64,000 nt of DNA, taken from contig NZ_JAUNKO010000006.1 of NCBI RefSeq assembly GCF_030532715.1, positions 209,383 to 273,382 on the forward strand, written 5' to 3'. The stretch comes from Corynebacterium sp. GTDB lineage: Bacteria; Actinomycetota; Actinomycetes; Mycobacteriales; Mycobacteriaceae. Shown one piece after another: positions 1-64,000 of the stretch. The notes beneath the pieces are model-generated. The model saw only the letters and a list, made by a program, of their open reading frames with translations. It was not told the origin of the DNA and did not search any database. A program made the translations under genes and the position numbers. Each line of letters starts with the position of its first letter. The first letter of the stretch is position 1.

Positions 1-1383
1 GGTTATGCGCAGGCCAACAAGTGGGCCATGGAGTTCTCCAAGGCTGCGAATAAGGCTGAATTCCTGGCACAGAACGCTACGCTCGATGACCCCGGGCAGA
101 CGAAGCTGACCGGCCCGAACGGTGACGCGGTCTTCGACGCCCTGCCGCTTGGCCTGTACATCGTGGAAGAACTGTCCAGCGCGGACTATCCCGATGGGCT
201 CAAGGTCAACGGTGAGCAATTCAACGGTGTGGTTGCACCGTCCGCCCCGTTTGCTCTGTTCCTGCCCATGACTGATCCAGTCGACGGTTCCAAGTGGAAC
301 TACGACGTGCACTCCGTGCCGAAGAACAGCAGTGTGAGCATCGATAAGAAGGTTGAGGACTTCAAAGACAACCGCGGTTACAACGCCGGCGATGTGCTCA
401 ACTACACCATCACCACGGACATTCCTCGCGTGGAACCGAACCAGACGATCCGCGACTACGCGATTACCGATACCCTGCCCAAGGAAGTTGCGTTCACCGA
501 TGACAACAAGGCGAACGTTGTGGTCAAGGTTGGAGACACCCAAGCCACCGCTGATGTTGATTACATCATTGAGGGCGTCAACACCCCGCATGTCCGTATC
601 GCATTCACCGACCAGGGCTTTGCCAAGCTGAAGGAAAACGGCGGCAAGAAGGTCACGGTAACGCTGCCCGCCACCATCACCGCTCCGGTTGTTGCGGACG
701 TGGACCCTGACGACGCCGCGCAGCCGCTGGGCAACGACGGCAACGATGTCAACGACGGTGTGGCCGTCAACCGCGCGGTGCTGAGTTTCACCAACGACGC
801 CGGGTTCAAGGTGGAGACGGAATCCAACGCTGTGAAGTCCCGCTGGGGCAACCTGCGCGTGCTCAAGACTGATCCCCAGAAGGCCAACGCTGGCGAAGCC
901 GCCCTCGACGGCGCGAAGTTCGAACTGTACCGCTGCTCTGATGCTGACACCAAGATTGGGGACAAGATCACCGTCGGCGGCAAGAGCGAGTGGACTTCCG
1001 GTGAGGATGGCACGAAAGGCCTGATCACCATCAGCGGCCTTCAGGTTACTGACCTGCTGAACAACGAGAGCGTTCCCAATGGTGAGGAAGCAAAGTACTG
1101 CCTGCAGGAAACCAAGGCGCCCGAGGGTTACGAGCTGAGCCCGAAGATGCACGTCATCGAGTTCAAGGAAGAAAACCTGGACAACGCTGATCCGGTCACC
1201 ATTGCGGGCGTGACCGTGCAAAACGATCGCATCAGCCAGACCGCCGAGGTGGTCAACGTGACCAAGAGCTCCAGCTTCCTGCCCAACACCGGTGGCGCGG
1301 GTATCGGCATCCTCATGGCAATCGGTGCGGCCATTATCGGTGCCGGGCTGTGGGCTGCAAAGCGCATGAGCCGCAAAGCATAG
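1..1383 (+). CDS. SpaA-type major pilin, 5' end outside window
   Basis: Backbone subunit of a sortase-assembled pilus, displayed on the cell envelope. The reading frame is open from base 1, so the true start and signal peptide lie upstream. The visible part has a prealbumin-like segment (GLYIVEEL), Ig/CNA-like domains, an E-box-like stretch (YCLQETKAPEGYEL) that in this family carries the Glu of an isopeptide bond, and a C-terminal sorting signal LPNTGG followed by a hydrophobic helix and a basic tail (KRMSRKA). The next gene on the same strand is a class C sortase, as expected for a backbone pilin. The pilin-motif lysine cannot be assigned because the N-terminus is missing. The product class is firm; which Spa type it is stays unknown. 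Confidence 0.93.
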   Translation, partial: GYAQANKWAMEFSKAANKAEFLAQNATLDDPGQTKLTGPNGDAVFDALPLGLYIVEELSSADYPDGLKVNGEQFNGVVAPSAPFALFLPMTDPVDGSKWNYDVHSVPKNSSVSIDKKVEDFKDNRGYNAGDVLNYTITTDIPRVEPNQTIRDYAITDTLPKEVAFTDDNKANVVVKVGDTQATADVDYIIEGVNTPHVRIAFTDQGFAKLKENGGKKVTVTLPATITAPVVADVDPDDAAQPLGNDGNDVNDGVAVNRAVLSFTNDAGFKVETESNAVKSRWGNLRVLKTDPQKANAGEAALDGAKFELYRCSDADTKIGDKITVGGKSEWTSGEDGTKGLITISGLQVTDLLNNESVPNGEEAKYCLQETKAPEGYELSPKMHVIEFKEENLDNADPVTIAGVTVQNDRISQTAEVVNVTKSSSFLPNTGGAGIGILMAIGAAIIGAGLWAAKRMSRKA

Positions 1384-1502
1384 CTCGCAGGTGAGCTAGC
1401 ACGCTGGGGCCACGCGGGCGTCGAAACGCGGGTGGTAGGCCCGCGGGGAGCCTTTGAAAATCCCCGCACGGTGAACGTACGAACGCAACAATTGGAGCAG
1501 CA

Positions 1503-2450
1503 GTGGGGCAACACACAATCGTGACACAACAACCGCAGCCGGAGCCCGCCCCGGATGCGGCCACGCAACGCCCCCGGTTGCGCCAAATACTCCTCCCAAT
1601 TTGCATCATCTTGGTGGGAATGTGTGTGCTGCTGTACCCAGTGATAGCTACCCAGTGGAATAACATCCAACAGCAGTACGTCACCGAAGAATACGCGAAG
1701 TTCGTCGAGGAACAACCCGAAGAACTGCGCAATGAAATGTTCGAATCGGCGCTGCGCTATAATCTTGAAAACACTGGGACGCCCATCCTGGATCCGTGGT
1801 TAGCGCAAGTCGCCGAAGACAACGGCGACTACCAGGAATACCTCGCGCAGCTGAAAACCAATGGGCCGATGGCGCAAATCATCGTCCCTGCGGCCAAAGT
1901 AAAACTGCCGGTATACCACGGTAGCGATGAAAAAACCCTGGAAAAGGGCGTCGGCCACCTCTTTGGCACGAGCCTGCCGGTGGGCGGGGAATCGACGCAC
2001 TCCGTGCTCACCGGGCATACCGGTCTGACGAACGCCACGCTGTTTGACAATCTGACGGACGTTCGCGTCGGTGACGCGATTTACCTCAATGTTCTAGGAA
2101 ACAGGCTGAAGTACGAGGTTGATCAGCTCAACGTCGTGCTGCCGAGCGAGGTTGAACAGCTAGCCGTGGTGGAGGGCGAAGACCTAGTCACGCTGATTAC
2201 CTGCACGCCTTATGGCATCAACTCGCACCGCCTGTTAGTGCGGGGGCATCGGGTGCCCATGGAACCCGAAGACGAAAAACTCTTGGACGAGCAGGGCGGA
2301 CTCACCTGGCAATGGTGGATGCTGGCGGCTATCGGCGCGTGCGCTTTGGTACTCCTCCTCGTAGTGATTTGGTTGCTCCGGGCGCTGCGGCGCGGCCGCG
2401 TGGTTGCCGCACCCGATAGCGAGGTTGGTAGCGATGCCCAAGGCGAGTAG
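1503..2450 (+). CDS. Class C (pilin-polymerising) sortase
   Basis: Membrane transpeptidase that links pilin subunits into the pilus shaft. It has an N-terminal membrane helix (about residues 28-50), a lid motif DPW at 97-99 typical of class C, His172 in TGHTG, Cys234 in TLITC, Arg243 in the SHR that follows, and a second C-terminal membrane helix (about 270-295), also typical of class C. The GTG start at 1503 has a GGAG a few bases upstream. The gene lies 119 bp after the backbone pilin and overlaps the next pilin gene by 17 bp, so the three form one assembly unit in the spaA-srtA-spaB order known from C. diphtheriae. Confidence 0.95.
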   Translation: MGQHTIVTQQPQPEPAPDAATQRPRLRQILLPICIILVGMCVLLYPVIATQWNNIQQQYVTEEYAKFVEEQPEELRNEMFESALRYNLENTGTPILDPWLAQVAEDNGDYQEYLAQLKTNGPMAQIIVPAAKVKLPVYHGSDEKTLEKGVGHLFGTSLPVGGESTHSVLTGHTGLTNATLFDNLTDVRVGDAIYLNVLGNRLKYEVDQLNVVLPSEVEQLAVVEGEDLVTLITCTPYGINSHRLLVRGHRVPMEPEDEKLLDEQGGLTWQWWMLAAIGACALVLLLVVIWLLRALRRGRVVAAPDSEVGSDAQGE

Positions 2451-3105
2451 CCCCCTCAAACGCGTAGTGCGGGCGGCGGCAGCCACGGTTGCAGTTGTAG
2501 CCTTTGTGACATTGCCGAGCGCGCACGCGGATTCGCACACCGTGATGGGAAATTCGGCGAACCTTGAGGTGGCTTCCATTGACACCACTCGTGCCGGCGC
2601 GCTTACGCTGGTGAAAGCGGTGGGTGAGCGGCCGCAGCCCGCGCGTGAGGCGAGGTTTACGGCGAAGCGCATCCAGGGGATTGACCTCACGCACCCAGCG
2701 GGCTGGGAGTCTGCGCGGAGCATGACCGTGGCGCAGGCCGTGGACGCGAAAAGTGACTACATTGATAGCGCGTATACCGACGCCGCGGGCGAGGCCAAGC
2801 TGTCCGACCTGCCGCTCGGGCTGTACCTGGTGACTGAAACTGTTCCGGGGAACACCACCGCCCGGGTGGAGCCTTTCTTGCTGACTATCCCAAGCGGCAG
2901 CGTGGACGGTCGCTTGTGGGAATACCACGTACGCGTAGCCGCGAAAGCCGTGCAGCACGCTGGCGCTGACTCCGATAGTGCGTCAAACTTTGGGTTGCGG
3001 AAGCGCGAGCGGAGTTTGGCGTCGACGGGCGCGCAGGTATTGGGAGTGCTGGCTGTTGGCGTTGGTCTGGTGTTGGGTGGTTTGGTGCTGCGGCGGATTC
3101 GATAG
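2434..3105 (+). CDS. SpaB-like base/minor pilin with LASTG sorting signal
   Basis: Small pilin of 223 aa, probably the cell-wall anchoring base subunit. The ATG at 2434 is preferred over an upstream TTG because GAGG lies about 9 bp ahead and the product then begins with a clear signal peptide (KRVVRAAAATVAVVAF, cleavage near AHA-DSH). The middle has one prealbumin-like domain (GLYLVTETV). The C-terminus has LASTG at about 195-199, a hydrophobic helix and RRIR. Ala replaces Pro in the LPxTG motif. As I recall, C. diphtheriae SpaB and SpaE carry a similar LAFTG, which supports the base-pilin role. No tip pilin follows; the next gene is on the other strand. Confidence 0.88.
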   Translation: MPKASSPLKRVVRAAAATVAVVAFVTLPSAHADSHTVMGNSANLEVASIDTTRAGALTLVKAVGERPQPAREARFTAKRIQGIDLTHPAGWESARSMTVAQAVDAKSDYIDSAYTDAAGEAKLSDLPLGLYLVTETVPGNTTARVEPFLLTIPSGSVDGRLWEYHVRVAAKAVQHAGADSDSASNFGLRKRERSLASTGAQVLGVLAVGVGLVLGGLVLRRIR

Positions 3106-3729
3106 TTAATCGTTATCACTGGTGGCGGCGATGATGTCGGCGCGGGCGCGCGCGACCCGCGAGCGGATCGTGCCCACGCGCACCCCGGCAATTTTCGCCG
3201 CTTCGTCGTAGGTATAGCCCAACACTTGCGTGAGGATCAGCGCTTCGCGGCGCTCATCCGAAAGCTGGTCGATGAGCATTCGGGCGTCAACCCAATCTGC
3301 CCAAGAGTTTGAACTTTCGGCGCTCGCGTGGGCGTCTTCGTACTCGGTTGCGGATTTGCGGGGGCGCGCGAGGTCGTGTCGAATATTGTCCACCCACACC
3401 CGGCGTGCCAGTGACAATATCCAAGTACGTGCGGAGGAGCGTGCCGCAAAGCGGGGGAGTGCGCCGATCACCCTGAGGTAGGTTTCCTGGGTTAGGTCGT
3501 CGGCGATGTCGCGACCCCCCAAATGAGCAAGCAGCCTCCAAACATCTGTTTGGGTCGCTTGGATGAATCCTGTGAGTGCTTCCTTGTCGCCGCGGCCAGC
3601 TTTGATGGCTAGCTCAGTGACGCGCGCGTCGTCGCGCTCAAGGTATGAACTCACACCTGATAAGACTACCAGCGCCTGCCTGCGGTTTGAGGCTCCGCGC
3701 GCCGCCGCGTATGCCGTTGTCGTTCGCAT
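3106..3729 (-). CDS. sigC: ECF-type RNA polymerase sigma factor, SigC-like
   Basis: Alternative sigma factor that directs RNA polymerase to a stress regulon. Sigma region 2 is seen in the DIADDLTQETYLRV segment, and region 4 (a helix-turn-helix) in TYDEAAKIAGVRVGTIRSRV near the C-terminus. No anti-sigma gene is adjacent. It lies divergent from catalase, the arrangement I recall for sigC and katA in C. glutamicum, hence the symbol. The start is uncertain: an ATG at 3729 is taken, a GTG at 3735 is in frame, and neither has a good ribosome binding site. About 30 residues precede the conserved part, so an internal start is also possible. Confidence 0.85.
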   Translation of the reverse strand: MRTTTAYAAARGASNRRQALVVLSGVSSYLERDDARVTELAIKAGRGDKEALTGFIQATQTDVWRLLAHLGGRDIADDLTQETYLRVIGALPRFAARSSARTWILSLARRVWVDNIRHDLARPRKSATEYEDAHASAESSNSWADWVDARMLIDQLSDERREALILTQVLGYTYDEAAKIAGVRVGTIRSRVARARADIIAATSDND

Positions 3730-3790
3730 TCGCACTGTTCAGCCTAGGTAACTGCATTAATAAGTGATTGCCTATTAAAAAAGAAAATGC

Positions 3791-3819
3791 TTGCAGGTTT
3801 TACGTATCAGTTGTATGGT
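3791..3819 (+). promoter_or_regulatory. Probable katA promoter
   Basis: TTGCAG (3791-3796) and TATGGT (3814-3819) are separated by 17 bp. This places a transcription start about 26 bp before the katA ATG. The AT-rich stretch just upstream (3750-3785) contrasts with the surrounding GC-rich DNA and could hold regulator sites shared with divergent sigC. Confidence 0.6.
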
Positions 3820-3851
3820 GGAGTCACCAGCCCCCTTGAAAGGAATCACCT

Positions 3852-5369
3852 ATGTCTGATGTGTCTGACATCGCCTCGCGCGGCAAGTGCCCGGTCGCGC
3901 ACGGCCCGTCCACAGGTTTGAACGGCGCCCCCGTTGCCAGTGAAAACCACTCCATTACTCAGGGACAACAGGGCACCGTTGCACTGCACGATTTCCACTT
4001 GCTGGAAAAGCTCGCCCACTTCAACCGGGAGCGTGTCCCGGAGCGCGTTGTGCACGCGAAAGGTTCCGGCGCGTTCGGCGAATTCCACGTCACCGAGGAT
4101 GTTTCGGCTTATACCTGTGCGGCGCTGTTTCAGCCCGGTGTGACCACCCCGATGTTGGTGCGTTTCTCCACGGTCGCCGGGGAGCAAGGCAGCCCCGACT
4201 CCTGGCGCGACGTCCGCGGATTCGCCTGCAAGTTCTATACCACTGAGGGAAATTACGACATTGTGGGTAATAACACCCCAGTGTTCTTTATCCGCGACGG
4301 TATTAAGTTCCCCGATTTCATCCACTCACAGAAGCGCCTGCCGCACACCGGCCTGCGCGATGCGAATATGCAGTGGGATTTCTGGACCCGCAGCCCCGAG
4401 ACCGCGCACCAGGTGACATACCTGATGGGTGATCGTGGCATCCCGAAGACCTTCCGCCACATGGACGGTTTCGGTTCCCACACCTACCAGTGGGTGAATG
4501 AGGCCGGCGAGCGGTTCTGGGTGAAGTACCACTTTAAGACCCGCCAAGGCTGGGAGTACTACACGGATGAAGAGGCCGCTAAGGTCACGGGTGCCGACGC
4601 CGACTCCTCCCGCACCGACCTGTGGGAAGCTATCGAGCGTGGCGACTACCCCGCGTGGGACTTCTACGTGCAGATCATGCCGGTCGCCGAGGCTGAAAAC
4701 TACCGCTGGAACCCCTTCGACCTCACCAAGACTTGGTCGCACAAGGACTATCCATTGGTGAAGGTTGGCTACTTTGAGCTCAACCGTAACCCGGAGAACT
4801 TCTTCGCCCAGATCGAGCAGGCCGCATTCGCGCCCTCGAACTTGGTGCGCGGCGTCGGTTTCTCCCCGGATAAAATGCTGATCGCGCGTGGTTTCGCCTA
4901 CGCGGATGCGCACCGCTATCGCATCGGCGCAAACCACGAGCAGGTTCCGGTGAACCAGCCGGTGTGCCCGGTGAACTCCTACGCTCATGACGGCGCGATG
5001 ACCTATCAGTTCCGTGGCGCGGAACCCGTGTACTCCCCGAATGGGTACGGCCGCGAGGCTGGGTACAACGATTCCGGCAACACTGTCACCGTAGGCACCG
5101 CCGGGGACATGGGCTTGTGGGACGTGCACGGCACTGACTTCACCCGCGGCGCATACGTGCAGCACCCCGAGGACGACGATTTCATCCAGGCGGGTCAGCT
5201 TGTGCGCAACGTGCTTGACGACGCCGCCCGCGAGCGCCTCGCCGGTAACATCGCCCGCGCCATGAGCGGCGTATCCCCCGAGGTTGAGCAGCGCGTGTAC
5301 GAGTATTGGACCAACGTGGATTCCTGGCTCGGCGGACGCGTCCGCGAGCTGTACACCGCTCACAAGTAG
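3852..5369 (+). CDS. katA: Monofunctional haem catalase
   Basis: Breaks down hydrogen peroxide to water and oxygen in the cytoplasm. It is a small-subunit catalase of 505 aa. Visible active-site residues are His68 (RVVHAKG), Asn141 (VGNNTPVFF) and the proximal haem ligand Tyr350 ([12 protein letters not shown]). The ATG at 3852 has GAAAGG ahead. A strong terminator follows, so it is a single-gene transcript. It is transcribed divergently from the sigC-like sigma factor. Confidence 0.98.
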
Positions 5370-5404
5370 GTGCTCACAAACTTTCGGTAGTTATCTTTCG
5401 GTCG

Positions 5405-5464
5405 CGCTAACGCCGCCCCGTGCATTCAGACAATGTCTGTAGCGGGGGCGGCGTTAGCGTTTTC
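5405..5464 (+). terminator. Terminator of katA, nested hairpins
   Basis: A perfect 15-bp stem pairs 5405-5419 with 5445-5459 and is followed by TTTT. The 25-nt loop contains a second perfect hairpin, CAGAC-AAT-GTCTG (5427-5439). Confidence 0.85.
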
Positions 5465-5531
5465 ATACGCACCGAGCGCATTCTCATTACAATGGCGGGA
5501 GCTACTCACTGAGACGAAAGGGCTTGCGAGA

Positions 5532-5963
5532 ATGTCAGAAACTTTGTATACCGCCACCGTTGCTTCGACCGGCGGCGGCCGTGACGGGCGTGTCGAATCC
5601 GCTTGCGGAGACCTCGCCCTCGATGTGCGCCCCCCGAAGGCCCTCGGTGGGGCGGGTGGTGCCGCCAACCCAGAGCTGCTATTCGCTGCCGCTTGGGCAT
5701 CGTGTTTCAACGGTGCGTTGCAGCTCATGATGAAAAACGAGGGCGTGGACGTGGCACAGCACCAACCCACCGTCACCGCTGAGACGAGTCTGCACCGCGA
5801 TCCCAGCGACAGCGGCTTCCGGCTTTCCGGCAAGATCACCGTCGAGTTCGAAAACCAGGAGGCACTTGCCGACGCCGCGGGCCTCGTCGCCAAGGCCCAC
5901 GCGTTCTGCCCCTACTCCAAGGCCGTTGCTGGCAACTTCGATGCGGAAGCTGTCCTCGGGTAA
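5532..5963 (+). CDS. ohr: Organic hydroperoxide resistance protein (Ohr/OsmC family)
   Basis: Thiol peroxidase that reduces organic hydroperoxides. It is 143 aa, the usual Ohr length. The two family cysteines are present: Cys58 in AAAWASCF and Cys126 in HAFCPYSKA. The ATG at 5532 is chosen over an upstream in-frame start because the family N-terminus (ETLYTATVAS) begins there and GAAAGG lies about 12 bp ahead. A possible -10 TACAAT lies near 5486. It follows katA but is separated by a terminator, so the two are functionally rather than transcriptionally linked. No OhrR-type regulator is adjacent. Confidence 0.93.
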   Translation: MSETLYTATVASTGGGRDGRVESACGDLALDVRPPKALGGAGGAANPELLFAAAWASCFNGALQLMMKNEGVDVAQHQPTVTAETSLHRDPSDSGFRLSGKITVEFENQEALADAAGLVAKAHAFCPYSKAVAGNFDAEAVLG

Positions 5964-5989
5964 CCGCATTATTTTTCGGCGCGTAACCG

Positions 5990-6679
5990 TCAGGTGCCGC
6001 CGGTGTAGAAATCGTTGACGTAACCCGTGGCGCCAAACGCGCCAAACCCTAGCTTTTCCAGCTTTTCGGGCGGGGGGCGGAGGGCGTCAGCATCCTCGAA
6101 GTCTTCGCGCACGAACTCGAAATACTCGGCGTCGGTCATGCGGTCAAAATCGGGGATGTAGAAGCCATCGTCGTCGGCCTGGTCGGTCGGCGGGCAGTAT
6201 GGCTCAAGGAAAATCGTGCGCAGCCGCTCCTTGGCCTGGGTGGGGGATTGTCGTACTTCCATAAGAAGTCGCCGCGCAGCCTGCATTTTATTGGCGCAGA
6301 TCATGAAAATAATCTCGCCAGCCTCCAGCAGAAAATGCGTGGCATGTGCCAGTTCCGCCCGCTGCAGTGTTGAACGCACGCCTGCGACCATGCGTTCCAA
6401 TTCCCTGTGTGGAACTACCGGGTGCTGTTTGTTTAACGTGAGGCAGGAATCCATAAACCCCTCGGCGCAGTCCCGGCCACCTGCGAAATCCGCGAGAATT
6501 GCGATGGGTTCTTCGGCGTCGCCGTTGGCAAAGATTCGCGTGGCAACTTGCGTCGGGGCCACGCTGCACATCAGCAAAAACAATAAGGGGGATTCGTATC
6601 GGGCTTGGGCTACTAGCACGTGGCGGAGTTGTCCGTCCGCCGTTGGCCCGACCGCAAAAAGGTATGAACTATTTGACAC
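5990..6679 (-). CDS. Hypothetical protein, no family recognised
   Basis: A 229-aa soluble protein that I cannot assign. The GTG start at 6679 is supported by GAGGAGG seven bases upstream. The N-terminal half has hydrophobic stretches (ESPLLFLLMCSVAP) but no clear membrane helix. The middle is helical (RELERMVAGVRSTLQRAELAHATHFLLEAGEIIFMI). The C-terminal third is acidic and rich in aromatic residues (DDDGFYIPDFDRMTDAEYFEF). It is collinear with the mrp operon and starts 64 bp after mnhG ends, so it may be read through from it. Composition matches its neighbours. Confidence 0.7.
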   Translation of the reverse strand: MSNSSYLFAVGPTADGQLRHVLVAQARYESPLLFLLMCSVAPTQVATRIFANGDAEEPIAILADFAGGRDCAEGFMDSCLTLNKQHPVVPHRELERMVAGVRSTLQRAELAHATHFLLEAGEIIFMICANKMQAARRLLMEVRQSPTQAKERLRTIFLEPYCPPTDQADDDGFYIPDFDRMTDAEYFEFVREDFEDADALRPPPEKLEKLGFGAFGATGYVNDFYTGGT

Positions 6680-6743
6680 GGCGAATCCTCCTCAACAATG
6701 GTGCCTTGAACACCGCTTTACGCGCCAAGCCACCCGAAGGTAG

Positions 6744-7091
6744 CTACTGTGCAGCTTCTGTAGGTAGGTTACCTTGTGCAATCTGTTTATCTTCAACCGC
6801 GACCCCGTGAATGCATCGGCCCATGTAGAAACTGGACACACTGGCAACCACAAGCACGCCAACAATGGCAATAATCGCGCGGACGAGGTTGTTGGGGTCA
6901 AAACCCACGGTGGCCCAATCATGGATCAGGTGAGCCAGCAACAGGAACGGCAACGCCACGCCCGTGGTAGGTCCCATGACATTTGCTCTAGTCAACGCGT
7001 CCGGGGAACGCCACATCGCCACCGCGGTGAGTGCCACCAATACGGTGGAAAATACGGCAATGATGGCAACAATAATTTCGACGATGGACAT
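6744..7091 (-). CDS. mnhG: Mrp Na+/H+ antiporter subunit G
   Basis: Small membrane subunit of the multi-subunit cation/proton antiporter, 115 aa, with three predicted membrane helices. The central segment (RSPDALTRANVMGPTTGVALPFLL) matches the MnhG/PhaG family. It is the last gene of the A-C-D-E-F-G set, one base after mnhF. Confidence 0.92.
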   Translation of the reverse strand: MSIVEIIVAIIAVFSTVLVALTAVAMWRSPDALTRANVMGPTTGVALPFLLLAHLIHDWATVGFDPNNLVRAIIAIVGVLVVASVSSFYMGRCIHGVAVEDKQIAQGNLPTEAAQ

Positions 7092-7092
7092 G

Positions 7093-7362
7093 TTAACGGC
7101 GCCCCTTCGACAAAATGCGGGCAGTGGACACGGTAGTAATCAAGCCGAGCAGGCCCGCAAGTAGCGCCACCTCGTAGGTAATAAACGTACGGTTCAGCAG
7201 CGACCATAATAGATACGTGGCCACCATTGTGTAAAACACCATATCGGCAAGGACGGCGCGGCTGGACATCTTCTTTACCTTCAAAATCAGCACCAGGTTT
7301 GCCAGCAACGCAAGCCCAGACACCGCTATGCACGCGGAAATAATCAACTCAAATGGGGTCAC
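7093..7362 (-). CDS. mnhF: Mrp Na+/H+ antiporter subunit F
   Basis: 89-aa membrane subunit with three predicted helices, the usual MnhF size. The RAVLADMVFYTMVATYLL segment resembles the family core. It overlaps mnhE by 4 bp, indicating translational coupling. Confidence 0.9.
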   Translation of the reverse strand: MTPFELIISACIAVSGLALLANLVLILKVKKMSSRAVLADMVFYTMVATYLLWSLLNRTFITYEVALLAGLLGLITTVSTARILSKGRR

Positions 7363-7838
7363 TGGTGCTCCTCTGGGTAATCGCGAACATCTGCGGTGGT
7401 GGGGTGCGGGTCTGTGCTCACAGGGCCGTAATTCGTATCCGAATGACCCGCCACAAACGTTGACCGCAGCGGATTGCCAGCGCCTTGGCCGGGGGCGCCG
7501 TGGTCGATGTCGGCGACGTGCGGGGCAAGACGCTCCTCCATATCCGCCAGACCCGCCAATACCTCAGCCGGATCCGCACCATACACCGCCTGAACGAGCA
7601 ACACTCGTGGGTCGCCTTCCTTCGCAGGATTGCGGAACCCCAACGATAGGGTGCCGGGCGTCATGGTCACCGAGGTAGAAAACAGCATCAATTCCTGATC
7701 CGTGGTCACCCGCAACGGGTACGCAACAATGATCGGGCACATCCGGGTCCGCCTGCGCAAAACATCCCGGCAAATCATCATCGCGCCTACAAACACTTGC
7801 GTAAACAGCCAATACGTGTACTTAATGGCGTGGATCAT
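7359..7838 (-). CDS. mnhE: Mrp Na+/H+ antiporter subunit E
   Basis: 159-aa subunit. The ATG at 7838 overlaps the mnhD stop by 4 bp; a longer frame upstream is only the shadow of mnhD. One or two membrane helices near the N-terminus are followed by the MnhE core (ITLSLGF-like segment TMTPGTLSLGF). The C-terminal 50 residues are hydrophilic and low in complexity (PVSTDPHPTTADVRDYPEE), probably a cytoplasmic tail specific to this lineage. Confidence 0.9.
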   Translation of the reverse strand: MIHAIKYTYWLFTQVFVGAMMICRDVLRRRTRMCPIIVAYPLRVTTDQELMLFSTSVTMTPGTLSLGFRNPAKEGDPRVLLVQAVYGADPAEVLAGLADMEERLAPHVADIDHGAPGQGAGNPLRSTFVAGHSDTNYGPVSTDPHPTTADVRDYPEEHQ

Positions 7839-9337
7839 CGTGGAACTCCAATCGCGTCGGAGACGTTGCCGAGCACCGCGGTGGTGTAGCTCGGGACGTC
7901 GAGAAGCCCGGCGGCGGCGTCCAAGGTAACGGCTGCAAGCGGTCCCGCGAAGGCAAACATTGCCAGGCTCAACACCGCCAACGTCGCACCCGGCAGCCCC
8001 AGCCACAATGGAACAACCAAATCCGCAGGCTTTTGGTGCATCGGCTTGCCCCAAAACGCTAACCGCCACGCGCGCAGCATCGACAGCAGCGCGCCGCAGC
8101 TAGCAACCACAATTACAGCGATGACCAGCCAGGACTGCCACGTCGCCTCCCGCGCCACGGCGCTGACCACAAACACCTTGCCCCACAAGCCGGAAAACGG
8201 TGGGAACCCCACCACGGAAAACGACCCCGCAACAAACACTGCGGCAATGAGCGGGTCGCGTCGCGCCAAGCCAGAAAGCCGCGCCAACCGTCCAGTGCCG
8301 TAGGTCTCTTCAATGGCGCCGGCAGTGAGCACGAGGGAACCGACCGTAATCATGTGGTGCAGCATGTAGAACATACCGGCGGCAAGCGAACGTTGCGGGT
8401 CCCCACCCAAGAACGCGAGTGTGACCAGGATAAACGGCATGCCGTTGACCATCTGGTAGGCGATGACGCGACGCAGCGTATGCTCGCCGAGGCCCGCAAA
8501 CCCGCCCACCAGCATCGACGCAATCATCACCACCATGATCAGCGTGGACCAGCGGGTATCCATATCAAAAATCACCACATACATGCGGAACAACGCGTAC
8601 ACCGCAACCTTGGTGTGCAGCCCCGAGAACAACCCCATCACGGCGGCGGACGTGCCGGGGTAGGTGCGCGGCAACCACGTGTGCACTGGGAACACGCCAG
8701 CTTTCACACACAAGGCGATGACCACCAACCCCATGGCCACAGTGACCGGTCCGTTGCCCGCCGCCGCCCCGGCGAGGGCGGCAACGTTGACCGTGCCGAT
8801 AATGCCGTACACCAACACCACGCCAATGAGCAGCACCGTTGAGGTGGTCAGGTTTACTAGCACGAACATTCGCCCGCTGGCCAGGCGGGACCAGGTGCCC
8901 GTCATGGCTAGCAAGCCATACGAGGGCAGCAACATCACCTCAATAAACACGAACAGGTTAAACAGGTCCGCGGTGAGCAAGGCGCCGTTGACACCGGCGG
9001 TGAGCATGAGCGCCAACGCGGGGTAAAACCTGGCCCGTGTCTCATCGGCCAAGGTGGCAAACCAGTTCGCCGCCACCGCCACAATGCTGGTAGTAATGAT
9101 CATCACCGCAGAAAACGCGTCCGCAGCAAACGGGATGGAAATCCCGCCGGGGAACAAGCCAACGTTGTGGGCGATCGTGCCGCCTAACGTTTCCTCCAAC
9201 AGGAAGCCGCCAGCCACAATGCCAAACGCCGGGACGAGGAAGTGCAGCGCGTCACGCACTATCCGCCACGGGGCGATCACTGCCACGGCCGCCGCGGCCA
9301 ACGGCACCGCAACAAAGAGGGGGAGTAACGCTTCCAT
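7835..9337 (-). CDS. mnhD: Mrp Na+/H+ antiporter subunit D
   Basis: 500-aa polytopic membrane protein homologous to the NuoM/NuoN proton-pumping subunits of complex I, with about 14 helices. The core includes the LFVFIEVMLLPSYGLLAMTG segment with the conserved Glu of the family and VKAGVFPVHTWLPRTYPGTSAAVMGL with the conserved Lys. It probably forms one of the ion paths together with the A subunit. It overlaps mnhE by 4 bp and mnhC by one base. Confidence 0.95.
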   Translation of the reverse strand: MEALLPLFVAVPLAAAAVAVIAPWRIVRDALHFLVPAFGIVAGGFLLEETLGGTIAHNVGLFPGGISIPFAADAFSAVMIITTSIVAVAANWFATLADETRARFYPALALMLTAGVNGALLTADLFNLFVFIEVMLLPSYGLLAMTGTWSRLASGRMFVLVNLTTSTVLLIGVVLVYGIIGTVNVAALAGAAAGNGPVTVAMGLVVIALCVKAGVFPVHTWLPRTYPGTSAAVMGLFSGLHTKVAVYALFRMYVVIFDMDTRWSTLIMVVMIASMLVGGFAGLGEHTLRRVIAYQMVNGMPFILVTLAFLGGDPQRSLAAGMFYMLHHMITVGSLVLTAGAIEETYGTGRLARLSGLARRDPLIAAVFVAGSFSVVGFPPFSGLWGKVFVVSAVAREATWQSWLVIAVIVVASCGALLSMLRAWRLAFWGKPMHQKPADLVVPLWLGLPGATLAVLSLAMFAFAGPLAAVTLDAAAGLLDVPSYTTAVLGNVSDAIGVPR

Positions 9338-9768
9338 TAGTGTTTGCCTTCCTCAGCGTCGGACGCGGAATTGCGTTCCCGCACGCGGGCGGCCCGCGGC
9401 GATGAAGGATGAAGTTGGGACGCGCCTCGGGCGAGCGTCTCCAAGGGGGACAATTCCTCGGGGTCTTCCCAACTGCGGGTATCGTCGGAACGCCCCAGCG
9501 CTGCCAACGCCAGCATGAACGCCGTGGTGGCCATCGTGATCACAATCGCCGTAAGCACAAACGCCTGCGGCAATGGGTCCGCAGCCTCCTCGAGCGGGGT
9601 ACCCGCAAACGGTTGCCCCCGCCATGCGCCGATGCCGGCGGTGAGAATAATCAGGTTGGCGGCGTGGCTGATCAGCCCCATGCCGAGCACGATACGAACC
9701 ATACCGCGCTGCAGGATCAAAAAGACGCCACCGCCCATCAACGTGGCAATAGTCAAGGCGATGATCAC
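9337..9768 (-). CDS. mnhC: Mrp Na+/H+ antiporter subunit C
   Basis: NuoK-like subunit of 143 aa with three helices in its first 100 residues (GMGLISHAANLIIL; DPLPQAFVLTAIVI). The GTG at 9768 is chosen because GAAGGACG lies just upstream and it makes a GTGA overlap with the mnhA stop. The last 45 residues form a charged tail beyond the family core. Confidence 0.92.
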   Translation of the reverse strand: MIIALTIATLMGGGVFLILQRGMVRIVLGMGLISHAANLIILTAGIGAWRGQPFAGTPLEEAADPLPQAFVLTAIVITMATTAFMLALAALGRSDDTRSWEDPEELSPLETLARGASQLHPSSPRAARVRERNSASDAEEGKH

Positions 9769-12668
9769 AATTCGTCCTTCCCGCTGGCAGTGTTTGTGGT
9801 GGTATACAGGTCCCACGTGGCGGTGCGGGCTTGCGGCCAGTCCGGGTCATCGTCGTCCCTGGTGGGCACCGGCGGGTGGGACCTCAGCGGATGGTCCCCG
9901 CCGCGACTAAACGGCAACAATTCCGAATCCGTGCCCGGTCGCAGGTAGCCGCCTAAATGATTGATCGCCACCGTCAGCATGCCCAATACGGCGAGGAACA
10001 CACCAACATCAAAAATCATGGATGTGGTGACGTGCTCGCCGAACACATGGCCGTGCAACGGCGCCAAAAATGAATGGTGGAAATACCCCAACACGCCGGA
10101 GCCGATTGCGGTAAGCACACCCACCCCGGTCAACACGTATGGAACATTTTGCCCAACGGTGGCTTCGTCGCGGCCGCGGGCCAAGTACGACAGCATCAGC
10201 GCCCCACCGGCAACCAGCGCCGCGATAAAGCCGCCACCGGGTGCGTTGTGGCCGCGCATAAAGATCAGGAAACTCAAGATCCACAGCGCCGGAATCAACC
10301 ATTTGGCCAGCACTTTCATGGGGATTGCGTTGAGCTGGGAGGCGCCGAACGGCTCCGGGTGGGTGCCCTTGTGGAACGGGTGGCGTGGAATGCTGCCTAC
10401 CACAGCCGCAATGACCACGCCGGCCATGCCCAGTACCGCCAATTCGCCCATGGTATCCAGCGCGCGGAACTCTACCAGGATGGTGTTTACCACGTTTGCA
10501 CCGCCGGAAATCTCGGGCGCCTCCCGCAAGTACCACAATGCGATTTCGGGGCGTTCGTGCCTGCCCAACAATTCCCACACGGCGGCAAACGTTGCCACAC
10601 CGGTGAGCACAGCCAACACTCCCGCGGATAGCGCCCGCCGCGGTGCGATCTCGTGGAAATTCGTAGGCTGCTGGCGGATCACCATCATCATGATCACCAC
10701 GACCAGGATTTCCACCAAGAACTGGGTGAGAGCCACATCCGGCGCGCCTAAAATCAGCACCTGGAGGGTGACGCCCACACCGGCGGTGCCCAAGAGGATT
10801 ACGCCACTGATTCGGGTACGGGCCCGCGCCAAACCGAACACACTGCCAATGACAATGAGCAGCGGGAGAAGATCCAAAGGCTGGTCCGTCCCCGGCACGC
10901 GCGGCGCGGGGGACACCCCATCCACACCGGGGAACAGCAGCGTCACATACGCCAGCGCTAAAATCACCAGAATTGGATACGTCAAATGGCGGGAAGGGCT
11001 GTACGAATCCGCCATGCGGCCCGTCCAAGTGCCCCACGCGCTGGCGGCTTCCGTAATGCGATGCAAGAGGGAGTTTCCGCTGAAGGGGAGCAAATCGCGG
11101 CCGTCGATACGCGGTAGGAGCGTGCGGCGAGCAGCCACCAGCCCTGCGCCGGCCACCATCACAGCCACAGAAATACCCAGCGGCAAGGTCACCCCGTGCC
11201 ACAACGCCAAGTGCACGTGTGTACCAGCAATTTCGCTAACCGGGGCGTCCAACAAGCCCACGGTAAACGCCAACGGCAACGATAACGCCCCTGGCAACGC
11301 GGCAGGCAGCCACAGTAACACCGGCGCCTCCTGCACCTTGGACATGTCGCGCGGGCCGTCCACAAACGCGCCGAGCACCAAGCGCGCCGAATAACTCAAG
11401 GTAAACAACGCGCCCACCGTCGCCGCCAGCAGCAACACAATCACCCCAGTGCTGCCCAGCGGCGCGTGCACAAACGCCTCCAGCATGCCTTCCTTGGAAA
11501 TAAACCCAAGCGTGGGAGGAATCGCCGCCATGGACAACGCGCCGATCAGCACCCCGCCGAACGTCCACGGCATGCGGTGATACAGCTTGCCCAAACGCCG
11601 CACGTCGCGCGAGCCAGTTTGGTGGTCGATCACGCCAATCAGCATGAACAAACTTGACTTAAACAACGCGTGCGCCAGCGTGTGCACCAGCGCGGCAGCC
11701 AACGCAACATGCGTGCCGACGCCGATCGTGGCAACAATCCAACCCAACTGGCTCACCGTGGAATACGCCGTCAGCTTCTTCAAATCCGTCTTCTGGATGG
11801 CAAAAAACGCCGCCATCACCGCGGTGGACATACCCGTGACAATCAGCAACAAATTCCACACGTACACGTCGTGGAACACGGCGGAAAAGCGCATGAGCAG
11901 GTAAATGCCGGCCTTCACCACCGCAGCCGCGTGCAGAAACGCGCTCACCGGCGTGGCAGCGGCCATCGCCTCCGGAAGCCAAAAGTGGAACGGTAACTGG
12001 GCGGCCTTCGTAAACCCGGATAGGGCCACCAGTACCGCAACAACGGCCGTGAGTGTTGGTTTCTCCGCCCAGAACGGTGCCCGCAAAATCTCGTGCAGGT
12101 TGGTCGTCCCCGCCTGGGTCGCCATAATCGCCACCGCCACCAGCAGGGTGAGCCCGCCCGTGAACGTCAGCATCAGCGTGCGCATGGCGCCAGCTTGCCC
12201 CCCAGAGCCCGCGCGCGCGATGAGCAAAAACGAGGCAATAGAGACGAGTTCCCAAGAAATAAACAGCAAAATCACATCATCGGAAAGCACTAATAGGAGC
12301 ACCGATAACATAAAGCCCGTCATAATCACATAAAACGAGCCATTGCCGGATTTATTATGTAGGTATTCGGCGGAATAAATGAATACCACCGCGCCAATAG
12401 ACAACGCCAACAAAGCGAAAAATAACCCCAGCCCGTCGCCCCGCAACGCGAAATCAACCGAGCTGCCGGAAGTAAGAACCTCCGGCACCCACGGGACACG
12501 AACCCCGAGGTGAGGGCCCTGTGTGGCCACCTCGCGGGCGAGGTAACCGGCCGTGGCAAAATACAGCACGCCTAAGGGCCAACCAGAGCGCCGGTCCAAC
12601 ACCTTTACCAACACGGGCGACGCCGCGAACGCTACCGCCGCGAGTATAAGTACAGTAATGAGGGCCAC
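9765..12668 (-). CDS. mnhA: Mrp Na+/H+ antiporter subunit A fused to subunit B
   Basis: Largest subunit, about 967 aa from the GTG at 12668 (AGGTG lies upstream; in-frame starts further up to 12749 lack support). The N-terminal two thirds are NuoL-like, with SWELVSIASFLLI and KAAQLPFHFWLPEAMAAATPVSAFLHAA. A DUF4040-type segment follows. The C-terminal part, about 150 residues from PMKVLAKWLIPALWILSF with GHNAPGGGFIAAL, is an MnhB domain. No separate mnhB gene is present, so A and B are one polypeptide. It is the first gene of the operon; regulatory signals upstream would overlap the divergent YhgE-like gene's promoter. Confidence 0.95.
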   Translation of the reverse strand: MALITVLILAAVAFAASPVLVKVLDRRSGWPLGVLYFATAGYLAREVATQGPHLGVRVPWVPEVLTSGSSVDFALRGDGLGLFFALLALSIGAVVFIYSAEYLHNKSGNGSFYVIMTGFMLSVLLLVLSDDVILLFISWELVSIASFLLIARAGSGGQAGAMRTLMLTFTGGLTLLVAVAIMATQAGTTNLHEILRAPFWAEKPTLTAVVAVLVALSGFTKAAQLPFHFWLPEAMAAATPVSAFLHAAAVVKAGIYLLMRFSAVFHDVYVWNLLLIVTGMSTAVMAAFFAIQKTDLKKLTAYSTVSQLGWIVATIGVGTHVALAAALVHTLAHALFKSSLFMLIGVIDHQTGSRDVRRLGKLYHRMPWTFGGVLIGALSMAAIPPTLGFISKEGMLEAFVHAPLGSTGVIVLLLAATVGALFTLSYSARLVLGAFVDGPRDMSKVQEAPVLLWLPAALPGALSLPLAFTVGLLDAPVSEIAGTHVHLALWHGVTLPLGISVAVMVAGAGLVAARRTLLPRIDGRDLLPFSGNSLLHRITEAASAWGTWTGRMADSYSPSRHLTYPILVILALAYVTLLFPGVDGVSPAPRVPGTDQPLDLLPLLIVIGSVFGLARARTRISGVILLGTAGVGVTLQVLILGAPDVALTQFLVEILVVVIMMMVIRQQPTNFHEIAPRRALSAGVLAVLTGVATFAAVWELLGRHERPEIALWYLREAPEISGGANVVNTILVEFRALDTMGELAVLGMAGVVIAAVVGSIPRHPFHKGTHPEPFGASQLNAIPMKVLAKWLIPALWILSFLIFMRGHNAPGGGFIAALVAGGALMLSYLARGRDEATVGQNVPYVLTGVGVLTAIGSGVLGYFHHSFLAPLHGHVFGEHVTTSMIFDVGVFLAVLGMLTVAINHLGGYLRPGTDSELLPFSRGGDHPLRSHPPVPTRDDDDPDWPQARTATWDLYTTTNTASGKDEL

Positions 12669-12774
12669 GAAGACATCACACCTGAGTTCAGTGGGAACAA
12701 AAAGATGTTTATAGGTTACCAGCAGCGATCTCGGGTCCCCCAAAGGCAAGTCTCTCTACTATACTTTGGTAGTC

Positions 12775-14274
12775 ATGCGACGCCACATCCGCCCAATCTT
12801 GCTCGTCTTCCTCTTAGTTATTCCTGTAGTAATTGGAATCATTTGGTCAGCTTTTGCCCCCAGCGCAGGGCAAACGCAAACCGCTGACGCGTCGAAGGAA
12901 ACTCCCATCACAACTGCCGCGACCGCAGACCGAGGTGCGGACGGTGCTGCAGGCGCGGACGGCGCTGCTGGAACTGACAGCGCGGCGTTATCGCAAGACC
13001 TAGTGAACACGCGGCGCGCGGCGGGCGAGGCGACGACGCAGGCTGGCTTCCTCGTCACCGGCACCACCGAACTCGCGGACGGGTCCGGGAAGCTCAACGA
13101 CGCCACCACGCAGCTTTCTGATGGTTCCAAACGAGCTGCCGACGCCGCGCAACAGCTCGCGAGCGGCATGACCGAGCTGCAGGCGGCAACCGGTCAACTC
13201 GGGGATGGTGCAACCAAAGTCGCAGACGGCGTGGCACAAACTGTCGAACAGCTGCAGGGCGTGGCGGCGATGCAAGGGCAACTGTTGGTGTTTATTGACG
13301 AAGCCGACAAACAGCTCAGCAAATACCCACTCCAGGACGCCAAAGATATGCGCGCGCAACTTGGGGAATTGCGCGTCCAACTCAACAACATCAAGTTTGA
13401 CGGGGAAACCGCAGACCAGCTCAACCAGCTGCGTGACGGGTCACGGGAGCTTGCCAACCAAATCGGCAAACCCGGTGGGGCGTTCCACGACGGTATGTTC
13501 GCGGCAACCGACGGCGCCAAACAACTCAGCGCCGGGCTCGTGGAATTGCGTGACGGCGCAAACCAGATCAATGGAGCGACCGGCGAACTCAAAGCTGGCG
13601 CCGATCGCGTCAAAGGCATGGCTGATCAGAACAAAACCAAAGTTCAAGCCGTGCAACAAACGCTGCCCACCGGGGTGGCTGCCGCGGGGACTCCTGACGC
13701 CACGCAATCCCAAGACGTGCGCGGGCTTGGCAGCATCGGGCTCGTCATCGGCATTTTTGTCATGATGGCTGCGTCCGCATTGTGGCTGGTTGCTCGACCA
13801 AACAGTGGGATCTGGACGCCAGTGGTGGCCGTCGCTACCATCGCCGCCATCGGCGCGATCCTCCTGCTTGCCTTCGGAAGCACGGGGAAAACCTTGATCG
13901 CCCAAGCCGGAGTCATTGCACTCACCGCCGCCGCGGGTGCATTCCTCGGGCGTGCCATGCTTGCCCTGTTCGGCGAAAAGATCGGCCGCGGCGTACTCCT
14001 CGCCACCATGCTCCTCCAAACCGCGGTGATCGCCGCAATGTTCGGCAGCGACCGCATCATTCTGGGCATCTTCCCCCTCTACTACTCCATGCGCGGGCTT
14101 CTCGCCCCAGCAATCTCCGAACTGCTCATGTCCTACGTCGTGCTTCTGTTGCTGTCCGCCGCAGGTTACGCGGTTATTCGGCTGATGGAAAAAGGCCGCC
14201 CCGAAGAGCCCGAAGAATTCACCGAAGACGAACTGTTTGAGGAACTCCAACCGGCGGGAGCCAGCGCACACTAG
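12775..14274 (+). CDS. YhgE/Pip-like membrane protein with DG-repeat coiled coil
   Basis: 500-aa envelope protein. There is one N-terminal membrane helix (about 8-27), a low-complexity stretch with GADGAAG repeats, then a long extracytoplasmic helical region of repeated L-x-D/S-G units (ELADGSGKLNDATTQLSDGS, and again near ELRDGANQINGATGELKAGA), and about five C-terminal membrane helices. This architecture matches the YhgE/Pip family, whose role is poorly defined; some members take part in secretion or phage adsorption. The ATG at 12775 has no ribosome binding site, but TATACT lies at 12760-12765, so the mRNA is probably nearly leaderless. Confidence 0.75.
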   Translation: MRRHIRPILLVFLLVIPVVIGIIWSAFAPSAGQTQTADASKETPITTAATADRGADGAAGADGAAGTDSAALSQDLVNTRRAAGEATTQAGFLVTGTTELADGSGKLNDATTQLSDGSKRAADAAQQLASGMTELQAATGQLGDGATKVADGVAQTVEQLQGVAAMQGQLLVFIDEADKQLSKYPLQDAKDMRAQLGELRVQLNNIKFDGETADQLNQLRDGSRELANQIGKPGGAFHDGMFAATDGAKQLSAGLVELRDGANQINGATGELKAGADRVKGMADQNKTKVQAVQQTLPTGVAAAGTPDATQSQDVRGLGSIGLVIGIFVMMAASALWLVARPNSGIWTPVVAVATIAAIGAILLLAFGSTGKTLIAQAGVIALTAAAGAFLGRAMLALFGEKIGRGVLLATMLLQTAVIAAMFGSDRIILGIFPLYYSMRGLLAPAISELLMSYVVLLLLSAAGYAVIRLMEKGRPEEPEEFTEDELFEELQPAGASAH

Positions 14275-14377
14275 GCGCCTGGGAGGCGGACAATACCCGC
14301 TCTGAGGTAGCCACGGTACAACCCGCCTCTGTTGACCGGCCCCAGTAAGCACCAAACTTGGAGTTGGGGAAACGCAA

Positions 14378-14402
14378 AACCCGCACCGAAGCGGTGCGGG
14401 TT
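14378..14402 (-). terminator. Terminator downstream of tRNA-Pro
   Basis: A perfect 10-bp stem (14378-14387 with 14393-14402) and a 5-nt loop. On the minus strand it is followed by TTTGCGTTT, so it fits termination of the tRNA transcript. It could also act weakly on plus-strand transcripts. Confidence 0.75.
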
Positions 14403-14410
14403 GATGTGAG

Positions 14411-14484
<74 letters not shown>

Positions 14485-14560
14485 GGGTGCAAGACGTGCT
14501 TGCTACTGGATTTACTATAGTGGCCGCCGTCTTCACCGACAAAACCCCAGGTGAGGTGGG

Positions 14561-15451
14561 TTAGCGGATATCGATAATGGTGGCGGATGGGCGGCAGAAG
14601 AGGCGGAATGGCGCGTACTTTGAGGTGCCGAGCCCGTTGCTTACATGCATCCACATGTTGTTGAATTTGTGCAGCCCGTGGGCTCGGCGCCGGTCGATAC
14701 CGCAGTTGGTGACGATGGTGTAGCCGCCGGGCAGGCAAATCTGCCCGCCATGGGTGTGGCCATGGAGGCTGAGTTGGTATCCATCGGCGGCGAATCGTTC
14801 CAGCACTCGAGGTTCCGGGGAGTGCGCGAGTCCAATGCTGAGGTCGGCGTCGATGTTCGGCGCCCCGGCAATGAGGTCGTAGTTGTCTAGGTCGTGGTGG
14901 GGGTCATCCACACCCGCGATGGCGAGCCGCACGCCGGAAGCTTTGAATTCGATGCGCTGGTGCGTGGCGTCGTGCCAGCCGTGTTCCTTGAACGCCGCCC
15001 GCATGCCCTCCCACGGTAATGCTTGATTACTCACCTTGCGCTTCTTGCCCAGCAAATATCCGAACGGGTTCACGGGTTTCGGGCCGAAGTAGTCGTTAGA
15101 CCCGAAGACGAAAACGCCAGGATATTTCAATAGCGGGTCGAGGGCGCGCAGCACGTGGGGGACGGCGGCGGCGTCGCCAAGATTGTCGCCGGTGTTTACC
15201 ACGAGGTCAGGTTTGGCCAACGCCAGCGAGTTCAACCACTGAATTTTTCGGTCTTGCCCGGGCAGCATGTGAAGGTCGGAAATGTGCAGGATACGGAAGT
15301 TTCCCACCTCTTCGGCCACGTCTGGCGGCAGGAGCGGAACGGTGATGCGTTTGATGGTGAAGTTGCTGGTGTCTCGGTAGGCTTTCCATGCAGTGAGGCC
15401 GCCGAGGGCTGCGCCGCCGAGTATGCTGAGGATTTTCGCTGGTGTTCGCAC
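14561..15451 (-). CDS. Metallophosphoesterase, membrane-anchored
   Basis: Calcineurin-like phosphoesterase of 296 aa with a short N-terminal hydrophobic anchor (about residues 6-22). Metal-binding motifs are in order: DLHM (Asp59, His61), GDN (88-90), GSND (117-120) and GHTHGGQ near residue 235. The substrate cannot be read from the sequence. The relative I recall beside ponA2 and whiB4 in M. tuberculosis (Rv3683) is in the same neighbourhood. The GTG at 15451 has TACGCT 8 bp upstream, which suggests a leaderless mRNA divergent from the yqeY-like gene. Confidence 0.88.
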   Translation of the reverse strand: MRTPAKILSILGGAALGGLTAWKAYRDTSNFTIKRITVPLLPPDVAEEVGNFRILHISDLHMLPGQDRKIQWLNSLALAKPDLVVNTGDNLGDAAAVPHVLRALDPLLKYPGVFVFGSNDYFGPKPVNPFGYLLGKKRKVSNQALPWEGMRAAFKEHGWHDATHQRIEFKASGVRLAIAGVDDPHHDLDNYDLIAGAPNIDADLSIGLAHSPEPRVLERFAADGYQLSLHGHTHGGQICLPGGYTIVTNCGIDRRRAHGLHKFNNMWMHVSNGLGTSKYAPFRLFCRPSATIIDIR

Positions 15452-15483
15452 AGCTTATGAGCGTACATGTATCGTCGGCAACT

Positions 15484-15936
15484 ATGAGCGAGTTGCACGA
15501 TCAGATTCGAAAAGACTTAACGGCGGCGATGCGGGCGAAAGAAAAACGCAAGGTTGCGGCGTTGCGGATGCTGCGCTCGGCGATTGTGTATGAGGAGCGG
15601 GAGGGCGCGCGCCACGAACTCAGCGACGCGGAGGTGCGCCGTTTGATTGCCCGCGAGATAAAGAAGCGCCGTGAGTCTGCGGCGATTTACGCTGATGCGG
15701 GGCGCGCGGAGTTAGCCGAGGTGGAGTCCGCCGAGGCTGACGTGCTTGCACAGTACTTGCCTACCCAGCTTGACGACGCCGCCCTCGCCTCCCTCGTTCG
15801 CACCACCATCGCCGACCTCGGTGCCCAAGGCATGGGGGACATGGGTCGAGTGATGAAGGCCGTGCTGGCGGAGGCTAACGGCCAGGCTGACGGGAAGCGG
15901 GTATCGGACGAGGTGAAAGCCCAACTAGGGGCGTGA
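15484..15936 (+). CDS. GatB/YqeY domain protein
   Basis: 150-aa protein, almost entirely the YqeY domain related to the tail of the GatB amidotransferase subunit (KRKVAALRMLRSAIVYEE; QYLPTQLDD; MGDMGRVMKAV). The family is thought to bind tRNA; its role is not defined. The ATG at 15484 has no ribosome binding site but TATCGT at 15470-15475, so a leaderless mRNA is likely. Its 3' end overlaps the convergent PBP gene by 12 bp. Confidence 0.9.
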   Translation: MSELHDQIRKDLTAAMRAKEKRKVAALRMLRSAIVYEEREGARHELSDAEVRRLIAREIKKRRESAAIYADAGRAELAEVESAEADVLAQYLPTQLDDAALASLVRTTIADLGAQGMGDMGRVMKAVLAEANGQADGKRVSDEVKAQLGA

Positions 15937-18279
15937 CGCCTGCTCGATGAGCTGCTGAATCACACCGGTGATTTCATTCACGGCGTCCTGAACTTCTTGG
16001 TTTGGGGGCGGCGGGCCGCCGGTGCCGTCGGACACCTGCAGGGTGACCTTTTTCTCGCCTTGCAGCATGGCCCCGTCCGGCACCACCGCGAGCACGCGGC
16101 CCGCGGGTGCCCCATCTCCGGGGACCTTGGTGACAGCGACGGTATAGCCATCCTGGGCAAGGCGCTTCTTCGCAGCATCCTCGGTCAGGCCGGTCACTGA
16201 GGGCAGTGAGGCTGCCGCTAAACCTTGGACGTACTCGGCGTCGATAGGCGCGAGGTTGCCGTTATATGCAGCGGGGGTGGCGGAGGCGGCGGAGAACCAC
16301 GTGCGCGCAGTCTCCATACCGCCATACAAATCCCCATATCCGCATTGGCGCAGCGGCGCGGTGCACAACGGGCTAATTTCCGTGCCGTCGTTGTACGCGT
16401 AGGCCACAGCGGCGAACGTGGAATTGTAACCCAAGAACGCGCTGGACTGGTGTGATTCCGTGGTACCCGTCTTCGCCGCAGTCGGAACACCCCACCCAAA
16501 CGCCCCAGCGGCCGGGGCGGCGGTGCCGGTTTTAATATCGTCGCTCAAGCCGATCGACAACGCGTGCGCAATCTCGGGGGATACGGCTTCCTCACATGCT
16601 GGGCGCTCAATAGCCACTTCTTCGCCCTTGCGGTCCACAATTTTGGCCACCGGGTTCGGCTCACACCACCGGCCATTCGAAGCCAACGTCGCCGCCACAT
16701 TAGACAACTCCAGCGGATTCACCGCAGTGGGGCCCAGGGTGTAGGAGCCCAAATTGTTGTCGCGCATGTAATCCGCGATAGACGATTCGCCATCAAAGCT
16801 GCCCTCCTCCTCATAGGAACGCAGCCCCAGCTTTACCGACATATCCACCACGTCCTTCACGCCCACCTCTTCGATGAGCTTGACAAAGGTGGTGTTCGGC
16901 GATTGCGCGAGGGCCTCCTTCAGGGACATCGTCGGCTTATACGTGCCGGCGTTCTCCACGCAATACGTTCCGGGCGGGCAATTCTTTGCGCCGCCGGAAC
17001 CCAGCCCCCGCGCCTCATAGCGCGGCGGAACCGCAAGGGGAGACTCCACACCGAGGCCCTTTTCCAGCGCGACAGCCGCGGTGAAAATCTTGAAAATTGA
17101 GCCAGCGCCGTTGCCCACACGGGTGGACGTTTGCGGCAACACGGTTTCCCCGGCTTCCAAATCCAACCCGTAGTTGCGGGACGAGGTCATCGCCAAAATA
17201 TTGCGAGTCTCCGTGCCCGGCTCGATGATGTTCATGACATTGGCCACGCCGATCGCCCCCGGATCCGCCTGCCCAATCACCGCCTGATGGGCGGCGTCCT
17301 GCACAGCCGGGTCTAACGTGGTGTGCACCGTGTACCCCCCGCGGGTGAGCTCCTCCGCAGAAATACCCTTTTCCGCGAGGTACTTGATCACATAGTCGCA
17401 GAAAAACCCGCGGTCGCCGGCGGCGATGCAGCCATTGGGCAACGATTGCGGCTGCTCCAACACCCCGAGCGGCTCATCCTTGAACTCCTTCGCCTCCGCT
17501 TCCGTGATCTTGCCCTCGCGCACCATGGTGTCCAGCACGAGGCTGCGACGGTCAATCACCGCCTGCTCGTTGGTGTACGGGTTCAAATACGAAGACGATT
17601 GCACAATGCCTGCCAGCATTGCAGCTTGTGGCACCGTGAGTTCCGCAGCGGAAGTATCAAAATAGGTGCGTGCCGCGGCTTCCACGCCGAATGCGCCATT
17701 GCCGAAGGGGACGATATTGAGATAACGGGTGAGAATCTCGTCTTTGCTCAAGACTTTTTCTAGATCCGACGCCATTTTCATTTCCCGCAGTTTGCGGGCA
17801 TAACTGGTTTCGGTGGCGGCAATTTGTTCCGCTTCCGTGTCAGCATTCACAAGCAATAGGTAGTTTTTTACATATTGCTGATCCAGTGTCGAAGCGCCTT
17901 GTTGCACGGACCCAGAGAACAGGTTCGTAACCATTGCACGAATTGTGCCTTGCCAGTCGACGCCGTCGTGCTCATAAAAACGATGGTCTTCAATGCTCAC
18001 AATGGCGTCCTTCATGGGCTTCGAAATCTGATCACTGGGAACGTCGAAGCGGCGCTGGGTATAAAGCCACGCCATGGGCTGTTCTTGGGCGTCCAAAATG
18101 GTGGTTACCGTAGGGGACGTGCCGTCGGTGAGATCCGCAAGATTCGACTCCATCGCTTCTTGCGCACGCGTAATGGCCACGCTTGAAAACCCAACGACTG
18201 GGGTTAAGGCTAAGGCTCCGATGAGGCTCATTGTAAAAACGACAACGAGAATCCGGCCGATAGACTGAAGCTTGGTCAC
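15925..18279 (-). CDS. Class A penicillin-binding protein with PASTA domain (PonA2-like)
   Basis: Bifunctional peptidoglycan synthase of 784 aa. There is one N-terminal membrane helix (about 8-30). The glycosyltransferase domain has the signature EDHRFYEHDGVDW (Glu97) and GASTLDQQYVKN. The transpeptidase domain has SIFK (394-397), SPN (460-462) and KTGTT (from 603). One PASTA domain covers about 690-755 and a short PP-rich tail ends the protein. The GTG start at 18279 has TAGGGT 6 bp ahead. It lies beside a whiB-type gene, as ponA2/whiB4 in mycobacteria and, as I recall, pbp1b/whcA in C. glutamicum. Confidence 0.95.
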   Translation of the reverse strand: MTKLQSIGRILVVVFTMSLIGALALTPVVGFSSVAITRAQEAMESNLADLTDGTSPTVTTILDAQEQPMAWLYTQRRFDVPSDQISKPMKDAIVSIEDHRFYEHDGVDWQGTIRAMVTNLFSGSVQQGASTLDQQYVKNYLLLVNADTEAEQIAATETSYARKLREMKMASDLEKVLSKDEILTRYLNIVPFGNGAFGVEAAARTYFDTSAAELTVPQAAMLAGIVQSSSYLNPYTNEQAVIDRRSLVLDTMVREGKITEAEAKEFKDEPLGVLEQPQSLPNGCIAAGDRGFFCDYVIKYLAEKGISAEELTRGGYTVHTTLDPAVQDAAHQAVIGQADPGAIGVANVMNIIEPGTETRNILAMTSSRNYGLDLEAGETVLPQTSTRVGNGAGSIFKIFTAAVALEKGLGVESPLAVPPRYEARGLGSGGAKNCPPGTYCVENAGTYKPTMSLKEALAQSPNTTFVKLIEEVGVKDVVDMSVKLGLRSYEEEGSFDGESSIADYMRDNNLGSYTLGPTAVNPLELSNVAATLASNGRWCEPNPVAKIVDRKGEEVAIERPACEEAVSPEIAHALSIGLSDDIKTGTAAPAAGAFGWGVPTAAKTGTTESHQSSAFLGYNSTFAAVAYAYNDGTEISPLCTAPLRQCGYGDLYGGMETARTWFSAASATPAAYNGNLAPIDAEYVQGLAAASLPSVTGLTEDAAKKRLAQDGYTVAVTKVPGDGAPAGRVLAVVPDGAMLQGEKKVTLQVSDGTGGPPPPNQEVQDAVNEITGVIQQLIEQASRP

Positions 18280-18416
18280 ATCTTTACCCTACGTGGAGTG
18301 TGGCGGAGTGGGGAAGCGGCAAACTCCCCCCGCATTGTGATAAGTTCGACAAATTGAAGGTCCTGTGAATAAACTTACAGCAGAATAGAAGTTTTAGCAG
18401 GTAGGAGGCTCACCGT

Positions 18417-18776
18417 ATGACCACCTCACTGGTCCGAAATCGTCGCCGAAATCCCTACTTCTTGGGGAATCCCACAGAGATTGCCACAGCGGAACGTGCA
18501 AAAACACGGAGCGATTGGGTTTCTCTAGCCAAATGCCGCGATGGTGATCCAGACGCGTTGTTTGTTCGGGGCGCAGCCCAGCGTAGCGCAGCCGTGATTT
18601 GCCGGCACTGCCCAGTGTTGCAGGAATGCCGTGCGGATGCGCTGGACAATCGTGTTGAGTTTGGGGTTTGGGGCGGATTGACAGAACGGCAGCGTCGCGC
18701 TTTGCTTCGGAAGAATCCCCACGTAGCTAACTGGGCGGAGTATCTTTCCTCTGGGGGTGAACTCATCGGAATCTAG
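18417..18776 (+). CDS. whcA: WhiB-family iron-sulfur regulator, WhcA-like
   Basis: 119-aa redox-sensing transcription regulator. Four cysteines that bind a 4Fe-4S cluster are Cys40, Cys62, Cys65 and Cys71 (CRHC plus flanking Cys), followed by the turn VWGGLT and a basic segment ERQRRALLRK. The ATG at 18417 has a strong AGGAGG about 9 bp ahead. Its place next to the class A PBP matches whcA in C. glutamicum and whiB4 in M. tuberculosis, both linked to oxidative stress; the symbol rests on that synteny. Confidence 0.9.
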   Translation: MTTSLVRNRRRNPYFLGNPTEIATAERAKTRSDWVSLAKCRDGDPDALFVRGAAQRSAAVICRHCPVLQECRADALDNRVEFGVWGGLTERQRRALLRKNPHVANWAEYLSSGGELIGI

Positions 18777-18792
18777 CGATACAGTGGTTCCC

Positions 18793-18948
18793 ATGACGAA
18801 ATGGGAATACGCCACTGTGCCGTTGCTCACTCACGCGACCAAGCAGATCCTAGACACCTGGGGTGAGGACGGCTGGGAGCTCGTATCCGTGCTTCCCGGC
18901 CCGAACCCGGAAAACCATGTTGCCTACTTGAAGAGGGAACTGCAGTGA
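18793..18948 (+). CDS. Small DUF4177-like protein
   Basis: 51-aa protein with the DUF4177 look: KWEYATVPL at the start, then WGEDGWELVSVLP and AYLKREL at the end. Function unknown. TACAGT (18780-18785) lies 7 bp before the ATG and there is no ribosome binding site, so translation is probably leaderless. Its stop overlaps the GTG start of the RidA-family gene by 4 bp, so the two are co-translated. Confidence 0.82.
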   Translation: MTKWEYATVPLLTHATKQILDTWGEDGWELVSVLPGPNPENHVAYLKRELQ

Positions 18949-19412
18949 ACCGGCCGGAAAAGCTCAACAGATTAGAAAAACTTGGAATCAAACTTCCGGC
19001 CGTGGCGGCACCAGTCGCATCCTATGTGCCGGCGGTCCGCGTGGGCAATCAAGTGTGGACTTCGGGCCAGCTGCCATTCGTGGATGGGAAATTACCTGCG
19101 GTTGGCAAAGTAGGCGACAAGATCTCGGTTGAAAAAGCCGCAGAGTACGCACAAATCGCGGTAATGAACGCGTTAGCGGCCGTGCATGCGTTGGTGGGCA
19201 TTGAAAAAGTCACCCGCGTGCTGAAGATCACTGGCTATGTTGCCTCTGCGGAGGGTTTTATTAATCAACCGGCGGTGATCAACGGAGCGTCGAATATAAT
19301 CGGCGAGATTTTCGGTGAAGCTGGGGCGCATGCGAGGTCTGCAATTGGGGTATCTGAGCTGCCCCTAGGATCCCCCGTAGAGGTCGAGGTGATAGTAGAA
19401 ATCACCGACTAA
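18945..19412 (+). CDS. RidA/YjgF family protein
   Basis: 155-aa member of the RidA family, which in studied cases hydrolyses reactive enamine/imine intermediates of amino acid metabolism. Visible are VGNQVWTSGQLPFVDG near the start and LGSPVEVEVIVEI at the end. The canonical C-terminal Arg of deaminating RidA (PRDALVE-like) is not seen here, so this belongs to the divergent actinobacterial subgroup and deaminase activity is not assured. GTG start in a 4-bp overlap with the small gene upstream. Confidence 0.88.
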   Translation: MNRPEKLNRLEKLGIKLPAVAAPVASYVPAVRVGNQVWTSGQLPFVDGKLPAVGKVGDKISVEKAAEYAQIAVMNALAAVHALVGIEKVTRVLKITGYVASAEGFINQPAVINGASNIIGEIFGEAGAHARSAIGVSELPLGSPVEVEVIVEITD

Positions 19413-19449
19413 TCGTCGGATGCGACTTCAGGGGTCTAAACTAACAAGC

Positions 19450-20265
19450 ATGGAGCATCCTGCTTACAGCCAACTGCGTCCAGTGACGCCATCAGCTGCC
19501 GTCGTATTGTGCCCCAATCCGGGGTATGCCTCACTCGAAGGAACGAACTCTTGGGTGATTCGCGCCCCGGGAGATCCTCGTAGCATTGTGATTGACCCTG
19601 GCCCCGAAGAAGAAGGCCACCTCAATGTATTGAACGCCCGTGCGGAAGAAGTGGCGTTGGTGTTGCTGACCCACCGTCACCACGATCATGCTGACTCCGC
19701 GATGCGGTTTCGGCAGCTGACTGGTGCGCCGGTGCGTGGTTGGCACCCCGCCTATTGCCGTGGGGCGGAAAAACTGGAAGATGGAGAAATCATTCAGGTT
19801 GAAGGTGTCACCCCGCAGATTGAGGTCGTGCATACCCCCGGCCACACTGCGGACTCGGTGTGCTTTTTCATCTGGAGTGGGGAGCCAGGAAACTCCACCC
19901 TTGAGGGCATTGTCACCGGTGACACGATCGCGGGCCGCCATACCACGATGATTTCGGAAACCGACGGCGATTTGGGCCAATATGTGGAAACCTTGCACAT
20001 GCTGGAAAAGCGCGGCAAGGATGTTGCTTTGCTGCCGGCGCACGGCCCCGACCACCCTGATTTGTCCGTGCTGGCCCGAAAGTACATTGATCGCCGGGAA
20101 CAGCGACTTGCCCAAGTGAAGCAAGCCCGCGAGAAGCTCGGGAAAGACGCAACACTCAAGCAGATCGTGGACGAGATCTATACGGATGTGGATCCAGTGT
20201 TGCGCGGTGCCGCGGAGCAATCCACGCGAGTGACTGTCCGCTACCTTGACGAGATTGGTGAGTAA
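19450..20265 (+). CDS. MBL-fold metal-dependent hydrolase
   Basis: 271-aa metallo-beta-lactamase-fold hydrolase of the LACTB2/glyoxalase II-like type. The metal motif is THRHHDHAD (His75, His77, Asp79, His80), followed by the HTPGHTADS segment, the GDTIAG loop and PAHGPD near residue 196. The substrate is unknown. TAAACT (19437-19442) lies 7 bp before the ATG and no ribosome binding site is present, so it is likely leaderless. It ends at a hairpin terminator facing glxR. Confidence 0.9.
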   Translation: MEHPAYSQLRPVTPSAAVVLCPNPGYASLEGTNSWVIRAPGDPRSIVIDPGPEEEGHLNVLNARAEEVALVLLTHRHHDHADSAMRFRQLTGAPVRGWHPAYCRGAEKLEDGEIIQVEGVTPQIEVVHTPGHTADSVCFFIWSGEPGNSTLEGIVTGDTIAGRHTTMISETDGDLGQYVETLHMLEKRGKDVALLPAHGPDHPDLSVLARKYIDRREQRLAQVKQAREKLGKDATLKQIVDEIYTDVDPVLRGAAEQSTRVTVRYLDEIGE

Positions 20266-20282
20266 CTTTCAACCTCGCGTTG

Positions 20283-20332
20283 CGCACACAAAGCCCGCTC
20301 GGCGTATTGCCGGGCGGGTTCTTGCGTGTGCG
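20283..20332. terminator. Imperfect long hairpin between MBL gene and glxR
   Basis: The two convergent genes are separated by a long imperfect inverted repeat: CGCACAC near 20283 pairs with GTGTGCG near 20326, and GCCCGCTCGGC with GCCGGGCGGGT inside. It may end transcription in both directions. Confidence 0.55.
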
Positions 20333-20387
20333 GAAGGATAAGGGGCCGCGGTGCTGGACGGCGAAAAGTCGAGCAGCGCGGCGTCGA

Positions 20388-21071
20388 TTAGCGGGCGCGG
20401 CGGGCGAGGTGTTCCGTATCCACGATGAGTACGGACTTGCCTTCGAGCCGGATCCACCCGCGGTGAGCGAAGGTTGCGAGGGCTTTGTTGACCGTTTCCC
20501 GGGAAGCGCCAACCAACTGCGCAATCTCTTCTTGGGTGAGGTCGTGGTTCACACGCAGCGCGCCTCCCTCTTGGGTGCCGAAACGGTTGGCAAGCTGCAG
20601 CAACGTCTTGGCTACGCGGCCGGGAACGTCGGTGAAAATCAAATCCGCCAGGGAAGCGTTCGTGCGGCGCAGGCGGCGGGCGAGCACCCGCAAAAGCTGC
20701 TCCGAAATCTCCGGGTGGTCGGCGATCCACTTCCGTAGCATCTCCGAGTTCATCGTCGCCGCTTGCACCTCGGTCACACAGACGGCGGACGAAGTGCGCG
20801 GGCCGGGATCGAAAATGGAAAGCTCGCCAAACATGTCGGACGGGCCCATCACCGTCAGCAGGTTCTCGCGGCCGTCCGTGGAATGGCGCGCAAGCTTTAC
20901 CTTACCTGCGGTAATGATGTACAGGCGGTCGCCTGGCTCGCCTTCCTCAAAGATGGTTGTTCCGCGGGGGAAGCGTACCGTCTCTAAATCTTGAATGAGG
21001 TTACCGACGGCGACGGGGTCAACACCTTGAAAAATTCCAGCGCGGGACAGGATTTCCTGTACAGCATCCAC
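20388..21071 (-). CDS. glxR: CRP/FNR-family cAMP-responsive global regulator GlxR
   Basis: 227-aa global regulator of carbon metabolism. The N-terminal cyclic-nucleotide domain has [20 protein letters not shown] and [18 protein letters not shown] (the phosphate-binding cassette). The C-terminal helix-turn-helix is in [20 protein letters not shown]. The GTG start at 21071 follows AAGGAGA. The adenylate cyclase at 39234-40736 could supply its cAMP, and a GlxR-like site precedes sdhC in this window. The M. tuberculosis counterpart is Crp (Rv3676), also near nth and marP. Confidence 0.97.
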
Positions 21072-21162
21072 TCGTATTCTCCTTGATTAGATCACTAAGG
21101 TGACGGCTCATACTCCGCCGGATCGTCGCGCCCCTTTCTGGGTGAGGAGGAGTCTCTGCGTG

Positions 21163-21372
21163 TCACCGGCTCTTCGTTTCCTCCTTCGCGGAGAAAACTT
21201 TACTAAGATCACACTCTACTATGTGCTTGATCACTACGGCGGTTAAATCGCTCTGGCTCCACTGCTGCGCCCCGTTACGCCACGGCAACACCGCAGCGAC
21301 CACGAAGGCAATGACGAGGGGTTTCGGTAATTCCGGCAGTTGCGCAAACCGATGAGGGATTTTTAACGCCAC
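21163..21372 (-). CDS. Possible small membrane protein upstream of glxR
   Basis: A 69-codon frame with one hydrophobic segment (PKPLVIAFVVAAVLPW) and a charged C-terminus. It starts at GTG 21372; a TTG at 21396 is an alternative. No clear ribosome binding site or -10 element supports either start, so the call rests on the helix-like composition and on an otherwise empty gap before glxR on the same strand. Confidence 0.4.
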   Translation of the reverse strand: MALKIPHRFAQLPELPKPLVIAFVVAAVLPWRNGAQQWSQSDLTAVVIKHIVECDLSKVFSAKEETKSR

Positions 21373-21531
21373 ATGAAAGAAAACCCGGCCCCCCAACCGT
21401 AGTTGTGTTCGAACACTGGCAGGATGGGGTGAACCGGGTTTGCGTTGGGGTGTATGCAGTGTGGGTCCCCGCTGGCCGTCGCTAGTTGCCGGGCGGCGGG
21501 GATGGGGTACTTCACGCCCCTGTGCGAGGTG

Positions 21532-21648
21532 TTAGACCTCGACGGGCACTTCCTGTGGTTTGCGGGTGCAGAAGGACTCGAATCGTTCCATTTGGATGGC
21601 GAATACGGCGAAGAGTACTGGGGCAAGAAGTGAGAGCGCTGCTGTCAT
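21532..21648 (-). CDS. Possible 38-aa single-helix membrane protein
   Basis: A short frame divergent from nth. The product begins with a hydrophobic helix ([17 protein letters not shown]) followed by a polar tail with one Cys and KPQEVPVEV. The ATG at 21648 has AGGA about 8-9 bp ahead. The plausible helix-plus-tail layout and the ribosome binding site make it more likely than chance, but it is unproven. Two alternative frames cross the same DNA and look less protein-like. Confidence 0.38.
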
Positions 21649-21694
21649 AGTGCTAATCCTAGTCCTTTTTTGGGTTCCTATTACAGTTACGGGT

Positions 21695-22450
21695 ATGGCT
21701 GAGCGCAAGAAAACGAGGCATGAAACCAGGCTTGGGAAGGTTCGCCGGGCACGACGGATCAACCGAGCGTTGGCGGTAGGTTTCCCTGATGCGCACTGCG
21801 AATTGGATTTTTCGAGCGCTCTACAGCTTACCGTAGCAACTGTGCTAAGTGCCCAATGTACCGACGTTCGCGTGAATCAGGTCACACCCGCGTTGTTTGC
21901 TCGGTATCCGACCGCGTCGGACTACGCGTTCGCGGACCCAGCGGAGCTTGAGGAACTCATTCGTCCGACGGGTTTCTACCGGGCAAAGGCCAAAAATCTC
22001 ATCGGGCTAGGCAAAAAACTTCACCAGGATTTCCAGGGTGAGGTGCCGCGCACCATCGAGGAGCTCATTACCCTACCGGGGGTAGGCAGGAAGACGGCGA
22101 ACGTGGTGCTGGGCAACGCGTTCGGCGTACCGGGGTTGACCGTGGATACGCATTTCGGGCGGATCGTGCGCCGCCTGGAGCTTACCCAGCAGCAAGACCC
22201 CGTTGCCGTGGAACGTGAGATCGGCGAGTTGATTGAACGTAAGGAATGGACCCTGTTTTCGCACCGCGTGATTTTCCTTGGGCGGCGCGTGTGTCATAGC
22301 CGACGGGCGGCGTGTGGCGCGTGTTTCATTGCGAAGGATTGTCCTTCATTCGGCTACGCTGGTCCCGCTGACCCCTTCACCGCCGCCAAGCTGATCACGA
22401 GCGACGATAGGGAACATTTGTTGGATTTGGCCGGAGTGGAGCTGGCGTAA
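21695..22450 (+). CDS. nth: Endonuclease III
   Basis: Base-excision repair DNA glycosylase/AP lyase for oxidised pyrimidines, 251 aa. The helix-hairpin-helix [14 protein letters not shown] carries the catalytic Lys133, and Asp151 is in LTVDTHFGR. The 4Fe-4S cluster cysteines are 200, 207, 210 and 216 in C-X6-C-X2-C-X5-C spacing. TACAGT (21682-21687) lies 7 bp before the ATG, suggesting a leaderless mRNA; a longer frame upstream is not used. It heads the nth-tlpA-nudix-marP operon seen in mycobacteria. Confidence 0.96.
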
Positions 22451-22467
22451 GGAGCTGGAGTAAAACG

Positions 22468-23019
22468 ATGCCGCAAAGCGCAAAGTGGTCCATCGTGGGT
22501 GCCGTGCTTCTCACCGTGTGCGTATTGGGGGCGGTCCCGTTGATGTTGCGCGCGGTGGATCCGGTGCCGCAGCCGGAGGAACCTACGCAGCAGGTTGTGG
22601 TCGCGTCCCGCCCGGATTGCGCGGGCGATTTTCCGGTGGACCTACCCTGCCTCGGCGGCCAGCGGGTCGAAGCCGCGCCGAAACCCACCGTGGTCAATGT
22701 TTGGGCTTGGTGGTGCGAGCCCTGCCGTAAGGAATTACCTGTGGTTGCGGAGTTCGCCAGCACCCACCCGGAGTACCGGGTTGTGGGGGTGCACGCGGAC
22801 GCGCAGGCGGCGAACGGGGCCGCGTTCCTGGATGAGGTGGGCGTGGATACGCCGTCCTTCCAAGACGAGGCGGGGGCGTTCGCGGGTACGCTCGGGTTAC
22901 CTGGTGTAGTGCCGATCACCGTGGTGTTGCGCGCGGACGGTACTGTCGCCGCCGTATTACCGACCGTGTTTACTACCCCCGACGACCTTGAACGCGCAGT
23001 GCAGGAGGCACTTCGATGA
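22468..23019 (+). CDS. TlpA-like membrane-anchored thioredoxin
   Basis: 183-aa extracytoplasmic thiol-disulfide oxidoreductase. An N-terminal hydrophobic anchor (about 8-26) is followed by a thioredoxin domain with the active site WCEPC (Cys83, Cys86) and the cis-Pro loop VVPITVVL. Two further cysteines (51 and 61) lie before the domain and may form a structural disulfide. GGAG lies before the ATG, and the 3' end overlaps the Nudix gene by 4 bp. It corresponds to Rv3673c. Confidence 0.9.
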   Translation: MPQSAKWSIVGAVLLTVCVLGAVPLMLRAVDPVPQPEEPTQQVVVASRPDCAGDFPVDLPCLGGQRVEAAPKPTVVNVWAWWCEPCRKELPVVAEFASTHPEYRVVGVHADAQAANGAAFLDEVGVDTPSFQDEAGAFAGTLGLPGVVPITVVLRADGTVAAVLPTVFTTPDDLERAVQEALR

Positions 23020-23738
23020 CCGACATACCTGGGCTCAACACCGAGTTGCGTCCAGAAAAAGCCCCGGTATGGATGCGCAAACTGGTGGATAATGTGCATG
23101 CCGGCAACTTCCACAGTGTCCTTGGCGATCGGCACCGCGCCCTCGCCAGTGACCGTGGGAGGCAAGCCGCTGTACTGATGCTGTTTGCCGGCACCGAAAC
23201 TTCCGCAACCTTGCCTAACGACGCCGCGGTGTTGCTCACCCACCGCTCCCCACTCTTGCGGTCTCACTCTGGGCAGGTGGCGTTCCCTGGTGGCAGGTTG
23301 GACGCCGAAGATATCAACCCGGTGGACTGCGCATTGCGGGAAGCCTGGGAAGAAACAGGGTTGGATCGGCGTAGCGTCACCCCGCTGGCCCAATTGGAAG
23401 AAGTGCATATTCGGGCCACCGGCTACCCGGTGCACCCCGTGGTGGGGCACTGGCATACCCGCACGCCCGTGGGTGTGGTCCGCCCCGAAGAAGCCGATGA
23501 AGTGTTTGACGTCCCAGTGCTGAGCCTCATCGACCCCAGCAACCGATTGTCGGTGGGCTGGGGCTCATGGAGCGGCCCTGCCTTCCGCGTCAACGACTAT
23601 GTGATCTGGGGTTTTACCGGTGGGTTGCTCGCGGCGGCGTTGCACCAAGCCGGGTGGGAAGAACCCTGGGACCGCGACAACGTGCAGGATCTGCGCGAAA
23701 CCCTTGCGAAATCCCGAAACAACGAGAGGATCCTGTAG
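23016..23738 (+). CDS. Nudix hydrolase, CoA-pyrophosphatase type
   Basis: 240-aa Nudix enzyme. The Nudix box runs from GGRLDAEDINPVDCALREAWEETGL with the expected G, REAWEE and G positions. The preceding LRSHSGQVAFPGG is typical of the CoA pyrophosphatase (NudL/UPF0035) subgroup, so hydrolysis of CoA or a related dinucleotide is likely but not shown. One base separates it from the MarP-like gene. Confidence 0.9.
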   Translation: MTDIPGLNTELRPEKAPVWMRKLVDNVHAGNFHSVLGDRHRALASDRGRQAAVLMLFAGTETSATLPNDAAVLLTHRSPLLRSHSGQVAFPGGRLDAEDINPVDCALREAWEETGLDRRSVTPLAQLEEVHIRATGYPVHPVVGHWHTRTPVGVVRPEEADEVFDVPVLSLIDPSNRLSVGWGSWSGPAFRVNDYVIWGFTGGLLAAALHQAGWEEPWDRDNVQDLRETLAKSRNNERIL

Positions 23739-24920
23739 ATGGTTGTGGACATCGTCATCGTTGTCTTTGTGATTCTGGCAATCTTCGGAGGCTGGCGGCA
23801 AGGCGCGATTACCTCAGTGTTGAGCACCGTTGGGGTAATCGCCGGGTTGATCATCGGCGCCGCCATCGCGCCGTTTGCCATGGGCTACACCAACCACACC
23901 GCACTTCGATTCCTGCTGGCCATTGGCATCATGGTGTTCTTCCTCGGAATGGGCAACCTCGTCGGCGGCATCGCCGGCAGTGCGCTGCGCGACAGCATGC
24001 CGTTGAAGATTGTCCAGCGCGTGGATTCCGCCGTGGGTTCCGTCTTTCAAGCGCTGGCCACGCTCGTGGTGGTGTGGCTGCTAGCAATTCCACTGGCCAC
24101 CAGCGCCCCAGAAGGCGTGGCCAGTGCCATCCGCAGCTCCAAAACCCTCTCCGCAGTGGATCGGTTTACCCCCAGCATCCTCGATAGTCTGCCCGCGCGT
24201 ATTTCCGCCATGCTCACTGACACCGGGCTGCCGCCACTGATTTCCCCGTTTAACCAATCGATGGGCGTGGAGGTGGAAGCCCCGGCCATCCACGTAGAAA
24301 ACGTGGCGCTGGTGGAGTCTCTGCGGCCGAGCGTGATCCACGTGATGGCCGACGCTACCCAGTGCAGCCGCAGGCTTATGGGGTCCGGTTTTGTCGCCGC
24401 CGATGACTACGTGGTAACGAACGCGCACGTGGTTGCGGGTTCGGACACCGTCCGGCTGGACACAGTGATCGGCGTGCGTATCGCCGAGGTTGTTTACTTC
24501 GACCCCGCCGAAGACATCGCCGTGCTGCACAGTGAGGGCCTCGGCTTGAAACCCCTACAGTGGTCCGCGGCCGCTGCGGAAACCGGCCAAGATAGCATCG
24601 TTATGGGTTTCCCCGAATCCGGCCCCTTCGAAGCGGCACCCGCCCGCGTGCGGGAAGAAATCACCGTGAACGGGCCCAACATCTACGCCTCCGGCATGAC
24701 GCAACGCCAAGCGTACACCGTGCGCGGTAGCATCCGGCAGGGCAATTCCGGCGGCCCAATGGTGGACCTTGACGGCAACGTGCTGGGCGTGGTGTTCGGC
24801 GCCGCCATCGACGACACCGACACCGGGTACGTGCTCACCAGCCAAGAGGTGCGCAACAAGATCGGGCCCATTGAGCAGCTCACCCAGCAGGTAGACACTC
24901 AGGGCTGCGTGGCCAAGTAG
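23739..24920 (+). CDS. MarP-like membrane serine protease
   Basis: 393-aa periplasmic protease. The first 125 residues hold four membrane helices of the CvpA (colicin V production) type. The trypsin-like domain has His230 (TNAHVVAG), Asp259 (PAEDIAVL) and Ser337 (QGNSGGP). Cys209 and Cys390 match the positions of the disulfide that regulates MarP (Rv3671c) of M. tuberculosis, which helps the cell survive acid and oxidative stress. The co-encoded thioredoxin could act on that disulfide (inference). The 3' end overlaps the convergent hydrolase gene by 22 bp. Confidence 0.93.
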   Translation: MVVDIVIVVFVILAIFGGWRQGAITSVLSTVGVIAGLIIGAAIAPFAMGYTNHTALRFLLAIGIMVFFLGMGNLVGGIAGSALRDSMPLKIVQRVDSAVGSVFQALATLVVVWLLAIPLATSAPEGVASAIRSSKTLSAVDRFTPSILDSLPARISAMLTDTGLPPLISPFNQSMGVEVEAPAIHVENVALVESLRPSVIHVMADATQCSRRLMGSGFVAADDYVVTNAHVVAGSDTVRLDTVIGVRIAEVVYFDPAEDIAVLHSEGLGLKPLQWSAAAAETGQDSIVMGFPESGPFEAAPARVREEITVNGPNIYASGMTQRQAYTVRGSIRQGNSGGPMVDLDGNVLGVVFGAAIDDTDTGYVLTSQEVRNKIGPIEQLTQQVDTQGCVAK

Positions 24921-25771
24921 CGCAGAATTACCGCCACAAACTCCGCCGGGTCTTCCACCTGGGGGAGTTGCGTGGTGTGGGGGAACGCGCCGGGGATGCT
25001 GAGGGAGGAGACGGTGCCCGTGGTTCGGGTCGCGGCGCGGCGCAACAGGTGCCGCCAACGCGGCTGTGCGTTGTGCATGATCAACACCGGCGCCTGTGCT
25101 TTCGCCGCAAACCACGAGGCGGGCACCCACGTGTGAACCAGTCGCCCCGTTTTCAGCGTAATGCGGCGGGATCTTTTCATGCCCGCAGACAGCGCGCACA
25201 GGCGCTGATACTCCGCAACCCGAGCCTCGTGCTCGGGGCTTGCGTGCTTGAATGTTGGGGAGCCCAGAGCCCGGCCCAGCGTCATTTCAGCTGGCCAGCG
25301 CAGCAATTCTTGGGTGTACAACCACGGGCGGGCGGCGATCGCACGCCGGAGCTCCGTGGGGTGGATTGCGTTGATCGTGATCAGCGCGCGTACTCGCTGC
25401 GGGCGACTTGCGGCCAGCACCCAGCCGATCGCGCCGCCGACTTCGTGGCCCACAATCACCGCGTCATCGTGGCCAAGTGAGCGGATTGTGCCAGCAAGGT
25501 CACCGACGGCGTGGCGGATTTCGTAGCCGCTGGGTGGCCGATCCGATAGCCCGTAGCCGCGCAGTGACACCGCGCATGCGTGATAGCCAGCGTTGGCCAG
25601 CGGCTGTAACACGTGCTGGTATTCGAACCAGCCGCCGCGGGATCCGTGGAGGAACAAGATCAGCGGCGAGCTGGGGTTTCCGCAGCTTACGGCATGCAAA
25701 CGAAGGCCCCTTGTGTGCACGTACGTGTGCTCGTAGGGGCCCGGGATTGCGAGTTCGTTGGGGGAGACCAC
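24899..25771 (-). CDS. Alpha/beta hydrolase, EphE-like, with Glu at nucleophile position
   Basis: 290-aa protein of the epoxide-hydrolase branch of alpha/beta hydrolases. The oxyanion motif is FLHGSRGGW (His42-Gly43), with SLRGYGLSDRP further on. The nucleophile elbow reads VGHEVGG, with Glu110 (codon GAA) where active epoxide hydrolases have Asp. A C-terminal His is present in GAFPHTTQ (about 266). By position next to marP it matches ephE (Rv3670). The substitution makes epoxide hydrolysis doubtful. The GTG start at 25771 has no convincing ribosome binding site. Confidence 0.85.
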   Translation of the reverse strand: MVSPNELAIPGPYEHTYVHTRGLRLHAVSCGNPSSPLILFLHGSRGGWFEYQHVLQPLANAGYHACAVSLRGYGLSDRPPSGYEIRHAVGDLAGTIRSLGHDDAVIVGHEVGGAIGWVLAASRPQRVRALITINAIHPTELRRAIAARPWLYTQELLRWPAEMTLGRALGSPTFKHASPEHEARVAEYQRLCALSAGMKRSRRITLKTGRLVHTWVPASWFAAKAQAPVLIMHNAQPRWRHLLRRAATRTTGTVSSLSIPGAFPHTTQLPQVEDPAEFVAVILRYLATQP

Positions 25772-25801
25772 GCGGAAAACCTGTGGGGTGCCGAGGGGCT
25801 C

Positions 25802-26299
25802 CTAGCTATACATGCCGGGGGTGCGCGATTCGATGGCGCGTTGATTATCCTTGCTGATCAGGCCCTTGAGTTCGGTGACTGATTCAATGGTCTTCTTCGG
25901 CGGACCAATCTTCTTGACCTTCCTAAAACCGATGAATGCGAGCACCGCCGCAATCACCACCATCACCAAAAAGACGATAAGGAACGCCGCCCAACGCTGC
26001 AGCCAAATGCTGAGCAACTCGGCGAGGAAGAAGAAAAAGAAGAACGAACTGTACAGAGCAACGGTGCCCGCCACGCCAAACAGACCGCCACCAACGGCGC
26101 CTTTCTTGGCTTCCTGCGTAATTTCAGCCTTGGCAAGTTCAAGCTCCGCGCGGAACAAACTGGACATTTGCGCGGTGGCGTCGCTGACTAAGGTGCCTAG
26201 CGAACCGATGCGAGCGTCAGCGTCCGAGAGCGGTATTTCATTGACGCGCGGTTGAAATGACTCGGAGCCGTCGGTGTATAGGCCGGGGTTCGTGCTCAC
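25802..26299 (-). CDS. Holin-X-like (phage_holin_3_6 type) membrane protein
   Basis: 165-aa protein with two membrane helices in the middle (about 70-95 and 100-125). The helical segment before them (SSLFRAELELAKAEITQEAKKGAVGGG) is typical of the actinobacterial holin superfamily III/DUF1469. Despite the name the family is chromosomal and its role is unknown. The first helix contains six Phe in a row. It is upstream of and collinear with the EphE-like gene, as in mycobacteria (Rv3669). Confidence 0.85.
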   Translation of the reverse strand: MSTNPGLYTDGSESFQPRVNEIPLSDADARIGSLGTLVSDATAQMSSLFRAELELAKAEITQEAKKGAVGGGLFGVAGTVALYSSFFFFFFLAELLSIWLQRWAAFLIVFLVMVVIAAVLAFIGFRKVKKIGPPKKTIESVTELKGLISKDNQRAIESRTPGMYS

Positions 26300-26409
26300 G
26301 GTTGCGTTCCTCCAGAATTCTGTTCAAACAGTCACGTCTTATCGTGCCACGTTTGCCAGCTTCTCGCATGTTGATGAGGTGACAGCAGTGACGTTTTAAG
26401 GTAACAGGT

Positions 26410-27096
26410 ATGGATCCTCTCACCCCCCTGCTGGAAGACGCCGAGCTAGCTGCACGGTTGCTCAACGCGTCAAAGGCGATTGGGGCTGTGCATCGTCGGC
26501 CCGTGAACTTGCGCCGCGCGGAGGTGACCGGCTCGGAGTCTGTGCTGCGGGGTGCCATCACTACCGCCCGCATGTGGGGGATAGACCAGGTTCAGTCTAT
26601 TGACGCCTATGCCATGCTCGCCCCCAGCGCCGCCGAAGCTACCGCCCGAACGTTTCAGCGCGCACCCTCGCAAATCTTGGCACGCCTCGACGTGGTGTTC
26701 GGCGGACCGGGGGTACCGCGTGACCCAGCCCGCTTAGCGACGCTCGCGCAACTCATCGTCAACCGCAACGTTCATCCGGGGTTGCTGGTTGGGGTGGTAC
26801 ACGCCGAGCTGGCTGCGCGAAACATGTTCGGCGAACGAAGCGGGCCAATCGCCTGGACCGCTGCGCGTCTTGCGGCCCGGTTGAGTTGGGACCCGCGTGG
26901 GCTCTGCGTGCCGGAACCCTATTGGTTTCGTCACCGCCACGACTACAACGCAGCGCTTTCGGCGTACCCCCAACACCCGAATGAGTTTTTGCGTATGCAT
27001 GCGCGGGCATGGATTGCCGGCGCGGAAGAGGCGAACGGGATTGCGTTAGCGGCGTCGCCAAGCAAAAGCGGCGAGGCCAACGACGGCCAGCACTAG
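26410..27096 (+). CDS. Conserved actinobacterial protein (Rv3662c-like), possible degenerate Fic fold
   Basis: 228-aa soluble protein of unknown function. By position, convergent with the SerB-like phosphatase, it corresponds to Rv3662c of M. tuberculosis. The segment NMFGERSGPIAWTAARL has the spacing of a Fic motif (HxFxD/EGNGRxxR) but lacks its His and Arg; this resemblance is my observation. TAAGGT (26397-26402) lies 7 bp before the ATG, so it is probably leaderless. The last 51 bp overlap the convergent gene, a long overlap that suggests one of the two annotated C-termini is under relaxed constraint. Confidence 0.75.
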   Translation: MDPLTPLLEDAELAARLLNASKAIGAVHRRPVNLRRAEVTGSESVLRGAITTARMWGIDQVQSIDAYAMLAPSAAEATARTFQRAPSQILARLDVVFGGPGVPRDPARLATLAQLIVNRNVHPGLLVGVVHAELAARNMFGERSGPIAWTAARLAARLSWDPRGLCVPEPYWFRHRHDYNAALSAYPQHPNEFLRMHARAWIAGAEEANGIALAASPSKSGEANDGQH

Positions 27097-27822
27097 CACC
27101 GGAATCGCCACGGGAGTGTACCGTGGGCGCGGAATCAATGGCACTGGGTTGCGAAACACCCGAATATCCCAACCCCGGTCCATGGCGATGCGCCGCAATG
27201 CGCGATCCGGATTCACCGCCACCGGCGTGCCAACCGCTTCCAACATCGGCAGATCCGTTGCCGAATCCGAATAGGCGAAACTACGGTCCAAATCGTAGCC
27301 GTGCGCGCGTGCGAGCTGATGGATCGCTTCCGCCTTCGCTTCCCCCTTGCAATAGAACAAAACGTCGCCGGTGTAGCGGCCGTCTTGGACTTCCAACTCA
27401 CTTGCCGCCACGCGCGTGATGCCTAGTTCATGGGCGATGGGTGCCACGAGGTCGTAGCCGGATGCGGAGACAATGACCACGTCATGGTTGAGAGCCTTAT
27501 GGTGTTCGATGAGTTCGACAGCCTCAGCGTAGATCGCGGGCGAGACCACCCGATGAATCGTTTCCTCGGCGATGCGGCGTACGGTTTGCGCTTCCCATCC
27601 TTGGACCATGGTGAGCAATTGGTCCCGGGTGGAGTCCATCTGTTCACTAGATTGGCCGGCGATTCGGTACAAGGTTTGGGCTACCGCGAGCTGCAACGCG
27701 GTGACCGGGGTAATCATCCCGTTGTGCAGGAACTCCCTGCCAAAAGCGAGTGCTGAGGAGCGCGCGATGATGGTCTTATCGAGGTCGAAAAACGCCGCGG
27801 GTCGGGGTTCGCGGGAAGTCAT
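27046..27822 (-). CDS. HAD-IB family phosphatase, SerB-like, with C-terminal membrane helix
   Basis: 258-aa HAD hydrolase. Motif I is FFDLDKT (Asp13 nucleophile, Asp15), motif II is VIVSAS, and motif III/IV is KGEAKAEAI with AYSDSATDLPML. This subgroup resembles phosphoserine phosphatase, but in actinobacteria many members have other substrates, so none is assigned. A hydrophobic helix ends the protein (IPVLVLAVVGLAAFAW) with RRR, which suggests tail anchoring. TAGACT lies 7 bp before the ATG, so the mRNA is likely leaderless. It corresponds to Rv3661. Confidence 0.9.
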   Translation of the reverse strand: MTSREPRPAAFFDLDKTIIARSSALAFGREFLHNGMITPVTALQLAVAQTLYRIAGQSSEQMDSTRDQLLTMVQGWEAQTVRRIAEETIHRVVSPAIYAEAVELIEHHKALNHDVVIVSASGYDLVAPIAHELGITRVAASELEVQDGRYTGDVLFYCKGEAKAEAIHQLARAHGYDLDRSFAYSDSATDLPMLEAVGTPVAVNPDRALRRIAMDRGWDIRVFRNPVPLIPRPRYTPVAIPVLVLAVVGLAAFAWRRR

Positions 27823-27888
27823 GGGGGCAAGTCTATCCGACGAAAAATGCAGGTAAGAACTATTGCAGCCCGTACGGGTGGGGGTGGG

Positions 27889-27917
27889 TTGTCAAAGCAG
27901 CAATCTTCTGTCATACT
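27889..27917 (+). promoter_or_regulatory. Promoter of 6C RNA
   Basis: TTGTCA (27889-27894) and CATACT (27912-27917) are separated by 17 bp, close to the sigma-A consensus, and point to a start near 27924. Confidence 0.8.
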
Positions 27918-27923
27918 TGGTGG

Positions 27924-28024
27924 TGCAAGGCCCCGACATACTGTGTGGCCTGCCCCGGTCCATCCCCCCCGAGGCCGGGTTATGAAGGCCCGCGCTCACC
28001 CCCCCGAGGCGCGGGCCTTCCCTT
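27924..28024 (+). ncRNA. 6C small RNA
   Basis: Small regulatory RNA of the actinobacterial 6C family, defined by two stem-loops whose loops carry runs of six or more C. Hairpin 1 pairs 27954-27960 with 27973-27979 and has seven C in its loop. Hairpin 2 pairs 27984-27995 with 28009-28020 (12 bp, perfect), has a C-run in its 13-nt loop, and is followed by CCTTAT, so it may also be the terminator. The position between the SerB-like gene and ssd is that of B11/6C in M. tuberculosis. The C-rich loops are thought to pair with G-rich ribosome binding sites. Confidence 0.9.
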
Positions 28025-28150
28025 ATGCCCACGCTTCGACGTCCACATTCTTGCGCGTGGCCACCCCTGAGGTGCGGCTGGCTATCTCCCAATCACACCT
28101 CATCATCCCGTTGCACCAAGTTGACTGCGAAAGCAAGTGCGGCGCCGAAG

Positions 28151-28211
28151 TTATCCACAGGCATCGCCCAAAATGTGGCATTTTTCATAGTGCTGTTGGT
28201 AGTTATCCACA
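28151..28211 (+). promoter_or_regulatory. Two perfect DnaA boxes
   Basis: TTATCCACA occurs at 28151-28159 and again at 28203-28211, in the same orientation and 52 bp apart (about five helical turns, so on the same face). Both match the consensus TTATNCACA. They lie between the 6C RNA and ssd. The rest of 28030-28265 shows no gene. Confidence 0.7.
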
Positions 28212-28265
28212 CCCCGGTGCGCCGCAATCTTGCTGCGGCTGCCGTGGGGCGGTGAAGCTGTGGGC

Positions 28266-29294
28266 ATGACTCAGCAACCCATCTTGGTGGCGGTAGCTCA
28301 CCCGGTAGTGCATCCGGAGGCTATGCACGTGGCGGCAGCTACGGGGCGGCCGATTATTGACACCAATGATCCCCGCGACATTGCGCGTCATATCGAGCGG
28401 TGCGCTGCGGTGCTTGTGTGTGCGACGGTGTCTCAATCGTTGCCGCCGACCATGCGGGGGAGAGTATTTCTGGTGTGCCCTGACCCTGGCCCGCCGGACT
28501 GGAAAGCCGCGGTGCAGTGCCACGCTGAGCAGGCTTTTGTGCTGCCGGCGCAAGCCCCAGAACTTTTGCAAGCGTTGGGACGGGACGATCCGGCGGTGGT
28601 CCAGGGCACGGCCGTGGGGGTGTTTCCTGCGGTGGGTGGTGCTGGTGCCAGCGTGCTGGCCGCCGCTATTGCGCGCGTGGCGGCTTCCTATGTGAGCACC
28701 GCCGTTATTGATGCTGACCCGTATTCGGGTGGGCTGGATCTCGTCTTTGGCTTGGAGGAATCTCCCGGCGTGCGATGGGGTGACATGAATCTTGCGGATG
28801 GTGATCTCGCCGGAAACATATTCGCGGCGCTGCCTGCCACCAGCGACGGTATCCGGGTGTTATCTGCGGCGAGGACGAATGTCGCCGCGGTCGAATCGGA
28901 TATTACGCCGCACTTGGGCACTGCGTTGACCAGTATTCGCAATGTGGCGGAGTTGACCATTGTGGATTGCACTCCGGCGACCGTTGCGGAGCTTGCCCCG
29001 GTATTGGATTTGGTGGTGATGGTGGTGCCCGCGCAGGTCCGGCCCGCGGCGGCCGCCACTGCGTGCGCTGCGCGGTTGAAGGCGCAGCACACCGAGCTGG
29101 CCACGATTGTGCGCCATATTCAATGGTCCGGCCTGGAAGCTGATGATATTGAGCGGTTAACCGGCGTGCCGATCCTCGCTGAGCTGGCGACTATTGCGCG
29201 GCTGCCGAAAGCCCTAGACATGCAGGGGCTACCTGCTCGACTGCCCAGGCCGCTACAACGAGCCGCGACGGCGGTGTTGGAGGAGTTGCGATGA
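28266..29294 (+). CDS. ssd: Septum-site/Tad-type ATPase, Ssd/CpaE-like
   Basis: 342-aa MinD/ParA-superfamily protein that heads the Tad-type operon; its relatives (TadZ/CpaE, and Ssd = Rv3660c) localise pilus machinery or affect septum placement. The N-terminal ~110 residues form an atypical receiver-like domain. The ATPase core starts at GVFPAVGGAGASVLAAAIARV, a deviant Walker A, followed by AVIDADPYSGGLDLVFGLEE (Walker A' partner and switch region). The ATG at 28266 is taken over an upstream in-frame start. It overlaps tadA by 4 bp. Confidence 0.85.
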   Translation: MTQQPILVAVAHPVVHPEAMHVAAATGRPIIDTNDPRDIARHIERCAAVLVCATVSQSLPPTMRGRVFLVCPDPGPPDWKAAVQCHAEQAFVLPAQAPELLQALGRDDPAVVQGTAVGVFPAVGGAGASVLAAAIARVAASYVSTAVIDADPYSGGLDLVFGLEESPGVRWGDMNLADGDLAGNIFAALPATSDGIRVLSAARTNVAAVESDITPHLGTALTSIRNVAELTIVDCTPATVAELAPVLDLVVMVVPAQVRPAAAATACAARLKAQHTELATIVRHIQWSGLEADDIERLTGVPILAELATIARLPKALDMQGLPARLPRPLQRAATAVLEELR

Positions 29295-30424
29295 ATCCCG
29301 CCGAGCTTGCGGAACGCGTGCAACGTAAACTCGCTGAAACGACCCGGCCGGACAACCCTGCGGATATTGCCCGCCTCATTCGGGACGAAGCTGGCATGAT
29401 TTCGGATGCGGACGTGCTGGGGGTTTTGCGACGCATCCGGGATGATTCCAGCGGCGCTGGAAAATTGGAGCAAGTCTTGGCCACCCCAGGGGTGACGGAC
29501 GTACTTGTGAACGGTGCACGCGAGGTGTGGTTCGATCGTGGCGACGGCCTGGAGCGCGCCAATGTGCGTTTTGAACACGACGCCGAGGTGCGTCAGCTTG
29601 CCACCCGCTTGGCGGTGGCGTGTGGACGCCGCCTTGATGACGCGCAACCTTTTGCGGATGGTCGGTTGCACCGCAGCGACGCTAGCAGCATTCGGGTGCA
29701 CGCCTTATTGAGCCCACCGGCAGATCATGGGACTTGCATTTCACTCCGCGTGCTTCGGCAGGCTGTGACCACACTCGATGGGTTGGTGGAGCGGGGCACC
29801 ATGAGCCAAGAGATTGCCCACACATTGACCAAGATTGTGCGGGCGAAGCGTTCGTTTCTTGTGGTGGGCGGCACCGGCTCTGGGAAGACCACTCTGCTCG
29901 GGGCGCTGCTTGCGGAGGTACCACACAACGAGCGCATCATTTGCATCGAGGACACCGCAGAGTTGCACCCGCCGCACCCGCATGTGGTGAACCTGATTTC
30001 CCGCGCCCGCAATGTTGAGGGCCACGGCGAGATTACTATGACGGATTTGCTGCGGCAGGCGTTGCGGATGCGACCCGACCGGATTGTGGTGGGTGAGATT
30101 CGTGGGGCGGAAGTGGTGGATTTGTTGGCGGCGTTAAATACCGGGCATGACGGCGGCGCGGGCACCATTCACGCGAATAGTTTGCGGGAGATTCCAGCGC
30201 GTATGGAAGCGCTCGCAGCACTTGGCGGAATGGACCGTACCGCATTGCATTCGCAACTCAGCGCCGCTGTCGACGTCGTGATGTCCATGCGCCGTACAGA
30301 CACCGGCCGGCAGCTCCATCAGATTGGCGTGGTCAACGGAAATCCGGTGCAGGTGTACACGATATGGGATGCCGACTGTGGGCCAAAGTCCGGATTTGCG
30401 CAGTATATGGAGTCCTTGCCATGA
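29291..30424 (+). CDS. tadA: Tad/CpaF-type secretion ATPase
   Basis: 377-aa hexameric ATPase that powers assembly of a Flp-type pilus. Its domains are an N-terminal helical part, TPGVTDVLVNG, and the P-loop GGTGSGKTT (193-201). The catalytic-Glu region IICIEDTAEL, the His box and the MRPDRIVVGEIRGAEVVDLL Walker B segment follow. ATGA overlaps join it to ssd and tadB. It corresponds to Rv3659c. Confidence 0.95.
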   Translation: MNPAELAERVQRKLAETTRPDNPADIARLIRDEAGMISDADVLGVLRRIRDDSSGAGKLEQVLATPGVTDVLVNGAREVWFDRGDGLERANVRFEHDAEVRQLATRLAVACGRRLDDAQPFADGRLHRSDASSIRVHALLSPPADHGTCISLRVLRQAVTTLDGLVERGTMSQEIAHTLTKIVRAKRSFLVVGGTGSGKTTLLGALLAEVPHNERIICIEDTAELHPPHPHVVNLISRARNVEGHGEITMTDLLRQALRMRPDRIVVGEIRGAEVVDLLAALNTGHDGGAGTIHANSLREIPARMEALAALGGMDRTALHSQLSAAVDVVMSMRRTDTGRQLHQIGVVNGNPVQVYTIWDADCGPKSGFAQYMESLP

Positions 30425-31203
30425 CTGTGTTGATGTGGGTGAGCGCTACGGCCTTGCTGTTAGTGAGCCCGCCGTGCCCCCGCGTGCGATTGTGCCCGGC
30501 CAAAAGCATGCCGCGGCGTTGGTTCCTGCTCGCATTGGGGGCGGCGGTTATCCCTCTGGTGTGGTTGGCGCCGGCGGCGGTGATTGCCGGGGGATCGATA
30601 ATAGGGACGATCTGTTGGGCGGTATCGAAACGACGCAAGCGGGTTCAAGCGGCCGTCATGGCAGAGGTAACCAGCACCTATATTGGCTTCTTGCTGGGGG
30701 ATGTGCGGGCCGGTTCGCCGGTGCCGCAGGCGCTGAGCGCCGCCGCGGACACCCTAGTGCATCACGAATCGGCCCCGGCGCGCCTCAAGGAAGTCGCCGT
30801 GGTAGCAGCCCGGCGGGCCCGCAACGGCGCCCAAGCCGCAGACGTGTTGATCGAGGCGAAAGACACCTGTCCCGACTTGGGCACCGTGGGTTTGGTGCTG
30901 CGGGTGGCGGAACATCACGGCATCCCGTTGGTGGAGCTGCTGGAACAAACCCAGCGGCGCATCGATGCGCGATTGCGTCACCGCACCGCAACGACCGCGG
31001 CGTTGCAGGGCCCGCAGGCCACGGCGCTTATCCTGGCGATTTTGCCCGGTTTCGGGTTGGTGCTGGGCAGTGCGATGGGGGCGAATCCCGTGGGCTTTTT
31101 GCTCCACACCGGTCTTGGCGGAGTGTTGCTGGTGGTGGGGGTGGGGCTCGCCTGCGCGGGATTCGTGTGGTCACAGGCGATCATTGAGGCGGCCGCGTCG
31201 TGA
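30421..31203 (+). CDS. Tad pilus inner-membrane platform protein, TadB-like
   Basis: 260-aa membrane protein of the type II secretion F family. Two N-terminal helices, a cytoplasmic T2SSF domain (TYIGFLLGDVRAGSPVPQAL; LGTVGLVLRVAEHHGIPLVELL) and two C-terminal helices are visible. The ATG at 30421 overlaps tadA (ATGA), and a GTGA overlap joins the next gene. It corresponds to Rv3658c. Confidence 0.9.
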   Translation: MTVLMWVSATALLLVSPPCPRVRLCPAKSMPRRWFLLALGAAVIPLVWLAPAAVIAGGSIIGTICWAVSKRRKRVQAAVMAEVTSTYIGFLLGDVRAGSPVPQALSAAADTLVHHESAPARLKEVAVVAARRARNGAQAADVLIEAKDTCPDLGTVGLVLRVAEHHGIPLVELLEQTQRRIDARLRHRTATTAALQGPQATALILAILPGFGLVLGSAMGANPVGFLLHTGLGGVLLVVGVGLACAGFVWSQAIIEAAAS

Positions 31204-31745
31204 ACGCGCTTGCAATCGCCTTGTGCGCGGCGTCGATACTCGTGGCTTCGCCGAAACCCACAGCTCGCATTGAGCAACAGAAGACTGTGCAGCGGCACCG
31301 CAGCCCGCCGGGGGCAATCACCTTGGATACTGCGGCGGACGTGGACTTGTTTGCCGCCTGCATCCGGGCCGGACTGAGCTCTGCGCACGCTGCGGCTGCG
31401 GTCGCCCAAGTCGCTGACGACGAAACGTGGCATAGCATCGCAGCCTTGCTTGCTATCGGTGTGCCAGCCGAGCGGGCGTGGGCGCCAGCGAGCGGTGTCG
31501 CGGGGCTCGAGGAGTTGGCGTATCTGGCGCGAATCTCGGAACGTTCGGGTGCGGCCATGACTACCGGGTGCACCAGGGCGGCGGAGTCCATTCGTTCCCA
31601 AGTAGCGGATGCGGCGACAGCCACGGCTGAGCGCGCCGGGGTACTCATTGCCTTGCCGCTGACCGTATGTTTCCTGCCGGCGTTTTTCACCCTCGGGCTT
31701 GCCCCGACGGTGATCAGCCTTGCAATGTCCATCATCCCGAAATGA
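31200..31745 (+). CDS. Tad pilus inner-membrane protein, TadC-like
   Basis: 181-aa partner of the TadB-like protein with a compact T2SSF domain (DVDLFAACIRAGLSSAHAAAAV; RISERSGAAMTTGCTRAAESI) and one strong C-terminal hairpin of hydrophobic helices. It is shorter than typical TadC, as in other actinobacterial clusters. GTG start in a 4-bp overlap. It corresponds to Rv3657c. Confidence 0.88.
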   Translation: MNALAIALCAASILVASPKPTARIEQQKTVQRHRSPPGAITLDTAADVDLFAACIRAGLSSAHAAAAVAQVADDETWHSIAALLAIGVPAERAWAPASGVAGLEELAYLARISERSGAAMTTGCTRAAESIRSQVADAATATAERAGVLIALPLTVCFLPAFFTLGLAPTVISLAMSIIPK

Positions 31746-31821
31746 GCCGAATTAACGGAACGATTCGAACGATTCGGACCGTACCAAAACTCACCAAAAC
31801 GAACCGAACGGAGAAACTCAG

Positions 31822-32007
31822 ATGAACATCACCGAACGCATCAACACCGTCACCGACAGCGACGATGGGATGACCACGATTGAGTACGCCATGGGGTCGC
31901 TTGCCGCCGCGGCGATGGCAGCCGTGCTCTATGCGGTAGTGAAGGGCGACACGGTGGTCAGTGCCATCGAAGACATCATTGCCAACGCGTTGAGCAGCAC
32001 GCCATGA
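31822..32007 (+). CDS. Flp-pilin-like small protein (DUF4244)
   Basis: 61-aa candidate pilin subunit. A short charged leader (about 16 residues with D-S-D-D-G) is followed by MTTIEYAMGSLAAAAMAAVL, the Gly-x4-Glu-like prepilin pattern with its hydrophobic helix, then a short polar tail. GGAG lies before the ATG. The 76-bp gap upstream is the only sizeable gap in the operon and contains a short direct repeat (GAACGATTCG twice), a possible site for separate control or processing. It corresponds to Rv3656c. Confidence 0.87.
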   Translation: MNITERINTVTDSDDGMTTIEYAMGSLAAAAMAAVLYAVVKGDTVVSAIEDIIANALSSTP

Positions 32008-32318
32008 TTGGCGACGACACCGGTTCCACCACCATTGAGGCGGCGGTGGGCCTTGGCGTACTGGTCACGGTGTGTGGGCTGGGGGTGGCCGGGTTGGCCA
32101 CGCTTGCGGCATACATTTCCGCCGTGGATATTGCTGGTGCAGCGGCGCGGGCGCAGGCGATTGGGGTGGAGTACCAGCCGCCGCGCGGCCAAGTGAGCAT
32201 TCGTGACGACGGGACCTACGCCACCGCCGTGGCGGAAGTGGAGGGCCCGCTGCGCACTATGCAGGCAGAAGTGGTGTTTCCCGTGGAATACCGCGGCGGC
32301 GGCAACTCGACGCCATGA
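32004..32318 (+). CDS. TadE-like pseudopilin
   Basis: 104-aa protein that begins DDTGSTTIEAAVGLGVLVTV, the TadE/pseudopilin signature with Glu five residues into the helix. The rest is a small extracytoplasmic domain. ATGA overlaps link it to both neighbours. It corresponds to Rv3655c. Confidence 0.85.
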   Translation: MIGDDTGSTTIEAAVGLGVLVTVCGLGVAGLATLAAYISAVDIAGAAARAQAIGVEYQPPRGQVSIRDDGTYATAVAEVEGPLRTMQAEVVFPVEYRGGGNSTP

Positions 32319-32644
32319 AGCGCGCACCCGAGTTTGGTAACGAGCGTGGCAGTGCCAGTGTGGCCACGGCGGGTTTAGTGGCCGCACTGCTCGCGTTGCT
32401 GCTGCTTGTGGTGCATGTGGCCACTGGGGTGGTGCATACGCATGAAGCTCGCAATGCGGCGGATACCGCCGCGATCGCGGGGGCGTGGGCGGTGGCTACG
32501 GCGCGGGCTGCGTGCCCGGCGGCGGCAGACGCGGCGTCGAGAAATGGGGGTGCAGTTCGGGAATGCCGCGTGGAGGGTGCCGACGTCGTGGTGGAGGTAA
32601 CGGTCGGTACTTCGCATGCGCGTTCGCGCGCCGGGCCGCTTTAG
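32315..32644 (+). CDS. TadE/TadG-like protein (Rv3654c family)
   Basis: 109-aa last member of the operon. GNERGSASVATAGLVAALLA resembles a pseudopilin/TadG leader, followed by HEARNAADTAAIAGAWAVA, typical of the Rv3654c family. Two cysteines (CPAAADAASRNGGAVREC) may form a disulfide. The 3' end overlaps the convergent helicase gene by 4 bp. Confidence 0.85.
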   Translation: MKRAPEFGNERGSASVATAGLVAALLALLLLVVHVATGVVHTHEARNAADTAAIAGAWAVATARAACPAAADAASRNGGAVRECRVEGADVVVEVTVGTSHARSRAGPL

Positions 32645-34935
32645 TGCGCGCTAGTTTGCAGCATCAGGGTGAGCGCGTTCAGCAGCGACAGGGCGTGTGT
32701 TTTGCTGAGCGGGGAGTTGCCGTTGCCGCACTTCGGTGATTGCACGCACATAGGGCAGCCCGATTCGCACGGGCACGTGCGCACAATTTCGTGGGTGGCT
32801 TCGAGCCATTCCTGGAAGCGGCGGAATCCGCATTCGGCGAAGCCGGCACCTCCCGGCTGGCCGTCGTAGACGAAGACCGTAGGCAGGCCGGTGTCTGGAT
32901 GGCGGGCGGTGGACACCCCGCCGATATCCCACCGGTCACAGGTGGCAATCAGCGGCAGCATGCCAATGGCCGCGTGTTCCGCCGCGTGCAGGGCACCCGG
33001 AACTTCGCTCGGCGGAATACCCATGGCGTCGAGGGCGGCCGGGTCGATGGTGTATGCGACCGCCCGGGTGGGCAGTGTTGCGGCGGGCATGTCGAGGGGC
33101 ACGAGGTCAAGCTGCGTGCCGTCGTGAAGCTTGGACACGTAGCCCATGACCTGTTCCGTGACCTCCACCATCACGTCCGCCACCCAAAACCCGGTGCCGC
33201 GCTGGGTGGCCCGTAGGGTTTCGGTGATGCGGATGTCCGTGGTGGTGCGGGCGAACGTCACGTAGCCGGGATCTTCTGGGTGCACCAGCGCGACGCGGTC
33301 GGCGAGGTTGAGTTCGTCCACAAGATACGTCTCGCCTTGATGTAGGTACACGGCGCCAGGGTGTAGCTGGGATTGGGTGCGAGCGGAATCCACGGTGCCT
33401 ACGATGCGGCCGTCGGTAGCGTCCACAATGAGCACTTCACCGCCCGCACCGCCACGGAGATCTACTGGGATGCGTTCGCCGACGGGGTACCAGGCCCGTG
33501 CTCGTCGCCTCAGATAGCCGTCCGCCTCCAATTGGGCGACTACCGCGCTAGCCTGCAGCGTATCGACGTCCGCGTCCGTCAGCGGCAGCTCATACGCCGC
33601 GGCGAGCACGTGGCCGCGCAGCACGTACGGGTTGGTGGGATCGAACACGGTTTGCTCGATGGGGCGATCCAACAGGGCTTCGGGGTGGTGGATGAGGTAG
33701 TTATCCATCGGTTCGTCGCGGGCCACCAACACCACGAGGCACCCTTGGCCGCGGCGGCCGGCGCGGCCCGCTTGCTGCCAGAAACTCGCCACGGTGCCCG
33801 GAAACCCGGCGGTGATGACTGCGTCGAGGCCCCCGACATCAATACCCAATTCAAGGGCGTTGGTGGCGGCGACGCCGAGCAAGCGGCCGTCGTCAAGCAT
33901 CGCCTCGAGCGTGCGGCGATCCTCGGCCAAGTAGCCCGCGCGGTAGGCAGCCACTCGGCGCCCAAAATCAGCGTGGCCCATCAGCGTCAACTGCTCCGCG
34001 CACCGCAATGCCGTGGTCTCTGCCTGCCTGCGGGAACGCACAAACGTCAAGGTTCGCGCCCCTTCCGCAATCATTGTGGCCATCAGGTTCGCGGCTTCGC
34101 CGCCAGCGCCCCGCCGCACCGGCGCCCCATGCTCACCCTCCGCGCCCGCAACCAGCCCCGGCTCCCATAACGCCACCGTGCGGGGGCCTGCCGGGGATCC
34201 ATCCGCAACAATCGCCGTCACCGGCACCCCCGCCAATGTCGAAGCGTGGCGAGCGGGGTCGTTTGTCGTGGCGGAAGCGAATACAAACGTTGGTTCCGCG
34301 CCGTACCGAGCCGCCAGCCGCCGCAGGCGCCGCAATACGAGCGACACGTGCGCCCCGAATACCCCGCGGTAGGCGTGGCATTCGTCCACAATGACGAACC
34401 GCAGATTGCGCAACAACCGGCCCCAGCGCTCATGGTTGCCCAGGATCGAGGCGTGCAACATGTCCGGGTTGGTCACCACCCACCGGGAGGTATCCCGAAT
34501 ATGTGCGCGGGCATCTGTGGGGGTGTCGCCGTCGTAGGGCGCGGGGTGGATATCCAGGCCTTTGACCAGCTCCGATATGGACATCGACTGGTCCGAACCC
34601 AACGCCTTCGTGGGGGTAATGTAAAGCGCGCACGCGTTCGGCTGCTGCATGAGGGTGGCGGCTACTGGCAGCTGGTAGCCCAGCGATTTACCAGAGCTCG
34701 TACCCGTCGCTACCACCACGTGGCGGCCGTTGAACGCGGCTTCGGCGGTGGCGGCTTGATGGGAGAACAATGTAGCGATGTCACGCTCCGCTAGCCGATC
34801 CCGCAATACCTGCGGCACCCACTGCGGCCACGGTGCGTGCGTGGCGCTGCGGCCCGGCAGGGTGGTGCAGTGTGTGCACGTGGAATCCGGGAATGTTTGC
34901 GTGAGCGTAGCTACGAGTTCTTCGCCTATATACAT
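32641..34935 (-). CDS. DEAD/DEAH-box helicase with C-terminal DUF1998 (Rv3649-like)
   Basis: 764-aa superfamily 2 helicase of the MrfA/Hrq1-like group, likely in DNA repair. Motifs in order: Q-like FSHQ, Walker A ATGTSSGKS, DEAH-variant DECH (VIVDECHAYRG), SAT (FASATTND) and QAGRAGRRGQG (motif VI). The C-terminal DUF1998-type region has a Cys cluster, CPCESGCPMCVQSPKCG, the metal site of this group. The ATG at 34935 has AGAAGG ahead. It is convergent with the Tad operon and divergent from cspA. Confidence 0.93.
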   Translation of the reverse strand: MYIGEELVATLTQTFPDSTCTHCTTLPGRSATHAPWPQWVPQVLRDRLAERDIATLFSHQAATAEAAFNGRHVVVATGTSSGKSLGYQLPVAATLMQQPNACALYITPTKALGSDQSMSISELVKGLDIHPAPYDGDTPTDARAHIRDTSRWVVTNPDMLHASILGNHERWGRLLRNLRFVIVDECHAYRGVFGAHVSLVLRRLRRLAARYGAEPTFVFASATTNDPARHASTLAGVPVTAIVADGSPAGPRTVALWEPGLVAGAEGEHGAPVRRGAGGEAANLMATMIAEGARTLTFVRSRRQAETTALRCAEQLTLMGHADFGRRVAAYRAGYLAEDRRTLEAMLDDGRLLGVAATNALELGIDVGGLDAVITAGFPGTVASFWQQAGRAGRRGQGCLVVLVARDEPMDNYLIHHPEALLDRPIEQTVFDPTNPYVLRGHVLAAAYELPLTDADVDTLQASAVVAQLEADGYLRRRARAWYPVGERIPVDLRGGAGGEVLIVDATDGRIVGTVDSARTQSQLHPGAVYLHQGETYLVDELNLADRVALVHPEDPGYVTFARTTTDIRITETLRATQRGTGFWVADVMVEVTEQVMGYVSKLHDGTQLDLVPLDMPAATLPTRAVAYTIDPAALDAMGIPPSEVPGALHAAEHAAIGMLPLIATCDRWDIGGVSTARHPDTGLPTVFVYDGQPGGAGFAECGFRRFQEWLEATHEIVRTCPCESGCPMCVQSPKCGNGNSPLSKTHALSLLNALTLMLQTSAH

Positions 34936-35206
34936 GCATTTTACCTTCTAGCCCCACTAAAAATAGGGTAGTTACCTGGGAGTTTGCACATAACACTATC
35001 GCGAGGAGGGCAAACGTGACACACTGGGATGCGGTCGCAGTTTCTGTGCGCAGTGTTTCAATAGCGCTCGCAGGAGATAGTGTTTGCGAGCGCCCTCGTT
35101 TCATTACCGTTCGGAAAGTGAAGCAGGGGAGCTTCGGGACCGGCCCGGCGTTTGCCAACAAGTGGAGGCGCCGCATCCGAATGATCAAGAAAAAGGTAAG
35201 AAAAAT
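34936..35206 (+). promoter_or_regulatory. cspA upstream region with long structured leader
   Basis: A 271-bp gap between the divergent helicase gene and cspA. A perfect 9-bp stem (35064-35072 with 35085-35093, 12-nt loop) lies about 115 nt before the cspA ATG. A possible -10 (CACTAT) lies near 34995. If transcription starts there the leader is about 200 nt, similar to cold-shock leaders elsewhere. No protein-like frame is convincing here. Confidence 0.45.
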
Positions 35207-35410
35207 ATGGCACAGGGAACTGTGAAGTGGTTTAACACTGAAAAGGGCTTCGGCTTCATCGCACCGGCTGACGGCTCTGCAGACGTGTTCGTTCACTATT
35301 CCGAGATTCAAAGCACTGGTTTCCGCACGCTGGAAGAAAACCAGCAGGTGGAATTTGAAATTGGCGATGGCGCCAAGGGCCCCCAGGCTCAGAACGTGCG
35401 GGTAATCTAA
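35207..35410 (+). CDS. cspA: Cold shock protein CspA
   Basis: 67-aa single cold-shock domain that binds single-stranded nucleic acid. RNP1 is GFGFI and RNP2 is VFVHY. The ATG at 35207 gives the canonical [10 protein letters not shown] start; AAGGTAAG lies upstream. It is transcribed alone, with a terminator 20 bp after the stop. It corresponds to Rv3648c. Confidence 0.96.
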
Positions 35411-35430
35411 CTCAGCTTCGTTTCCAATGG

Positions 35431-35472
35431 AAAGCACCCAAGCTTCGCACTCGGCGAACATGGGTGCTTTTT
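35431..35472 (+). terminator. Terminator of cspA
   Basis: A 10-bp stem pairs 35431-35440 with 35461-35470. Inside it a second stem TTCGC/GCGAA extends the hairpin, and TT follows the T-rich end of the right arm. Confidence 0.8.
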
Positions 35473-35693
35473 CGTGGCCTTTCCGGCCTCACCACTCGGC
35501 GTTTACACGGCTCTCCCTGTGGCGGTGGGTGGCGTTGATCTACCCCAAACGTGGCTAGCTTCTGAGCCTGCGGGGCTGAAAAACCGCAGCCAGCCCAAGC
35601 CTGCAAAACGTGCTGTACGCAAGGCATTCACTGGGGTGGTGTTGCATATAGGCTGGGGCACACGTGCTACCGAAAGTGACCAAGGAGTGGGCA

Positions 35694-36155
35694 ATGACAA
35701 CAATGCCGGTGAGGACGTTCCTGTTTGGCACGGCACGGGTTTCGTCGGGGGTTGTCCTCGCGGGCTTGGTGTTGGTTGGTTGTGCCTCTGAGCCCGAGGC
35801 GTACCTGTTTGATCGCCTCCAAGCGGGGGACACAGAAATTAGTGTCTTGGCAATGCCGGGCGGCAATTGGGAGGAGTATGCCATCGTATGCCCCAACGCC
35901 ACCCTAAGCACGGTCAAGGAAGCCACCGGTTGGGAAGTCTCGGGGGTGCCGGAAGGCGGCATGCCCGAGGATGAGAATATTCTGCTGTTACACGCGGAAA
36001 ACGGCGCAATGGACGCAATTCATCTGGATCGGAAGAGTGTGGATTTGTGCCCAGATTCCGGAGCGGAAGAGCCCACTACGAAACGTATTGCGGCGAATGA
36101 ATCGCTGGTGTTTGTGCGCGGCTCAAATCGCGGTTGGGCGCTGGAAAATAACTAG
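35694..36155 (+). CDS. Putative lipoprotein
   Basis: 153-aa exported protein of unknown role. It has a basic N-terminus, a hydrophobic segment and a lipobox LVGC, so the mature protein starts at that Cys and is lipid-anchored. Two further Cys (in AIVCPNA and DLCPDS) may pair. The ATG at 35694 is chosen over 35664 because of AAGGAG about 8 bp ahead and the signal-peptide length. The mature domain shows no family I recognise. Confidence 0.82.
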   Translation: MTTMPVRTFLFGTARVSSGVVLAGLVLVGCASEPEAYLFDRLQAGDTEISVLAMPGGNWEEYAIVCPNATLSTVKEATGWEVSGVPEGGMPEDENILLLHAENGAMDAIHLDRKSVDLCPDSGAEEPTTKRIAANESLVFVRGSNRGWALENN

Positions 36156-36282
36156 GTGTTATTGCCGTAGAACTCTCGCTGAACAGGCGCAATATGAGTT
36201 CGGGTAGGAAAATTCGCAGCGGAGCCATATATTACTGTGTACGGTAAGCGAAAGTACGCACACAACTATTCGAGAGGGCACC

Positions 36283-39237
36283 GTGGCTACAGCGAAGAAA
36301 CGCCTTGTGATTGTCGAGTCGGCAACAAAGGCGAAAAAAATCGCTCCTTATTTGGGGGGCGATTACATTGTTGAAGCATCGGTGGGTCACATTCGTGACC
36401 TCCCTCGCGGCGCAGCTGACGTCCCCGCCAAATACAAGAAGGAGCAGTGGGCGCGCCTTGGCGTGGATACGGAGCGCGGGTTTGCCCCGCTGTATGTGGT
36501 TAGCCCGGACAAGAAGAAAAAAGTCACGGATTTAAAGTCGAAGCTGAAGCAGGTCGATGAACTCTACCTTGCCACCGACCCCGACCGTGAGGGGGAGGCC
36601 ATTGCGTGGCACCTGTTGGAGGTGTTGAAGCCGAAGGTGCCCGCTCGCCGCATGGTGTTCAACGAGATTACAAAGCCGGCGATCCTGGCGGCTGCGGAAA
36701 ACACCCGCGAACTTGATAAAAACCTGGTGGATGCGCAGGAGACCCGCCGTATCCTCGACCGGTTGTACGGTTATGAGATTTCCCCGGTGTTGTGGAAGAA
36801 GGTGATGCCGCGGCTGTCCGCCGGCCGCGTGCAGTCCGTGGCTACCCGCGTGATTGTGGAGCGGGAGCGGGAGCGCATGGCGTTTATTTCTGCTGCGTAT
36901 TGGGATCTCACCGCAACGTTGGACCGCGGTGTCACCGATGACGATAATCCCCGCACCTTCAAGGCCCGCCTCACCGGTATTGATGGCTCGCGCGTCGCCG
37001 TCGGCCGTGACTTCGACGATCGCGGTCGGTTGCTTTCCAAGGCGACCGTGCTGGATGAGGCAGCCGCCCGTTCGCTTGCTGGCGCCCTCGAGGGCACCAC
37101 TATGCGGGTGTCCGCCGTGGAGGAGAAGCCTTACACGCGCAAACCGTACGCGCCGTTTATGACCTCCACGTTGCAGCAGGAGGCGGGCAGGAAGCTGCAT
37201 TACACTTCCGAACGCACCATGCGCATCGCGCAACGGTTGTACGAAAACGGCCACATCACCTATATGCGTACAGACTCCACCGCGCTGTCCGAGTCCGGCA
37301 TCCGCGCCGCCCGCGCCCAGGCGGAGGAGTTGTACGGTGCCGACTATGTTGCGCCCAGCCCCCGCCAGTACACCCGCAAGGTGAAGAATTCGCAGGAGGC
37401 GCACGAGGCTATCCGCCCCGCCGGGGAGACGTTTGCTACGCCTGGGCAGTTGCATGGACAGCTGGACGCGGAGGAATTCAAGCTTTATGAGCTGATTTGG
37501 CAGCGCACGGTGGCGTCACAGATGGCCGACGCCCGCGGCACTTCCATGAAAGTCACCATGCTTGGCGACGCCGCGACTGGCCAGCAATGCGAATTCTCCG
37601 CCACTGGTCGCACCATCACCTTCCCTGGCTTTTTGAAAGCCTATGTGGAAACCACCCGCCAGGCAGACGGCAATGACCTCGCCGACAATGCCGAAAAGCG
37701 CCTGCCTAGGTTGAGCTCCGGGGATACGCTTGCCGCTAAGGACGTGGTTGCCGACGGGCACGCCACGAATCCGCCGGCCCGCTACACGGAGGCCAGCCTG
37801 GTGAAAAAGATGGAGGATCTGGGCATTGGCCGCCCGTCCACGTACGCTTCCATCATTCGCACGATCCAGGATCGCGGCTACGTTTATTCTCGTGGCAACG
37901 CGCTCGTGCCCTCTTGGGTCGCATTCGCGGTGGTCGGCTTGTTGGAACAAAACTTCGCCTCCCTCGTGGACTATGACTTCACATCTTCCATGGAGGACGA
38001 GCTCGACGACATCGCCACGGGCAACGAGGACCGCACCGCCTGGCTTACAGGTTTCTATTTTGGCAACGCCGACGCCTCCGAAGCCATGGCGGAAACCGTC
38101 GCGCGCTTGGGCGGGCTCAAAACCCTCGTCGGCGATAACCTCGAGCAAATTGACGCCCGGACAGTCAATTCCCTGCACCTCTTCGACGATGCCGAAGGCC
38201 GCCCCATTCTCGTGCGCGTAGGCCGGTACGGTCCCTACCTTGAGCGCGCGGTGGGCGTGGATCAGGATGGCGAGGTAATACATCAACGCGCAAACCTTTC
38301 GGACTCCATGACCCCCGATGAGCTCACGCTTGAGGTTGCCGAAAAACTCTTCGCCACCCCCCAAAGCGGGCGCGAGCTGGGCCAGAATCCTCGCAATGGC
38401 CGCATGATCGTGGCGAAAGAAGGCCGCTATGGCCCGTACGTCACCGAACTTGTCACTCCTGAAGAGCGCGTTGGTGCGGAAGCCATCGCCGAAAAAATCG
38501 TCGCCGAGGAGCGCGCCGCCGAAGATGCGGAGCGCAAAGCTGCCGGAAAACGCGCCAAAAACTGGGAGACTAAAACCGCTATTGCGGCGAAGGAAAAGCG
38601 CATTAACCAGATCATTGAGGAAACCCTCAAGCCGCAAACTGCATCGTTGTTCTCTACTATGGAGCCCAGCAACGTCACCCTCGACGAGGCCCTCCAACTG
38701 CTCACCCTGCCGCGCGAAGTGGGTGTAGACCCCGAAGACGGGAACATGATCACGGCGCAAAACGGCCGCTATGGTCCGTATTTGAAAAAGGGCAACGATT
38801 CTCGGTCGCTGGCCAACGAATCCCAAATCTTCACTATTACGTTGGATGAGGCTCGTCGGATCTATGCCGAACCCAAACGTCGCGGCAACACCCCTAGCCA
38901 GCCGCCGCTGAAAGTTCTGGGCAACAACGATGTTTCTGGCAAACCCATGCTGGTCAAAGACGGCCGTTTCGGCGCCTACGTCACCGATGGCGTGACCAAC
39001 GCCAGCCTCCGCAAAGGCGATACCCCAGAAACCATGACCGACGCTCGCGCTTGCGAACTGTTGTCCGAGCGCCGTGCCAAAGAAGCAGCCAACCCGAAGC
39101 CAGTGAAAAAGGCGGCTAAGAAGGCGGCGAAAAAGACCACCAAAAAGGTAGCCAAGAAAGCGGCGAAGAAGACCGTGAAAAAGGCTGCAAAGAAGGTGAC
39201 GAAGAAAGCCGCGAAAAAGGCCGCTGGGTCCTCCTAG
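36283..39237 (+). CDS. topA: DNA topoisomerase I
   Basis: 984-aa type IA topoisomerase that relaxes negative supercoils. The N-terminal Toprim domain has LVIVESATKAKKI and the metal-binding TDPDREGEAIAWH. The active-site Tyr is in ITYMRTDSTALSE. The C-terminal half has repeats of the actinobacterial TopA C-terminal type (NGRMIVAKEGRYGPYV and NGNMITAQNGRYGPYL-like units) instead of Zn fingers, and ends in a 40-residue Lys/Ala-rich tail of KKAAKKA-like units. GTG start at 36283 with GAGAGGG ahead. The stop overlaps the convergent cyclase gene by 4 bp. Confidence 0.98.
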   Translation: MATAKKRLVIVESATKAKKIAPYLGGDYIVEASVGHIRDLPRGAADVPAKYKKEQWARLGVDTERGFAPLYVVSPDKKKKVTDLKSKLKQVDELYLATDPDREGEAIAWHLLEVLKPKVPARRMVFNEITKPAILAAAENTRELDKNLVDAQETRRILDRLYGYEISPVLWKKVMPRLSAGRVQSVATRVIVERERERMAFISAAYWDLTATLDRGVTDDDNPRTFKARLTGIDGSRVAVGRDFDDRGRLLSKATVLDEAAARSLAGALEGTTMRVSAVEEKPYTRKPYAPFMTSTLQQEAGRKLHYTSERTMRIAQRLYENGHITYMRTDSTALSESGIRAARAQAEELYGADYVAPSPRQYTRKVKNSQEAHEAIRPAGETFATPGQLHGQLDAEEFKLYELIWQRTVASQMADARGTSMKVTMLGDAATGQQCEFSATGRTITFPGFLKAYVETTRQADGNDLADNAEKRLPRLSSGDTLAAKDVVADGHATNPPARYTEASLVKKMEDLGIGRPSTYASIIRTIQDRGYVYSRGNALVPSWVAFAVVGLLEQNFASLVDYDFTSSMEDELDDIATGNEDRTAWLTGFYFGNADASEAMAETVARLGGLKTLVGDNLEQIDARTVNSLHLFDDAEGRPILVRVGRYGPYLERAVGVDQDGEVIHQRANLSDSMTPDELTLEVAEKLFATPQSGRELGQNPRNGRMIVAKEGRYGPYVTELVTPEERVGAEAIAEKIVAEERAAEDAERKAAGKRAKNWETKTAIAAKEKRINQIIEETLKPQTASLFSTMEPSNVTLDEALQLLTLPREVGVDPEDGNMITAQNGRYGPYLKKGNDSRSLANESQIFTITLDEARRIYAEPKRRGNTPSQPPLKVLGNNDVSGKPMLVKDGRFGAYVTDGVTNASLRKGDTPETMTDARACELLSERRAKEAANPKPVKKAAKKAAKKTTKKVAKKAAKKTVKKAAKKVTKKAAKKAAGSS

Positions 39238-40736
39238 GAGCGGTCCGCCAGGGTCGGGCGGACTGGGCGTGCCAGCTGGGTCATTTCCTTGCGGCCGCGA
39301 AGCTCCACGGATTTCAGCACGGTCCAGCGTGCTTGTTCCGCCTCGTTTGCGTCCCGCAGTGTTTTCGCGGAGGTGAGCACGCGGCCGGGGGTGTCCTTGG
39401 CCAGCTCCGTGAGGCGGGCGGCTTGGTTCACGGCATCGCCGATTACGGTGTATTCGAAGCGGGCATGGCCTCCGATATGCCCAGCCACCACATGCCCAGA
39501 GGCGACGCCGATGCCGCACTCCAGTTCCATGTCTTTGAGTTCCTGCCGGAGTTCCCGCGCGGCGGCAAGGGCGTGGCCTGCGGAATCAGCCACGGGGAGC
39601 GGGGCGCCGAAGATGGCCAGTGCGGCGTCGCCTTGGAACTTATTGATGATCCCCTTGTGGCGATGCACCACCCGCACCACGTGCTCAAAAAACTTATTGA
39701 GCTCGGCGACGACCTCTTCCGGGGTGTGGTTCACCGCAAAGGTGGTTGATCCGATGACGTCCACAAACAGCACCGCCACCTTGCGGTCCTCGCCGCCAAG
39801 GGTGGGGCGTTCCTCCATGGCCCGCCGCGCCACCTCTGCGCCCACGTACCGCCCAAACAGGTCCCGGACTCGCTGGCGTTCCCGCAAACCACGCATCATT
39901 TCATTGAACCCGGCTTGCAGGACGCCGATTTCGGAGCCGTCGTAGATCTGTACCTGCGTGTCGTGTTCGCCGCGCCGCACATGGTTGATGGCGTCCTGGA
40001 GCTCCCGGATGGGGTCCACCACGCTCGCCGTGACTAACGCGGTGGCAATATAGCCGGTGGCCAAGGCCGTGCCGCTCAAGGCGATAATCGCCGGCAGGAT
40101 GTCCATCGCATCTTCGGTGAAGTACCCGGCGCGCTGCCCGGATATCATCAGCATGATGCCCAATAGCGGCGCCCCCGTGGTGAGGAGCCACGTAAGGTGC
40201 AGCCGATGTTCCAGCGGCGGTTCCATGGTGGAACTGTCCAACCCTCGGGTGAGGGCAATTGCCGCCACTGGCCGGACCAGGCGCTGTGCCTCCAGAAACG
40301 TGAACATGACTACGACGGCGCCGGTGAGGGTCGTCGATAAGCAAATGACGAGGGCGAGGCGAGCGGACGTGTTGTATGCCACGCCTGCGACAAGGCCGAT
40401 ACCCACCGCCCACACCAAGGCACACAGGAGGGCTTGGTGCGTGGGCAGCCGCATGACCAGGTTCCGCGCCATGTTTGCGTCGTGGGCGTCCGGATTGCGC
40501 TGCCACCGCAACACGGGTTGGAACATCAGTACGCTTGCCGTGGCGCCGACAATGACGGCAAACGCGAAGTATCCGCCCACCACCGCCGGAAGGTATCCGA
40601 GTTGCGAGAGTTCCGGCATGGGTACGAGCACGCCTACAAAGAGGGTAATGGCAACGGCACCAACTACGTTCGAAACGAGTACGGAGGCTGAGTAGAGCGG
40701 CCACGAGGTGCGGAGAAGCCATTTCAGTCGACGCAT
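39234..40736 (-). CDS. Class III adenylate cyclase, membrane-bound with HAMP domain
   Basis: 500-aa enzyme that makes cAMP from ATP. About six membrane helices fill the first 240 residues, a HAMP linker follows (ASVVDPIRELQDAINHVRRGE), then the cyclase homology domain with KVAVLFVDVIGSTTF (metal Asp) and NKFQGDAALAIFGAP (second metal Asp). It matches Rv3645 and the single C. glutamicum cyclase called cyaB. Its product would activate GlxR, encoded about 20 kb away. TAAAGT lies 7 bp before the ATG, suggesting a leaderless mRNA. Confidence 0.95.
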   Translation of the reverse strand: MRRLKWLLRTSWPLYSASVLVSNVVGAVAITLFVGVLVPMPELSQLGYLPAVVGGYFAFAVIVGATASVLMFQPVLRWQRNPDAHDANMARNLVMRLPTHQALLCALVWAVGIGLVAGVAYNTSARLALVICLSTTLTGAVVVMFTFLEAQRLVRPVAAIALTRGLDSSTMEPPLEHRLHLTWLLTTGAPLLGIMLMISGQRAGYFTEDAMDILPAIIALSGTALATGYIATALVTASVVDPIRELQDAINHVRRGEHDTQVQIYDGSEIGVLQAGFNEMMRGLRERQRVRDLFGRYVGAEVARRAMEERPTLGGEDRKVAVLFVDVIGSTTFAVNHTPEEVVAELNKFFEHVVRVVHRHKGIINKFQGDAALAIFGAPLPVADSAGHALAAARELRQELKDMELECGIGVASGHVVAGHIGGHARFEYTVIGDAVNQAARLTELAKDTPGRVLTSAKTLRDANEAEQARWTVLKSVELRGRKEMTQLARPVRPTLADRS

Positions 40737-40768
40737 GCTCCCAACTTTATCCGTATAGGCTGGGTGAG

Positions 40769-41971
40769 GTGAGCGACCCTCGACACAACGTGTTCCACCG
40801 CCTCGCCGGCAGCCCTCACGTGCGGCGAGTGCTTCTCGACGCCGCGACTGCCGCCCGCCATGCCGACCCCAGCGCCGCCATGACGCACGCTTGGTTATTC
40901 ACCGGCCCGCCTGGTTCCGGTCGTAGCGTCGCGGCCCTCGCATTCGCCGCCGCACTAGTGTGTGAAAACCCGGCGGAAGTTGGGTGCGGACAATGCACCG
41001 GCTGCCGCACCGCCATGGCCGGCACACACGGCGACGTCGTCCACGTCGTACCCCACGAACTCACCATCAGCGTGGACTCGATGCGCGCCATCATCGAAGA
41101 CGCCGCCCGGTTGCCCACCACCGCCCCGTGGCGCATCGTTATCATCGAGGACGCCGACAGGCTCAGCGACGGAGCGGCGAACGCCCTATTGAAAACCGTG
41201 GAGGAGCCGCCCGCCAACACCGTCATCGTCCTCAGCGCCCCGTCCACCGACCCCCGCGATATCGCCATCACCCTACGGTCTCGCTGCCGCCACCTGTACA
41301 TTCCCACCCCGCCGAAATCGGAAGTCGCCCGCCTCCTCCAAGCTGAAGGCATTCCGCCCGCCGACGCCGAGCTGGCCGCTGCCGCATCCGCAGGTCACAT
41401 CGGGCGCGCCCGCCACCTCGCCCGCAGTACAGAGGCGCAACGACGCCGCGCCGAGGTACTCAACCTTGCGGCTCTTATCTACCGCGGCGATCTCGCCTTC
41501 CGGGAAACCGCCAGCCTGGTCAAAACGATCGAAGACGAGGCCAAACACGCGCTCGAACCGGAGGAAGCCAAAGAGCTCGAAAAACTCAGCGCAGTGCTCG
41601 GGGTGGGGGCGCGAGGCAAAGGTACCGCTAAAGCTTTGCGCGGCGTAGCCGGGACCATGAAGGAACTCGAGGAAACCCAAAAGAAACGCCGTACCAGGTT
41701 CCTGCGAGATTCCCTCGATCTTGCGCTCATCGATCTCGCAGGTCTCTACCGCGACGCCCTGATGGTTGCCTCCGGCGCGTCCGTTGATTTAGTGCATCCC
41801 GACTTTGCGGAACTATCCGAACGCCTCGCAGGGCAAAACAGCCCGCGGGCACTCGTGGAATGCATTGAAGCAATCAACCTCTGCCGCGAAGCGTTCGGCC
41901 GAAACGTGCGCCCGGTAGTTGCCATGGACGCCATGGTCGGGCGTATTAGAATCGCATGTCGGGCCAGCTAA
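40769..41971 (+). CDS. holB: DNA polymerase III subunit delta'
   Basis: 400-aa clamp-loader subunit. It has an AAA+ domain with a P-loop-like GPPGSGRS, a four-Cys zinc module (CENPAEVGCGQCTGC), IIEDADRLSDGAANALLKTVEEPP (Walker B region and sensor) and LRSRC. The P-loop Lys is replaced by Arg, usual for non-hydrolysing delta'. The GTG at 40769 has TAGGCT 7 bp upstream, so it is probably leaderless and shares a 32-bp divergent promoter region with the cyclase gene. It corresponds to Rv3644c. Confidence 0.95.
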   Translation: MSDPRHNVFHRLAGSPHVRRVLLDAATAARHADPSAAMTHAWLFTGPPGSGRSVAALAFAAALVCENPAEVGCGQCTGCRTAMAGTHGDVVHVVPHELTISVDSMRAIIEDAARLPTTAPWRIVIIEDADRLSDGAANALLKTVEEPPANTVIVLSAPSTDPRDIAITLRSRCRHLYIPTPPKSEVARLLQAEGIPPADAELAAAASAGHIGRARHLARSTEAQRRRAEVLNLAALIYRGDLAFRETASLVKTIEDEAKHALEPEEAKELEKLSAVLGVGARGKGTAKALRGVAGTMKELEETQKKRRTRFLRDSLDLALIDLAGLYRDALMVASGASVDLVHPDFAELSERLAGQNSPRALVECIEAINLCREAFGRNVRPVVAMDAMVGRIRIACRAS

Positions 41972-42048
41972 CAAGCCAGTTATTGGCAACCGCCCACCCT
42001 GTGGTATGTTTCTTAGCGGACATCGCACAATAGTGTGCTGCATGCCCG

Positions 42049-42124
42049 GCCGCCTTAGCTCAGTCGGTAGAGCGCTTCACTCGTAATGAAAAGGTCAGGG
42101 GTTCGATTCCCCTAGGCGGCTCCA
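42049..42124 (+). tRNA. tRNA-Thr (anticodon CGT)
   Basis: A 76-nt cloverleaf with encoded CCA. The acceptor stem GCCGCCT pairs with AGGCGGC, the anticodon loop is CTCGTAA (anticodon CGT), and the T arm is AGGGG-TTCGATT-CCCCT. The outer anticodon pair is a C-A mismatch. Confidence 0.96.
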
Positions 42125-42129
42125 AGCAA

Positions 42130-42939
42130 TCACGCCTCACCAGTTTTGGTGGGGCGTTTGTTGTGGTGCGCATCGGGGGTCCCGGGTTTCTGGGGTGTGA
42201 GGGCGTGGTCGCCGAGGAGGGTGACGAGGGCTGGTACCAGCAGTGGGCGGACAAGGAAGGTGTCGATGAGGATGCCCACCGCCATGGCGAGGCCAAATTG
42301 GTAGAGTTCGCGAATCGGCTGGGTCATGAGTACCGCGAAAGTGACGGCGAGGATCAATCCGGCGCTGGAGACCACGCCGAGAGCTGTGAGAAACACGAGG
42401 ACGTACGCGGCGATTTGGGAGCTGATGCCCTCGTCACCCTGCAGGGTCACTGTGATGAGGGGGGTGAGGCCGAGCGTGGCTAGAAAGGATGTTGCAAGGG
42501 TGGCCACGAGGTAGATGGGGGCAAGCCAGGAGCGCAGGAGGATCGCCAAGATTATGCCGATTATTCCGAAGATTAGCGGCAACAATACAACAACGTCGGT
42601 GTCAATGGTGCGCTTGATGTCGGCGTTGTCGGCGGTCACTCCGGCGGCTGCGACGTGAATGTCGTCCCCGGCGATGCGTTGTGCTTCGTCGGTGATGCGG
42701 GGTAGGGATTCGATTGCTTCCAATGAGTATGGGTCTGTATTAAGGACCACGGTGACGCCGCCGGTGACTGTGATGATTGCGGGTAGTGCGTCGGCGTCCG
42801 GGAATGTTTCCCGCAGGGTTTCCGCGGCTTGGGAGGAGCTAGCGGCGGGCAGGGCCCCATTGTTGCCGGCCGAGCGGACGTCGCTGAGCGGCGGTGCGCT
42901 GAACCAGAGGGCGACGATGAGTAAAGCCCAAGCCACCAC
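42130..42939 (-). pseudogene. Internally deleted MMPL-family transporter
   Basis: A 269-codon open frame made of pieces of an MMPL/RND transporter, which is normally 700 aa or more with 12 membrane helices. Visible are an N-terminal helix, a short piece of the first periplasmic domain, then the end of the second periplasmic domain (AGVTADNADIKRTID) and C-terminal helices up to GILIDTFLVRPLLVPAL. Helices 2-6 and much of both periplasmic domains are missing. A second gap follows YVLVFLTALG, where the Asp-Tyr-containing helix should continue; instead it runs straight into VVSSAGLIL. The frame starts at GTG just after the previous stop, without a ribosome binding site. It is probably non-functional. 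Confidence 0.75.
42132..42160 (+). terminator. Terminator of tRNA-Thr
   Basis: A 10-bp stem (42132-42141 with 42148-42157, one G-T pair), loop AGTTTT, then TTG. It lies inside the last codons of the convergent MMPL remnant. Confidence 0.7.
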
Positions 42940-42954
42940 TGTGCAGAGCGCGCG

Positions 42955-43221
42955 CTAGGGCGAGGGGATATCCCGGATGGTTTCCAAGACTTTCAGGCGG
43001 CGCTCGAGGTTGATCAGGGCGCCAGCTTCGGCGTCGATCAGCCGGGTGATGAGCACCACTACATCCTCGACAGTTTCCTCTGTGTGGGAGAACCGGCGTA
43101 CGGAGTCAGCGACGTCAGCGAGGTACTTTTTCGTCGCCTCGAACTCGCGGAGCGTTCCAGTATTTAAGTCCTCGACCACGTGAATAAGTTTGTCAATCTC
43201 GCGCGCTGATTGAGAATTCAC
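42955..43221 (-). CDS. Small helical protein of unknown function
   Basis: 88-aa, almost wholly helical, charged protein (KLIHVVEDLNTGTLREFEATKKYLADVADSV), possibly a coiled coil. GTG start with GAGGAG about 11 bp upstream. No family recognised. It lies just ahead of the MMPL remnant on the same strand. Confidence 0.65.
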   Translation of the reverse strand: MNSQSAREIDKLIHVVEDLNTGTLREFEATKKYLADVADSVRRFSHTEETVEDVVVLITRLIDAEAGALINLERRLKVLETIRDIPSP

Positions 43222-43297
43222 GATGCATCAGCTCCTCAAAGTCTCGGGAGGTTGTGCCTTTGAGAATAGTCGCACCGCGGCCCCGGCAACAGGGGCG

Positions 43298-44110
43298 CTA
43301 CCGACGCAACAATCGCACAAACAACCCAAGTTCGACGAGCACCGCAACAATGAGTAACGTCGCAGCGTCGCTCACCTGCGCCGCCCACGCGCCTACGGCG
43401 TGCTGCACCTGCTCCTGCGTCGCCGTGGACGTCAATGTGGGCAAGGTGGACGTGCCGTGCGTGGTCAAAAACAATACCCCGATGGCCACAAACAGCACGC
43501 CCGCAATCATATTCACGGGGTGTAATCGCAGCGGCCCGATGTGTCGTGCCGGGGCGTGCAGCCACGGACGTTGCGCAATCTGCAGTCGATCCCACAGCAG
43601 CGCCAGCACAAACAACGGTACGGTCATGCCCAGTGCGTAAAGCCCCATAATCAACGCGCCGTAGACGGGGCTACTGCCAACCAACGCGGTGGTAAGTACC
43701 GCGCCGAGCAGCGGGCCCGCGCAGAATCCCGCGAAGCCGTACACGGCGCCAAGCAGCAGCACCGACACCCACCCCGAGCCGCCGAACCGTTGCGAAAGCC
43801 GCGACAACCCAGGCACTTGGAAGCCGAACCCACAGAACGTGTACACGCCGAGGGCGATCAATACCGCGCCGCCGACAGCGATGAGCGTGTCCCGGTGCAC
43901 CGTTACCAGATTGCCGACGCCGCCGATGCCGACGCCCAAAGGCACCATCACCGCCGCCAGCCCGCAGAAAAACACCGCGGTGCGCGCGATCAATTGCCGC
44001 TTGGAGCGGAATGCGTAAGCGAAAAATGCTGGCAACAGGAGGGCGGAACAGGGGCTGAGCAGCGCAAGCACGCCGGCGAAAAACGCGCCGAGAAAACCTA
44101 CCGAAATCAT
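43298..44110 (-). CDS. CcdA/DsbD-type thiol-disulfide membrane protein
   Basis: 270-aa polytopic membrane protein with about seven helices that moves reducing equivalents across the membrane. The start FFAGVLALLSPCSALLLPAFFAY and later GAVYGFAGFCAGPLLGAVLT each carry one Cys, the usual CcdA pair. It overlaps the DsbA-like gene by 4 bp, so the two probably form one extracytoplasmic redox pair. Confidence 0.88.
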   Translation of the reverse strand: MISVGFLGAFFAGVLALLSPCSALLLPAFFAYAFRSKRQLIARTAVFFCGLAAVMVPLGVGIGGVGNLVTVHRDTLIAVGGAVLIALGVYTFCGFGFQVPGLSRLSQRFGGSGWVSVLLLGAVYGFAGFCAGPLLGAVLTTALVGSSPVYGALIMGLYALGMTVPLFVLALLWDRLQIAQRPWLHAPARHIGPLRLHPVNMIAGVLFVAIGVLFLTTHGTSTLPTLTSTATQEQVQHAVGAWAAQVSDAATLLIVAVLVELGLFVRLLRR

Positions 44111-44973
44111 GGGGCGGCAACCTCGCCGCGGGCAACCTTATCTAATTCCTCGGCGATGGCCTGGTGGAACACCTCCGCGGGTTGGGCACCCGAAATGAAA
44201 CGGGTGCCTACCACGAAGCCGGGAGTGCCGTTGACGCCAATACCTGCGGCGTAGTCACGTGCGCCTTCCACTGCTGCGGTAAAGGTGGCGTCCGTGGCCT
44301 GCTTGCGGAACCGTTCTAGGTCCGGCACGTTCGCTTGCTCAGCGAACTTCATGAAATCGTCGATGGTGAAGTTCGGATGCCCAGAAATATCTTTCGATGC
44401 TGTATACAGCGCCTTTTTAAACTCCCGGAACTTGCCCTGCGCGGCTGCCGCACGGCCCGCTTGCGCGGCGGCAATGGCGTTCGGGCCATTGACCGGCAAA
44501 TCATTCCACTCCATGCGTACCAAACCCTTCTCCACGTACTGCTCTAGGATTTCGTGTTCGGTGGTGTTGGCAAAGCGTGAGCAGAACGGGCACTCAAAAT
44601 CCGAGAACTCGGAGATGACTACCGGGGCATCCAGCGGGCCGATAGCAAACGGGTCCTTAGCATTGCGGCGATGCACCTTGAGAATGTCATCTTGGGATTG
44701 CAGGTCCCCGCCGGGGCCATAGATGGTCGCATCATATGTGCCATCCGCGGCGGCTGTGGCGGTGGTGGGACCCTTGCCCGGCTCTGGCACCTTGAGTTTC
44801 TGCGTGGCTTGCCGGTCGCCGGCGGGTTGCTGGCTGCCGGCTGCGGTAGTGGCGGAACCCGCCGCGCCGCCGCTGCGTTCCCCGAGGACGTAGCCGCCGA
44901 GCCCGGCGATAATCACCAGTCCCGCCAGGAATGCCCACATCGTTTTACTGACATGCTGAAATTGGGAACTCAC
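44107..44973 (-). CDS. DsbA-family thioredoxin, membrane-anchored
   Basis: About 288 aa, secreted side. An N-terminal anchor (WAFLAGLVIIAGLGGYVLG) is followed by a low-complexity linker and a DsbA-like domain with active site CPFC in SDFECPFCSRF and the cis-Pro loop GVNGTPGFVVG. The GTG at 44973 is preferred over 44985 because AAGGAG is then at usable spacing. Expected to form or reshuffle disulfides in exported proteins, which in this group is the main folding route. Confidence 0.9.
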   Translation of the reverse strand: MSSQFQHVSKTMWAFLAGLVIIAGLGGYVLGERSGGAAGSATTAAGSQQPAGDRQATQKLKVPEPGKGPTTATAAADGTYDATIYGPGGDLQSQDDILKVHRRNAKDPFAIGPLDAPVVISEFSDFECPFCSRFANTTEHEILEQYVEKGLVRMEWNDLPVNGPNAIAAAQAGRAAAAQGKFREFKKALYTASKDISGHPNFTIDDFMKFAEQANVPDLERFRKQATDATFTAAVEGARDYAAGIGVNGTPGFVVGTRFISGAQPAEVFHQAIAEELDKVARGEVAAP

Positions 44974-45015
44974 AGGGGATTGCACTCCTTGGGGGATATC
45001 GAAACGACCAGCGGG

Positions 45016-45378
45016 CTACAGCAAATCCGGGTCGTCCTCTGGGCGGATCGCGTTGCGCAGCGCAATAGCGCGGGCGAGCCGGGCGTAGCGTAGCTCTTGC
45101 TCACGGAATCGTACATAGGCGCTAATTGTGGTGAACATGAAGGCCACCACAAGGCCGTAAAGAAGCAGGTCAGTGCCGCGCGAGACGCCCACCATGTTCG
45201 CCACCACCGTGAGATCATCCGGGCGGATCACCGCCCATACCGCGACGATGATAAACAGCAAAAAGCCTAGCTTTACACCCGCCTTGGCGCGCGCCTTGCG
45301 GCGGTTGCCCAGGAAGTACAGCACCAAAAAGGCGGTGGCGAGCAGGAGTAGGACCTGCATAATAATCGTGCTGGTCAT
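45016..45378 (-). CDS. DUF2304 membrane protein
   Basis: 120-aa protein with three membrane helices and a charged C-terminus (RFREQELRYARLARAIALR). DUF2304 proteins are commonly encoded next to family 2 glycosyltransferases, as here: the start of this gene overlaps the glycosyltransferase stop by 4 bp. It is probably a membrane partner of that enzyme. Confidence 0.87.
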   Translation of the reverse strand: MTSTIIMQVLLLLATAFLVLYFLGNRRKARAKAGVKLGFLLFIIVAVWAVIRPDDLTVVANMVGVSRGTDLLLYGLVVAFMFTTISAYVRFREQELRYARLARAIALRNAIRPEDDPDLL

Positions 45379-46082
45379 GGCAGCCTCCTAGCGACAAAAC
45401 CATCCGCAAGGATGTTCACGCCGTTGATCAGTGATTGGCCCTTGCTCATGGAATACTCGGTGTACAAAATATCCACCGGTTGCTCCGCCACCCGCCATTT
45501 GCGTTCGTCGATTTGGGCGACGAACTCGCTGGCATGGCTCATGCCATTCATTCGAATATTTAGTTCATCTGCCACCTTGCGGTTAAACACACGCAGGCCG
45601 TTATGGGCGTCGGTAAGCCCCAGCCGGCGAGTACGCGGGGACAGCAACACCACGGTGCGCAGCACCAGGCGTTTTATCCACGGCACTTGGTCGCCGGGAG
45701 CGCGTGGGCGGCCGAAACGCGTGCCCACAATAATGTCCTTGTCTTCGGTGCGCAGCCGCTCCAACATTGCCACCACGTCTTTTACTTGGTGTTGGCCGTC
45801 CGCATCAAAGGTGACAAAGTAGGCGGCCCCCGGTTGCGAGCGGGCATACTCCACGCCTGTTTGAATTGCCGCGCCTTGGCCCAAATTCACGGGGTGATTC
45901 ACAAGGTGCGCACCGGCGGCATGAATTCGCGCCGCAGAATCGTCTGAGGAGCCGTCATTGACCCCGACGATATTTGGAAATGTTTTCCGAGCATTGCGGA
46001 TAACATCTTCGATCACCGCGCCTTCATTGAAGCAGGGGATGACAAGCCAGGTGTCCTGGTAGTTTGAGGCAGTGGAATGCAT
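45375..46082 (-). CDS. Family 2 glycosyltransferase (DPM/DPG-synthase-like)
   Basis: 235-aa inverting glycosyltransferase. It begins TWLVIPCFNEGAVIEDVI, with DGSSDD (sugar-nucleotide binding) and VTFDADGQHQVKD (DxD-like metal site). Such enzymes transfer a sugar to polyprenyl phosphate or a lipid. The ATG at 46082 is chosen because GAGGAAC lies 6 bp ahead; an ATG 12 bp upstream is also in frame. Operon with the DUF2304 gene. Confidence 0.9.
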   Translation of the reverse strand: MHSTASNYQDTWLVIPCFNEGAVIEDVIRNARKTFPNIVGVNDGSSDDSAARIHAAGAHLVNHPVNLGQGAAIQTGVEYARSQPGAAYFVTFDADGQHQVKDVVAMLERLRTEDKDIIVGTRFGRPRAPGDQVPWIKRLVLRTVVLLSPRTRRLGLTDAHNGLRVFNRKVADELNIRMNGMSHASEFVAQIDERKWRVAEQPVDILYTEYSMSKGQSLINGVNILADGFVARRLP

Positions 46083-46113
46083 GATGTTCCTCATGCTAAC
46101 CCATTGCGGGAAA

Positions 46114-46911
46114 TTACCGGTGAAAGAGCCGCCTATACACTCGGTCTAGCGTTCGCGTAGGTAATAGTCGGTATCCCGTACGAAGCCCTAGATTTACCCA
46201 GGAACGCGGCCGTGAAACCAACCCATAGCGCACTAAGTTTCGCTGCATTTGGCGTTCTGCGGCGAACATTCCTTTTCCGGTTCGACGTTTTGTTTGCGTT
46301 GCCGAAGTGCGGAAATACGTCAACGGTTCCGTGAGGTTATGAAAACGTGAACCTTGCGCGAGAAGCCGGGCAAAGAGATCATAATCCTCCATATGGTGCA
46401 CATCCTGGTACCCGCCCGCGCGTTCCACCGCGGCGCGGCGCATCATGACGCTCGGATGGTTGACCGGGCTGTTGAGTTTGGCGTAACGCGCGATCTCCTC
46501 ATGGTTCGCAGGCAGCGTGCGAATGCCCTTAATGTTCGAGGTGGATTCCTCGAATTCCGCCATTGCGGTACCCACAACATCCACGCCGGGGTGCGCCGCA
46601 AGGTAGGCGAGTTGGCGCTCGAAGCGTTCGGGGTGGGCGATGTCGTCGGCGTCGAGACGCGCAACGAACTCGGTGCTGATCGTGGCAAGGCCCGCGGCGG
46701 CTGCAGGCCCCGCGCCTAGGTTCTGATCGAGGCGTACCACGCGCGCGCCGGAGTCTCCGATAATGCTTTCCAGCGCGTGCGGCAATGGGCCGTCCGCCAC
46801 CACCACGAGGTCGTCCGCGGGGCTCGTTTGCGCCGTTAAGCTGTTTAAACACGCCGAAAGTTCCGCGGGGGAAATGCGGTGATACACGGTAACCAAAGCA
46901 GCGAGCGACAT
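46114..46911 (-). CDS. Family 2 glycosyltransferase
   Basis: 265-aa GT2 enzyme with LAALVTVYHRISPAELSACL, VVADGPLP, ARLDADDIAHPERFERQL (DxD) and HHMEDYDLFARLL (catalytic acidic residues). Likely adds a sugar to an envelope glycan; the acceptor is unknown. TACACT lies 8 bp before the ATG, so a leaderless mRNA is likely. It is upstream of the other glycosyltransferase on the same strand. Confidence 0.9.
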   Translation of the reverse strand: MSLAALVTVYHRISPAELSACLNSLTAQTSPADDLVVVADGPLPHALESIIGDSGARVVRLDQNLGAGPAAAAGLATISTEFVARLDADDIAHPERFERQLAYLAAHPGVDVVGTAMAEFEESTSNIKGIRTLPANHEEIARYAKLNSPVNHPSVMMRRAAVERAGGYQDVHHMEDYDLFARLLAQGSRFHNLTEPLTYFRTSATQTKRRTGKGMFAAERQMQRNLVRYGLVSRPRSWVNLGLRTGYRLLPTRTLDRVYRRLFHR

Positions 46912-46948
46912 GGTTCAAAAGTGTAGCGCGTGCGCCGAGCAACGCCTA

Positions 46949-46977
46949 TTGACAGCACACTGTCAACGTGACACGAT
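46949..46977 (+). promoter_or_regulatory. Promoter with overlapping palindromic operator, DJ-1/marR operon
   Basis: TTGACAG-CACA-CTGTCAA (46949-46966) is a perfect 7-bp inverted repeat. Its first half is also a consensus -35 (TTGACA); CACGAT (46972-46977) with a 17-bp spacer fits as -10. This is the expected layout for a MarR repressor site. Confidence 0.7.
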
Positions 46978-47036
46978 GCAGCCCACACCTATCGACGCCG
47001 CGCACGACCGCGCCCAACACTACCGGAGGTTACCTC

Positions 47037-47657
47037 TTGTCACACGAACGAAAGATCGGGTTGTACGTCACCGACACGATGGCCGATTGGGAATACGCCT
47101 ACCTGACCACCCAAATCGCAGAGGCCGAGCAGTGCAAACCAGGCCGGTTTAGCCTCGAATTCGTCGGCGACGCGCCCGTGCGTTCGTTGGGTGGGTTGTA
47201 TGTTGCTCCAACCATGACCATCTCCCAAGGCAATAACCTAGACGCGTTGATCATCCCCGGCGCTTCCACCTACCACGCCGGCCACGAGGACCTAGCCGAA
47301 CTCGTAGGCACGCTGCTTGGGCGGGACGTGCCGGTGGCGGCAATTTGCGGCGCCACCTTCTTCCTCGCCCGCAATGGGTGGCTGGACGAGCGCAAACACA
47401 CCTCCAACGTGTTGGAATATCTACAGAGCAGCGGCTATGCAGGCAGCGAAAACTACGTGGATGAGGCGGTGGTGACAGACCGCGGCGTGACCACCGCCGG
47501 AGGCATACACCCCGTGCAATTTACCGCCGAGGTGATGCGCGTGATTGGCCTGTACCCGCAAGCCATCATCGATTCTTGGGAGCAGCTGTACCTCACCGGC
47601 GAAAGCGAGCATTACGCAACCATGATGAAGGCCTTCGATGACTGGCAGCATACGTAA
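47037..47657 (+). CDS. DJ-1/PfpI family protein
   Basis: 206-aa class I glutamine amidotransferase-like protein. It begins KIGLYVTDTMADWEYAYL, has the nucleophile elbow VAAICGATFFLARNG (Cys in ICGAT) and GGIHPVQFTAEVM later. It could be a glyoxalase, chaperone or amidase-like enzyme. TTG at 47037 is taken as start because GGAGG lies 7 bp ahead and upstream frames lack support. It overlaps the marR gene by 20 bp. Confidence 0.88.
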   Translation: MSHERKIGLYVTDTMADWEYAYLTTQIAEAEQCKPGRFSLEFVGDAPVRSLGGLYVAPTMTISQGNNLDALIIPGASTYHAGHEDLAELVGTLLGRDVPVAAICGATFFLARNGWLDERKHTSNVLEYLQSSGYAGSENYVDEAVVTDRGVTTAGGIHPVQFTAEVMRVIGLYPQAIIDSWEQLYLTGESEHYATMMKAFDDWQHT

Positions 47658-48117
47658 CGACGATGCCCTCAACTCACTGGTGGCGCCAGTTATAGAACTC
47701 CACGCCGAATTCGTCCAGGCTGCCCGGGTGATCAGTGGCCCGCACAGCCTCACCCCGGCGCAATGGCAGGTGCTCGGCGCCATCGTGGAACAACCGTACC
47801 CAGTCGCGGAAATCGCCCGGACTATCGGACTCGGCCTGGCTCGACAAAGCGTGCAGCGCGTTGCCGATGACCTCGTGGCACGCGGTTGGGCGTACTGGCG
47901 GAACAACCCAAAACACCGCAAAGCGAAACTTTTGGTACCTACCCCGCGCGGCGCGGCCGCGGTGTCGGACATGCGCCGCGATTACCATGATTGGGCGTTG
48001 CGTGTTGGTGCAGCGATCGGCGCGGATCAGCTTGCCGAATTCCAACACATAGTCGAAACCTTGGTGGCGGCTTCCCAGGACTTCCGTGCAGACTACAGCG
48101 CACCCACCGACGGTTGA
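47638..48117 (+). CDS. MarR-family transcription regulator
   Basis: 159-aa winged-helix regulator: LTPAQWQVLGAIVEQPYPVAEIARTIGLGLARQSVQRVADDLVARGW is the DNA-binding part, with a basic wing (NPKHRKAKLLVPTPRG). It follows the DJ-1 gene with a 20-bp overlap and probably binds the palindrome at 46949-46966. Its stop overlaps the convergent membrane-protein gene by 25 bp. Confidence 0.9.
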   Translation: MTGSIRNDDALNSLVAPVIELHAEFVQAARVISGPHSLTPAQWQVLGAIVEQPYPVAEIARTIGLGLARQSVQRVADDLVARGWAYWRNNPKHRKAKLLVPTPRGAAAVSDMRRDYHDWALRVGAAIGADQLAEFQHIVETLVAASQDFRADYSAPTDG

Positions 48118-49301
48118 TGGTGGCGGCGCGACAACGCCGCGGCGAGGTGGAGCGATACCCCTGATAGGGGTCCCACCGTGAGCGCTAGGCACACTCGCCA
48201 CACCAGATCCAGCGGCAGCAGCAGCGCGGCGAAGGCGACCGCCGTGGCCAGCACCCATCCCAGCAGGTAGATGCGGTGGCGTTCATTGGCCAACATGGCT
48301 GTGCCGGTGATTATCAGTGCCCCCGTGCATGCCGACGCCATGGTCAGTACCGCAAGAATATTCCCCGGCACGAACATGTCTTCGCGGAAAAACAGGCGCA
48401 TGAGCCACGGCCCGATCAGCCATGCGGCAGCCGCGCCGACCAGCCCCACACCGAAGACCGCCGCGAGCGGTTGCGCCAGCGCCTTTGGCTGCCGCATGAA
48501 GCGCACAATGAGTGCCGATTGGAAGCGTTGCAGTGGCACGAGGATTGGCGCGCGCGTCAGCGTAATGGCCATGATGATGCCGCCGAGGGTGACCGCAGCG
48601 CCCGCTGAGGTTTCTGAAGTGCCTTTCACCAGCGTGGGAAAACCAGTGATCAGTGCGGCCGACGCCCCCGTGGCGGTCATGGTTGCCGCCACTCGCCGCG
48701 CAAACAGCCGGGGGTTGACATCCGTGGGTTGGCGCAGCGCTTCCCGCGCGCTTTTCGACACCGCGAGCACCACCACCCAGCTCGCGGCGCCGATTACGGT
48801 GACCACAATGAACACCAGCAAGCCCCAGCCGAACCACCAAGCGAGGATCACCAGTGCTAGCCGTACCCCGGAATCAAGCGCCACCAGCCACGCGTAGTGC
48901 TTCCACAATTGCATTGCGGACAGTGCGCCGCTGAGCACCGCTTGGTAGGTATAGCTCACCAGGCCCAATGCCATGAGCCCGACCGCCACCGGATGGTAGG
49001 AACTCAACAACAATACGATCCACACTGGGCCAGTTGCCACCACCAGCGCGGCCGTGACCAGCGCCAGTACGGTACCCAATCGGAGCGGTCGAGCGGTGCC
49101 TGTCGGGTTGGAGCGCCCCGCGCCGACCGCGCGGGTGGTTTCCTGCATGAGGCCATCCAGCAACCCCGTCAACGCGAAAAACAGTCCCCAATAGGCGGCG
49201 AATTCGGCGGTGAGCCGTTCCCCCAACGCCCACGAGGCCACAATCAGCAGCACAAAGCCAGACGCCGCCGCGAACACGGTAGCGAAGCTTAGAAATTTCA
49301 T
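48093..49301 (-). CDS. Polytopic membrane protein, flippase-like
   Basis: 402-aa protein with about 12 membrane helices. Layout and composition resemble the polysaccharide flippase/MOP superfamily (paired six-helix halves, charged loops such as SKSAREALRQPTD), but no diagnostic motif is clear. The ATG at 49301 overlaps the M1 peptidase stop by 4 bp; a longer frame upstream is only a shadow. With two glycosyltransferases 2 kb away a role in exporting an envelope glycan or lipid is plausible (inference). Confidence 0.75.
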   Translation of the reverse strand: MKFLSFATVFAAASGFVLLIVASWALGERLTAEFAAYWGLFFALTGLLDGLMQETTRAVGAGRSNPTGTARPLRLGTVLALVTAALVVATGPVWIVLLLSSYHPVAVGLMALGLVSYTYQAVLSGALSAMQLWKHYAWLVALDSGVRLALVILAWWFGWGLLVFIVVTVIGAASWVVVLAVSKSAREALRQPTDVNPRLFARRVAATMTATGASAALITGFPTLVKGTSETSAGAAVTLGGIIMAITLTRAPILVPLQRFQSALIVRFMRQPKALAQPLAAVFGVGLVGAAAAWLIGPWLMRLFFREDMFVPGNILAVLTMASACTGALIITGTAMLANERHRIYLLGWVLATAVAFAALLLPLDLVWRVCLALTVGPLSGVSLHLAAALSRRHHQPSVGAL

Positions 49302-50653
49302 GCGCGAGCCTCGGGGAACGGGGGCAATTCCAGCCGATACAACCACGCCTGCCACAACGCATGGAACTCCGTAAGGGGAATGCGCTCCTCCGCGCACGCA
49401 ATTTCGCACGCCAGCCGCAAGTCCATCGGCTCCACCACACCATAGCTGCCGGCGGCGACGTAGCGTCGCACCATGCGGAAGAAGGCGGCGTCGCCAAGCA
49501 AACAACGGATGGCGTGCACGGTCAAAGCGCCACGCTTATACACGCGGTCGTCGAACATGAGGCGCGGGCCGGGATCCGCAAGCAGGAGGTCCTTGGGCAG
49601 GCGGCGCAAAATATCGTAGTGGTGCCGGGCTGGAAAATCTCCGGTAGTACGTTCGAACCATAGCCATTCCGCGTAGCAGGCGAACCCCTCGTTGAGCCAA
49701 ATATCGTTCCATTGCGCCAAGCCCAAGGAATTCCCAAACCACTGGTGGCTGAGCTCGTGGGCGATCAGCCGCTCCCACTTCCCATTGGCGTGATTACGGC
49801 CGAAAATGGAAAGCTCTTGAGCTTCCAGGGGGATCTCAAGGTCATCTTCGGTGAGCACAATGCTGTACCGGTGAAACGGGTACGGGCCAAAAAGTTCGCA
49901 AAACAGTTCCAGCATGCGGAGCTGCCCGACGAAGGCGCGTGTGAAGTCGCCGCGCGCCCCCCGCGGCAGGTACGCCACCACGGGCACCGGTTGCGCCGCC
50001 AGCGTCACCTGCTCAAATTCTCCCACCAGCACGGTGGCGAGGTAGCTGGCCATGGCGTGCGAAGACCGGTAATGCCAGGTCGTGCGAGACCCGTGCCTGC
50101 GTTTACCCACCAGCGCCCCATTGGCCACCACCGTGTATGGATTATCGCAGGTCACCACGATATCGTAGAAAGCCTTTTCGTCCGGGGTGTCGTCGCACGG
50201 GAACCAGCTGGGTGCCCCGTTGGGTTGGCTGGCAACCAGCGAGCCATTTTCCAGCTCCTCCCAACCGAGCGTGCCCCATTGGGTGCGCACCGCAGTGGGT
50301 TTCCCGGAATAACTAATGTGCAGCACAAATTCTTGGTCGACCGGGATTGGCGTGGCAAAGATAATCCGCAGCTTGCCGTGCGATTGCGCAAAGCGCTTCA
50401 CCTGAATGTTTACTCCGGCAGTGCCTTGGGCCACCACCTGCGATACCCGCAGCTGCGGCACCAGATCCAAGGTGAGCTCCCGCAGCGGCACATAATTGTC
50501 CATGCTGAGCGACGCCGTGCCCTGCAGGTAATTCGAATTCACCCGGTATTGCAACGCCAGGCCATAGTGGCGCACGTGGAACCCCAAGTTGAAGTAGACG
50601 CCGGTGTAGGAGTCCCGCACGCCGGGGATTGGTGTTGAACGCAGCCGTTTCAT
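49298..50653 (-). CDS. M1-family zinc metallopeptidase
   Basis: 451-aa aminopeptidase-like enzyme. The zinc site is HELSHQWFGN with Glu in WLNEGFACYAEWLW 18 residues on. The N-terminal beta-sandwich includes PNGAPSWFPCDDTPDEKA. The exopeptidase signature before the zinc site (GAMEN in classical members) is replaced by a divergent stretch (LEIPLEAQELSIFG). Only the first half of a classical M1 protein is present (no ERAP-like helical C-domain), usual for this short actinobacterial group. ATGA overlaps join it to both neighbours. Confidence 0.92.
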   Translation of the reverse strand: MKRLRSTPIPGVRDSYTGVYFNLGFHVRHYGLALQYRVNSNYLQGTASLSMDNYVPLRELTLDLVPQLRVSQVVAQGTAGVNIQVKRFAQSHGKLRIIFATPIPVDQEFVLHISYSGKPTAVRTQWGTLGWEELENGSLVASQPNGAPSWFPCDDTPDEKAFYDIVVTCDNPYTVVANGALVGKRRHGSRTTWHYRSSHAMASYLATVLVGEFEQVTLAAQPVPVVAYLPRGARGDFTRAFVGQLRMLELFCELFGPYPFHRYSIVLTEDDLEIPLEAQELSIFGRNHANGKWERLIAHELSHQWFGNSLGLAQWNDIWLNEGFACYAEWLWFERTTGDFPARHHYDILRRLPKDLLLADPGPRLMFDDRVYKRGALTVHAIRCLLGDAAFFRMVRRYVAAGSYGVVEPMDLRLACEIACAEERIPLTEFHALWQAWLYRLELPPFPEARA

Positions 50654-52722
50654 TCCGTGAAGCCTCCCGAAACGCTTTCCAAATGTTCGACGAGCCAGGC
50701 GGCCACGATCGACTCCACGCGGGCCGTCTGCGCATTGTCGGCAGCCCCCGCATGCCCACCTTCAATGTTCTCCACATAGTCCACGGGCTGCCCGGCGTCC
50801 CCCAACGCCGCGGCGAAGAGGCGTGCGTGGGCGGGGTGGACGCGGTCGTCGCGAGTTGAAGTAGTGATCAACACCGGTGGGTACGGGCGCTGCGCGCGTG
50901 GAACCACCTGGTGGAGTGGGGAATACCGTTCCAGCACCGCCCGCTCCTGTGGATTGTCAGGGTCTCCGTACTCCGCCATCCAGCTCGCCCCGGCCAGCCA
51001 CGTGTGATAGCGCAACATATCAGTGAGCGGGACCTGGGACACCGCCGCCCCCAGCGCCTCCGGGTAGCGGGTCAGCGCCACCGCGGACAATAAGCCACCG
51101 TTGGAGCCACCGCGAATGCCGATCTGCGCGCTGGTGCTCAACCCGCGCGCCGCAAGGTCCTCGAGCACCGCACGGTGATCTTCAAAAACCTTTTCGCGCT
51201 GCGTTTTGGTGACCGTCCGATGCCACTCCGGCCCGAATTCCCCGCCCCCGCGCAAATTCGCCTGCACATACAGGTTGCCGCGCTCCAGCCACAGGCCGCG
51301 GATAGCGGAGTAACCGGGCAGCAACGGCACCTCAAACCCGCCGTAGGCATACACCAACGCCGGAACCGGGCTTGCAGAAGGCCGGCCCACCACAAAATAC
51401 GGGATGCGCGTACCGTCTGCCGACGTCGCCCAATACTGGTGCGTTTCCACCCCGCGAGCGTCGAAAAGCTCGGGGGCCTGGCGGACGGGCTGCCACGTTG
51501 CGGGGTCTGCGGCGTCGCCAAGCACGAGCGTCGTGGGCTGCGTAAACGAACTCCAGTACAGCCACAGCTCATTATCCCGCAGCGGCGACGAATCAATCAC
51601 CTCAACCGAAGCTAACTCCGGCACCGGCAACGACTCCTCCTCCCAACACCCAAGCCGGAACCGCAACAACCGCGACGCCACCGTATCCAACAGCGACACC
51701 ACCACAAAATCCTTGGTAAACCGCAGCTTCCCCAAGGAACACGAAGCCGACGGCGTCACCAACGGCCGGAGGCGCGCCGCACCGGCCATAAATTCCGCGA
51801 ACTTCACCACGCCTAACCCCCCGGCAGCAATCCCCTGAAACTCCCGCCGCGGCGCCACAAACAACCACTCCCGATGCAGCCACACCTCCGCATCTTCCGG
51901 TACATCAACCTTGGACAACCCCTGCGCTCCGGTAGCTACAAACACCTCGCTCCGGTAAAAATCCAACGCCCGCTGCACCACAATACGCTCCCAACCAGGC
52001 GTATTATCCGACCACGCGCCCACCGCGACATCCGAACGTTCCCCGGCGAAAAACAACTCCGCTTCCGCCAGCGGAACCCCCCGACGCCACACATACACCC
52101 GCGCCGGGTAACCCGAATCTGTCAGCGAACCTTCACCCATGTCGGTGCTCACCAACAAGGTGTCCTGGTCCACCCAGCTCACATCCGATTTCGCCTCCGG
52201 TAAAACAAACGCATCCTCCGTAACAAACTCGCCGGAGACAAGATCAAACTCCCGCAACACCGACGCATCCGCTCCGCCGCGCGACAGGCGCACCAACGCC
52301 CGATCATACGAAGGAGACAGCACGTGGGCGCCCTTCCACACCCAAGGTTCGTCCTCCGCTGCTGCGAGCGCGTCTAGGTCAACCAGCACCTGCCAATTCG
52401 GCGCGCCAGCCGCATAACTCTCTGGATCCGAAGCACGCCATAGGCCTCGCGGATGTTCCGCATCGCGCCAGAAATTAAACAAGCGTTCCCCGCGGCGTAT
52501 CGGGAATGGGATGCGATCATCTGTGTCAAGAATTTCCCGAATTCGCCGTTCAAAATTCCCCCGCAATGGGCGCGCATCAAGCGCCGACACCGTGCGCTGC
52601 GTTTCCGCCTCGGCCCACGCCAGCACATCAGGATGCTCAACCTCAATCATCGCCTCGGCGGGAGGGTGCGGGGATGCGGTTTGTTTGGCGTGCGGGGTGG
52701 GGCGTGGCGCGGGAGACGTCAT
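50650..52722 (-). CDS. S9 prolyl oligopeptidase family protein
   Basis: 690-aa serine peptidase. An N-terminal beta-propeller covers about the first 400 residues. The catalytic domain has YAYGGFEVPLLPGYS and GIRGGSNGGLL (nucleophile Ser), followed by DDRVHPAHARLFA (Asp) and GGHAG (His). It is probably cytoplasmic, as no signal peptide is seen. TACACT lies 9 bp before the ATG, so the leader would be very short. First gene of an operon with the M1 peptidase and the flippase-like gene. Confidence 0.93.
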   Translation of the reverse strand: MTSPAPRPTPHAKQTASPHPPAEAMIEVEHPDVLAWAEAETQRTVSALDARPLRGNFERRIREILDTDDRIPFPIRRGERLFNFWRDAEHPRGLWRASDPESYAAGAPNWQVLVDLDALAAAEDEPWVWKGAHVLSPSYDRALVRLSRGGADASVLREFDLVSGEFVTEDAFVLPEAKSDVSWVDQDTLLVSTDMGEGSLTDSGYPARVYVWRRGVPLAEAELFFAGERSDVAVGAWSDNTPGWERIVVQRALDFYRSEVFVATGAQGLSKVDVPEDAEVWLHREWLFVAPRREFQGIAAGGLGVVKFAEFMAGAARLRPLVTPSASCSLGKLRFTKDFVVVSLLDTVASRLLRFRLGCWEEESLPVPELASVEVIDSSPLRDNELWLYWSSFTQPTTLVLGDAADPATWQPVRQAPELFDARGVETHQYWATSADGTRIPYFVVGRPSASPVPALVYAYGGFEVPLLPGYSAIRGLWLERGNLYVQANLRGGGEFGPEWHRTVTKTQREKVFEDHRAVLEDLAARGLSTSAQIGIRGGSNGGLLSAVALTRYPEALGAAVSQVPLTDMLRYHTWLAGASWMAEYGDPDNPQERAVLERYSPLHQVVPRAQRPYPPVLITTSTRDDRVHPAHARLFAAALGDAGQPVDYVENIEGGHAGAADNAQTARVESIVAAWLVEHLESVSGGFTE

Positions 52723-52863
52723 AAACTTAGTAGTGTACGCCTTGGCCGTTGCGGGCCGTGAGCCTACCAGCCGTATTGTGGGGTTCGGTGGGATATTGGC
52801 TCACGCGCCGTATGGGTTGGTCCGTGGCTGGATGCGCGGCGCATAGTGCGCTAGACACACAAA

Positions 52864-52905
52864 ACTCCCCGCCTGTTGATGGAGATCAACGTGCGGGGAG
52901 CGGGG
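52864..52905 (-). terminator. Terminator after the first mycolyltransferase
   Basis: CTCCCCGC (52865-52872) pairs with GCGGGGAG (52893-52900), with an inner stem GTTGAT/ATCAAC. On the minus strand the stem is followed by TTTTG. Confidence 0.78.
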
Positions 52906-52943
52906 TGCCGGTGGGGCGTTGAAAGCCTCAGCCTGGCATCGAA

Positions 52944-54008
52944 TTACTTATTGAACGCGCGCTCAAACGTGGGCCACGAAGTGCGCAGGTCCTCTTCCCA
53001 ATAACCCCAAGAGTGAGTGCCGGTGGGGCGGAACTTGAAGTCGCCGGGGACGCCGACCTGATCCATCTTTGCCTTCAGGTCGTGGGTGCACTGGTTCGTA
53101 GCGGCTTCGATGGCGCCGCCTAGGATCTTCACGTTTGCCTGTGCGATCGAGTTGTTGTTCAACCGTGGGTTGGACAACATGTCGTACTCGCCGGACATGC
53201 CGGAGCCGTTAGATACGTACACCTCGGTGCCGCGCAACTTCTCGGCATTGATCAGGGCGTCGTTGTAGTGCCACAGCTCGGTGCCCAGCGGGCCCCACAT
53301 TTGCTCACGGTTCACATTCCCGCGCTTGAGGGTCTCATCCAAGTACCACACGGCGGTGCCACGCGAAGTAGCAGCACAACCGGAGTAGGAGCCCACAGCG
53401 TCATAGAAGCCTTGCTGGTGCTGCGCGTACAACAAGGAGGTGGTGCCCGTCATGGACATGCCGACGATGGCGCGCTTGTTGTTCGCCTTCAGGTAGCTTT
53501 CGATCGGGCCGGGTAGCTCCTTGGTAAGGAACGTCTCCCACATTTGCTTGCCGCCGAGTTCCGGAACCTCGGAAACCCAGTCGGTGTAGTAGGAGAATTT
53601 GCCGGACATTGGCATGACCACGTTGACGTTCTTCTCGCGGTAGAAGTCAACGACATCGGTTTGCATGATCCAGTTGGCAATGCCCTCGCCGCCGTCGGCG
53701 CCGTTCAACAGATAGATCGTTGGGCGATCCGCATCTTTGGCGGGGATGACCACGAATGGGACATCGCGCTGCATCGACGGGGAGAACGCCCAAATTTCGC
53801 GGACATCGTCACGGCCGGCGACCTTCTGGCGCCACGTCGGCTCTGGAACATCCGTGCGGGCATTCGGGTTGATGGTGGCGAGCGGGATGTCACCAGCAAC
53901 TTGAGCAGGGGTCAACTCGGCGGCGGTAGCGGAACCAACGGACGCCAAGGCGGCTGCGGCCATGGCGAATGCGGTTACCGGGGCGGCAAGACGGCGCGCT
54001 AGGTTCAT
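52944..54008 (-). CDS. Trehalose corynomycolyltransferase (antigen 85-like), copy 1
   Basis: 354-aa secreted enzyme that transfers mycolic acids from trehalose monomycolate to trehalose or cell-wall arabinan. A signal peptide (AFAMAAAALASVGSATAA) is followed by the esterase-like alpha/beta fold. The nucleophile is in VGMSMTGTTS, and the His is in PTGTHSWGYW near the end. Two Cys (SGCAAT and NQCTHD) may pair. AGAAAGAAG lies before the ATG. The gene shares a 261-bp identical block with copy 2. C. glutamicum has cmt genes in a comparable place. Confidence 0.95.
   Translation of the reverse strand: MNLARRLAAPVTAFAMAAAALASVGSATAAELTPAQVAGDIPLATINPNARTDVPEPTWRQKVAGRDDVREIWAFSPSMQRDVPFVVIPAKDADRPTIYLLNGADGGEGIANWIMQTDVVDFYREKNVNVVMPMSGKFSYYTDWVSEVPELGGKQMWETFLTKELPGPIESYLKANNKRAIVGMSMTGTTSLLYAQHQQGFYDAVGSYSGCAATSRGTAVWYLDETLKRGNVNREQMWGPLGTELWHYNDALINAEKLRGTEVYVSNGSGMSGEYDMLSNPRLNNNSIAQANVKILGGAIEAATNQCTHDLKAKMDQVGVPGDFKFRPTGTHSWGYWEEDLRTSWPTFERAFNK
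53017..53277 (-). repeat. 261-bp exact repeat, copy 1
   Basis: Identical base for base to 54691-54951. It covers the C-terminal catalytic region of both mycolyltransferases, including codons for DMLSNPRLNNNSIAQAN and NQCTHDLKAKMDQVG. Flanking sequence is clearly more diverged, which suggests recent gene conversion. Confidence 0.95.
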
Positions 54009-54087
54009 GATGCTTCTTTCTGCGTTTCTGCGTGCGGGGCTACTATCTACAAGCCTTCAACAAGCAATGCAACGGTTTCAGTTCACA

Positions 54088-54099
54088 CTACGTTAACAT
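54088..54099 (-). promoter_or_regulatory. Shared 12-bp motif upstream of mycolyltransferase copy 1
   Basis: CTACGTTAACAT (plus strand) lies 80 bp before the ATG and recurs before copy 2 at 81 bp. It contains the palindrome GTTAAC. In both cases it lies 39 bp upstream of a -10-like hexamer (TAGATA at 54044-54049 here), so a regulator site just upstream of the -35 region is likely. Confidence 0.55.
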
Positions 54100-54556
54100 T
54101 GTTGCGAAGTTATTTCGCCCTCGCGTGCCAAAAATTTAGGTATCTGGGGCGGCGTCAACGGTCGTTCGGCGGGGGAACCTATCAGATTGGGCGCAGTAGG
54201 ATTGCCGCCCGTATGTTTGGAAGCGTTTTCGCTGCAAGGCGGATGTTTAGAAGATTTTCTAACACATGTTTGGGCGGGTTCTGGAGCCGTGATGAGGGGT
54301 ATTGCGGGTGGTGCAGCCACAATGAGTGATTTGTCTCATTGCACGGTGAATTGTGAGAAATTTGCGTACTGCATGCCCCTTCGGATGGGCTGGCGGGAGG
54401 ATGCTGAGAGATTGTTAGCTTAAGGCTTCCCAAGACTGCTTGGCTGTGCGAATGGGCCGCACGTACCGGCGGTGTGGAAAATGAAGAAAATTGCGCTCAG
54501 CAGGGCTGTAGGCGTGCAGCCATGGCAGCACGCCCGCGGCAGATGAGATACAAAAG
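54100..54556. other. Intergenic stretch between mycolyltransferases, no gene seen
   Basis: About 460 bp with lower GC than its surroundings. Short frames cross it on both strands but none has a ribosome binding site with protein-like composition. It may be a relic of the duplication that made the two mycolyltransferases. Confidence 0.5.
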
Positions 54557-54601
54557 ACCCCCGAGGCCTCGCCGCTTCCGTGCGGGAGGTTCGGGGGTTT
54601 T
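54557..54601 (-). terminator. Terminator after the second mycolyltransferase
   Basis: ACCCCCGA (54557-54564) pairs with TCGGGGGT (54591-54598), with imperfect pairing inside. On the minus strand it is followed by CTTTTG. Confidence 0.75.
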
Positions 54602-54617
54602 GGTCTAGCGCGAAGAG

Positions 54618-55682
54618 CTAGTTATTGAAGCCGCGCTCCAGGGTCGGCCAAGAAGTGCGGAGATCCTCCTGCCAGTACCCCCAAGAGTGGGTGCCGGTGG
54701 GGCGGAACTTGAAGTCGCCGGGGACGCCGACCTGATCCATCTTTGCCTTCAGGTCGTGGGTGCACTGGTTCGTAGCGGCTTCGATGGCGCCGCCTAGGAT
54801 CTTCACGTTTGCCTGTGCGATCGAGTTGTTGTTCAACCGTGGGTTGGACAACATGTCGTACTCGCCGGACATGCCGGAGCCGTTAGATACGTACACCTCG
54901 GTGCCGCGCAACTTCTCGGCATTGATCAGGGCGTCGTTGTAGTGCCACAGCGGAGTGCCCAGCGGGCCCCACATCTGGGTGTGGTCCATGCCGCCGCGCT
55001 TGAGCACTTCGTCTACCCACGCGACCTGGACGCCGCGAGAGGTGCCTGCGCAGCCGGAGAAGGAGCCCACGGCGTCGTAAAACCCGGGGTTGTGTTCCGC
55101 ATACAGCAGGGAGGTCGTGCCCGTCATGGACATGCCGATGATCGCGCGGTCATTGTTAGCCTTCAGGTAGCCCTCGATGGGACCCGGAAGCTCCTTTGTG
55201 AGGAATGTCTCCCACATTTGTTTGCCGCCGAGGCGGGCGGGCTCGGTCACCCAGTCCGTGTAGTAGGAAAGCTCGCCAGACATGGGAATTACCACGTTGA
55301 CGTTTTTCTCGCGGTAGAAGTCAATCACGTCGGTCTGCATGATCCAGTTAGCGGTACCCTCGCCGCCATCAGCACCGTTGAGAAGGTAAATCGTCGGGCG
55401 GTTTTCCTCGTGTGCGGGAATGATCACGAACGGGACGTCACGCTGCATCGAAGGGGAGAAGGCCCAAATCTCGCGGGCGTCCTCGCGGCCAGCAATCTTT
55501 TCGCGGAACTTAGGTGCCTCAACATCGGTGCGGGCGCTGGGATTAATTGTTGCTAATGGTGTGTCGCCAGCAACTTGGGCGGGTGTAAGCTCCGCTGCCA
55601 TCGTGGGGCTGGCGGTGGCCACCGCGGCAAAAGCCAAGGTCAAGGCCGTAGCTGGCGCGACAAGGCGACGCACAAAGGACAT
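54618..55682 (-). CDS. Trehalose corynomycolyltransferase (antigen 85-like), copy 2
   Basis: 354-aa paralogue of copy 1 with the same organisation: signal peptide ending near TMAAELTP, nucleophile in IGMSMTGTTS and His in PTGTHSWGYW. The ATG at 55682 has GAAGGG 7 bp ahead; a start 33 bp upstream would spoil the signal peptide. A TAAGGT -10 candidate lies at 55719-55724. It is divergent from the 36-codon gene at 55843. The last third is identical at DNA level to copy 1, while the middle differs at many positions. Confidence 0.95.
   Translation of the reverse strand: MSFVRRLVAPATALTLAFAAVATASPTMAAELTPAQVAGDTPLATINPSARTDVEAPKFREKIAGREDAREIWAFSPSMQRDVPFVIIPAHEENRPTIYLLNGADGGEGTANWIMQTDVIDFYREKNVNVVIPMSGELSYYTDWVTEPARLGGKQMWETFLTKELPGPIEGYLKANNDRAIIGMSMTGTTSLLYAEHNPGFYDAVGSFSGCAGTSRGVQVAWVDEVLKRGGMDHTQMWGPLGTPLWHYNDALINAEKLRGTEVYVSNGSGMSGEYDMLSNPRLNNNSIAQANVKILGGAIEAATNQCTHDLKAKMDQVGVPGDFKFRPTGTHSWGYWQEDLRTSWPTLERGFNN
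54691..54951 (-). repeat. 261-bp exact repeat, copy 2
   Basis: Identical to 53017-53277, offset 1674 bp in the same orientation. See copy 1. Confidence 0.95.
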
Positions 55683-55762
55683 AATTTTCCCTTCTAATTG
55701 CTGAGATTGCAGCACTGAACCTTATTGGTTCATAGCAGTTGCTATATCCGAAAGAGTGGCTT

Positions 55763-55774
55763 CTACGTTAACAT
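55763..55774 (-). promoter_or_regulatory. Shared 12-bp motif upstream of mycolyltransferase copy 2
   Basis: CTACGTTAACAT, 81 bp before the ATG of copy 2 and 39 bp upstream of TAAGGT. It lies between this gene and the divergent 36-codon gene, so it could control both. Confidence 0.55.
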
Positions 55775-55842
55775 CTGATGGCAGTATGTTTCCGGCCACG
55801 TTGGGAGCATCCAAACTACTACCACGGATTGGAGATCAACCA

Positions 55843-55953
55843 ATGAACATTATTGAGCAGATTCAGCTCGCGATTAACTCGGCCCTTGGCAATCTTTCCC
55901 ATGCAGGTTCTTCAGGTGTGAGCTGGATTCTTGCCGCATTCCGGTTGCTCTAA
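55843..55953 (+). CDS. 36-aa peptide, candidate small mycomembrane porin
   Basis: A short gene too small for routine calling. The ATG at 55843 has GGAG 8 bp ahead. The product has no signal peptide, is helical and amphipathic ([17 protein letters not shown]), has a Ser/Gly-rich centre (HAGSSG) and a hydrophobic end ([10 protein letters not shown]). Its own terminator follows 68 bp downstream, so it is a free-standing unit. Size, lack of signal peptide, Ser content and position beside mycolyltransferases fit the very small PorA/PorH-type channel peptides of corynebacteria, some of which are O-mycoloylated. No residue identity to known porins was established. Confidence 0.6.
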
Positions 55954-56021
55954 GGTTCCATAAGGTTTCGTGTGGATCTGGGTTAAGGTTCGGCTCCTTC
56001 GCTCGGAAACTGCACCCCTGT

Positions 56022-56069
56022 AAAGCACCCCCATCGTTGTGTAACAACGCGATGCGGGGTGCTTTCTTT
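56022..56069 (+). terminator. Terminator after the 36-codon gene
   Basis: A 10-bp stem AAAGCACCCC (56022-56031) pairs with GGGGTGCTTT (56056-56065), with TTGT/ACAA pairing inside, and is followed by CTTT. Confidence 0.82.
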
Positions 56070-56123
56070 GGTTCAGCGGCGAACGCGACGACAAATAAAG
56101 GTGCACCACGTATTCTTGGACCC

Positions 56124-57539
56124 GTGACTGAACATTTTGACGTTGTTGTACTTGGCGCGGGCCCTGGTGGATACGTGTCCGCTATTCGAGCTTCCCAACT
56201 CGGCTTGAAGGTCGCGGTTGTGGAAAAACAGTATTGGGGCGGTGTGTGCCTCAACATTGGCTGCATTCCGTCGAAGGCGCTCCTGAAGAACGCTGAACTA
56301 GCACATACTTTCAATCATGAGGCGAAGTTGTTCGGTATTTCCGGCGACGTCTCCTTCGATTTTGGTGTCGCCCACGACCGCTCCCGGAAAGTTTCCGCGG
56401 GCATTGTCAAGGGTGTGCACTACTTGATGAAGAAGAACAAGATCACCGAGTTTGACGGCTTCGGTGTGTTCAAGGACGCCAAGAGCCTGGAAGTTACCGA
56501 AGGTAAAGACGCCGGCAAGACCATTACCTTTGATAACTGCATCATCGCTACCGGCTCCGTCGTGCGCTCATTGCCGGGCGTGGAGCTGTCCGGCAATGTG
56601 GTGTCCTTCGAAGAGCAGATCCTGTCGCGGGAGCTGCCGGATTCCATGGTGATTGTCGGCGCGGGTGCCATTGGTATGGAATTTGCCTATGTGCTGTCCA
56701 ATTATGGCGTGGACGTCACCATCGTGGAGTTCATGGACCGCGTCCTTCCGAACGAGGATGCGGATGTGTCCAAGGAGATTGCTAAGCAGTACAAGAAGCT
56801 TGGCGTGAAGCTGCTCACCGGCTACAAGACCACCGCGGTGCGGGATAACGGTGATGTTGTTGAGGTGGACGTAGAGTCCAAGGACGGTTCCAAGACGGAG
56901 ACGCTGAAGGTGGATCGCGTGATGATCTCCATCGGCTTCGCTCCCCGCGTGGAGGGCTACGGCTTGGAGAACACGGGCGTGAAGCTCACCGATCGCGGCG
57001 CGATTGATATTGATGAGCGGATGCGCACCAACGTGCCTGGTATCTACGCTATCGGCGATGTCACCGCGAAGTTGCAGCTGGCGCACGTGGCGGAGGCCCA
57101 GGGTGTTGTCGCGGCTGAAACGATTGCCGATGCGGAGACTATGGAGCTGGGCGACTACATGATGATGCCGCGCGCCACGTTCTGTAATCCGCAGGTGGCG
57201 TCCTTCGGCTATACCGAAGAGAAGGCTCGGGAAATGGCGGCTGCCGACGGCCGCGAGATTAAGGTGGCTACCTTCCCCTTCTCCGCCAACGGTAAGGCGC
57301 AGGGTCTGGGCGAGTCCGCTGGTTTTGTCAAGATCGTTGCCGACGCCGAGTTCGGCGAGCTGCTCGGAGCGCACATGGTCGGCTCCAACGTGTCCGAATT
57401 GCTGCCTGAGCTCACGCTCGCGCAGAAGTTCGATCTGACGGCGGAGGAAATCGGCCGAAATGTGCACACTCACCCGACCCTCTCGGAGGCGATGAAGGAA
57501 GCCGCCGAAGGTATTTGTGGTCACATGATCAACTTCTAG
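56124..57539 (+). CDS. lpd: Dihydrolipoyl dehydrogenase
   Basis: 471-aa FAD flavoenzyme (E3) that reoxidises dihydrolipoamide in the pyruvate and 2-oxoglutarate dehydrogenase complexes. FAD-binding [15 protein letters not shown] is followed by the redox disulfide [13 protein letters not shown], then NAD-binding [14 protein letters not shown] and the C-terminal His-Glu pair in [10 protein letters not shown]. The GTG at 56124 is the start: TATTCT lies at 56111-56116, 7 bp ahead, indicating a leaderless mRNA. It precedes the ramB-sdhCAB region as in C. glutamicum. Confidence 0.97.
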
Positions 57540-57577
57540 TGCAGGTCAATTTCTTGCACTAGGACAACGTCTTCGTC

Positions 57578-57766
57578 ATGGCCGCAGCGCGAACGCCTCG
57601 AGGTTTCCCCACCCCGCGATGTCCAATCCGGGAGGGAGACCCGTGTTCGCTGTGTGTGCCGGGTGCGACGGGGCCCCAGGATTGTCAGCTGGTTGCCCTC
57701 GTCCGCGACGATCCTGAGCTGCGCGAATTGCAATCACAGATGCGACGGAAGCGGCGCGACGGTTAG
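57578..57766 (+). CDS. Small conserved Cys-motif protein
   Basis: 62-aa protein with the pattern [22 protein letters not shown], four cysteines that could bind metal, then a helical end ([16 protein letters not shown]). I recall similar short proteins next to ramB in other actinobacteria. The ATG at 57578 lies 38 bp after lpd; the stop overlaps the convergent ramB stop by 4 bp. Confidence 0.75.
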
Positions 57767-59187
57767 TACGGCGCGATGGTTGAGCGGTGGGCGTCGATAG
57801 TAATGGTGCGGTGGACGGGCGGGAAGGCTCGTTGCGCGCAATTTTCCCGCGTGCAGACGCGGCAACCGGCACCGATGGGGGTGGCGCCGGTGAAGTTTTC
57901 TAAATCCATGCCCTGGGAATAGACCGTACGTTCGGCATGACGCGCTTCGCACCCCAGTCCGATGGCAAACAGTTTGCCGGGCTCGTTGTAGCGCCCCCGG
58001 TGATGCCGCACGGTGCGGGCAACCCAAAGGTAGTTGCGGCCGTCGGGCATCTGCGTCATTTGCCGCATAATCTGCCCCGGATTAGTGAAGGTTTCGTACA
58101 CATTCCAGAGCGGGCAAGTTCCGCCAGAATGTGTGAAATGGAACCCCGTGGCGGATTGCCGTTTGGACATGTTGCCCGCGCGATCCACGCGCACAAACGT
58201 AAACGGAATGCCGCGGAGCTTCGGCCGCTGCAGCGTGGAGAGGCGGTGGCAAATCGTCTCATACCCCACGCCAAAAATCTGCGTGAGGTACTCAATGTCG
58301 TACCGCGAGGTTTCCGACGCCGCATGAAATTGCTGGTAGGGCAGCATGAGCGCCGCCGCGTAGTAGGACGCCAGCCCGCGCAATGCGAGCGTGCGCGACT
58401 CTGGCGAGGTAAACGACGTTTCGTTAAGGATCGCTTCCATGACGCTACCTACCTCGAGATAGCTGAGCTCGGCGGCCATCCGAAAGGACTTTTGGCCTGG
58501 GTTGAGCCGGGTGCTGAGGGTAAGCGTCCGCGTGTCCGGATTGAAGTGGTGCAGCGTGCCCTCAATTGAACGCGAATTCGAAATTGAGACGCCGTGGCGT
58601 TGTAGGCGCTGGGTAATCGCATCCTCGGTGGCGCGAATATCATAGGGGCCCAGCATCATCGTTTCCGCGAGGTCTTCGGCGGCCGTATCCAGCGGGTCTA
58701 GATAATTTTGGCGTGCGTAGAAGAAATCCCGCACTTCCTCGTGCGGCATTGCCAGCGCCTGCGCGCTCGAACTCGGCGCGTCCGGGGTGGGGGAGTGTCG
58801 GGTATCCGTGGCGAGGGAAAGCTTGTCGCGTACGTTGCGGTAGCGCCGGTGCATGTCCACCATGGCGCGCGCCAGGGTTGGGTGGTTGTACACCATTTCG
58901 GATATTTCTTGGAGCTCTACCGTGGTCGGGCAGATTTCCTTATCCAAGACCACATCTTGGACTTCGGCGAGCAGCCGAGAATCGTCGTCGCGGGAAAAGA
59001 ACGTTGCGTCCACGCCGAAGGCTTCGGTGATGCGCAGCAGCACTGGAACGGTAAGGGGTCGAACGTCATGTTCGATTTGGTTGACGTAGCTTGCTGAAAG
59101 GCCCAAGGTTGCTGCAAGTGAGGCTTGGCTCAAGTCGCGTTCGCGGCGCAGCTGCCGCAATCGAGAGCCAACATAGGTCTTTCCCAT
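57763..59187 (-). CDS. ramB: Regulator of acetate metabolism RamB
   Basis: 474-aa transcription regulator of the ScfR/IlvR-like family. The N-terminal helix-turn-helix is [29 protein letters not shown]. The large C-terminal part has a DUF955-like segment and ends in a Cys-rich stretch ([18 protein letters not shown]). RamB represses acetate and glyoxylate genes when sugars are present. TATAGT lies 7 bp before the ATG, so the mRNA is leaderless. A RamB-type palindrome lies 69 bp upstream, pointing to self-control. Confidence 0.95.
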
Positions 59188-59255
59188 GCCGGCAACTATA
59201 GTCGTGGCTTACACATTGTTGCATCCTTAACTACAGAAGCTGTGAAGCTGTGTAT

Positions 59256-59265
59256 CTTTGCAAAG
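59256..59265. promoter_or_regulatory. RamB-type palindrome upstream of ramB
   Basis: CTTTGCAAAG is a perfect 10-bp palindrome. It contains the TTTGCAAA core known for RamB sites. It could serve self-regulation of ramB and also lies upstream of sdhC. Confidence 0.7.
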
Positions 59266-59522
59266 AACCCGCCGTTGTCCTGCGGTAGCGGTGATTGTAC
59301 GGCGTTGGCAGTGGATTCGATGAGGGGCTAACAATGCGAATCTGACAGGCTTGAGGCGGTAAGAAAACGCCCGTATCAACCGTTTGGTTGAATCCAGATG
59401 GGGGCAGGGGTGTGGGGGTGTCAAAAGCGGATTGTTTACGCAACGGAAGTGTTGATTTATTGAAGTATTTTCCCGATTGCGCTTGTCGCGGGCGTGCGCT
59501 TGACACTGGAATGTTCGCACAA

Positions 59523-59541
59523 AAAGGTGAGCCTACCCTAA
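59523..59541 (+). promoter_or_regulatory. DtxR-box-like sequence upstream of sdhC
   Basis: Matches 15 of 19 positions of the DtxR consensus TTAGGTTAGCCTAACCTAA, including the central AGCCTA. It lies about 110 bp before the sdhC start. It would link sdh expression to iron. Confidence 0.55.
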
Positions 59542-59569
59542 AGCTGCCAAAGGTTGTCAAAATCGTTAC

Positions 59570-59585
59570 TGTGACGTGCGCCACA
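59570..59585. promoter_or_regulatory. GlxR binding site upstream of sdhC
   Basis: TGTGACGTGCGCCACA fits TGTGANNTANNTCACA with 9 of 10 outer bases. It is centred about 60 bp upstream of the likely transcription start (-10 TAAGGT at 59625-59630). As I recall, GlxR controls sdhCAB in C. glutamicum. Confidence 0.75.
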
Positions 59586-59651
59586 GGGGCTGTTGTCAGG
59601 TGGAAAGGCCAGCTCAGAACGCCGTAAGGTAAGTACGACACTGGAGGTGCC

Positions 59652-60407
59652 ATGACTGTTAAATATGACGACCGTGATGCTCTTGCGCACGGCAAAATCA
59701 CTGAAAAGCCGCTGCGTGAGCGGCCCAAATTCCCGACATGGGCACTGAAGCTGACCATGGCCATCACTGGCCTGATCTTCGGCGGCTTCGTATTGGTTCA
59801 CATGATCGGTAACTTGAAGATCTTCATGCCCATGCATGATGGTGTTCATCACATTGACGAGTACGGCGAGTTCCTGCGCACTGTCGGCGAACCCCTGGTT
59901 CCGCGCGAAGGTGTGCTGTGGATCTTCCGTCTGGTTCTGCTTGCCGCTCTGATTCTGCACGTGTACGGCGCGTTCGCACTGACCGGCCGTGCGCATCAAT
60001 CGCGCGGTAAGTTCCGCCGCACCAACCTGATGGGCGGCCTGAACAGCTTTGCCACCCAGACCATGATTGTAAGTGGCCTGGTGCTGCTGCTGTTCATCAT
60101 TTTCCACATTTTGGACCTGACCTTGGGTGTTGCGCCCGCAGCTCCAGCCGCATTCGAACACGGCGCGGTGTACGCAAACATGGTGGCCAGTTTCAGCCGC
60201 TGGCCCGTGGCAATCTTCTACATCATTGCCATGCTGGTCCTGTTCTTGCACCTTTCCCACGGCATCTGGGTCGCGGTGAGCGACTTGGGTATTACCGGTA
60301 AGCGCTGGCGGGCAGTGTTGCTGTTCGTCTCGTACCTGGTCCCTGCCGCTGTGATGGTCGGCAATATCACTATTCCCCTGTCCATCGCCCTCGGCTGGAT
60401 CGGCTAG
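59652..60407 (+). CDS. sdhC: Succinate dehydrogenase membrane cytochrome b subunit
   Basis: 251-aa single membrane anchor of type B complex II, with five helices and His residues placed for two haems (LVHMIGN, LILHVYGA, IFHILDL, LHLSHGIW). It passes electrons from succinate to menaquinone. GGAGG lies before the ATG. Likely promoter: TAAGGT at 59625-59630. Upstream sites for GlxR, DtxR-like and RamB-like binding make this the most densely regulated gene of the window. Confidence 0.96.
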   Translation: MTVKYDDRDALAHGKITEKPLRERPKFPTWALKLTMAITGLIFGGFVLVHMIGNLKIFMPMHDGVHHIDEYGEFLRTVGEPLVPREGVLWIFRLVLLAALILHVYGAFALTGRAHQSRGKFRRTNLMGGLNSFATQTMIVSGLVLLLFIIFHILDLTLGVAPAAPAAFEHGAVYANMVASFSRWPVAIFYIIAMLVLFLHLSHGIWVAVSDLGITGKRWRAVLLFVSYLVPAAVMVGNITIPLSIALGWIG

Positions 60408-60416
60408 GAGAAACCT

Positions 60417-62423
60417 ATGAGCACTCACTCTGAAGCAATTGCCCAGCCCGAATTCAAAGCTCCGGCTTCTGTCGTAGCAGGTGTTTCCATTGGCCGCGTG
60501 CTGGATGATCACGCGCCGAAGGGCGTCCCCTCGAAGGACGCTTGGGAGTGGCAAAAAGACCACTACAACTTGGTCTCCCCGCTGAACCGTCGTAAGTTCC
60601 GCATCCTCGTGATCGGCACCGGTTTGTCCGGCGGTGGCGCTGCTGCCGCGCTTGGCGAGCTCGGCTACGACGTCAAAGCGTTCACCTACCACGATGCCCC
60701 TCGCCGCGCGCACTCCATTGCCGCGCAGGGTGGCGTGAACTCCGCCCGCGGTAAAAAGGTGGATAACGACGGCGCGTACCGCCACGTCAAAGACACCGTG
60801 AAGGGCGGCGACTACCGCTGCCGTGAGGTGGACTGTTGGCGTCTTGCCTATGAATCTGTTCGCGTCATCGACCACATGAACGCCATCGGTGCCCCGTTCG
60901 CTCGCGAATATGGCGGCACGCTGGCCACCCGTTCCTTCGGTGGTGTGCAGGTGTCTCGCACCTACTACACCCGTGGCCAAACGGGTCAGCAGCTGCAGCT
61001 TTCCGCTGCGGCCGCGTTGCAGCGCCAGATTCACTTGGGGTCCGTGGAAATTTTCACCCACAACGAGATGGTGGATCTCATCGTCTCCGAAATCGACGGC
61101 AAGAAGGTGTGCCAGGGCGCAGTTATGCGCAACCTGATCACCGGCGAGATTAAGGCGCACACCGGCCACGCTGTGATTCTTGCTACCGGCGGTTACGGCA
61201 ACGTGTACTACATGTCCACGCTGGCGAAGAACTCGAATGCTTCCGCAATTATGCGCGCCTACGACCAAGGTGCCTACATGGCGTCGCCGTCGTTCATTCA
61301 GTTCCACCCGACCGGCTTGCCGGTGAACTCCGAGTGGCAGTCCAAGACCATTCTGATGTCGGAGTCCCTGCGCAACGACGGCCGCATTTGGTCGCCGAAG
61401 GAGCCCAAGGACGACCGCGACCCCAACACCATTCCGGAGGATGAGCGCGACTACTTCTTGGAGCGTCGCTACCCGGCTTTCGGTAACTTGGTGCCTCGCG
61501 ACGTCGCGTCCCGCGCCATCTCCCAGCAAATTAACGCTGGCCTCGGTGTTGGTCCGCTGCACAACTCCGCCTACCTGGACTTCCGCGACTCCATCGAACG
61601 TTTGGGTAAGGACACCATCAAGGAGCGCTACTCCAACCTCTTCCAAATGTACGAAGAGGCCATTGGTGAAGATCCCTACACCACCCCGATGCGTATCGCC
61701 CCGACCTGCCACTTCACCATGGGTGGCTTGTGGACCGACTTCAACGAAATGACCTCCATCGACGGTCTGTTCGCGGCCGGTGAGGCATCCTGGACCTACC
61801 ACGGCGCAAACCGCTTGGGCGCGAACTCGCTGCTCTCCGCATCCGTGGATGGTTGGTTCACCTTGCCGTTCTCCGTGCCGAACTATCTCGGCCCGCTGCT
61901 CGGTTCCGAACGGCTACCTGAAGACGCCCCCGCAGCCGTCGCAGCTGTTGAGCGCGCGCAAGCTCGCATCAACAAGTTGATGAGCATCAACGGCAACCAC
62001 GGTCCGGAGTACTTCCACCGCCAGCTCGGTGACATCCTGTACTTCTCCTGTGGTGTGGCCCGCAACGTCACCGACCTTGCTTCCGGCATTGAGAAGATCC
62101 GCGAACTGCGGAAAGCCTTCTGGTCCGACCTGCGCATCACCGGTGACAAGGAAGAGATGAACCAGGTCCTCGAGTACGCCAACCGCGTCGCCGACTACAT
62201 TGAGCTCGGCGAATTGATGTGCGTTGACGCCCTCGACCGCGACGAATCCTGTGGTGCTCACTTCCGTGACGACCACCTCTCTGAAGAAGGCGAAGCGGAG
62301 CGCGACGACGAAAACTGGTGCTTCGTCTCCGCTTGGGAGCCCGCCGGTGAGAACAAGTTCATCCGCCACGCAGAGCCGCTCTACTTCGAAGCGATCCCGC
62401 TGCAGACAAGGAACTACAAGTAA
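60417..62423 (+). CDS. sdhA: Succinate dehydrogenase flavoprotein subunit
   Basis: 668-aa catalytic subunit. FAD-binding IGTGLSGGGAAAALGELGY, the FAD-linking His in RRAHSIAAQGGVN, and active-site segments FHPTGLPVNSEW and PTCHFTMGGLW are present. The size is typical of the large type found with a single membrane anchor. The stop overlaps the sdhB start. Confidence 0.98.
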   Translation: MSTHSEAIAQPEFKAPASVVAGVSIGRVLDDHAPKGVPSKDAWEWQKDHYNLVSPLNRRKFRILVIGTGLSGGGAAAALGELGYDVKAFTYHDAPRRAHSIAAQGGVNSARGKKVDNDGAYRHVKDTVKGGDYRCREVDCWRLAYESVRVIDHMNAIGAPFAREYGGTLATRSFGGVQVSRTYYTRGQTGQQLQLSAAAALQRQIHLGSVEIFTHNEMVDLIVSEIDGKKVCQGAVMRNLITGEIKAHTGHAVILATGGYGNVYYMSTLAKNSNASAIMRAYDQGAYMASPSFIQFHPTGLPVNSEWQSKTILMSESLRNDGRIWSPKEPKDDRDPNTIPEDERDYFLERRYPAFGNLVPRDVASRAISQQINAGLGVGPLHNSAYLDFRDSIERLGKDTIKERYSNLFQMYEEAIGEDPYTTPMRIAPTCHFTMGGLWTDFNEMTSIDGLFAAGEASWTYHGANRLGANSLLSASVDGWFTLPFSVPNYLGPLLGSERLPEDAPAAVAAVERAQARINKLMSINGNHGPEYFHRQLGDILYFSCGVARNVTDLASGIEKIRELRKAFWSDLRITGDKEEMNQVLEYANRVADYIELGELMCVDALDRDESCGAHFRDDHLSEEGEAERDDENWCFVSAWEPAGENKFIRHAEPLYFEAIPLQTRNYK

Positions 62424-63172
62424 TGAAACTGCATCTTGAGATCTGGCGTCAGGCCGGACCGACCACCGAGGGACACTTCGAGAGCATCGACGTGGACGAT
62501 GCTGTCGCACAGATGTCCATTCTCGAGCTCCTTGACCACGTCAATGAAGGGCTCATCGAATCCGGCAAAGAACCGTTCGCATTCGCCTCCGACTGCCGTG
62601 AAGGCATTTGCGGCACCTGTGGCTTGAACGTCAACGGCCGTCCCCACGGCCCGGAACAGAACAAGCCATCCTGCCAGCAGCGCCTGGTGAACTACAACGA
62701 TGGCGACACCTTGAAGATCGAGCCCATGCGCTCCGCCGCATACCCGGTGATCAAGGACATGATTGTGGACCGCTCCGCTTTGGACCGCGTCATGCAACAA
62801 GGTGGCTACGTGTCCATCAACGCAGGTACCGCCCCCGATGCGGACACCCTGCACATGAACCACCAGACCGCTGAACTGGCGCTCGACCACGCAGCTTGCA
62901 TCGGTTGTGGCGCTTGCGTCGCTGCATGCCCGAACGGTGCCGCACACCTGTTCACCGGTGCAAAGCTTGTTCACCTCTCGCTGATGCCCCTAGGCAAAGA
63001 GGAGCGCGGCAAGCGCGCCCGCAAGATGGTGGACGAGGTGGAAACCAACTTCGGACCGTGCTCGCTGTTCGGTGAGTGTGCCGACGTTTGCCCCGCAGGT
63101 ATCCCCCTTACGGCGGTAGCTGCGATCAACAAGGAGCGGGCCCGTGCGGCTTTCTCCGCGAAGGACAACTAA
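62423..63172 (+). CDS. sdhB: Succinate dehydrogenase iron-sulfur subunit
   Basis: 249-aa subunit that carries the electron path. The 2Fe-2S cysteines are 58, 63, 66 and 84 (CREGICGTC and PSCQQR). The 4Fe-4S and 3Fe-4S clusters use CIGCGACVAACP (from about 159) and CSLFGECADVCP (from about 206). One-base overlap with sdhA. Confidence 0.98.
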   Translation: MKLHLEIWRQAGPTTEGHFESIDVDDAVAQMSILELLDHVNEGLIESGKEPFAFASDCREGICGTCGLNVNGRPHGPEQNKPSCQQRLVNYNDGDTLKIEPMRSAAYPVIKDMIVDRSALDRVMQQGGYVSINAGTAPDADTLHMNHQTAELALDHAACIGCGACVAACPNGAAHLFTGAKLVHLSLMPLGKEERGKRARKMVDEVETNFGPCSLFGECADVCPAGIPLTAVAAINKERARAAFSAKDN

Positions 63173-63215
63173 GCTGTAGCTAACTCTACGGTGTATTACG
63201 AAAGGCACGATCAGC

Positions 63216-63569
63216 ATGTCTGACGCACACGCGCTGCCCGCGCGGGAAGACCAAACCTTCCGCGTGTTCGAAGGCGAACCGCACTACATTGACGGATACG
63301 TACCGTCGAGCCTGGATTCTCAGCACTCCTCGCTCCTGCGCGCCTCCACCTGGATTGGTATGGGCGTTGTCCTCGCAGCAGTGGCCGGTGTAGGTACGCT
63401 CATTTTCGGGCTTGCCACCCAGTCCGTTGGTAGCCAAGCCGACTCCGGGTTCTTCACCGTACTCGGCACGATCATGACCATTGTGTTCTTGGTTGTTGGC
63501 TTCGGACTCATCCACTATGGGCGCCGCCACTATCGCGCCTATGTGGCTGCTACCGGTCGCAAGCACTAA
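63216..63569 (+). CDS. Small membrane protein following sdhB
   Basis: 117-aa protein with two membrane helices (about 44-65 and 80-102) and a basic end (RRHYRAYVAATGRKH). Function unknown. It follows sdhB by 43 bp, with GAAAGG before the ATG, and a similar gene follows sdhB in C. glutamicum, so it probably belongs to the operon. Confidence 0.8.
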   Translation: MSDAHALPAREDQTFRVFEGEPHYIDGYVPSSLDSQHSSLLRASTWIGMGVVLAAVAGVGTLIFGLATQSVGSQADSGFFTVLGTIMTIVFLVVGFGLIHYGRRHYRAYVAATGRKH

Positions 63570-64000
63570 AACGAGGGCTACCCCAACGGGTGTGCGCTTC
63601 GGCAGCGTACCCAGTGGGTGGCCCTAGCGGTCAGGTTCCCGCCGTACCCGACGGGAACCAGGCACCTCCACGCAACCGCCGCCTCATGCTCCTCCACCAA
63701 GGACATGGGGCGGCGGTTGTATTTCTTTCGCCCGAAATGGACCTTGATGCGAAATGCCGCCGGGAGTAAATGTGCAGTGGATCCGTCAAAGTATGTCGGA
63801 AGTGACCATGGGTGCCATAGAAAACAAGGCTGCATAGTTTGCACCAGCAGCATGAACCGCAGGTAGCAGCAGTCCTGCTAACGCCTTGAAGCTCGCTAGC
63901 CTTTCAAAACGTTGCCTTGGAGTTGCGTAATACTCCGTTGTGTTCCCTTTTGCCACGTTTGTGTTGGTGGTGTTTGGTGTGGCTGTGAATTGTTGGGTGT
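63570..64000. other. End of window, no gene assigned
   Basis: An 8-bp inverted repeat GGTTCCCG/CGGGAACC (63634-63641 with 63652-63659) without a T-run lies after the membrane protein. A 91-codon minus-strand frame (63578-63853) has no ribosome binding site and an unlikely composition. From about 63895 the DNA becomes G/T-rich, as in a promoter or upstream region of a gene beyond the edge. Confidence 0.4.

Follow-up and report, generated by a model that had tools for sequence, protein, structure and literature searches.

In the window analysed here, the whole 64,000-nucleotide stretch of Corynebacterium sp. DNA, a 36-aa ORF that is divergent from a mycoloyltransferase gene is a genuine free-standing gene. 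It probably encodes a mycomembrane protein of small size that has so far gone unrecognised and is a substrate of the neighbouring Cmt1-type mycoloyltransferase. No earlier description of the peptide was found in print (supplementary tables and most subscription journals lay outside the scope of the search), nor was any experiment on it found in the literature. It is not described in section 8 of PMC4046766 or in the consulted part of PMC3890552. The ORF may already figure among the eight small mRNAs listed in Additional file 5 of PMC4046766.

A free-standing gene with its own expression signals

The gene and the elements around it are as follows.

55780..55811, + strand: nearly invariant block 5' of the peptide gene (four-species alignment)
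55831..55834, + strand: ribosome-binding site GGAG, 8 nt 5' of the ATG, kept in three close relatives
55843..55953, + strand: 36-aa peptide gene (ATG at 55843, stop codon at 55951-55953; candidate mycoloylation sites S23, S24 and S27)
56022..56069, + strand: intrinsic terminator in the gap between the peptide gene and lpd (-27 kcal/mol, z -6.3), kept in relatives
56124..57539, + strand: lpd, encoding dihydrolipoamide dehydrogenase, 3' neighbour of the peptide gene

The terminator consists of a hairpin and a T run, and its folding energy compares with -10.4 +/- 2.6 kcal/mol for shuffled sequences. An intrinsic terminator separates the peptide gene from lpd in the window, in locus L001 and in a C. 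glutamicum-like genome. A generic promoter/terminator scan of the DNA picked up neither a promoter nor a terminator of the 36-aa gene. The block at 55780-55811, which could be a promoter, a leader or a regulator site, matches no promoter type tried in the four species. Judged by eye, the peptide is too short to accommodate a signal peptide plus a mature part. An earlier note on this DNA had described a signal-less 36-aa ORF with a ribosome-binding site and a strong terminator of its own, divergent from a mycolyltransferase gene, and each of these features was recovered at the positions given here, the ATG of the mycolyltransferase gene being at 55682.

The peptide is conserved across much of Corynebacterium

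Lpd was scanned for in a species collection and the best 80 loci were kept. The first 48, all titled Corynebacterium, form the named set, and the remaining 32, from other genera apart from one 'Corynebacterium-like bacterium', entered the profile search only. Similar short ORFs were found 5' of lpd by script, and 15 of these were built into a profile. At E <= 0.01 it matched 151 of the 201 Corynebacterium genomes searched; the window's own genome contains a single match to it, even at E <= 10. A 34-member profile applied to 151 genomes covering 31 genera of Mycobacteriaceae yielded seven matches, all in Corynebacterium, and did not detect the family in the other 30 genera. Within the named set, 38 of the 48 loci carry the peptide at E < 1e-3. 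At this threshold it was not detected in L004, L010, L019, L020, L021, L028, L029, L045, L046 and L047, of which L019 holds a weak candidate only (E 0.24). As a control, the loci were reversed: the best profile match among 26,810 open stretches then had an E value of 2.2.

The peptide genes of the window and of L001 differ at 13 codons, 10 of them changed synonymously. When 15 non-overlapping close pairs were pooled (equal length and >80% nucleotide identity only), pN/pS was 0.14, with 109.5 synonymous changes over 395.5 sites and 46.5 non-synonymous changes over 1221.5 sites. As judged from these comparisons, selection is acting at the protein level on the 36-aa product. Conservation of the frame in relatives, which the earlier note had named beforehand as a test of its proposal, is thus what the genomes display, and a chance ORF was ruled out by the genome count, the pN/pS value and the reversed-loci control.

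Anatomy of the peptide

A typical member reads MNPIEQIQLQINEVLGQLIHxGSSxSSxIALxLGLF, a consensus that looks like two helices flanking a Gly/Ser linker. Fifty-eight distinct members were compared: all have G16, 56 have H20 and 56 have S27, whereas N12, S24 and S23 are kept in 54, 53 and 52, respectively; 57 carry an acidic residue (E or D) at position 5. The serines at positions 23, 24 and 27 sit in or next to the Gly/Ser linker and form the most conserved stretch apart from G16 and H20. The GSS core is absent from the peptides of L003, L015, L019, L022, L023 and L037, four of which keep S27. Residues 5, 12, 16 and 20 share one face of putative helix 1 (residues 2-20).

The peptide had been called amphipathic in the earlier note, and for helix 1 this was borne out: its hydrophobic moment in the window's peptide is 0.40, compared with 0.19 for shuffled sequences (p 0.02), and 42 of the 55 members tested reach p < 0.05. 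The C. glutamicum-like member falls short of this level (p 0.10), and the second helix of the consensus displays no amphipathicity (p 0.5). No Pfam family scored above its cut-off for family members and none matched the window's peptide; NCBIfam, its PorA/PorH models included, returned nothing up to E 1 for the window's peptide, the C. glutamicum-like ortholog or the 15 alignment members, and a profile search of the PDB with the peptide family gave no match.

The gene is linked to a Cmt1/MytC-type mycoloyltransferase

Two mycoloyltransferase genes precede the peptide gene in the window.

54618..55682, - strand: Cmt1/MytC-type mycoloyltransferase, divergent neighbour of the peptide gene (PDB Cmt1 at E 2e-135 versus PS1 at 5e-46)
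52944..54008, - strand: second, tandem Cmt1/MytC-type mycoloyltransferase, 82% identical to the 54618-55682 copy

The solved Cmt1 structures nearest to the divergent enzyme are 8qhf and 4h18 (E 2e-135). This enzyme and its tandem twin are 59% and 60% identical, respectively, to the same Cmt1-like enzyme of the C. glutamicum-like genome, and at most 42% identical to any of the other five mycoloyltransferases of that genome. By sequence, the divergent neighbour is of the protein O-mycoloyltransferase (Cmt1/MytC) type. Loss of Cmt1/MytC has been reported to abolish the mycoloylation of PorA, PorH and ProtX (PMC11927696). The tandem Cmt1-type duplication is present also in genomes G115, G150 and G200.

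All 38 named peptide loci have a mycoloyltransferase gene upstream on the opposite strand, at a distance of at most 1 kb in 36 of them, and comparison with the six enzymes of the C. glutamicum-like genome puts it closest to the Cmt1-like one in all 38. The same arrangement and enzyme type were found in 27 of 30 further loci (loci L001-L048 and L081-L110 share some species). In L091, L094 and L110 no such arrangement was seen within the 3.1 kb examined; the L091 peptide is the same as that of L036, in which the enzyme is 2.2 kb off. The peptide genes of L094 (genome G157) and L110 (genome G145) have neither the enzyme nor lpd within these 3.1 kb and adjoin an ORF that by eye resembles a membrane transporter. 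Genome G157 has its sole peptide copy located elsewhere, and G145 has two copies. In 12 of the 38 loci (>150 bits; 14 loci at a looser cut-off of >60 bits) the peptide gene is separated from lpd by an extra Cmt1-type gene, and because the divergent enzyme stays adjacent in these 12 loci, the peptide follows the enzyme and not lpd.

At the level of whole genomes, 182 encode a Cmt1-type enzyme (E <= 1e-78) and 149 of these have the peptide, as do 2 of the 19 that lack such an enzyme (Fisher 5.8e-10, uncorrected for phylogeny and with the limit of E <= 1e-78 set after some of the results were seen). Read the other way, 149 of the 151 peptide-positive genomes have such an enzyme, and G133 and G149 have the peptide with no enzyme at this limit. 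L046 and L047 (C. amycolatum and C. lactis) have neither an enzyme at the locus nor the peptide, and the best enzyme match in these genomes is at E 1e-45. C. amycolatum is not known to have mycolic acids. In L028 and L029 (C. jeikeium), as in L020 and L021, a window-like mycoloyltransferase precedes lpd and the peptide was not detected.

The main rival to a mycomembrane protein, to which we give a small but not negligible probability, is that the peptide assists or regulates the Cmt1-type enzyme and serves it alone, binding it and tuning its activity or export, and is not itself a membrane protein. The tight linkage of peptide to enzyme fits this role, for which the small protein Cgl2215, which binds MytA and boosts its esterase activity (PMC10441969), provides a precedent, and the invariant G16/H20/N12 face could serve binding. 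However, 33 of the 182 enzyme-bearing genomes, C. jeikeium among them, have no detected peptide, which indicates that the enzyme does not need it. In addition, purified MytC mycoloylates PorA without a helper (PMC11927696), and the peptide belongs to a class of signal-less, amphipathic short peptides whose known members are Cmt1 substrates.

Comparison with known small envelope proteins

The earlier note had proposed the peptide as a candidate minimal porin of PorA/PorH type and had placed the genes for channels of C. jeikeium and C. urealyticum near mycolyltransferase genes. Membership of PorA/PorH was not supported, and the placement was wrong. A PorH-like and a PorA-like ORF, divergently oriented, lie between GroEL and PPK2 in the window's genome (L112 883-1029 and 1079-1201); the PorH-like ORF matches NCBIfam porH_2 at E 0.0037 and the PorA-like ORF pora_1 at E 0.01, both below cut-off. 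The family profile scored ProtX at 0.8 bits, the PorH-like ORF at 0.1 and the PorA-like ORF at -0.4, and none of the four matches that it gave in the C. glutamicum-like genome at E <= 10 was ProtX. A relocated PorA or PorH was rejected on the candidates present at groEL2-ppk2, the missing NCBIfam match and profile scores of at most 0.8 bits, and a ProtX ortholog on its score of 0.8 bits and its absence from the C. glutamicum-like matches. As for the C. jeikeium and C. urealyticum channels, PorACj (jk0268) and PorACur (cur_1714), their genes lie in the interval from GroEL2 to PPK2 and are not neighbours of mycolyltransferase genes (PMC3792995, PMC5944148).

Resemblances to these proteins are nevertheless several. 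ProtX (Cg2875) has 38 aa, is signal-less and amphipathic, and is encoded by a lone gene of the sigmaD regulon; it is mycoloylated on Ser37 and is unlabelled in a mytC deletion (PMC5310785). It differs from the peptide in that it has no profile similarity, lies at another place in the genome and carries its modified Ser at the penultimate position, whereas the candidate serines of the peptide are in the central linker. PorA and PorH are also short (45 and 57 aa), signal-less and helical, and the target of mycoloylation in PorA, Ser15, is in a short linker between helices (PMC11927696); however, they are encoded at groEL2-ppk2 and not at a Cmt1-type/lpd locus, and do not match the profile. PorACj and PorACur are one-component peptides of about 40 aa (PMC3792995, PMC5944148) and jk0268, like the peptide gene, has its own ribosome-binding site and terminator, but their position between GroEL2 and PPK2 sets them apart. 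We lean towards the view that, next to PorA/PorH and ProtX, the peptide stands for another kind of signal-less mycomembrane protein. According to the O-mycoloylome paper, the mapped mycoloylation sites tend to be Ser residues among Gly, Ala and Ser. The consulted part of that paper does not mention the peptide, and its method is described there as less than ideal for small proteins. A family member was found neither at the C. jeikeium lpd loci L028 and L029 nor in genome G134 (coordinates as in the L028 genome), and loss of the peptide may accompany possession of a one-component porin, as with PorACj in C. jeikeium.

The case of PorACj also bears on a second rival, in which the peptide would be a non-mycoloylated pore-forming or membrane-active peptide (a PorACj-like channel or other) and its adjacency to the enzyme would reflect co-regulation only. 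PorACj produced in E. coli also has channel activity (PMC3792995), hence in the absence of mycolate, and helix 1 of the peptide is amphipathic. Nonetheless, linkage is specifically to a protein mycoloyltransferase, and apart from G16 and H20 no stretch is better conserved than the serines; we hold this possibility to be improbable, and retain a mycoloylated protein as the preferred reading.

The C. glutamicum-like ortholog and the published sigmaD promoter P2lpd

Genome G212, alone among 242 genomes, contains the published ProtX verification primer sequence. It also has a 38-aa ORF (L113 1292-1408) with Ser at positions 3, 10, 21, 32, 37 and 38 and a mass of 3874 Da, and the same Ser positions and mass are published for ProtX (PMC5310785). 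On the basis of the primer match and this ProtX-like ORF, we take G212, the C. glutamicum-like genome, as C. glutamicum. Its member of the peptide family is MPIHEQIIFFINEILGYGLHAGSSAFSNLSHSIGLF (E 1.7e-15); a text query with the first ten letters of this peptide retrieved no paper. Downstream of the gene come a terminator (-26.3 kcal/mol, z -4.8) and lpd, and the Cmt1-like gene is 24 kb away. Genome-reduced C. glutamicum strains without cg0414-cg0440 exist (PMC7533341), a deletion that may include this ORF.

In C. glutamicum, cmt1 and lpd have been listed among 11 sigmaD-dependent genes (PMC6338062). According to the same study, the promoter P2lpd lies 360 nt 5' of the lpd start codon, has GTT at -10, was tested as an lpd promoter and may yield a potential small RNA; Plpd is induced by phenol, lpd itself is raised on phenol, and lpd is not sigmaD-dependent in C. 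glutamicum R. In locus L114 the lpd GTG is at 1775, and subtraction of 360 nt leads to position ~1415; a CTAACG-N17-GTT motif is present at 1380-1405 and the peptide ATG at 1501. The P2lpd RNA would hence start ~86 nt before the ORF, and it should stop at the terminator ahead of lpd, although read-through beyond it into lpd is possible. The P2lpd transcript is thus probably the mRNA of the 36-aa gene (promoter and gene at L114 1380-1611), in contrast to its published description as an lpd promoter product or small RNA and not a protein gene (PMC6338062). If P2lpd belongs to the 36-aa gene, lpd may have been wrongly listed as a sigmaD target, and the phenol induction of Plpd would then extend to the peptide. 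Against this assignment stand the rise of lpd itself on phenol and the report that lpd does not depend on sigmaD in C. glutamicum R.

The published description corresponds to a third rival, in which the ORF is a leader peptide or a small RNA controlling lpd, with no protein function of its own. Besides the C. glutamicum transcript (PMC6338062), lpd being the next gene in many loci speaks for it. Three observations argue against it: the low pN/pS signals selection at the amino-acid level, a terminator stands ahead of lpd in the C. glutamicum-like genome as well as in L001 and the window, and in 12 of 38 loci another gene precedes lpd although the enzyme is still adjacent. Both an lpd leader peptide and a plain small RNA were set aside as very improbable.

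We then counted sigmaD-type motifs in 61 distinct regions 5' of the peptide gene. [GTC]TAAC[AG]-N17-GTT, a guided choice as the GTT form was picked after the description of P2lpd was known, is present in 15 of the 61, as compared with 0.07 expected from the rest of the loci. The controls for this form were the peak at spacing 17 (0-3 regions at each of the other spacings from 10 to 26), the background count and mononucleotide shuffles. The GAT form at N17 occurs before the peptide in four of the 61 regions. A looser motif (spacings 16-18, GAT or GTT) is found in 22 regions versus 2.0 expected, with a maximum of 7 in 300 mononucleotide shuffles, and the strict sigmaD consensus GTAAC-N14-19-GAT is not enriched before the peptide (4/61 versus 1.5 +/- 1.1 expected). 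In the direction of the enzyme, the GAT form at spacing 17 occurs in 13 of the 61 regions and the GTT form in 12, many of the latter being mirror images of peptide-direction sites, because TAACG-N17-CGTT is nearly its own reverse complement and GTT matches therefore arise on both strands. This sequence may alternatively be read as a dyad operator.

In the window, the enzyme gene has a candidate promoter of this type.

55746..55771, - strand: sigmaD-type promoter motif TTAACG-N17-GAT of the enzyme gene (-35 at 55766-55771, -10 at 55746-55748)

This motif, identified with the consensus from PMC6338062, is kept in four related species. In the same four-species alignment, no sigmaD-type site was found before the peptide gene, so that for the window's clade the sigmaD link concerns the enzyme side. 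By eye, the 52944-54008 copy has TTAACG-N17-GTT at 54071-54096, where the other copy has TTAACG-N17-GAT.

A proposed model for the 36-aa peptide

We infer the translation, export, mycoloylation, membrane location and oligomerisation of the peptide, and propose the following course. A helix-linker-helix peptide of 36 aa would be translated from its own short mRNA, which in C. glutamicum would start at a sigmaD (envelope-stress) promoter, cmt1 being sigmaD-dependent there too. The peptide would leave the cell by the route of PorA, PorH and ProtX, and Cmt1/MytC, encoded back to back, would esterify mycolic acid onto a Ser of the linker or its edge, the candidate acceptors being S27, the most conserved, then S23 and S24. 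The lipid would anchor the peptide in the mycomembrane, where its amphipathic helices would probably oligomerise; formation of a pore is plausible. Several observations run counter to this model: 33 genomes with a Cmt1-type enzyme have no detected peptide and two have the peptide but no such enzyme, the two genes are 24 kb apart in the C. glutamicum-like genome, six loci lack the GSS core, helix 2 of the consensus is not amphipathic, and no sigmaD-type site was found before the peptide gene in the window's clade. A more specific version, which we advance only tentatively, is that the peptide is a dedicated Cmt1 substrate, induced by envelope stress together with the enzyme and self-assembling into a stress-time pore or surface structure.

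Two questions are touched by these data: which proteins the protein mycoloyltransferase modifies, and by what route peptides lacking a signal sequence get to the mycomembrane. Both can be approached directly through a 36-aa candidate substrate whose gene adjoins that of the enzyme in much of the genus and which also occurs in a C. glutamicum-like genome. The candidate may also explain how the central-metabolism gene lpd came to be credited with a sigmaD envelope-stress promoter: the gene served is very probably the small one that lies between this promoter and lpd. If the stress-pore reading is true, the peptide would rank with the smallest pore subunits in nature and would be what the sigmaD 'lpd' promoter really drives.
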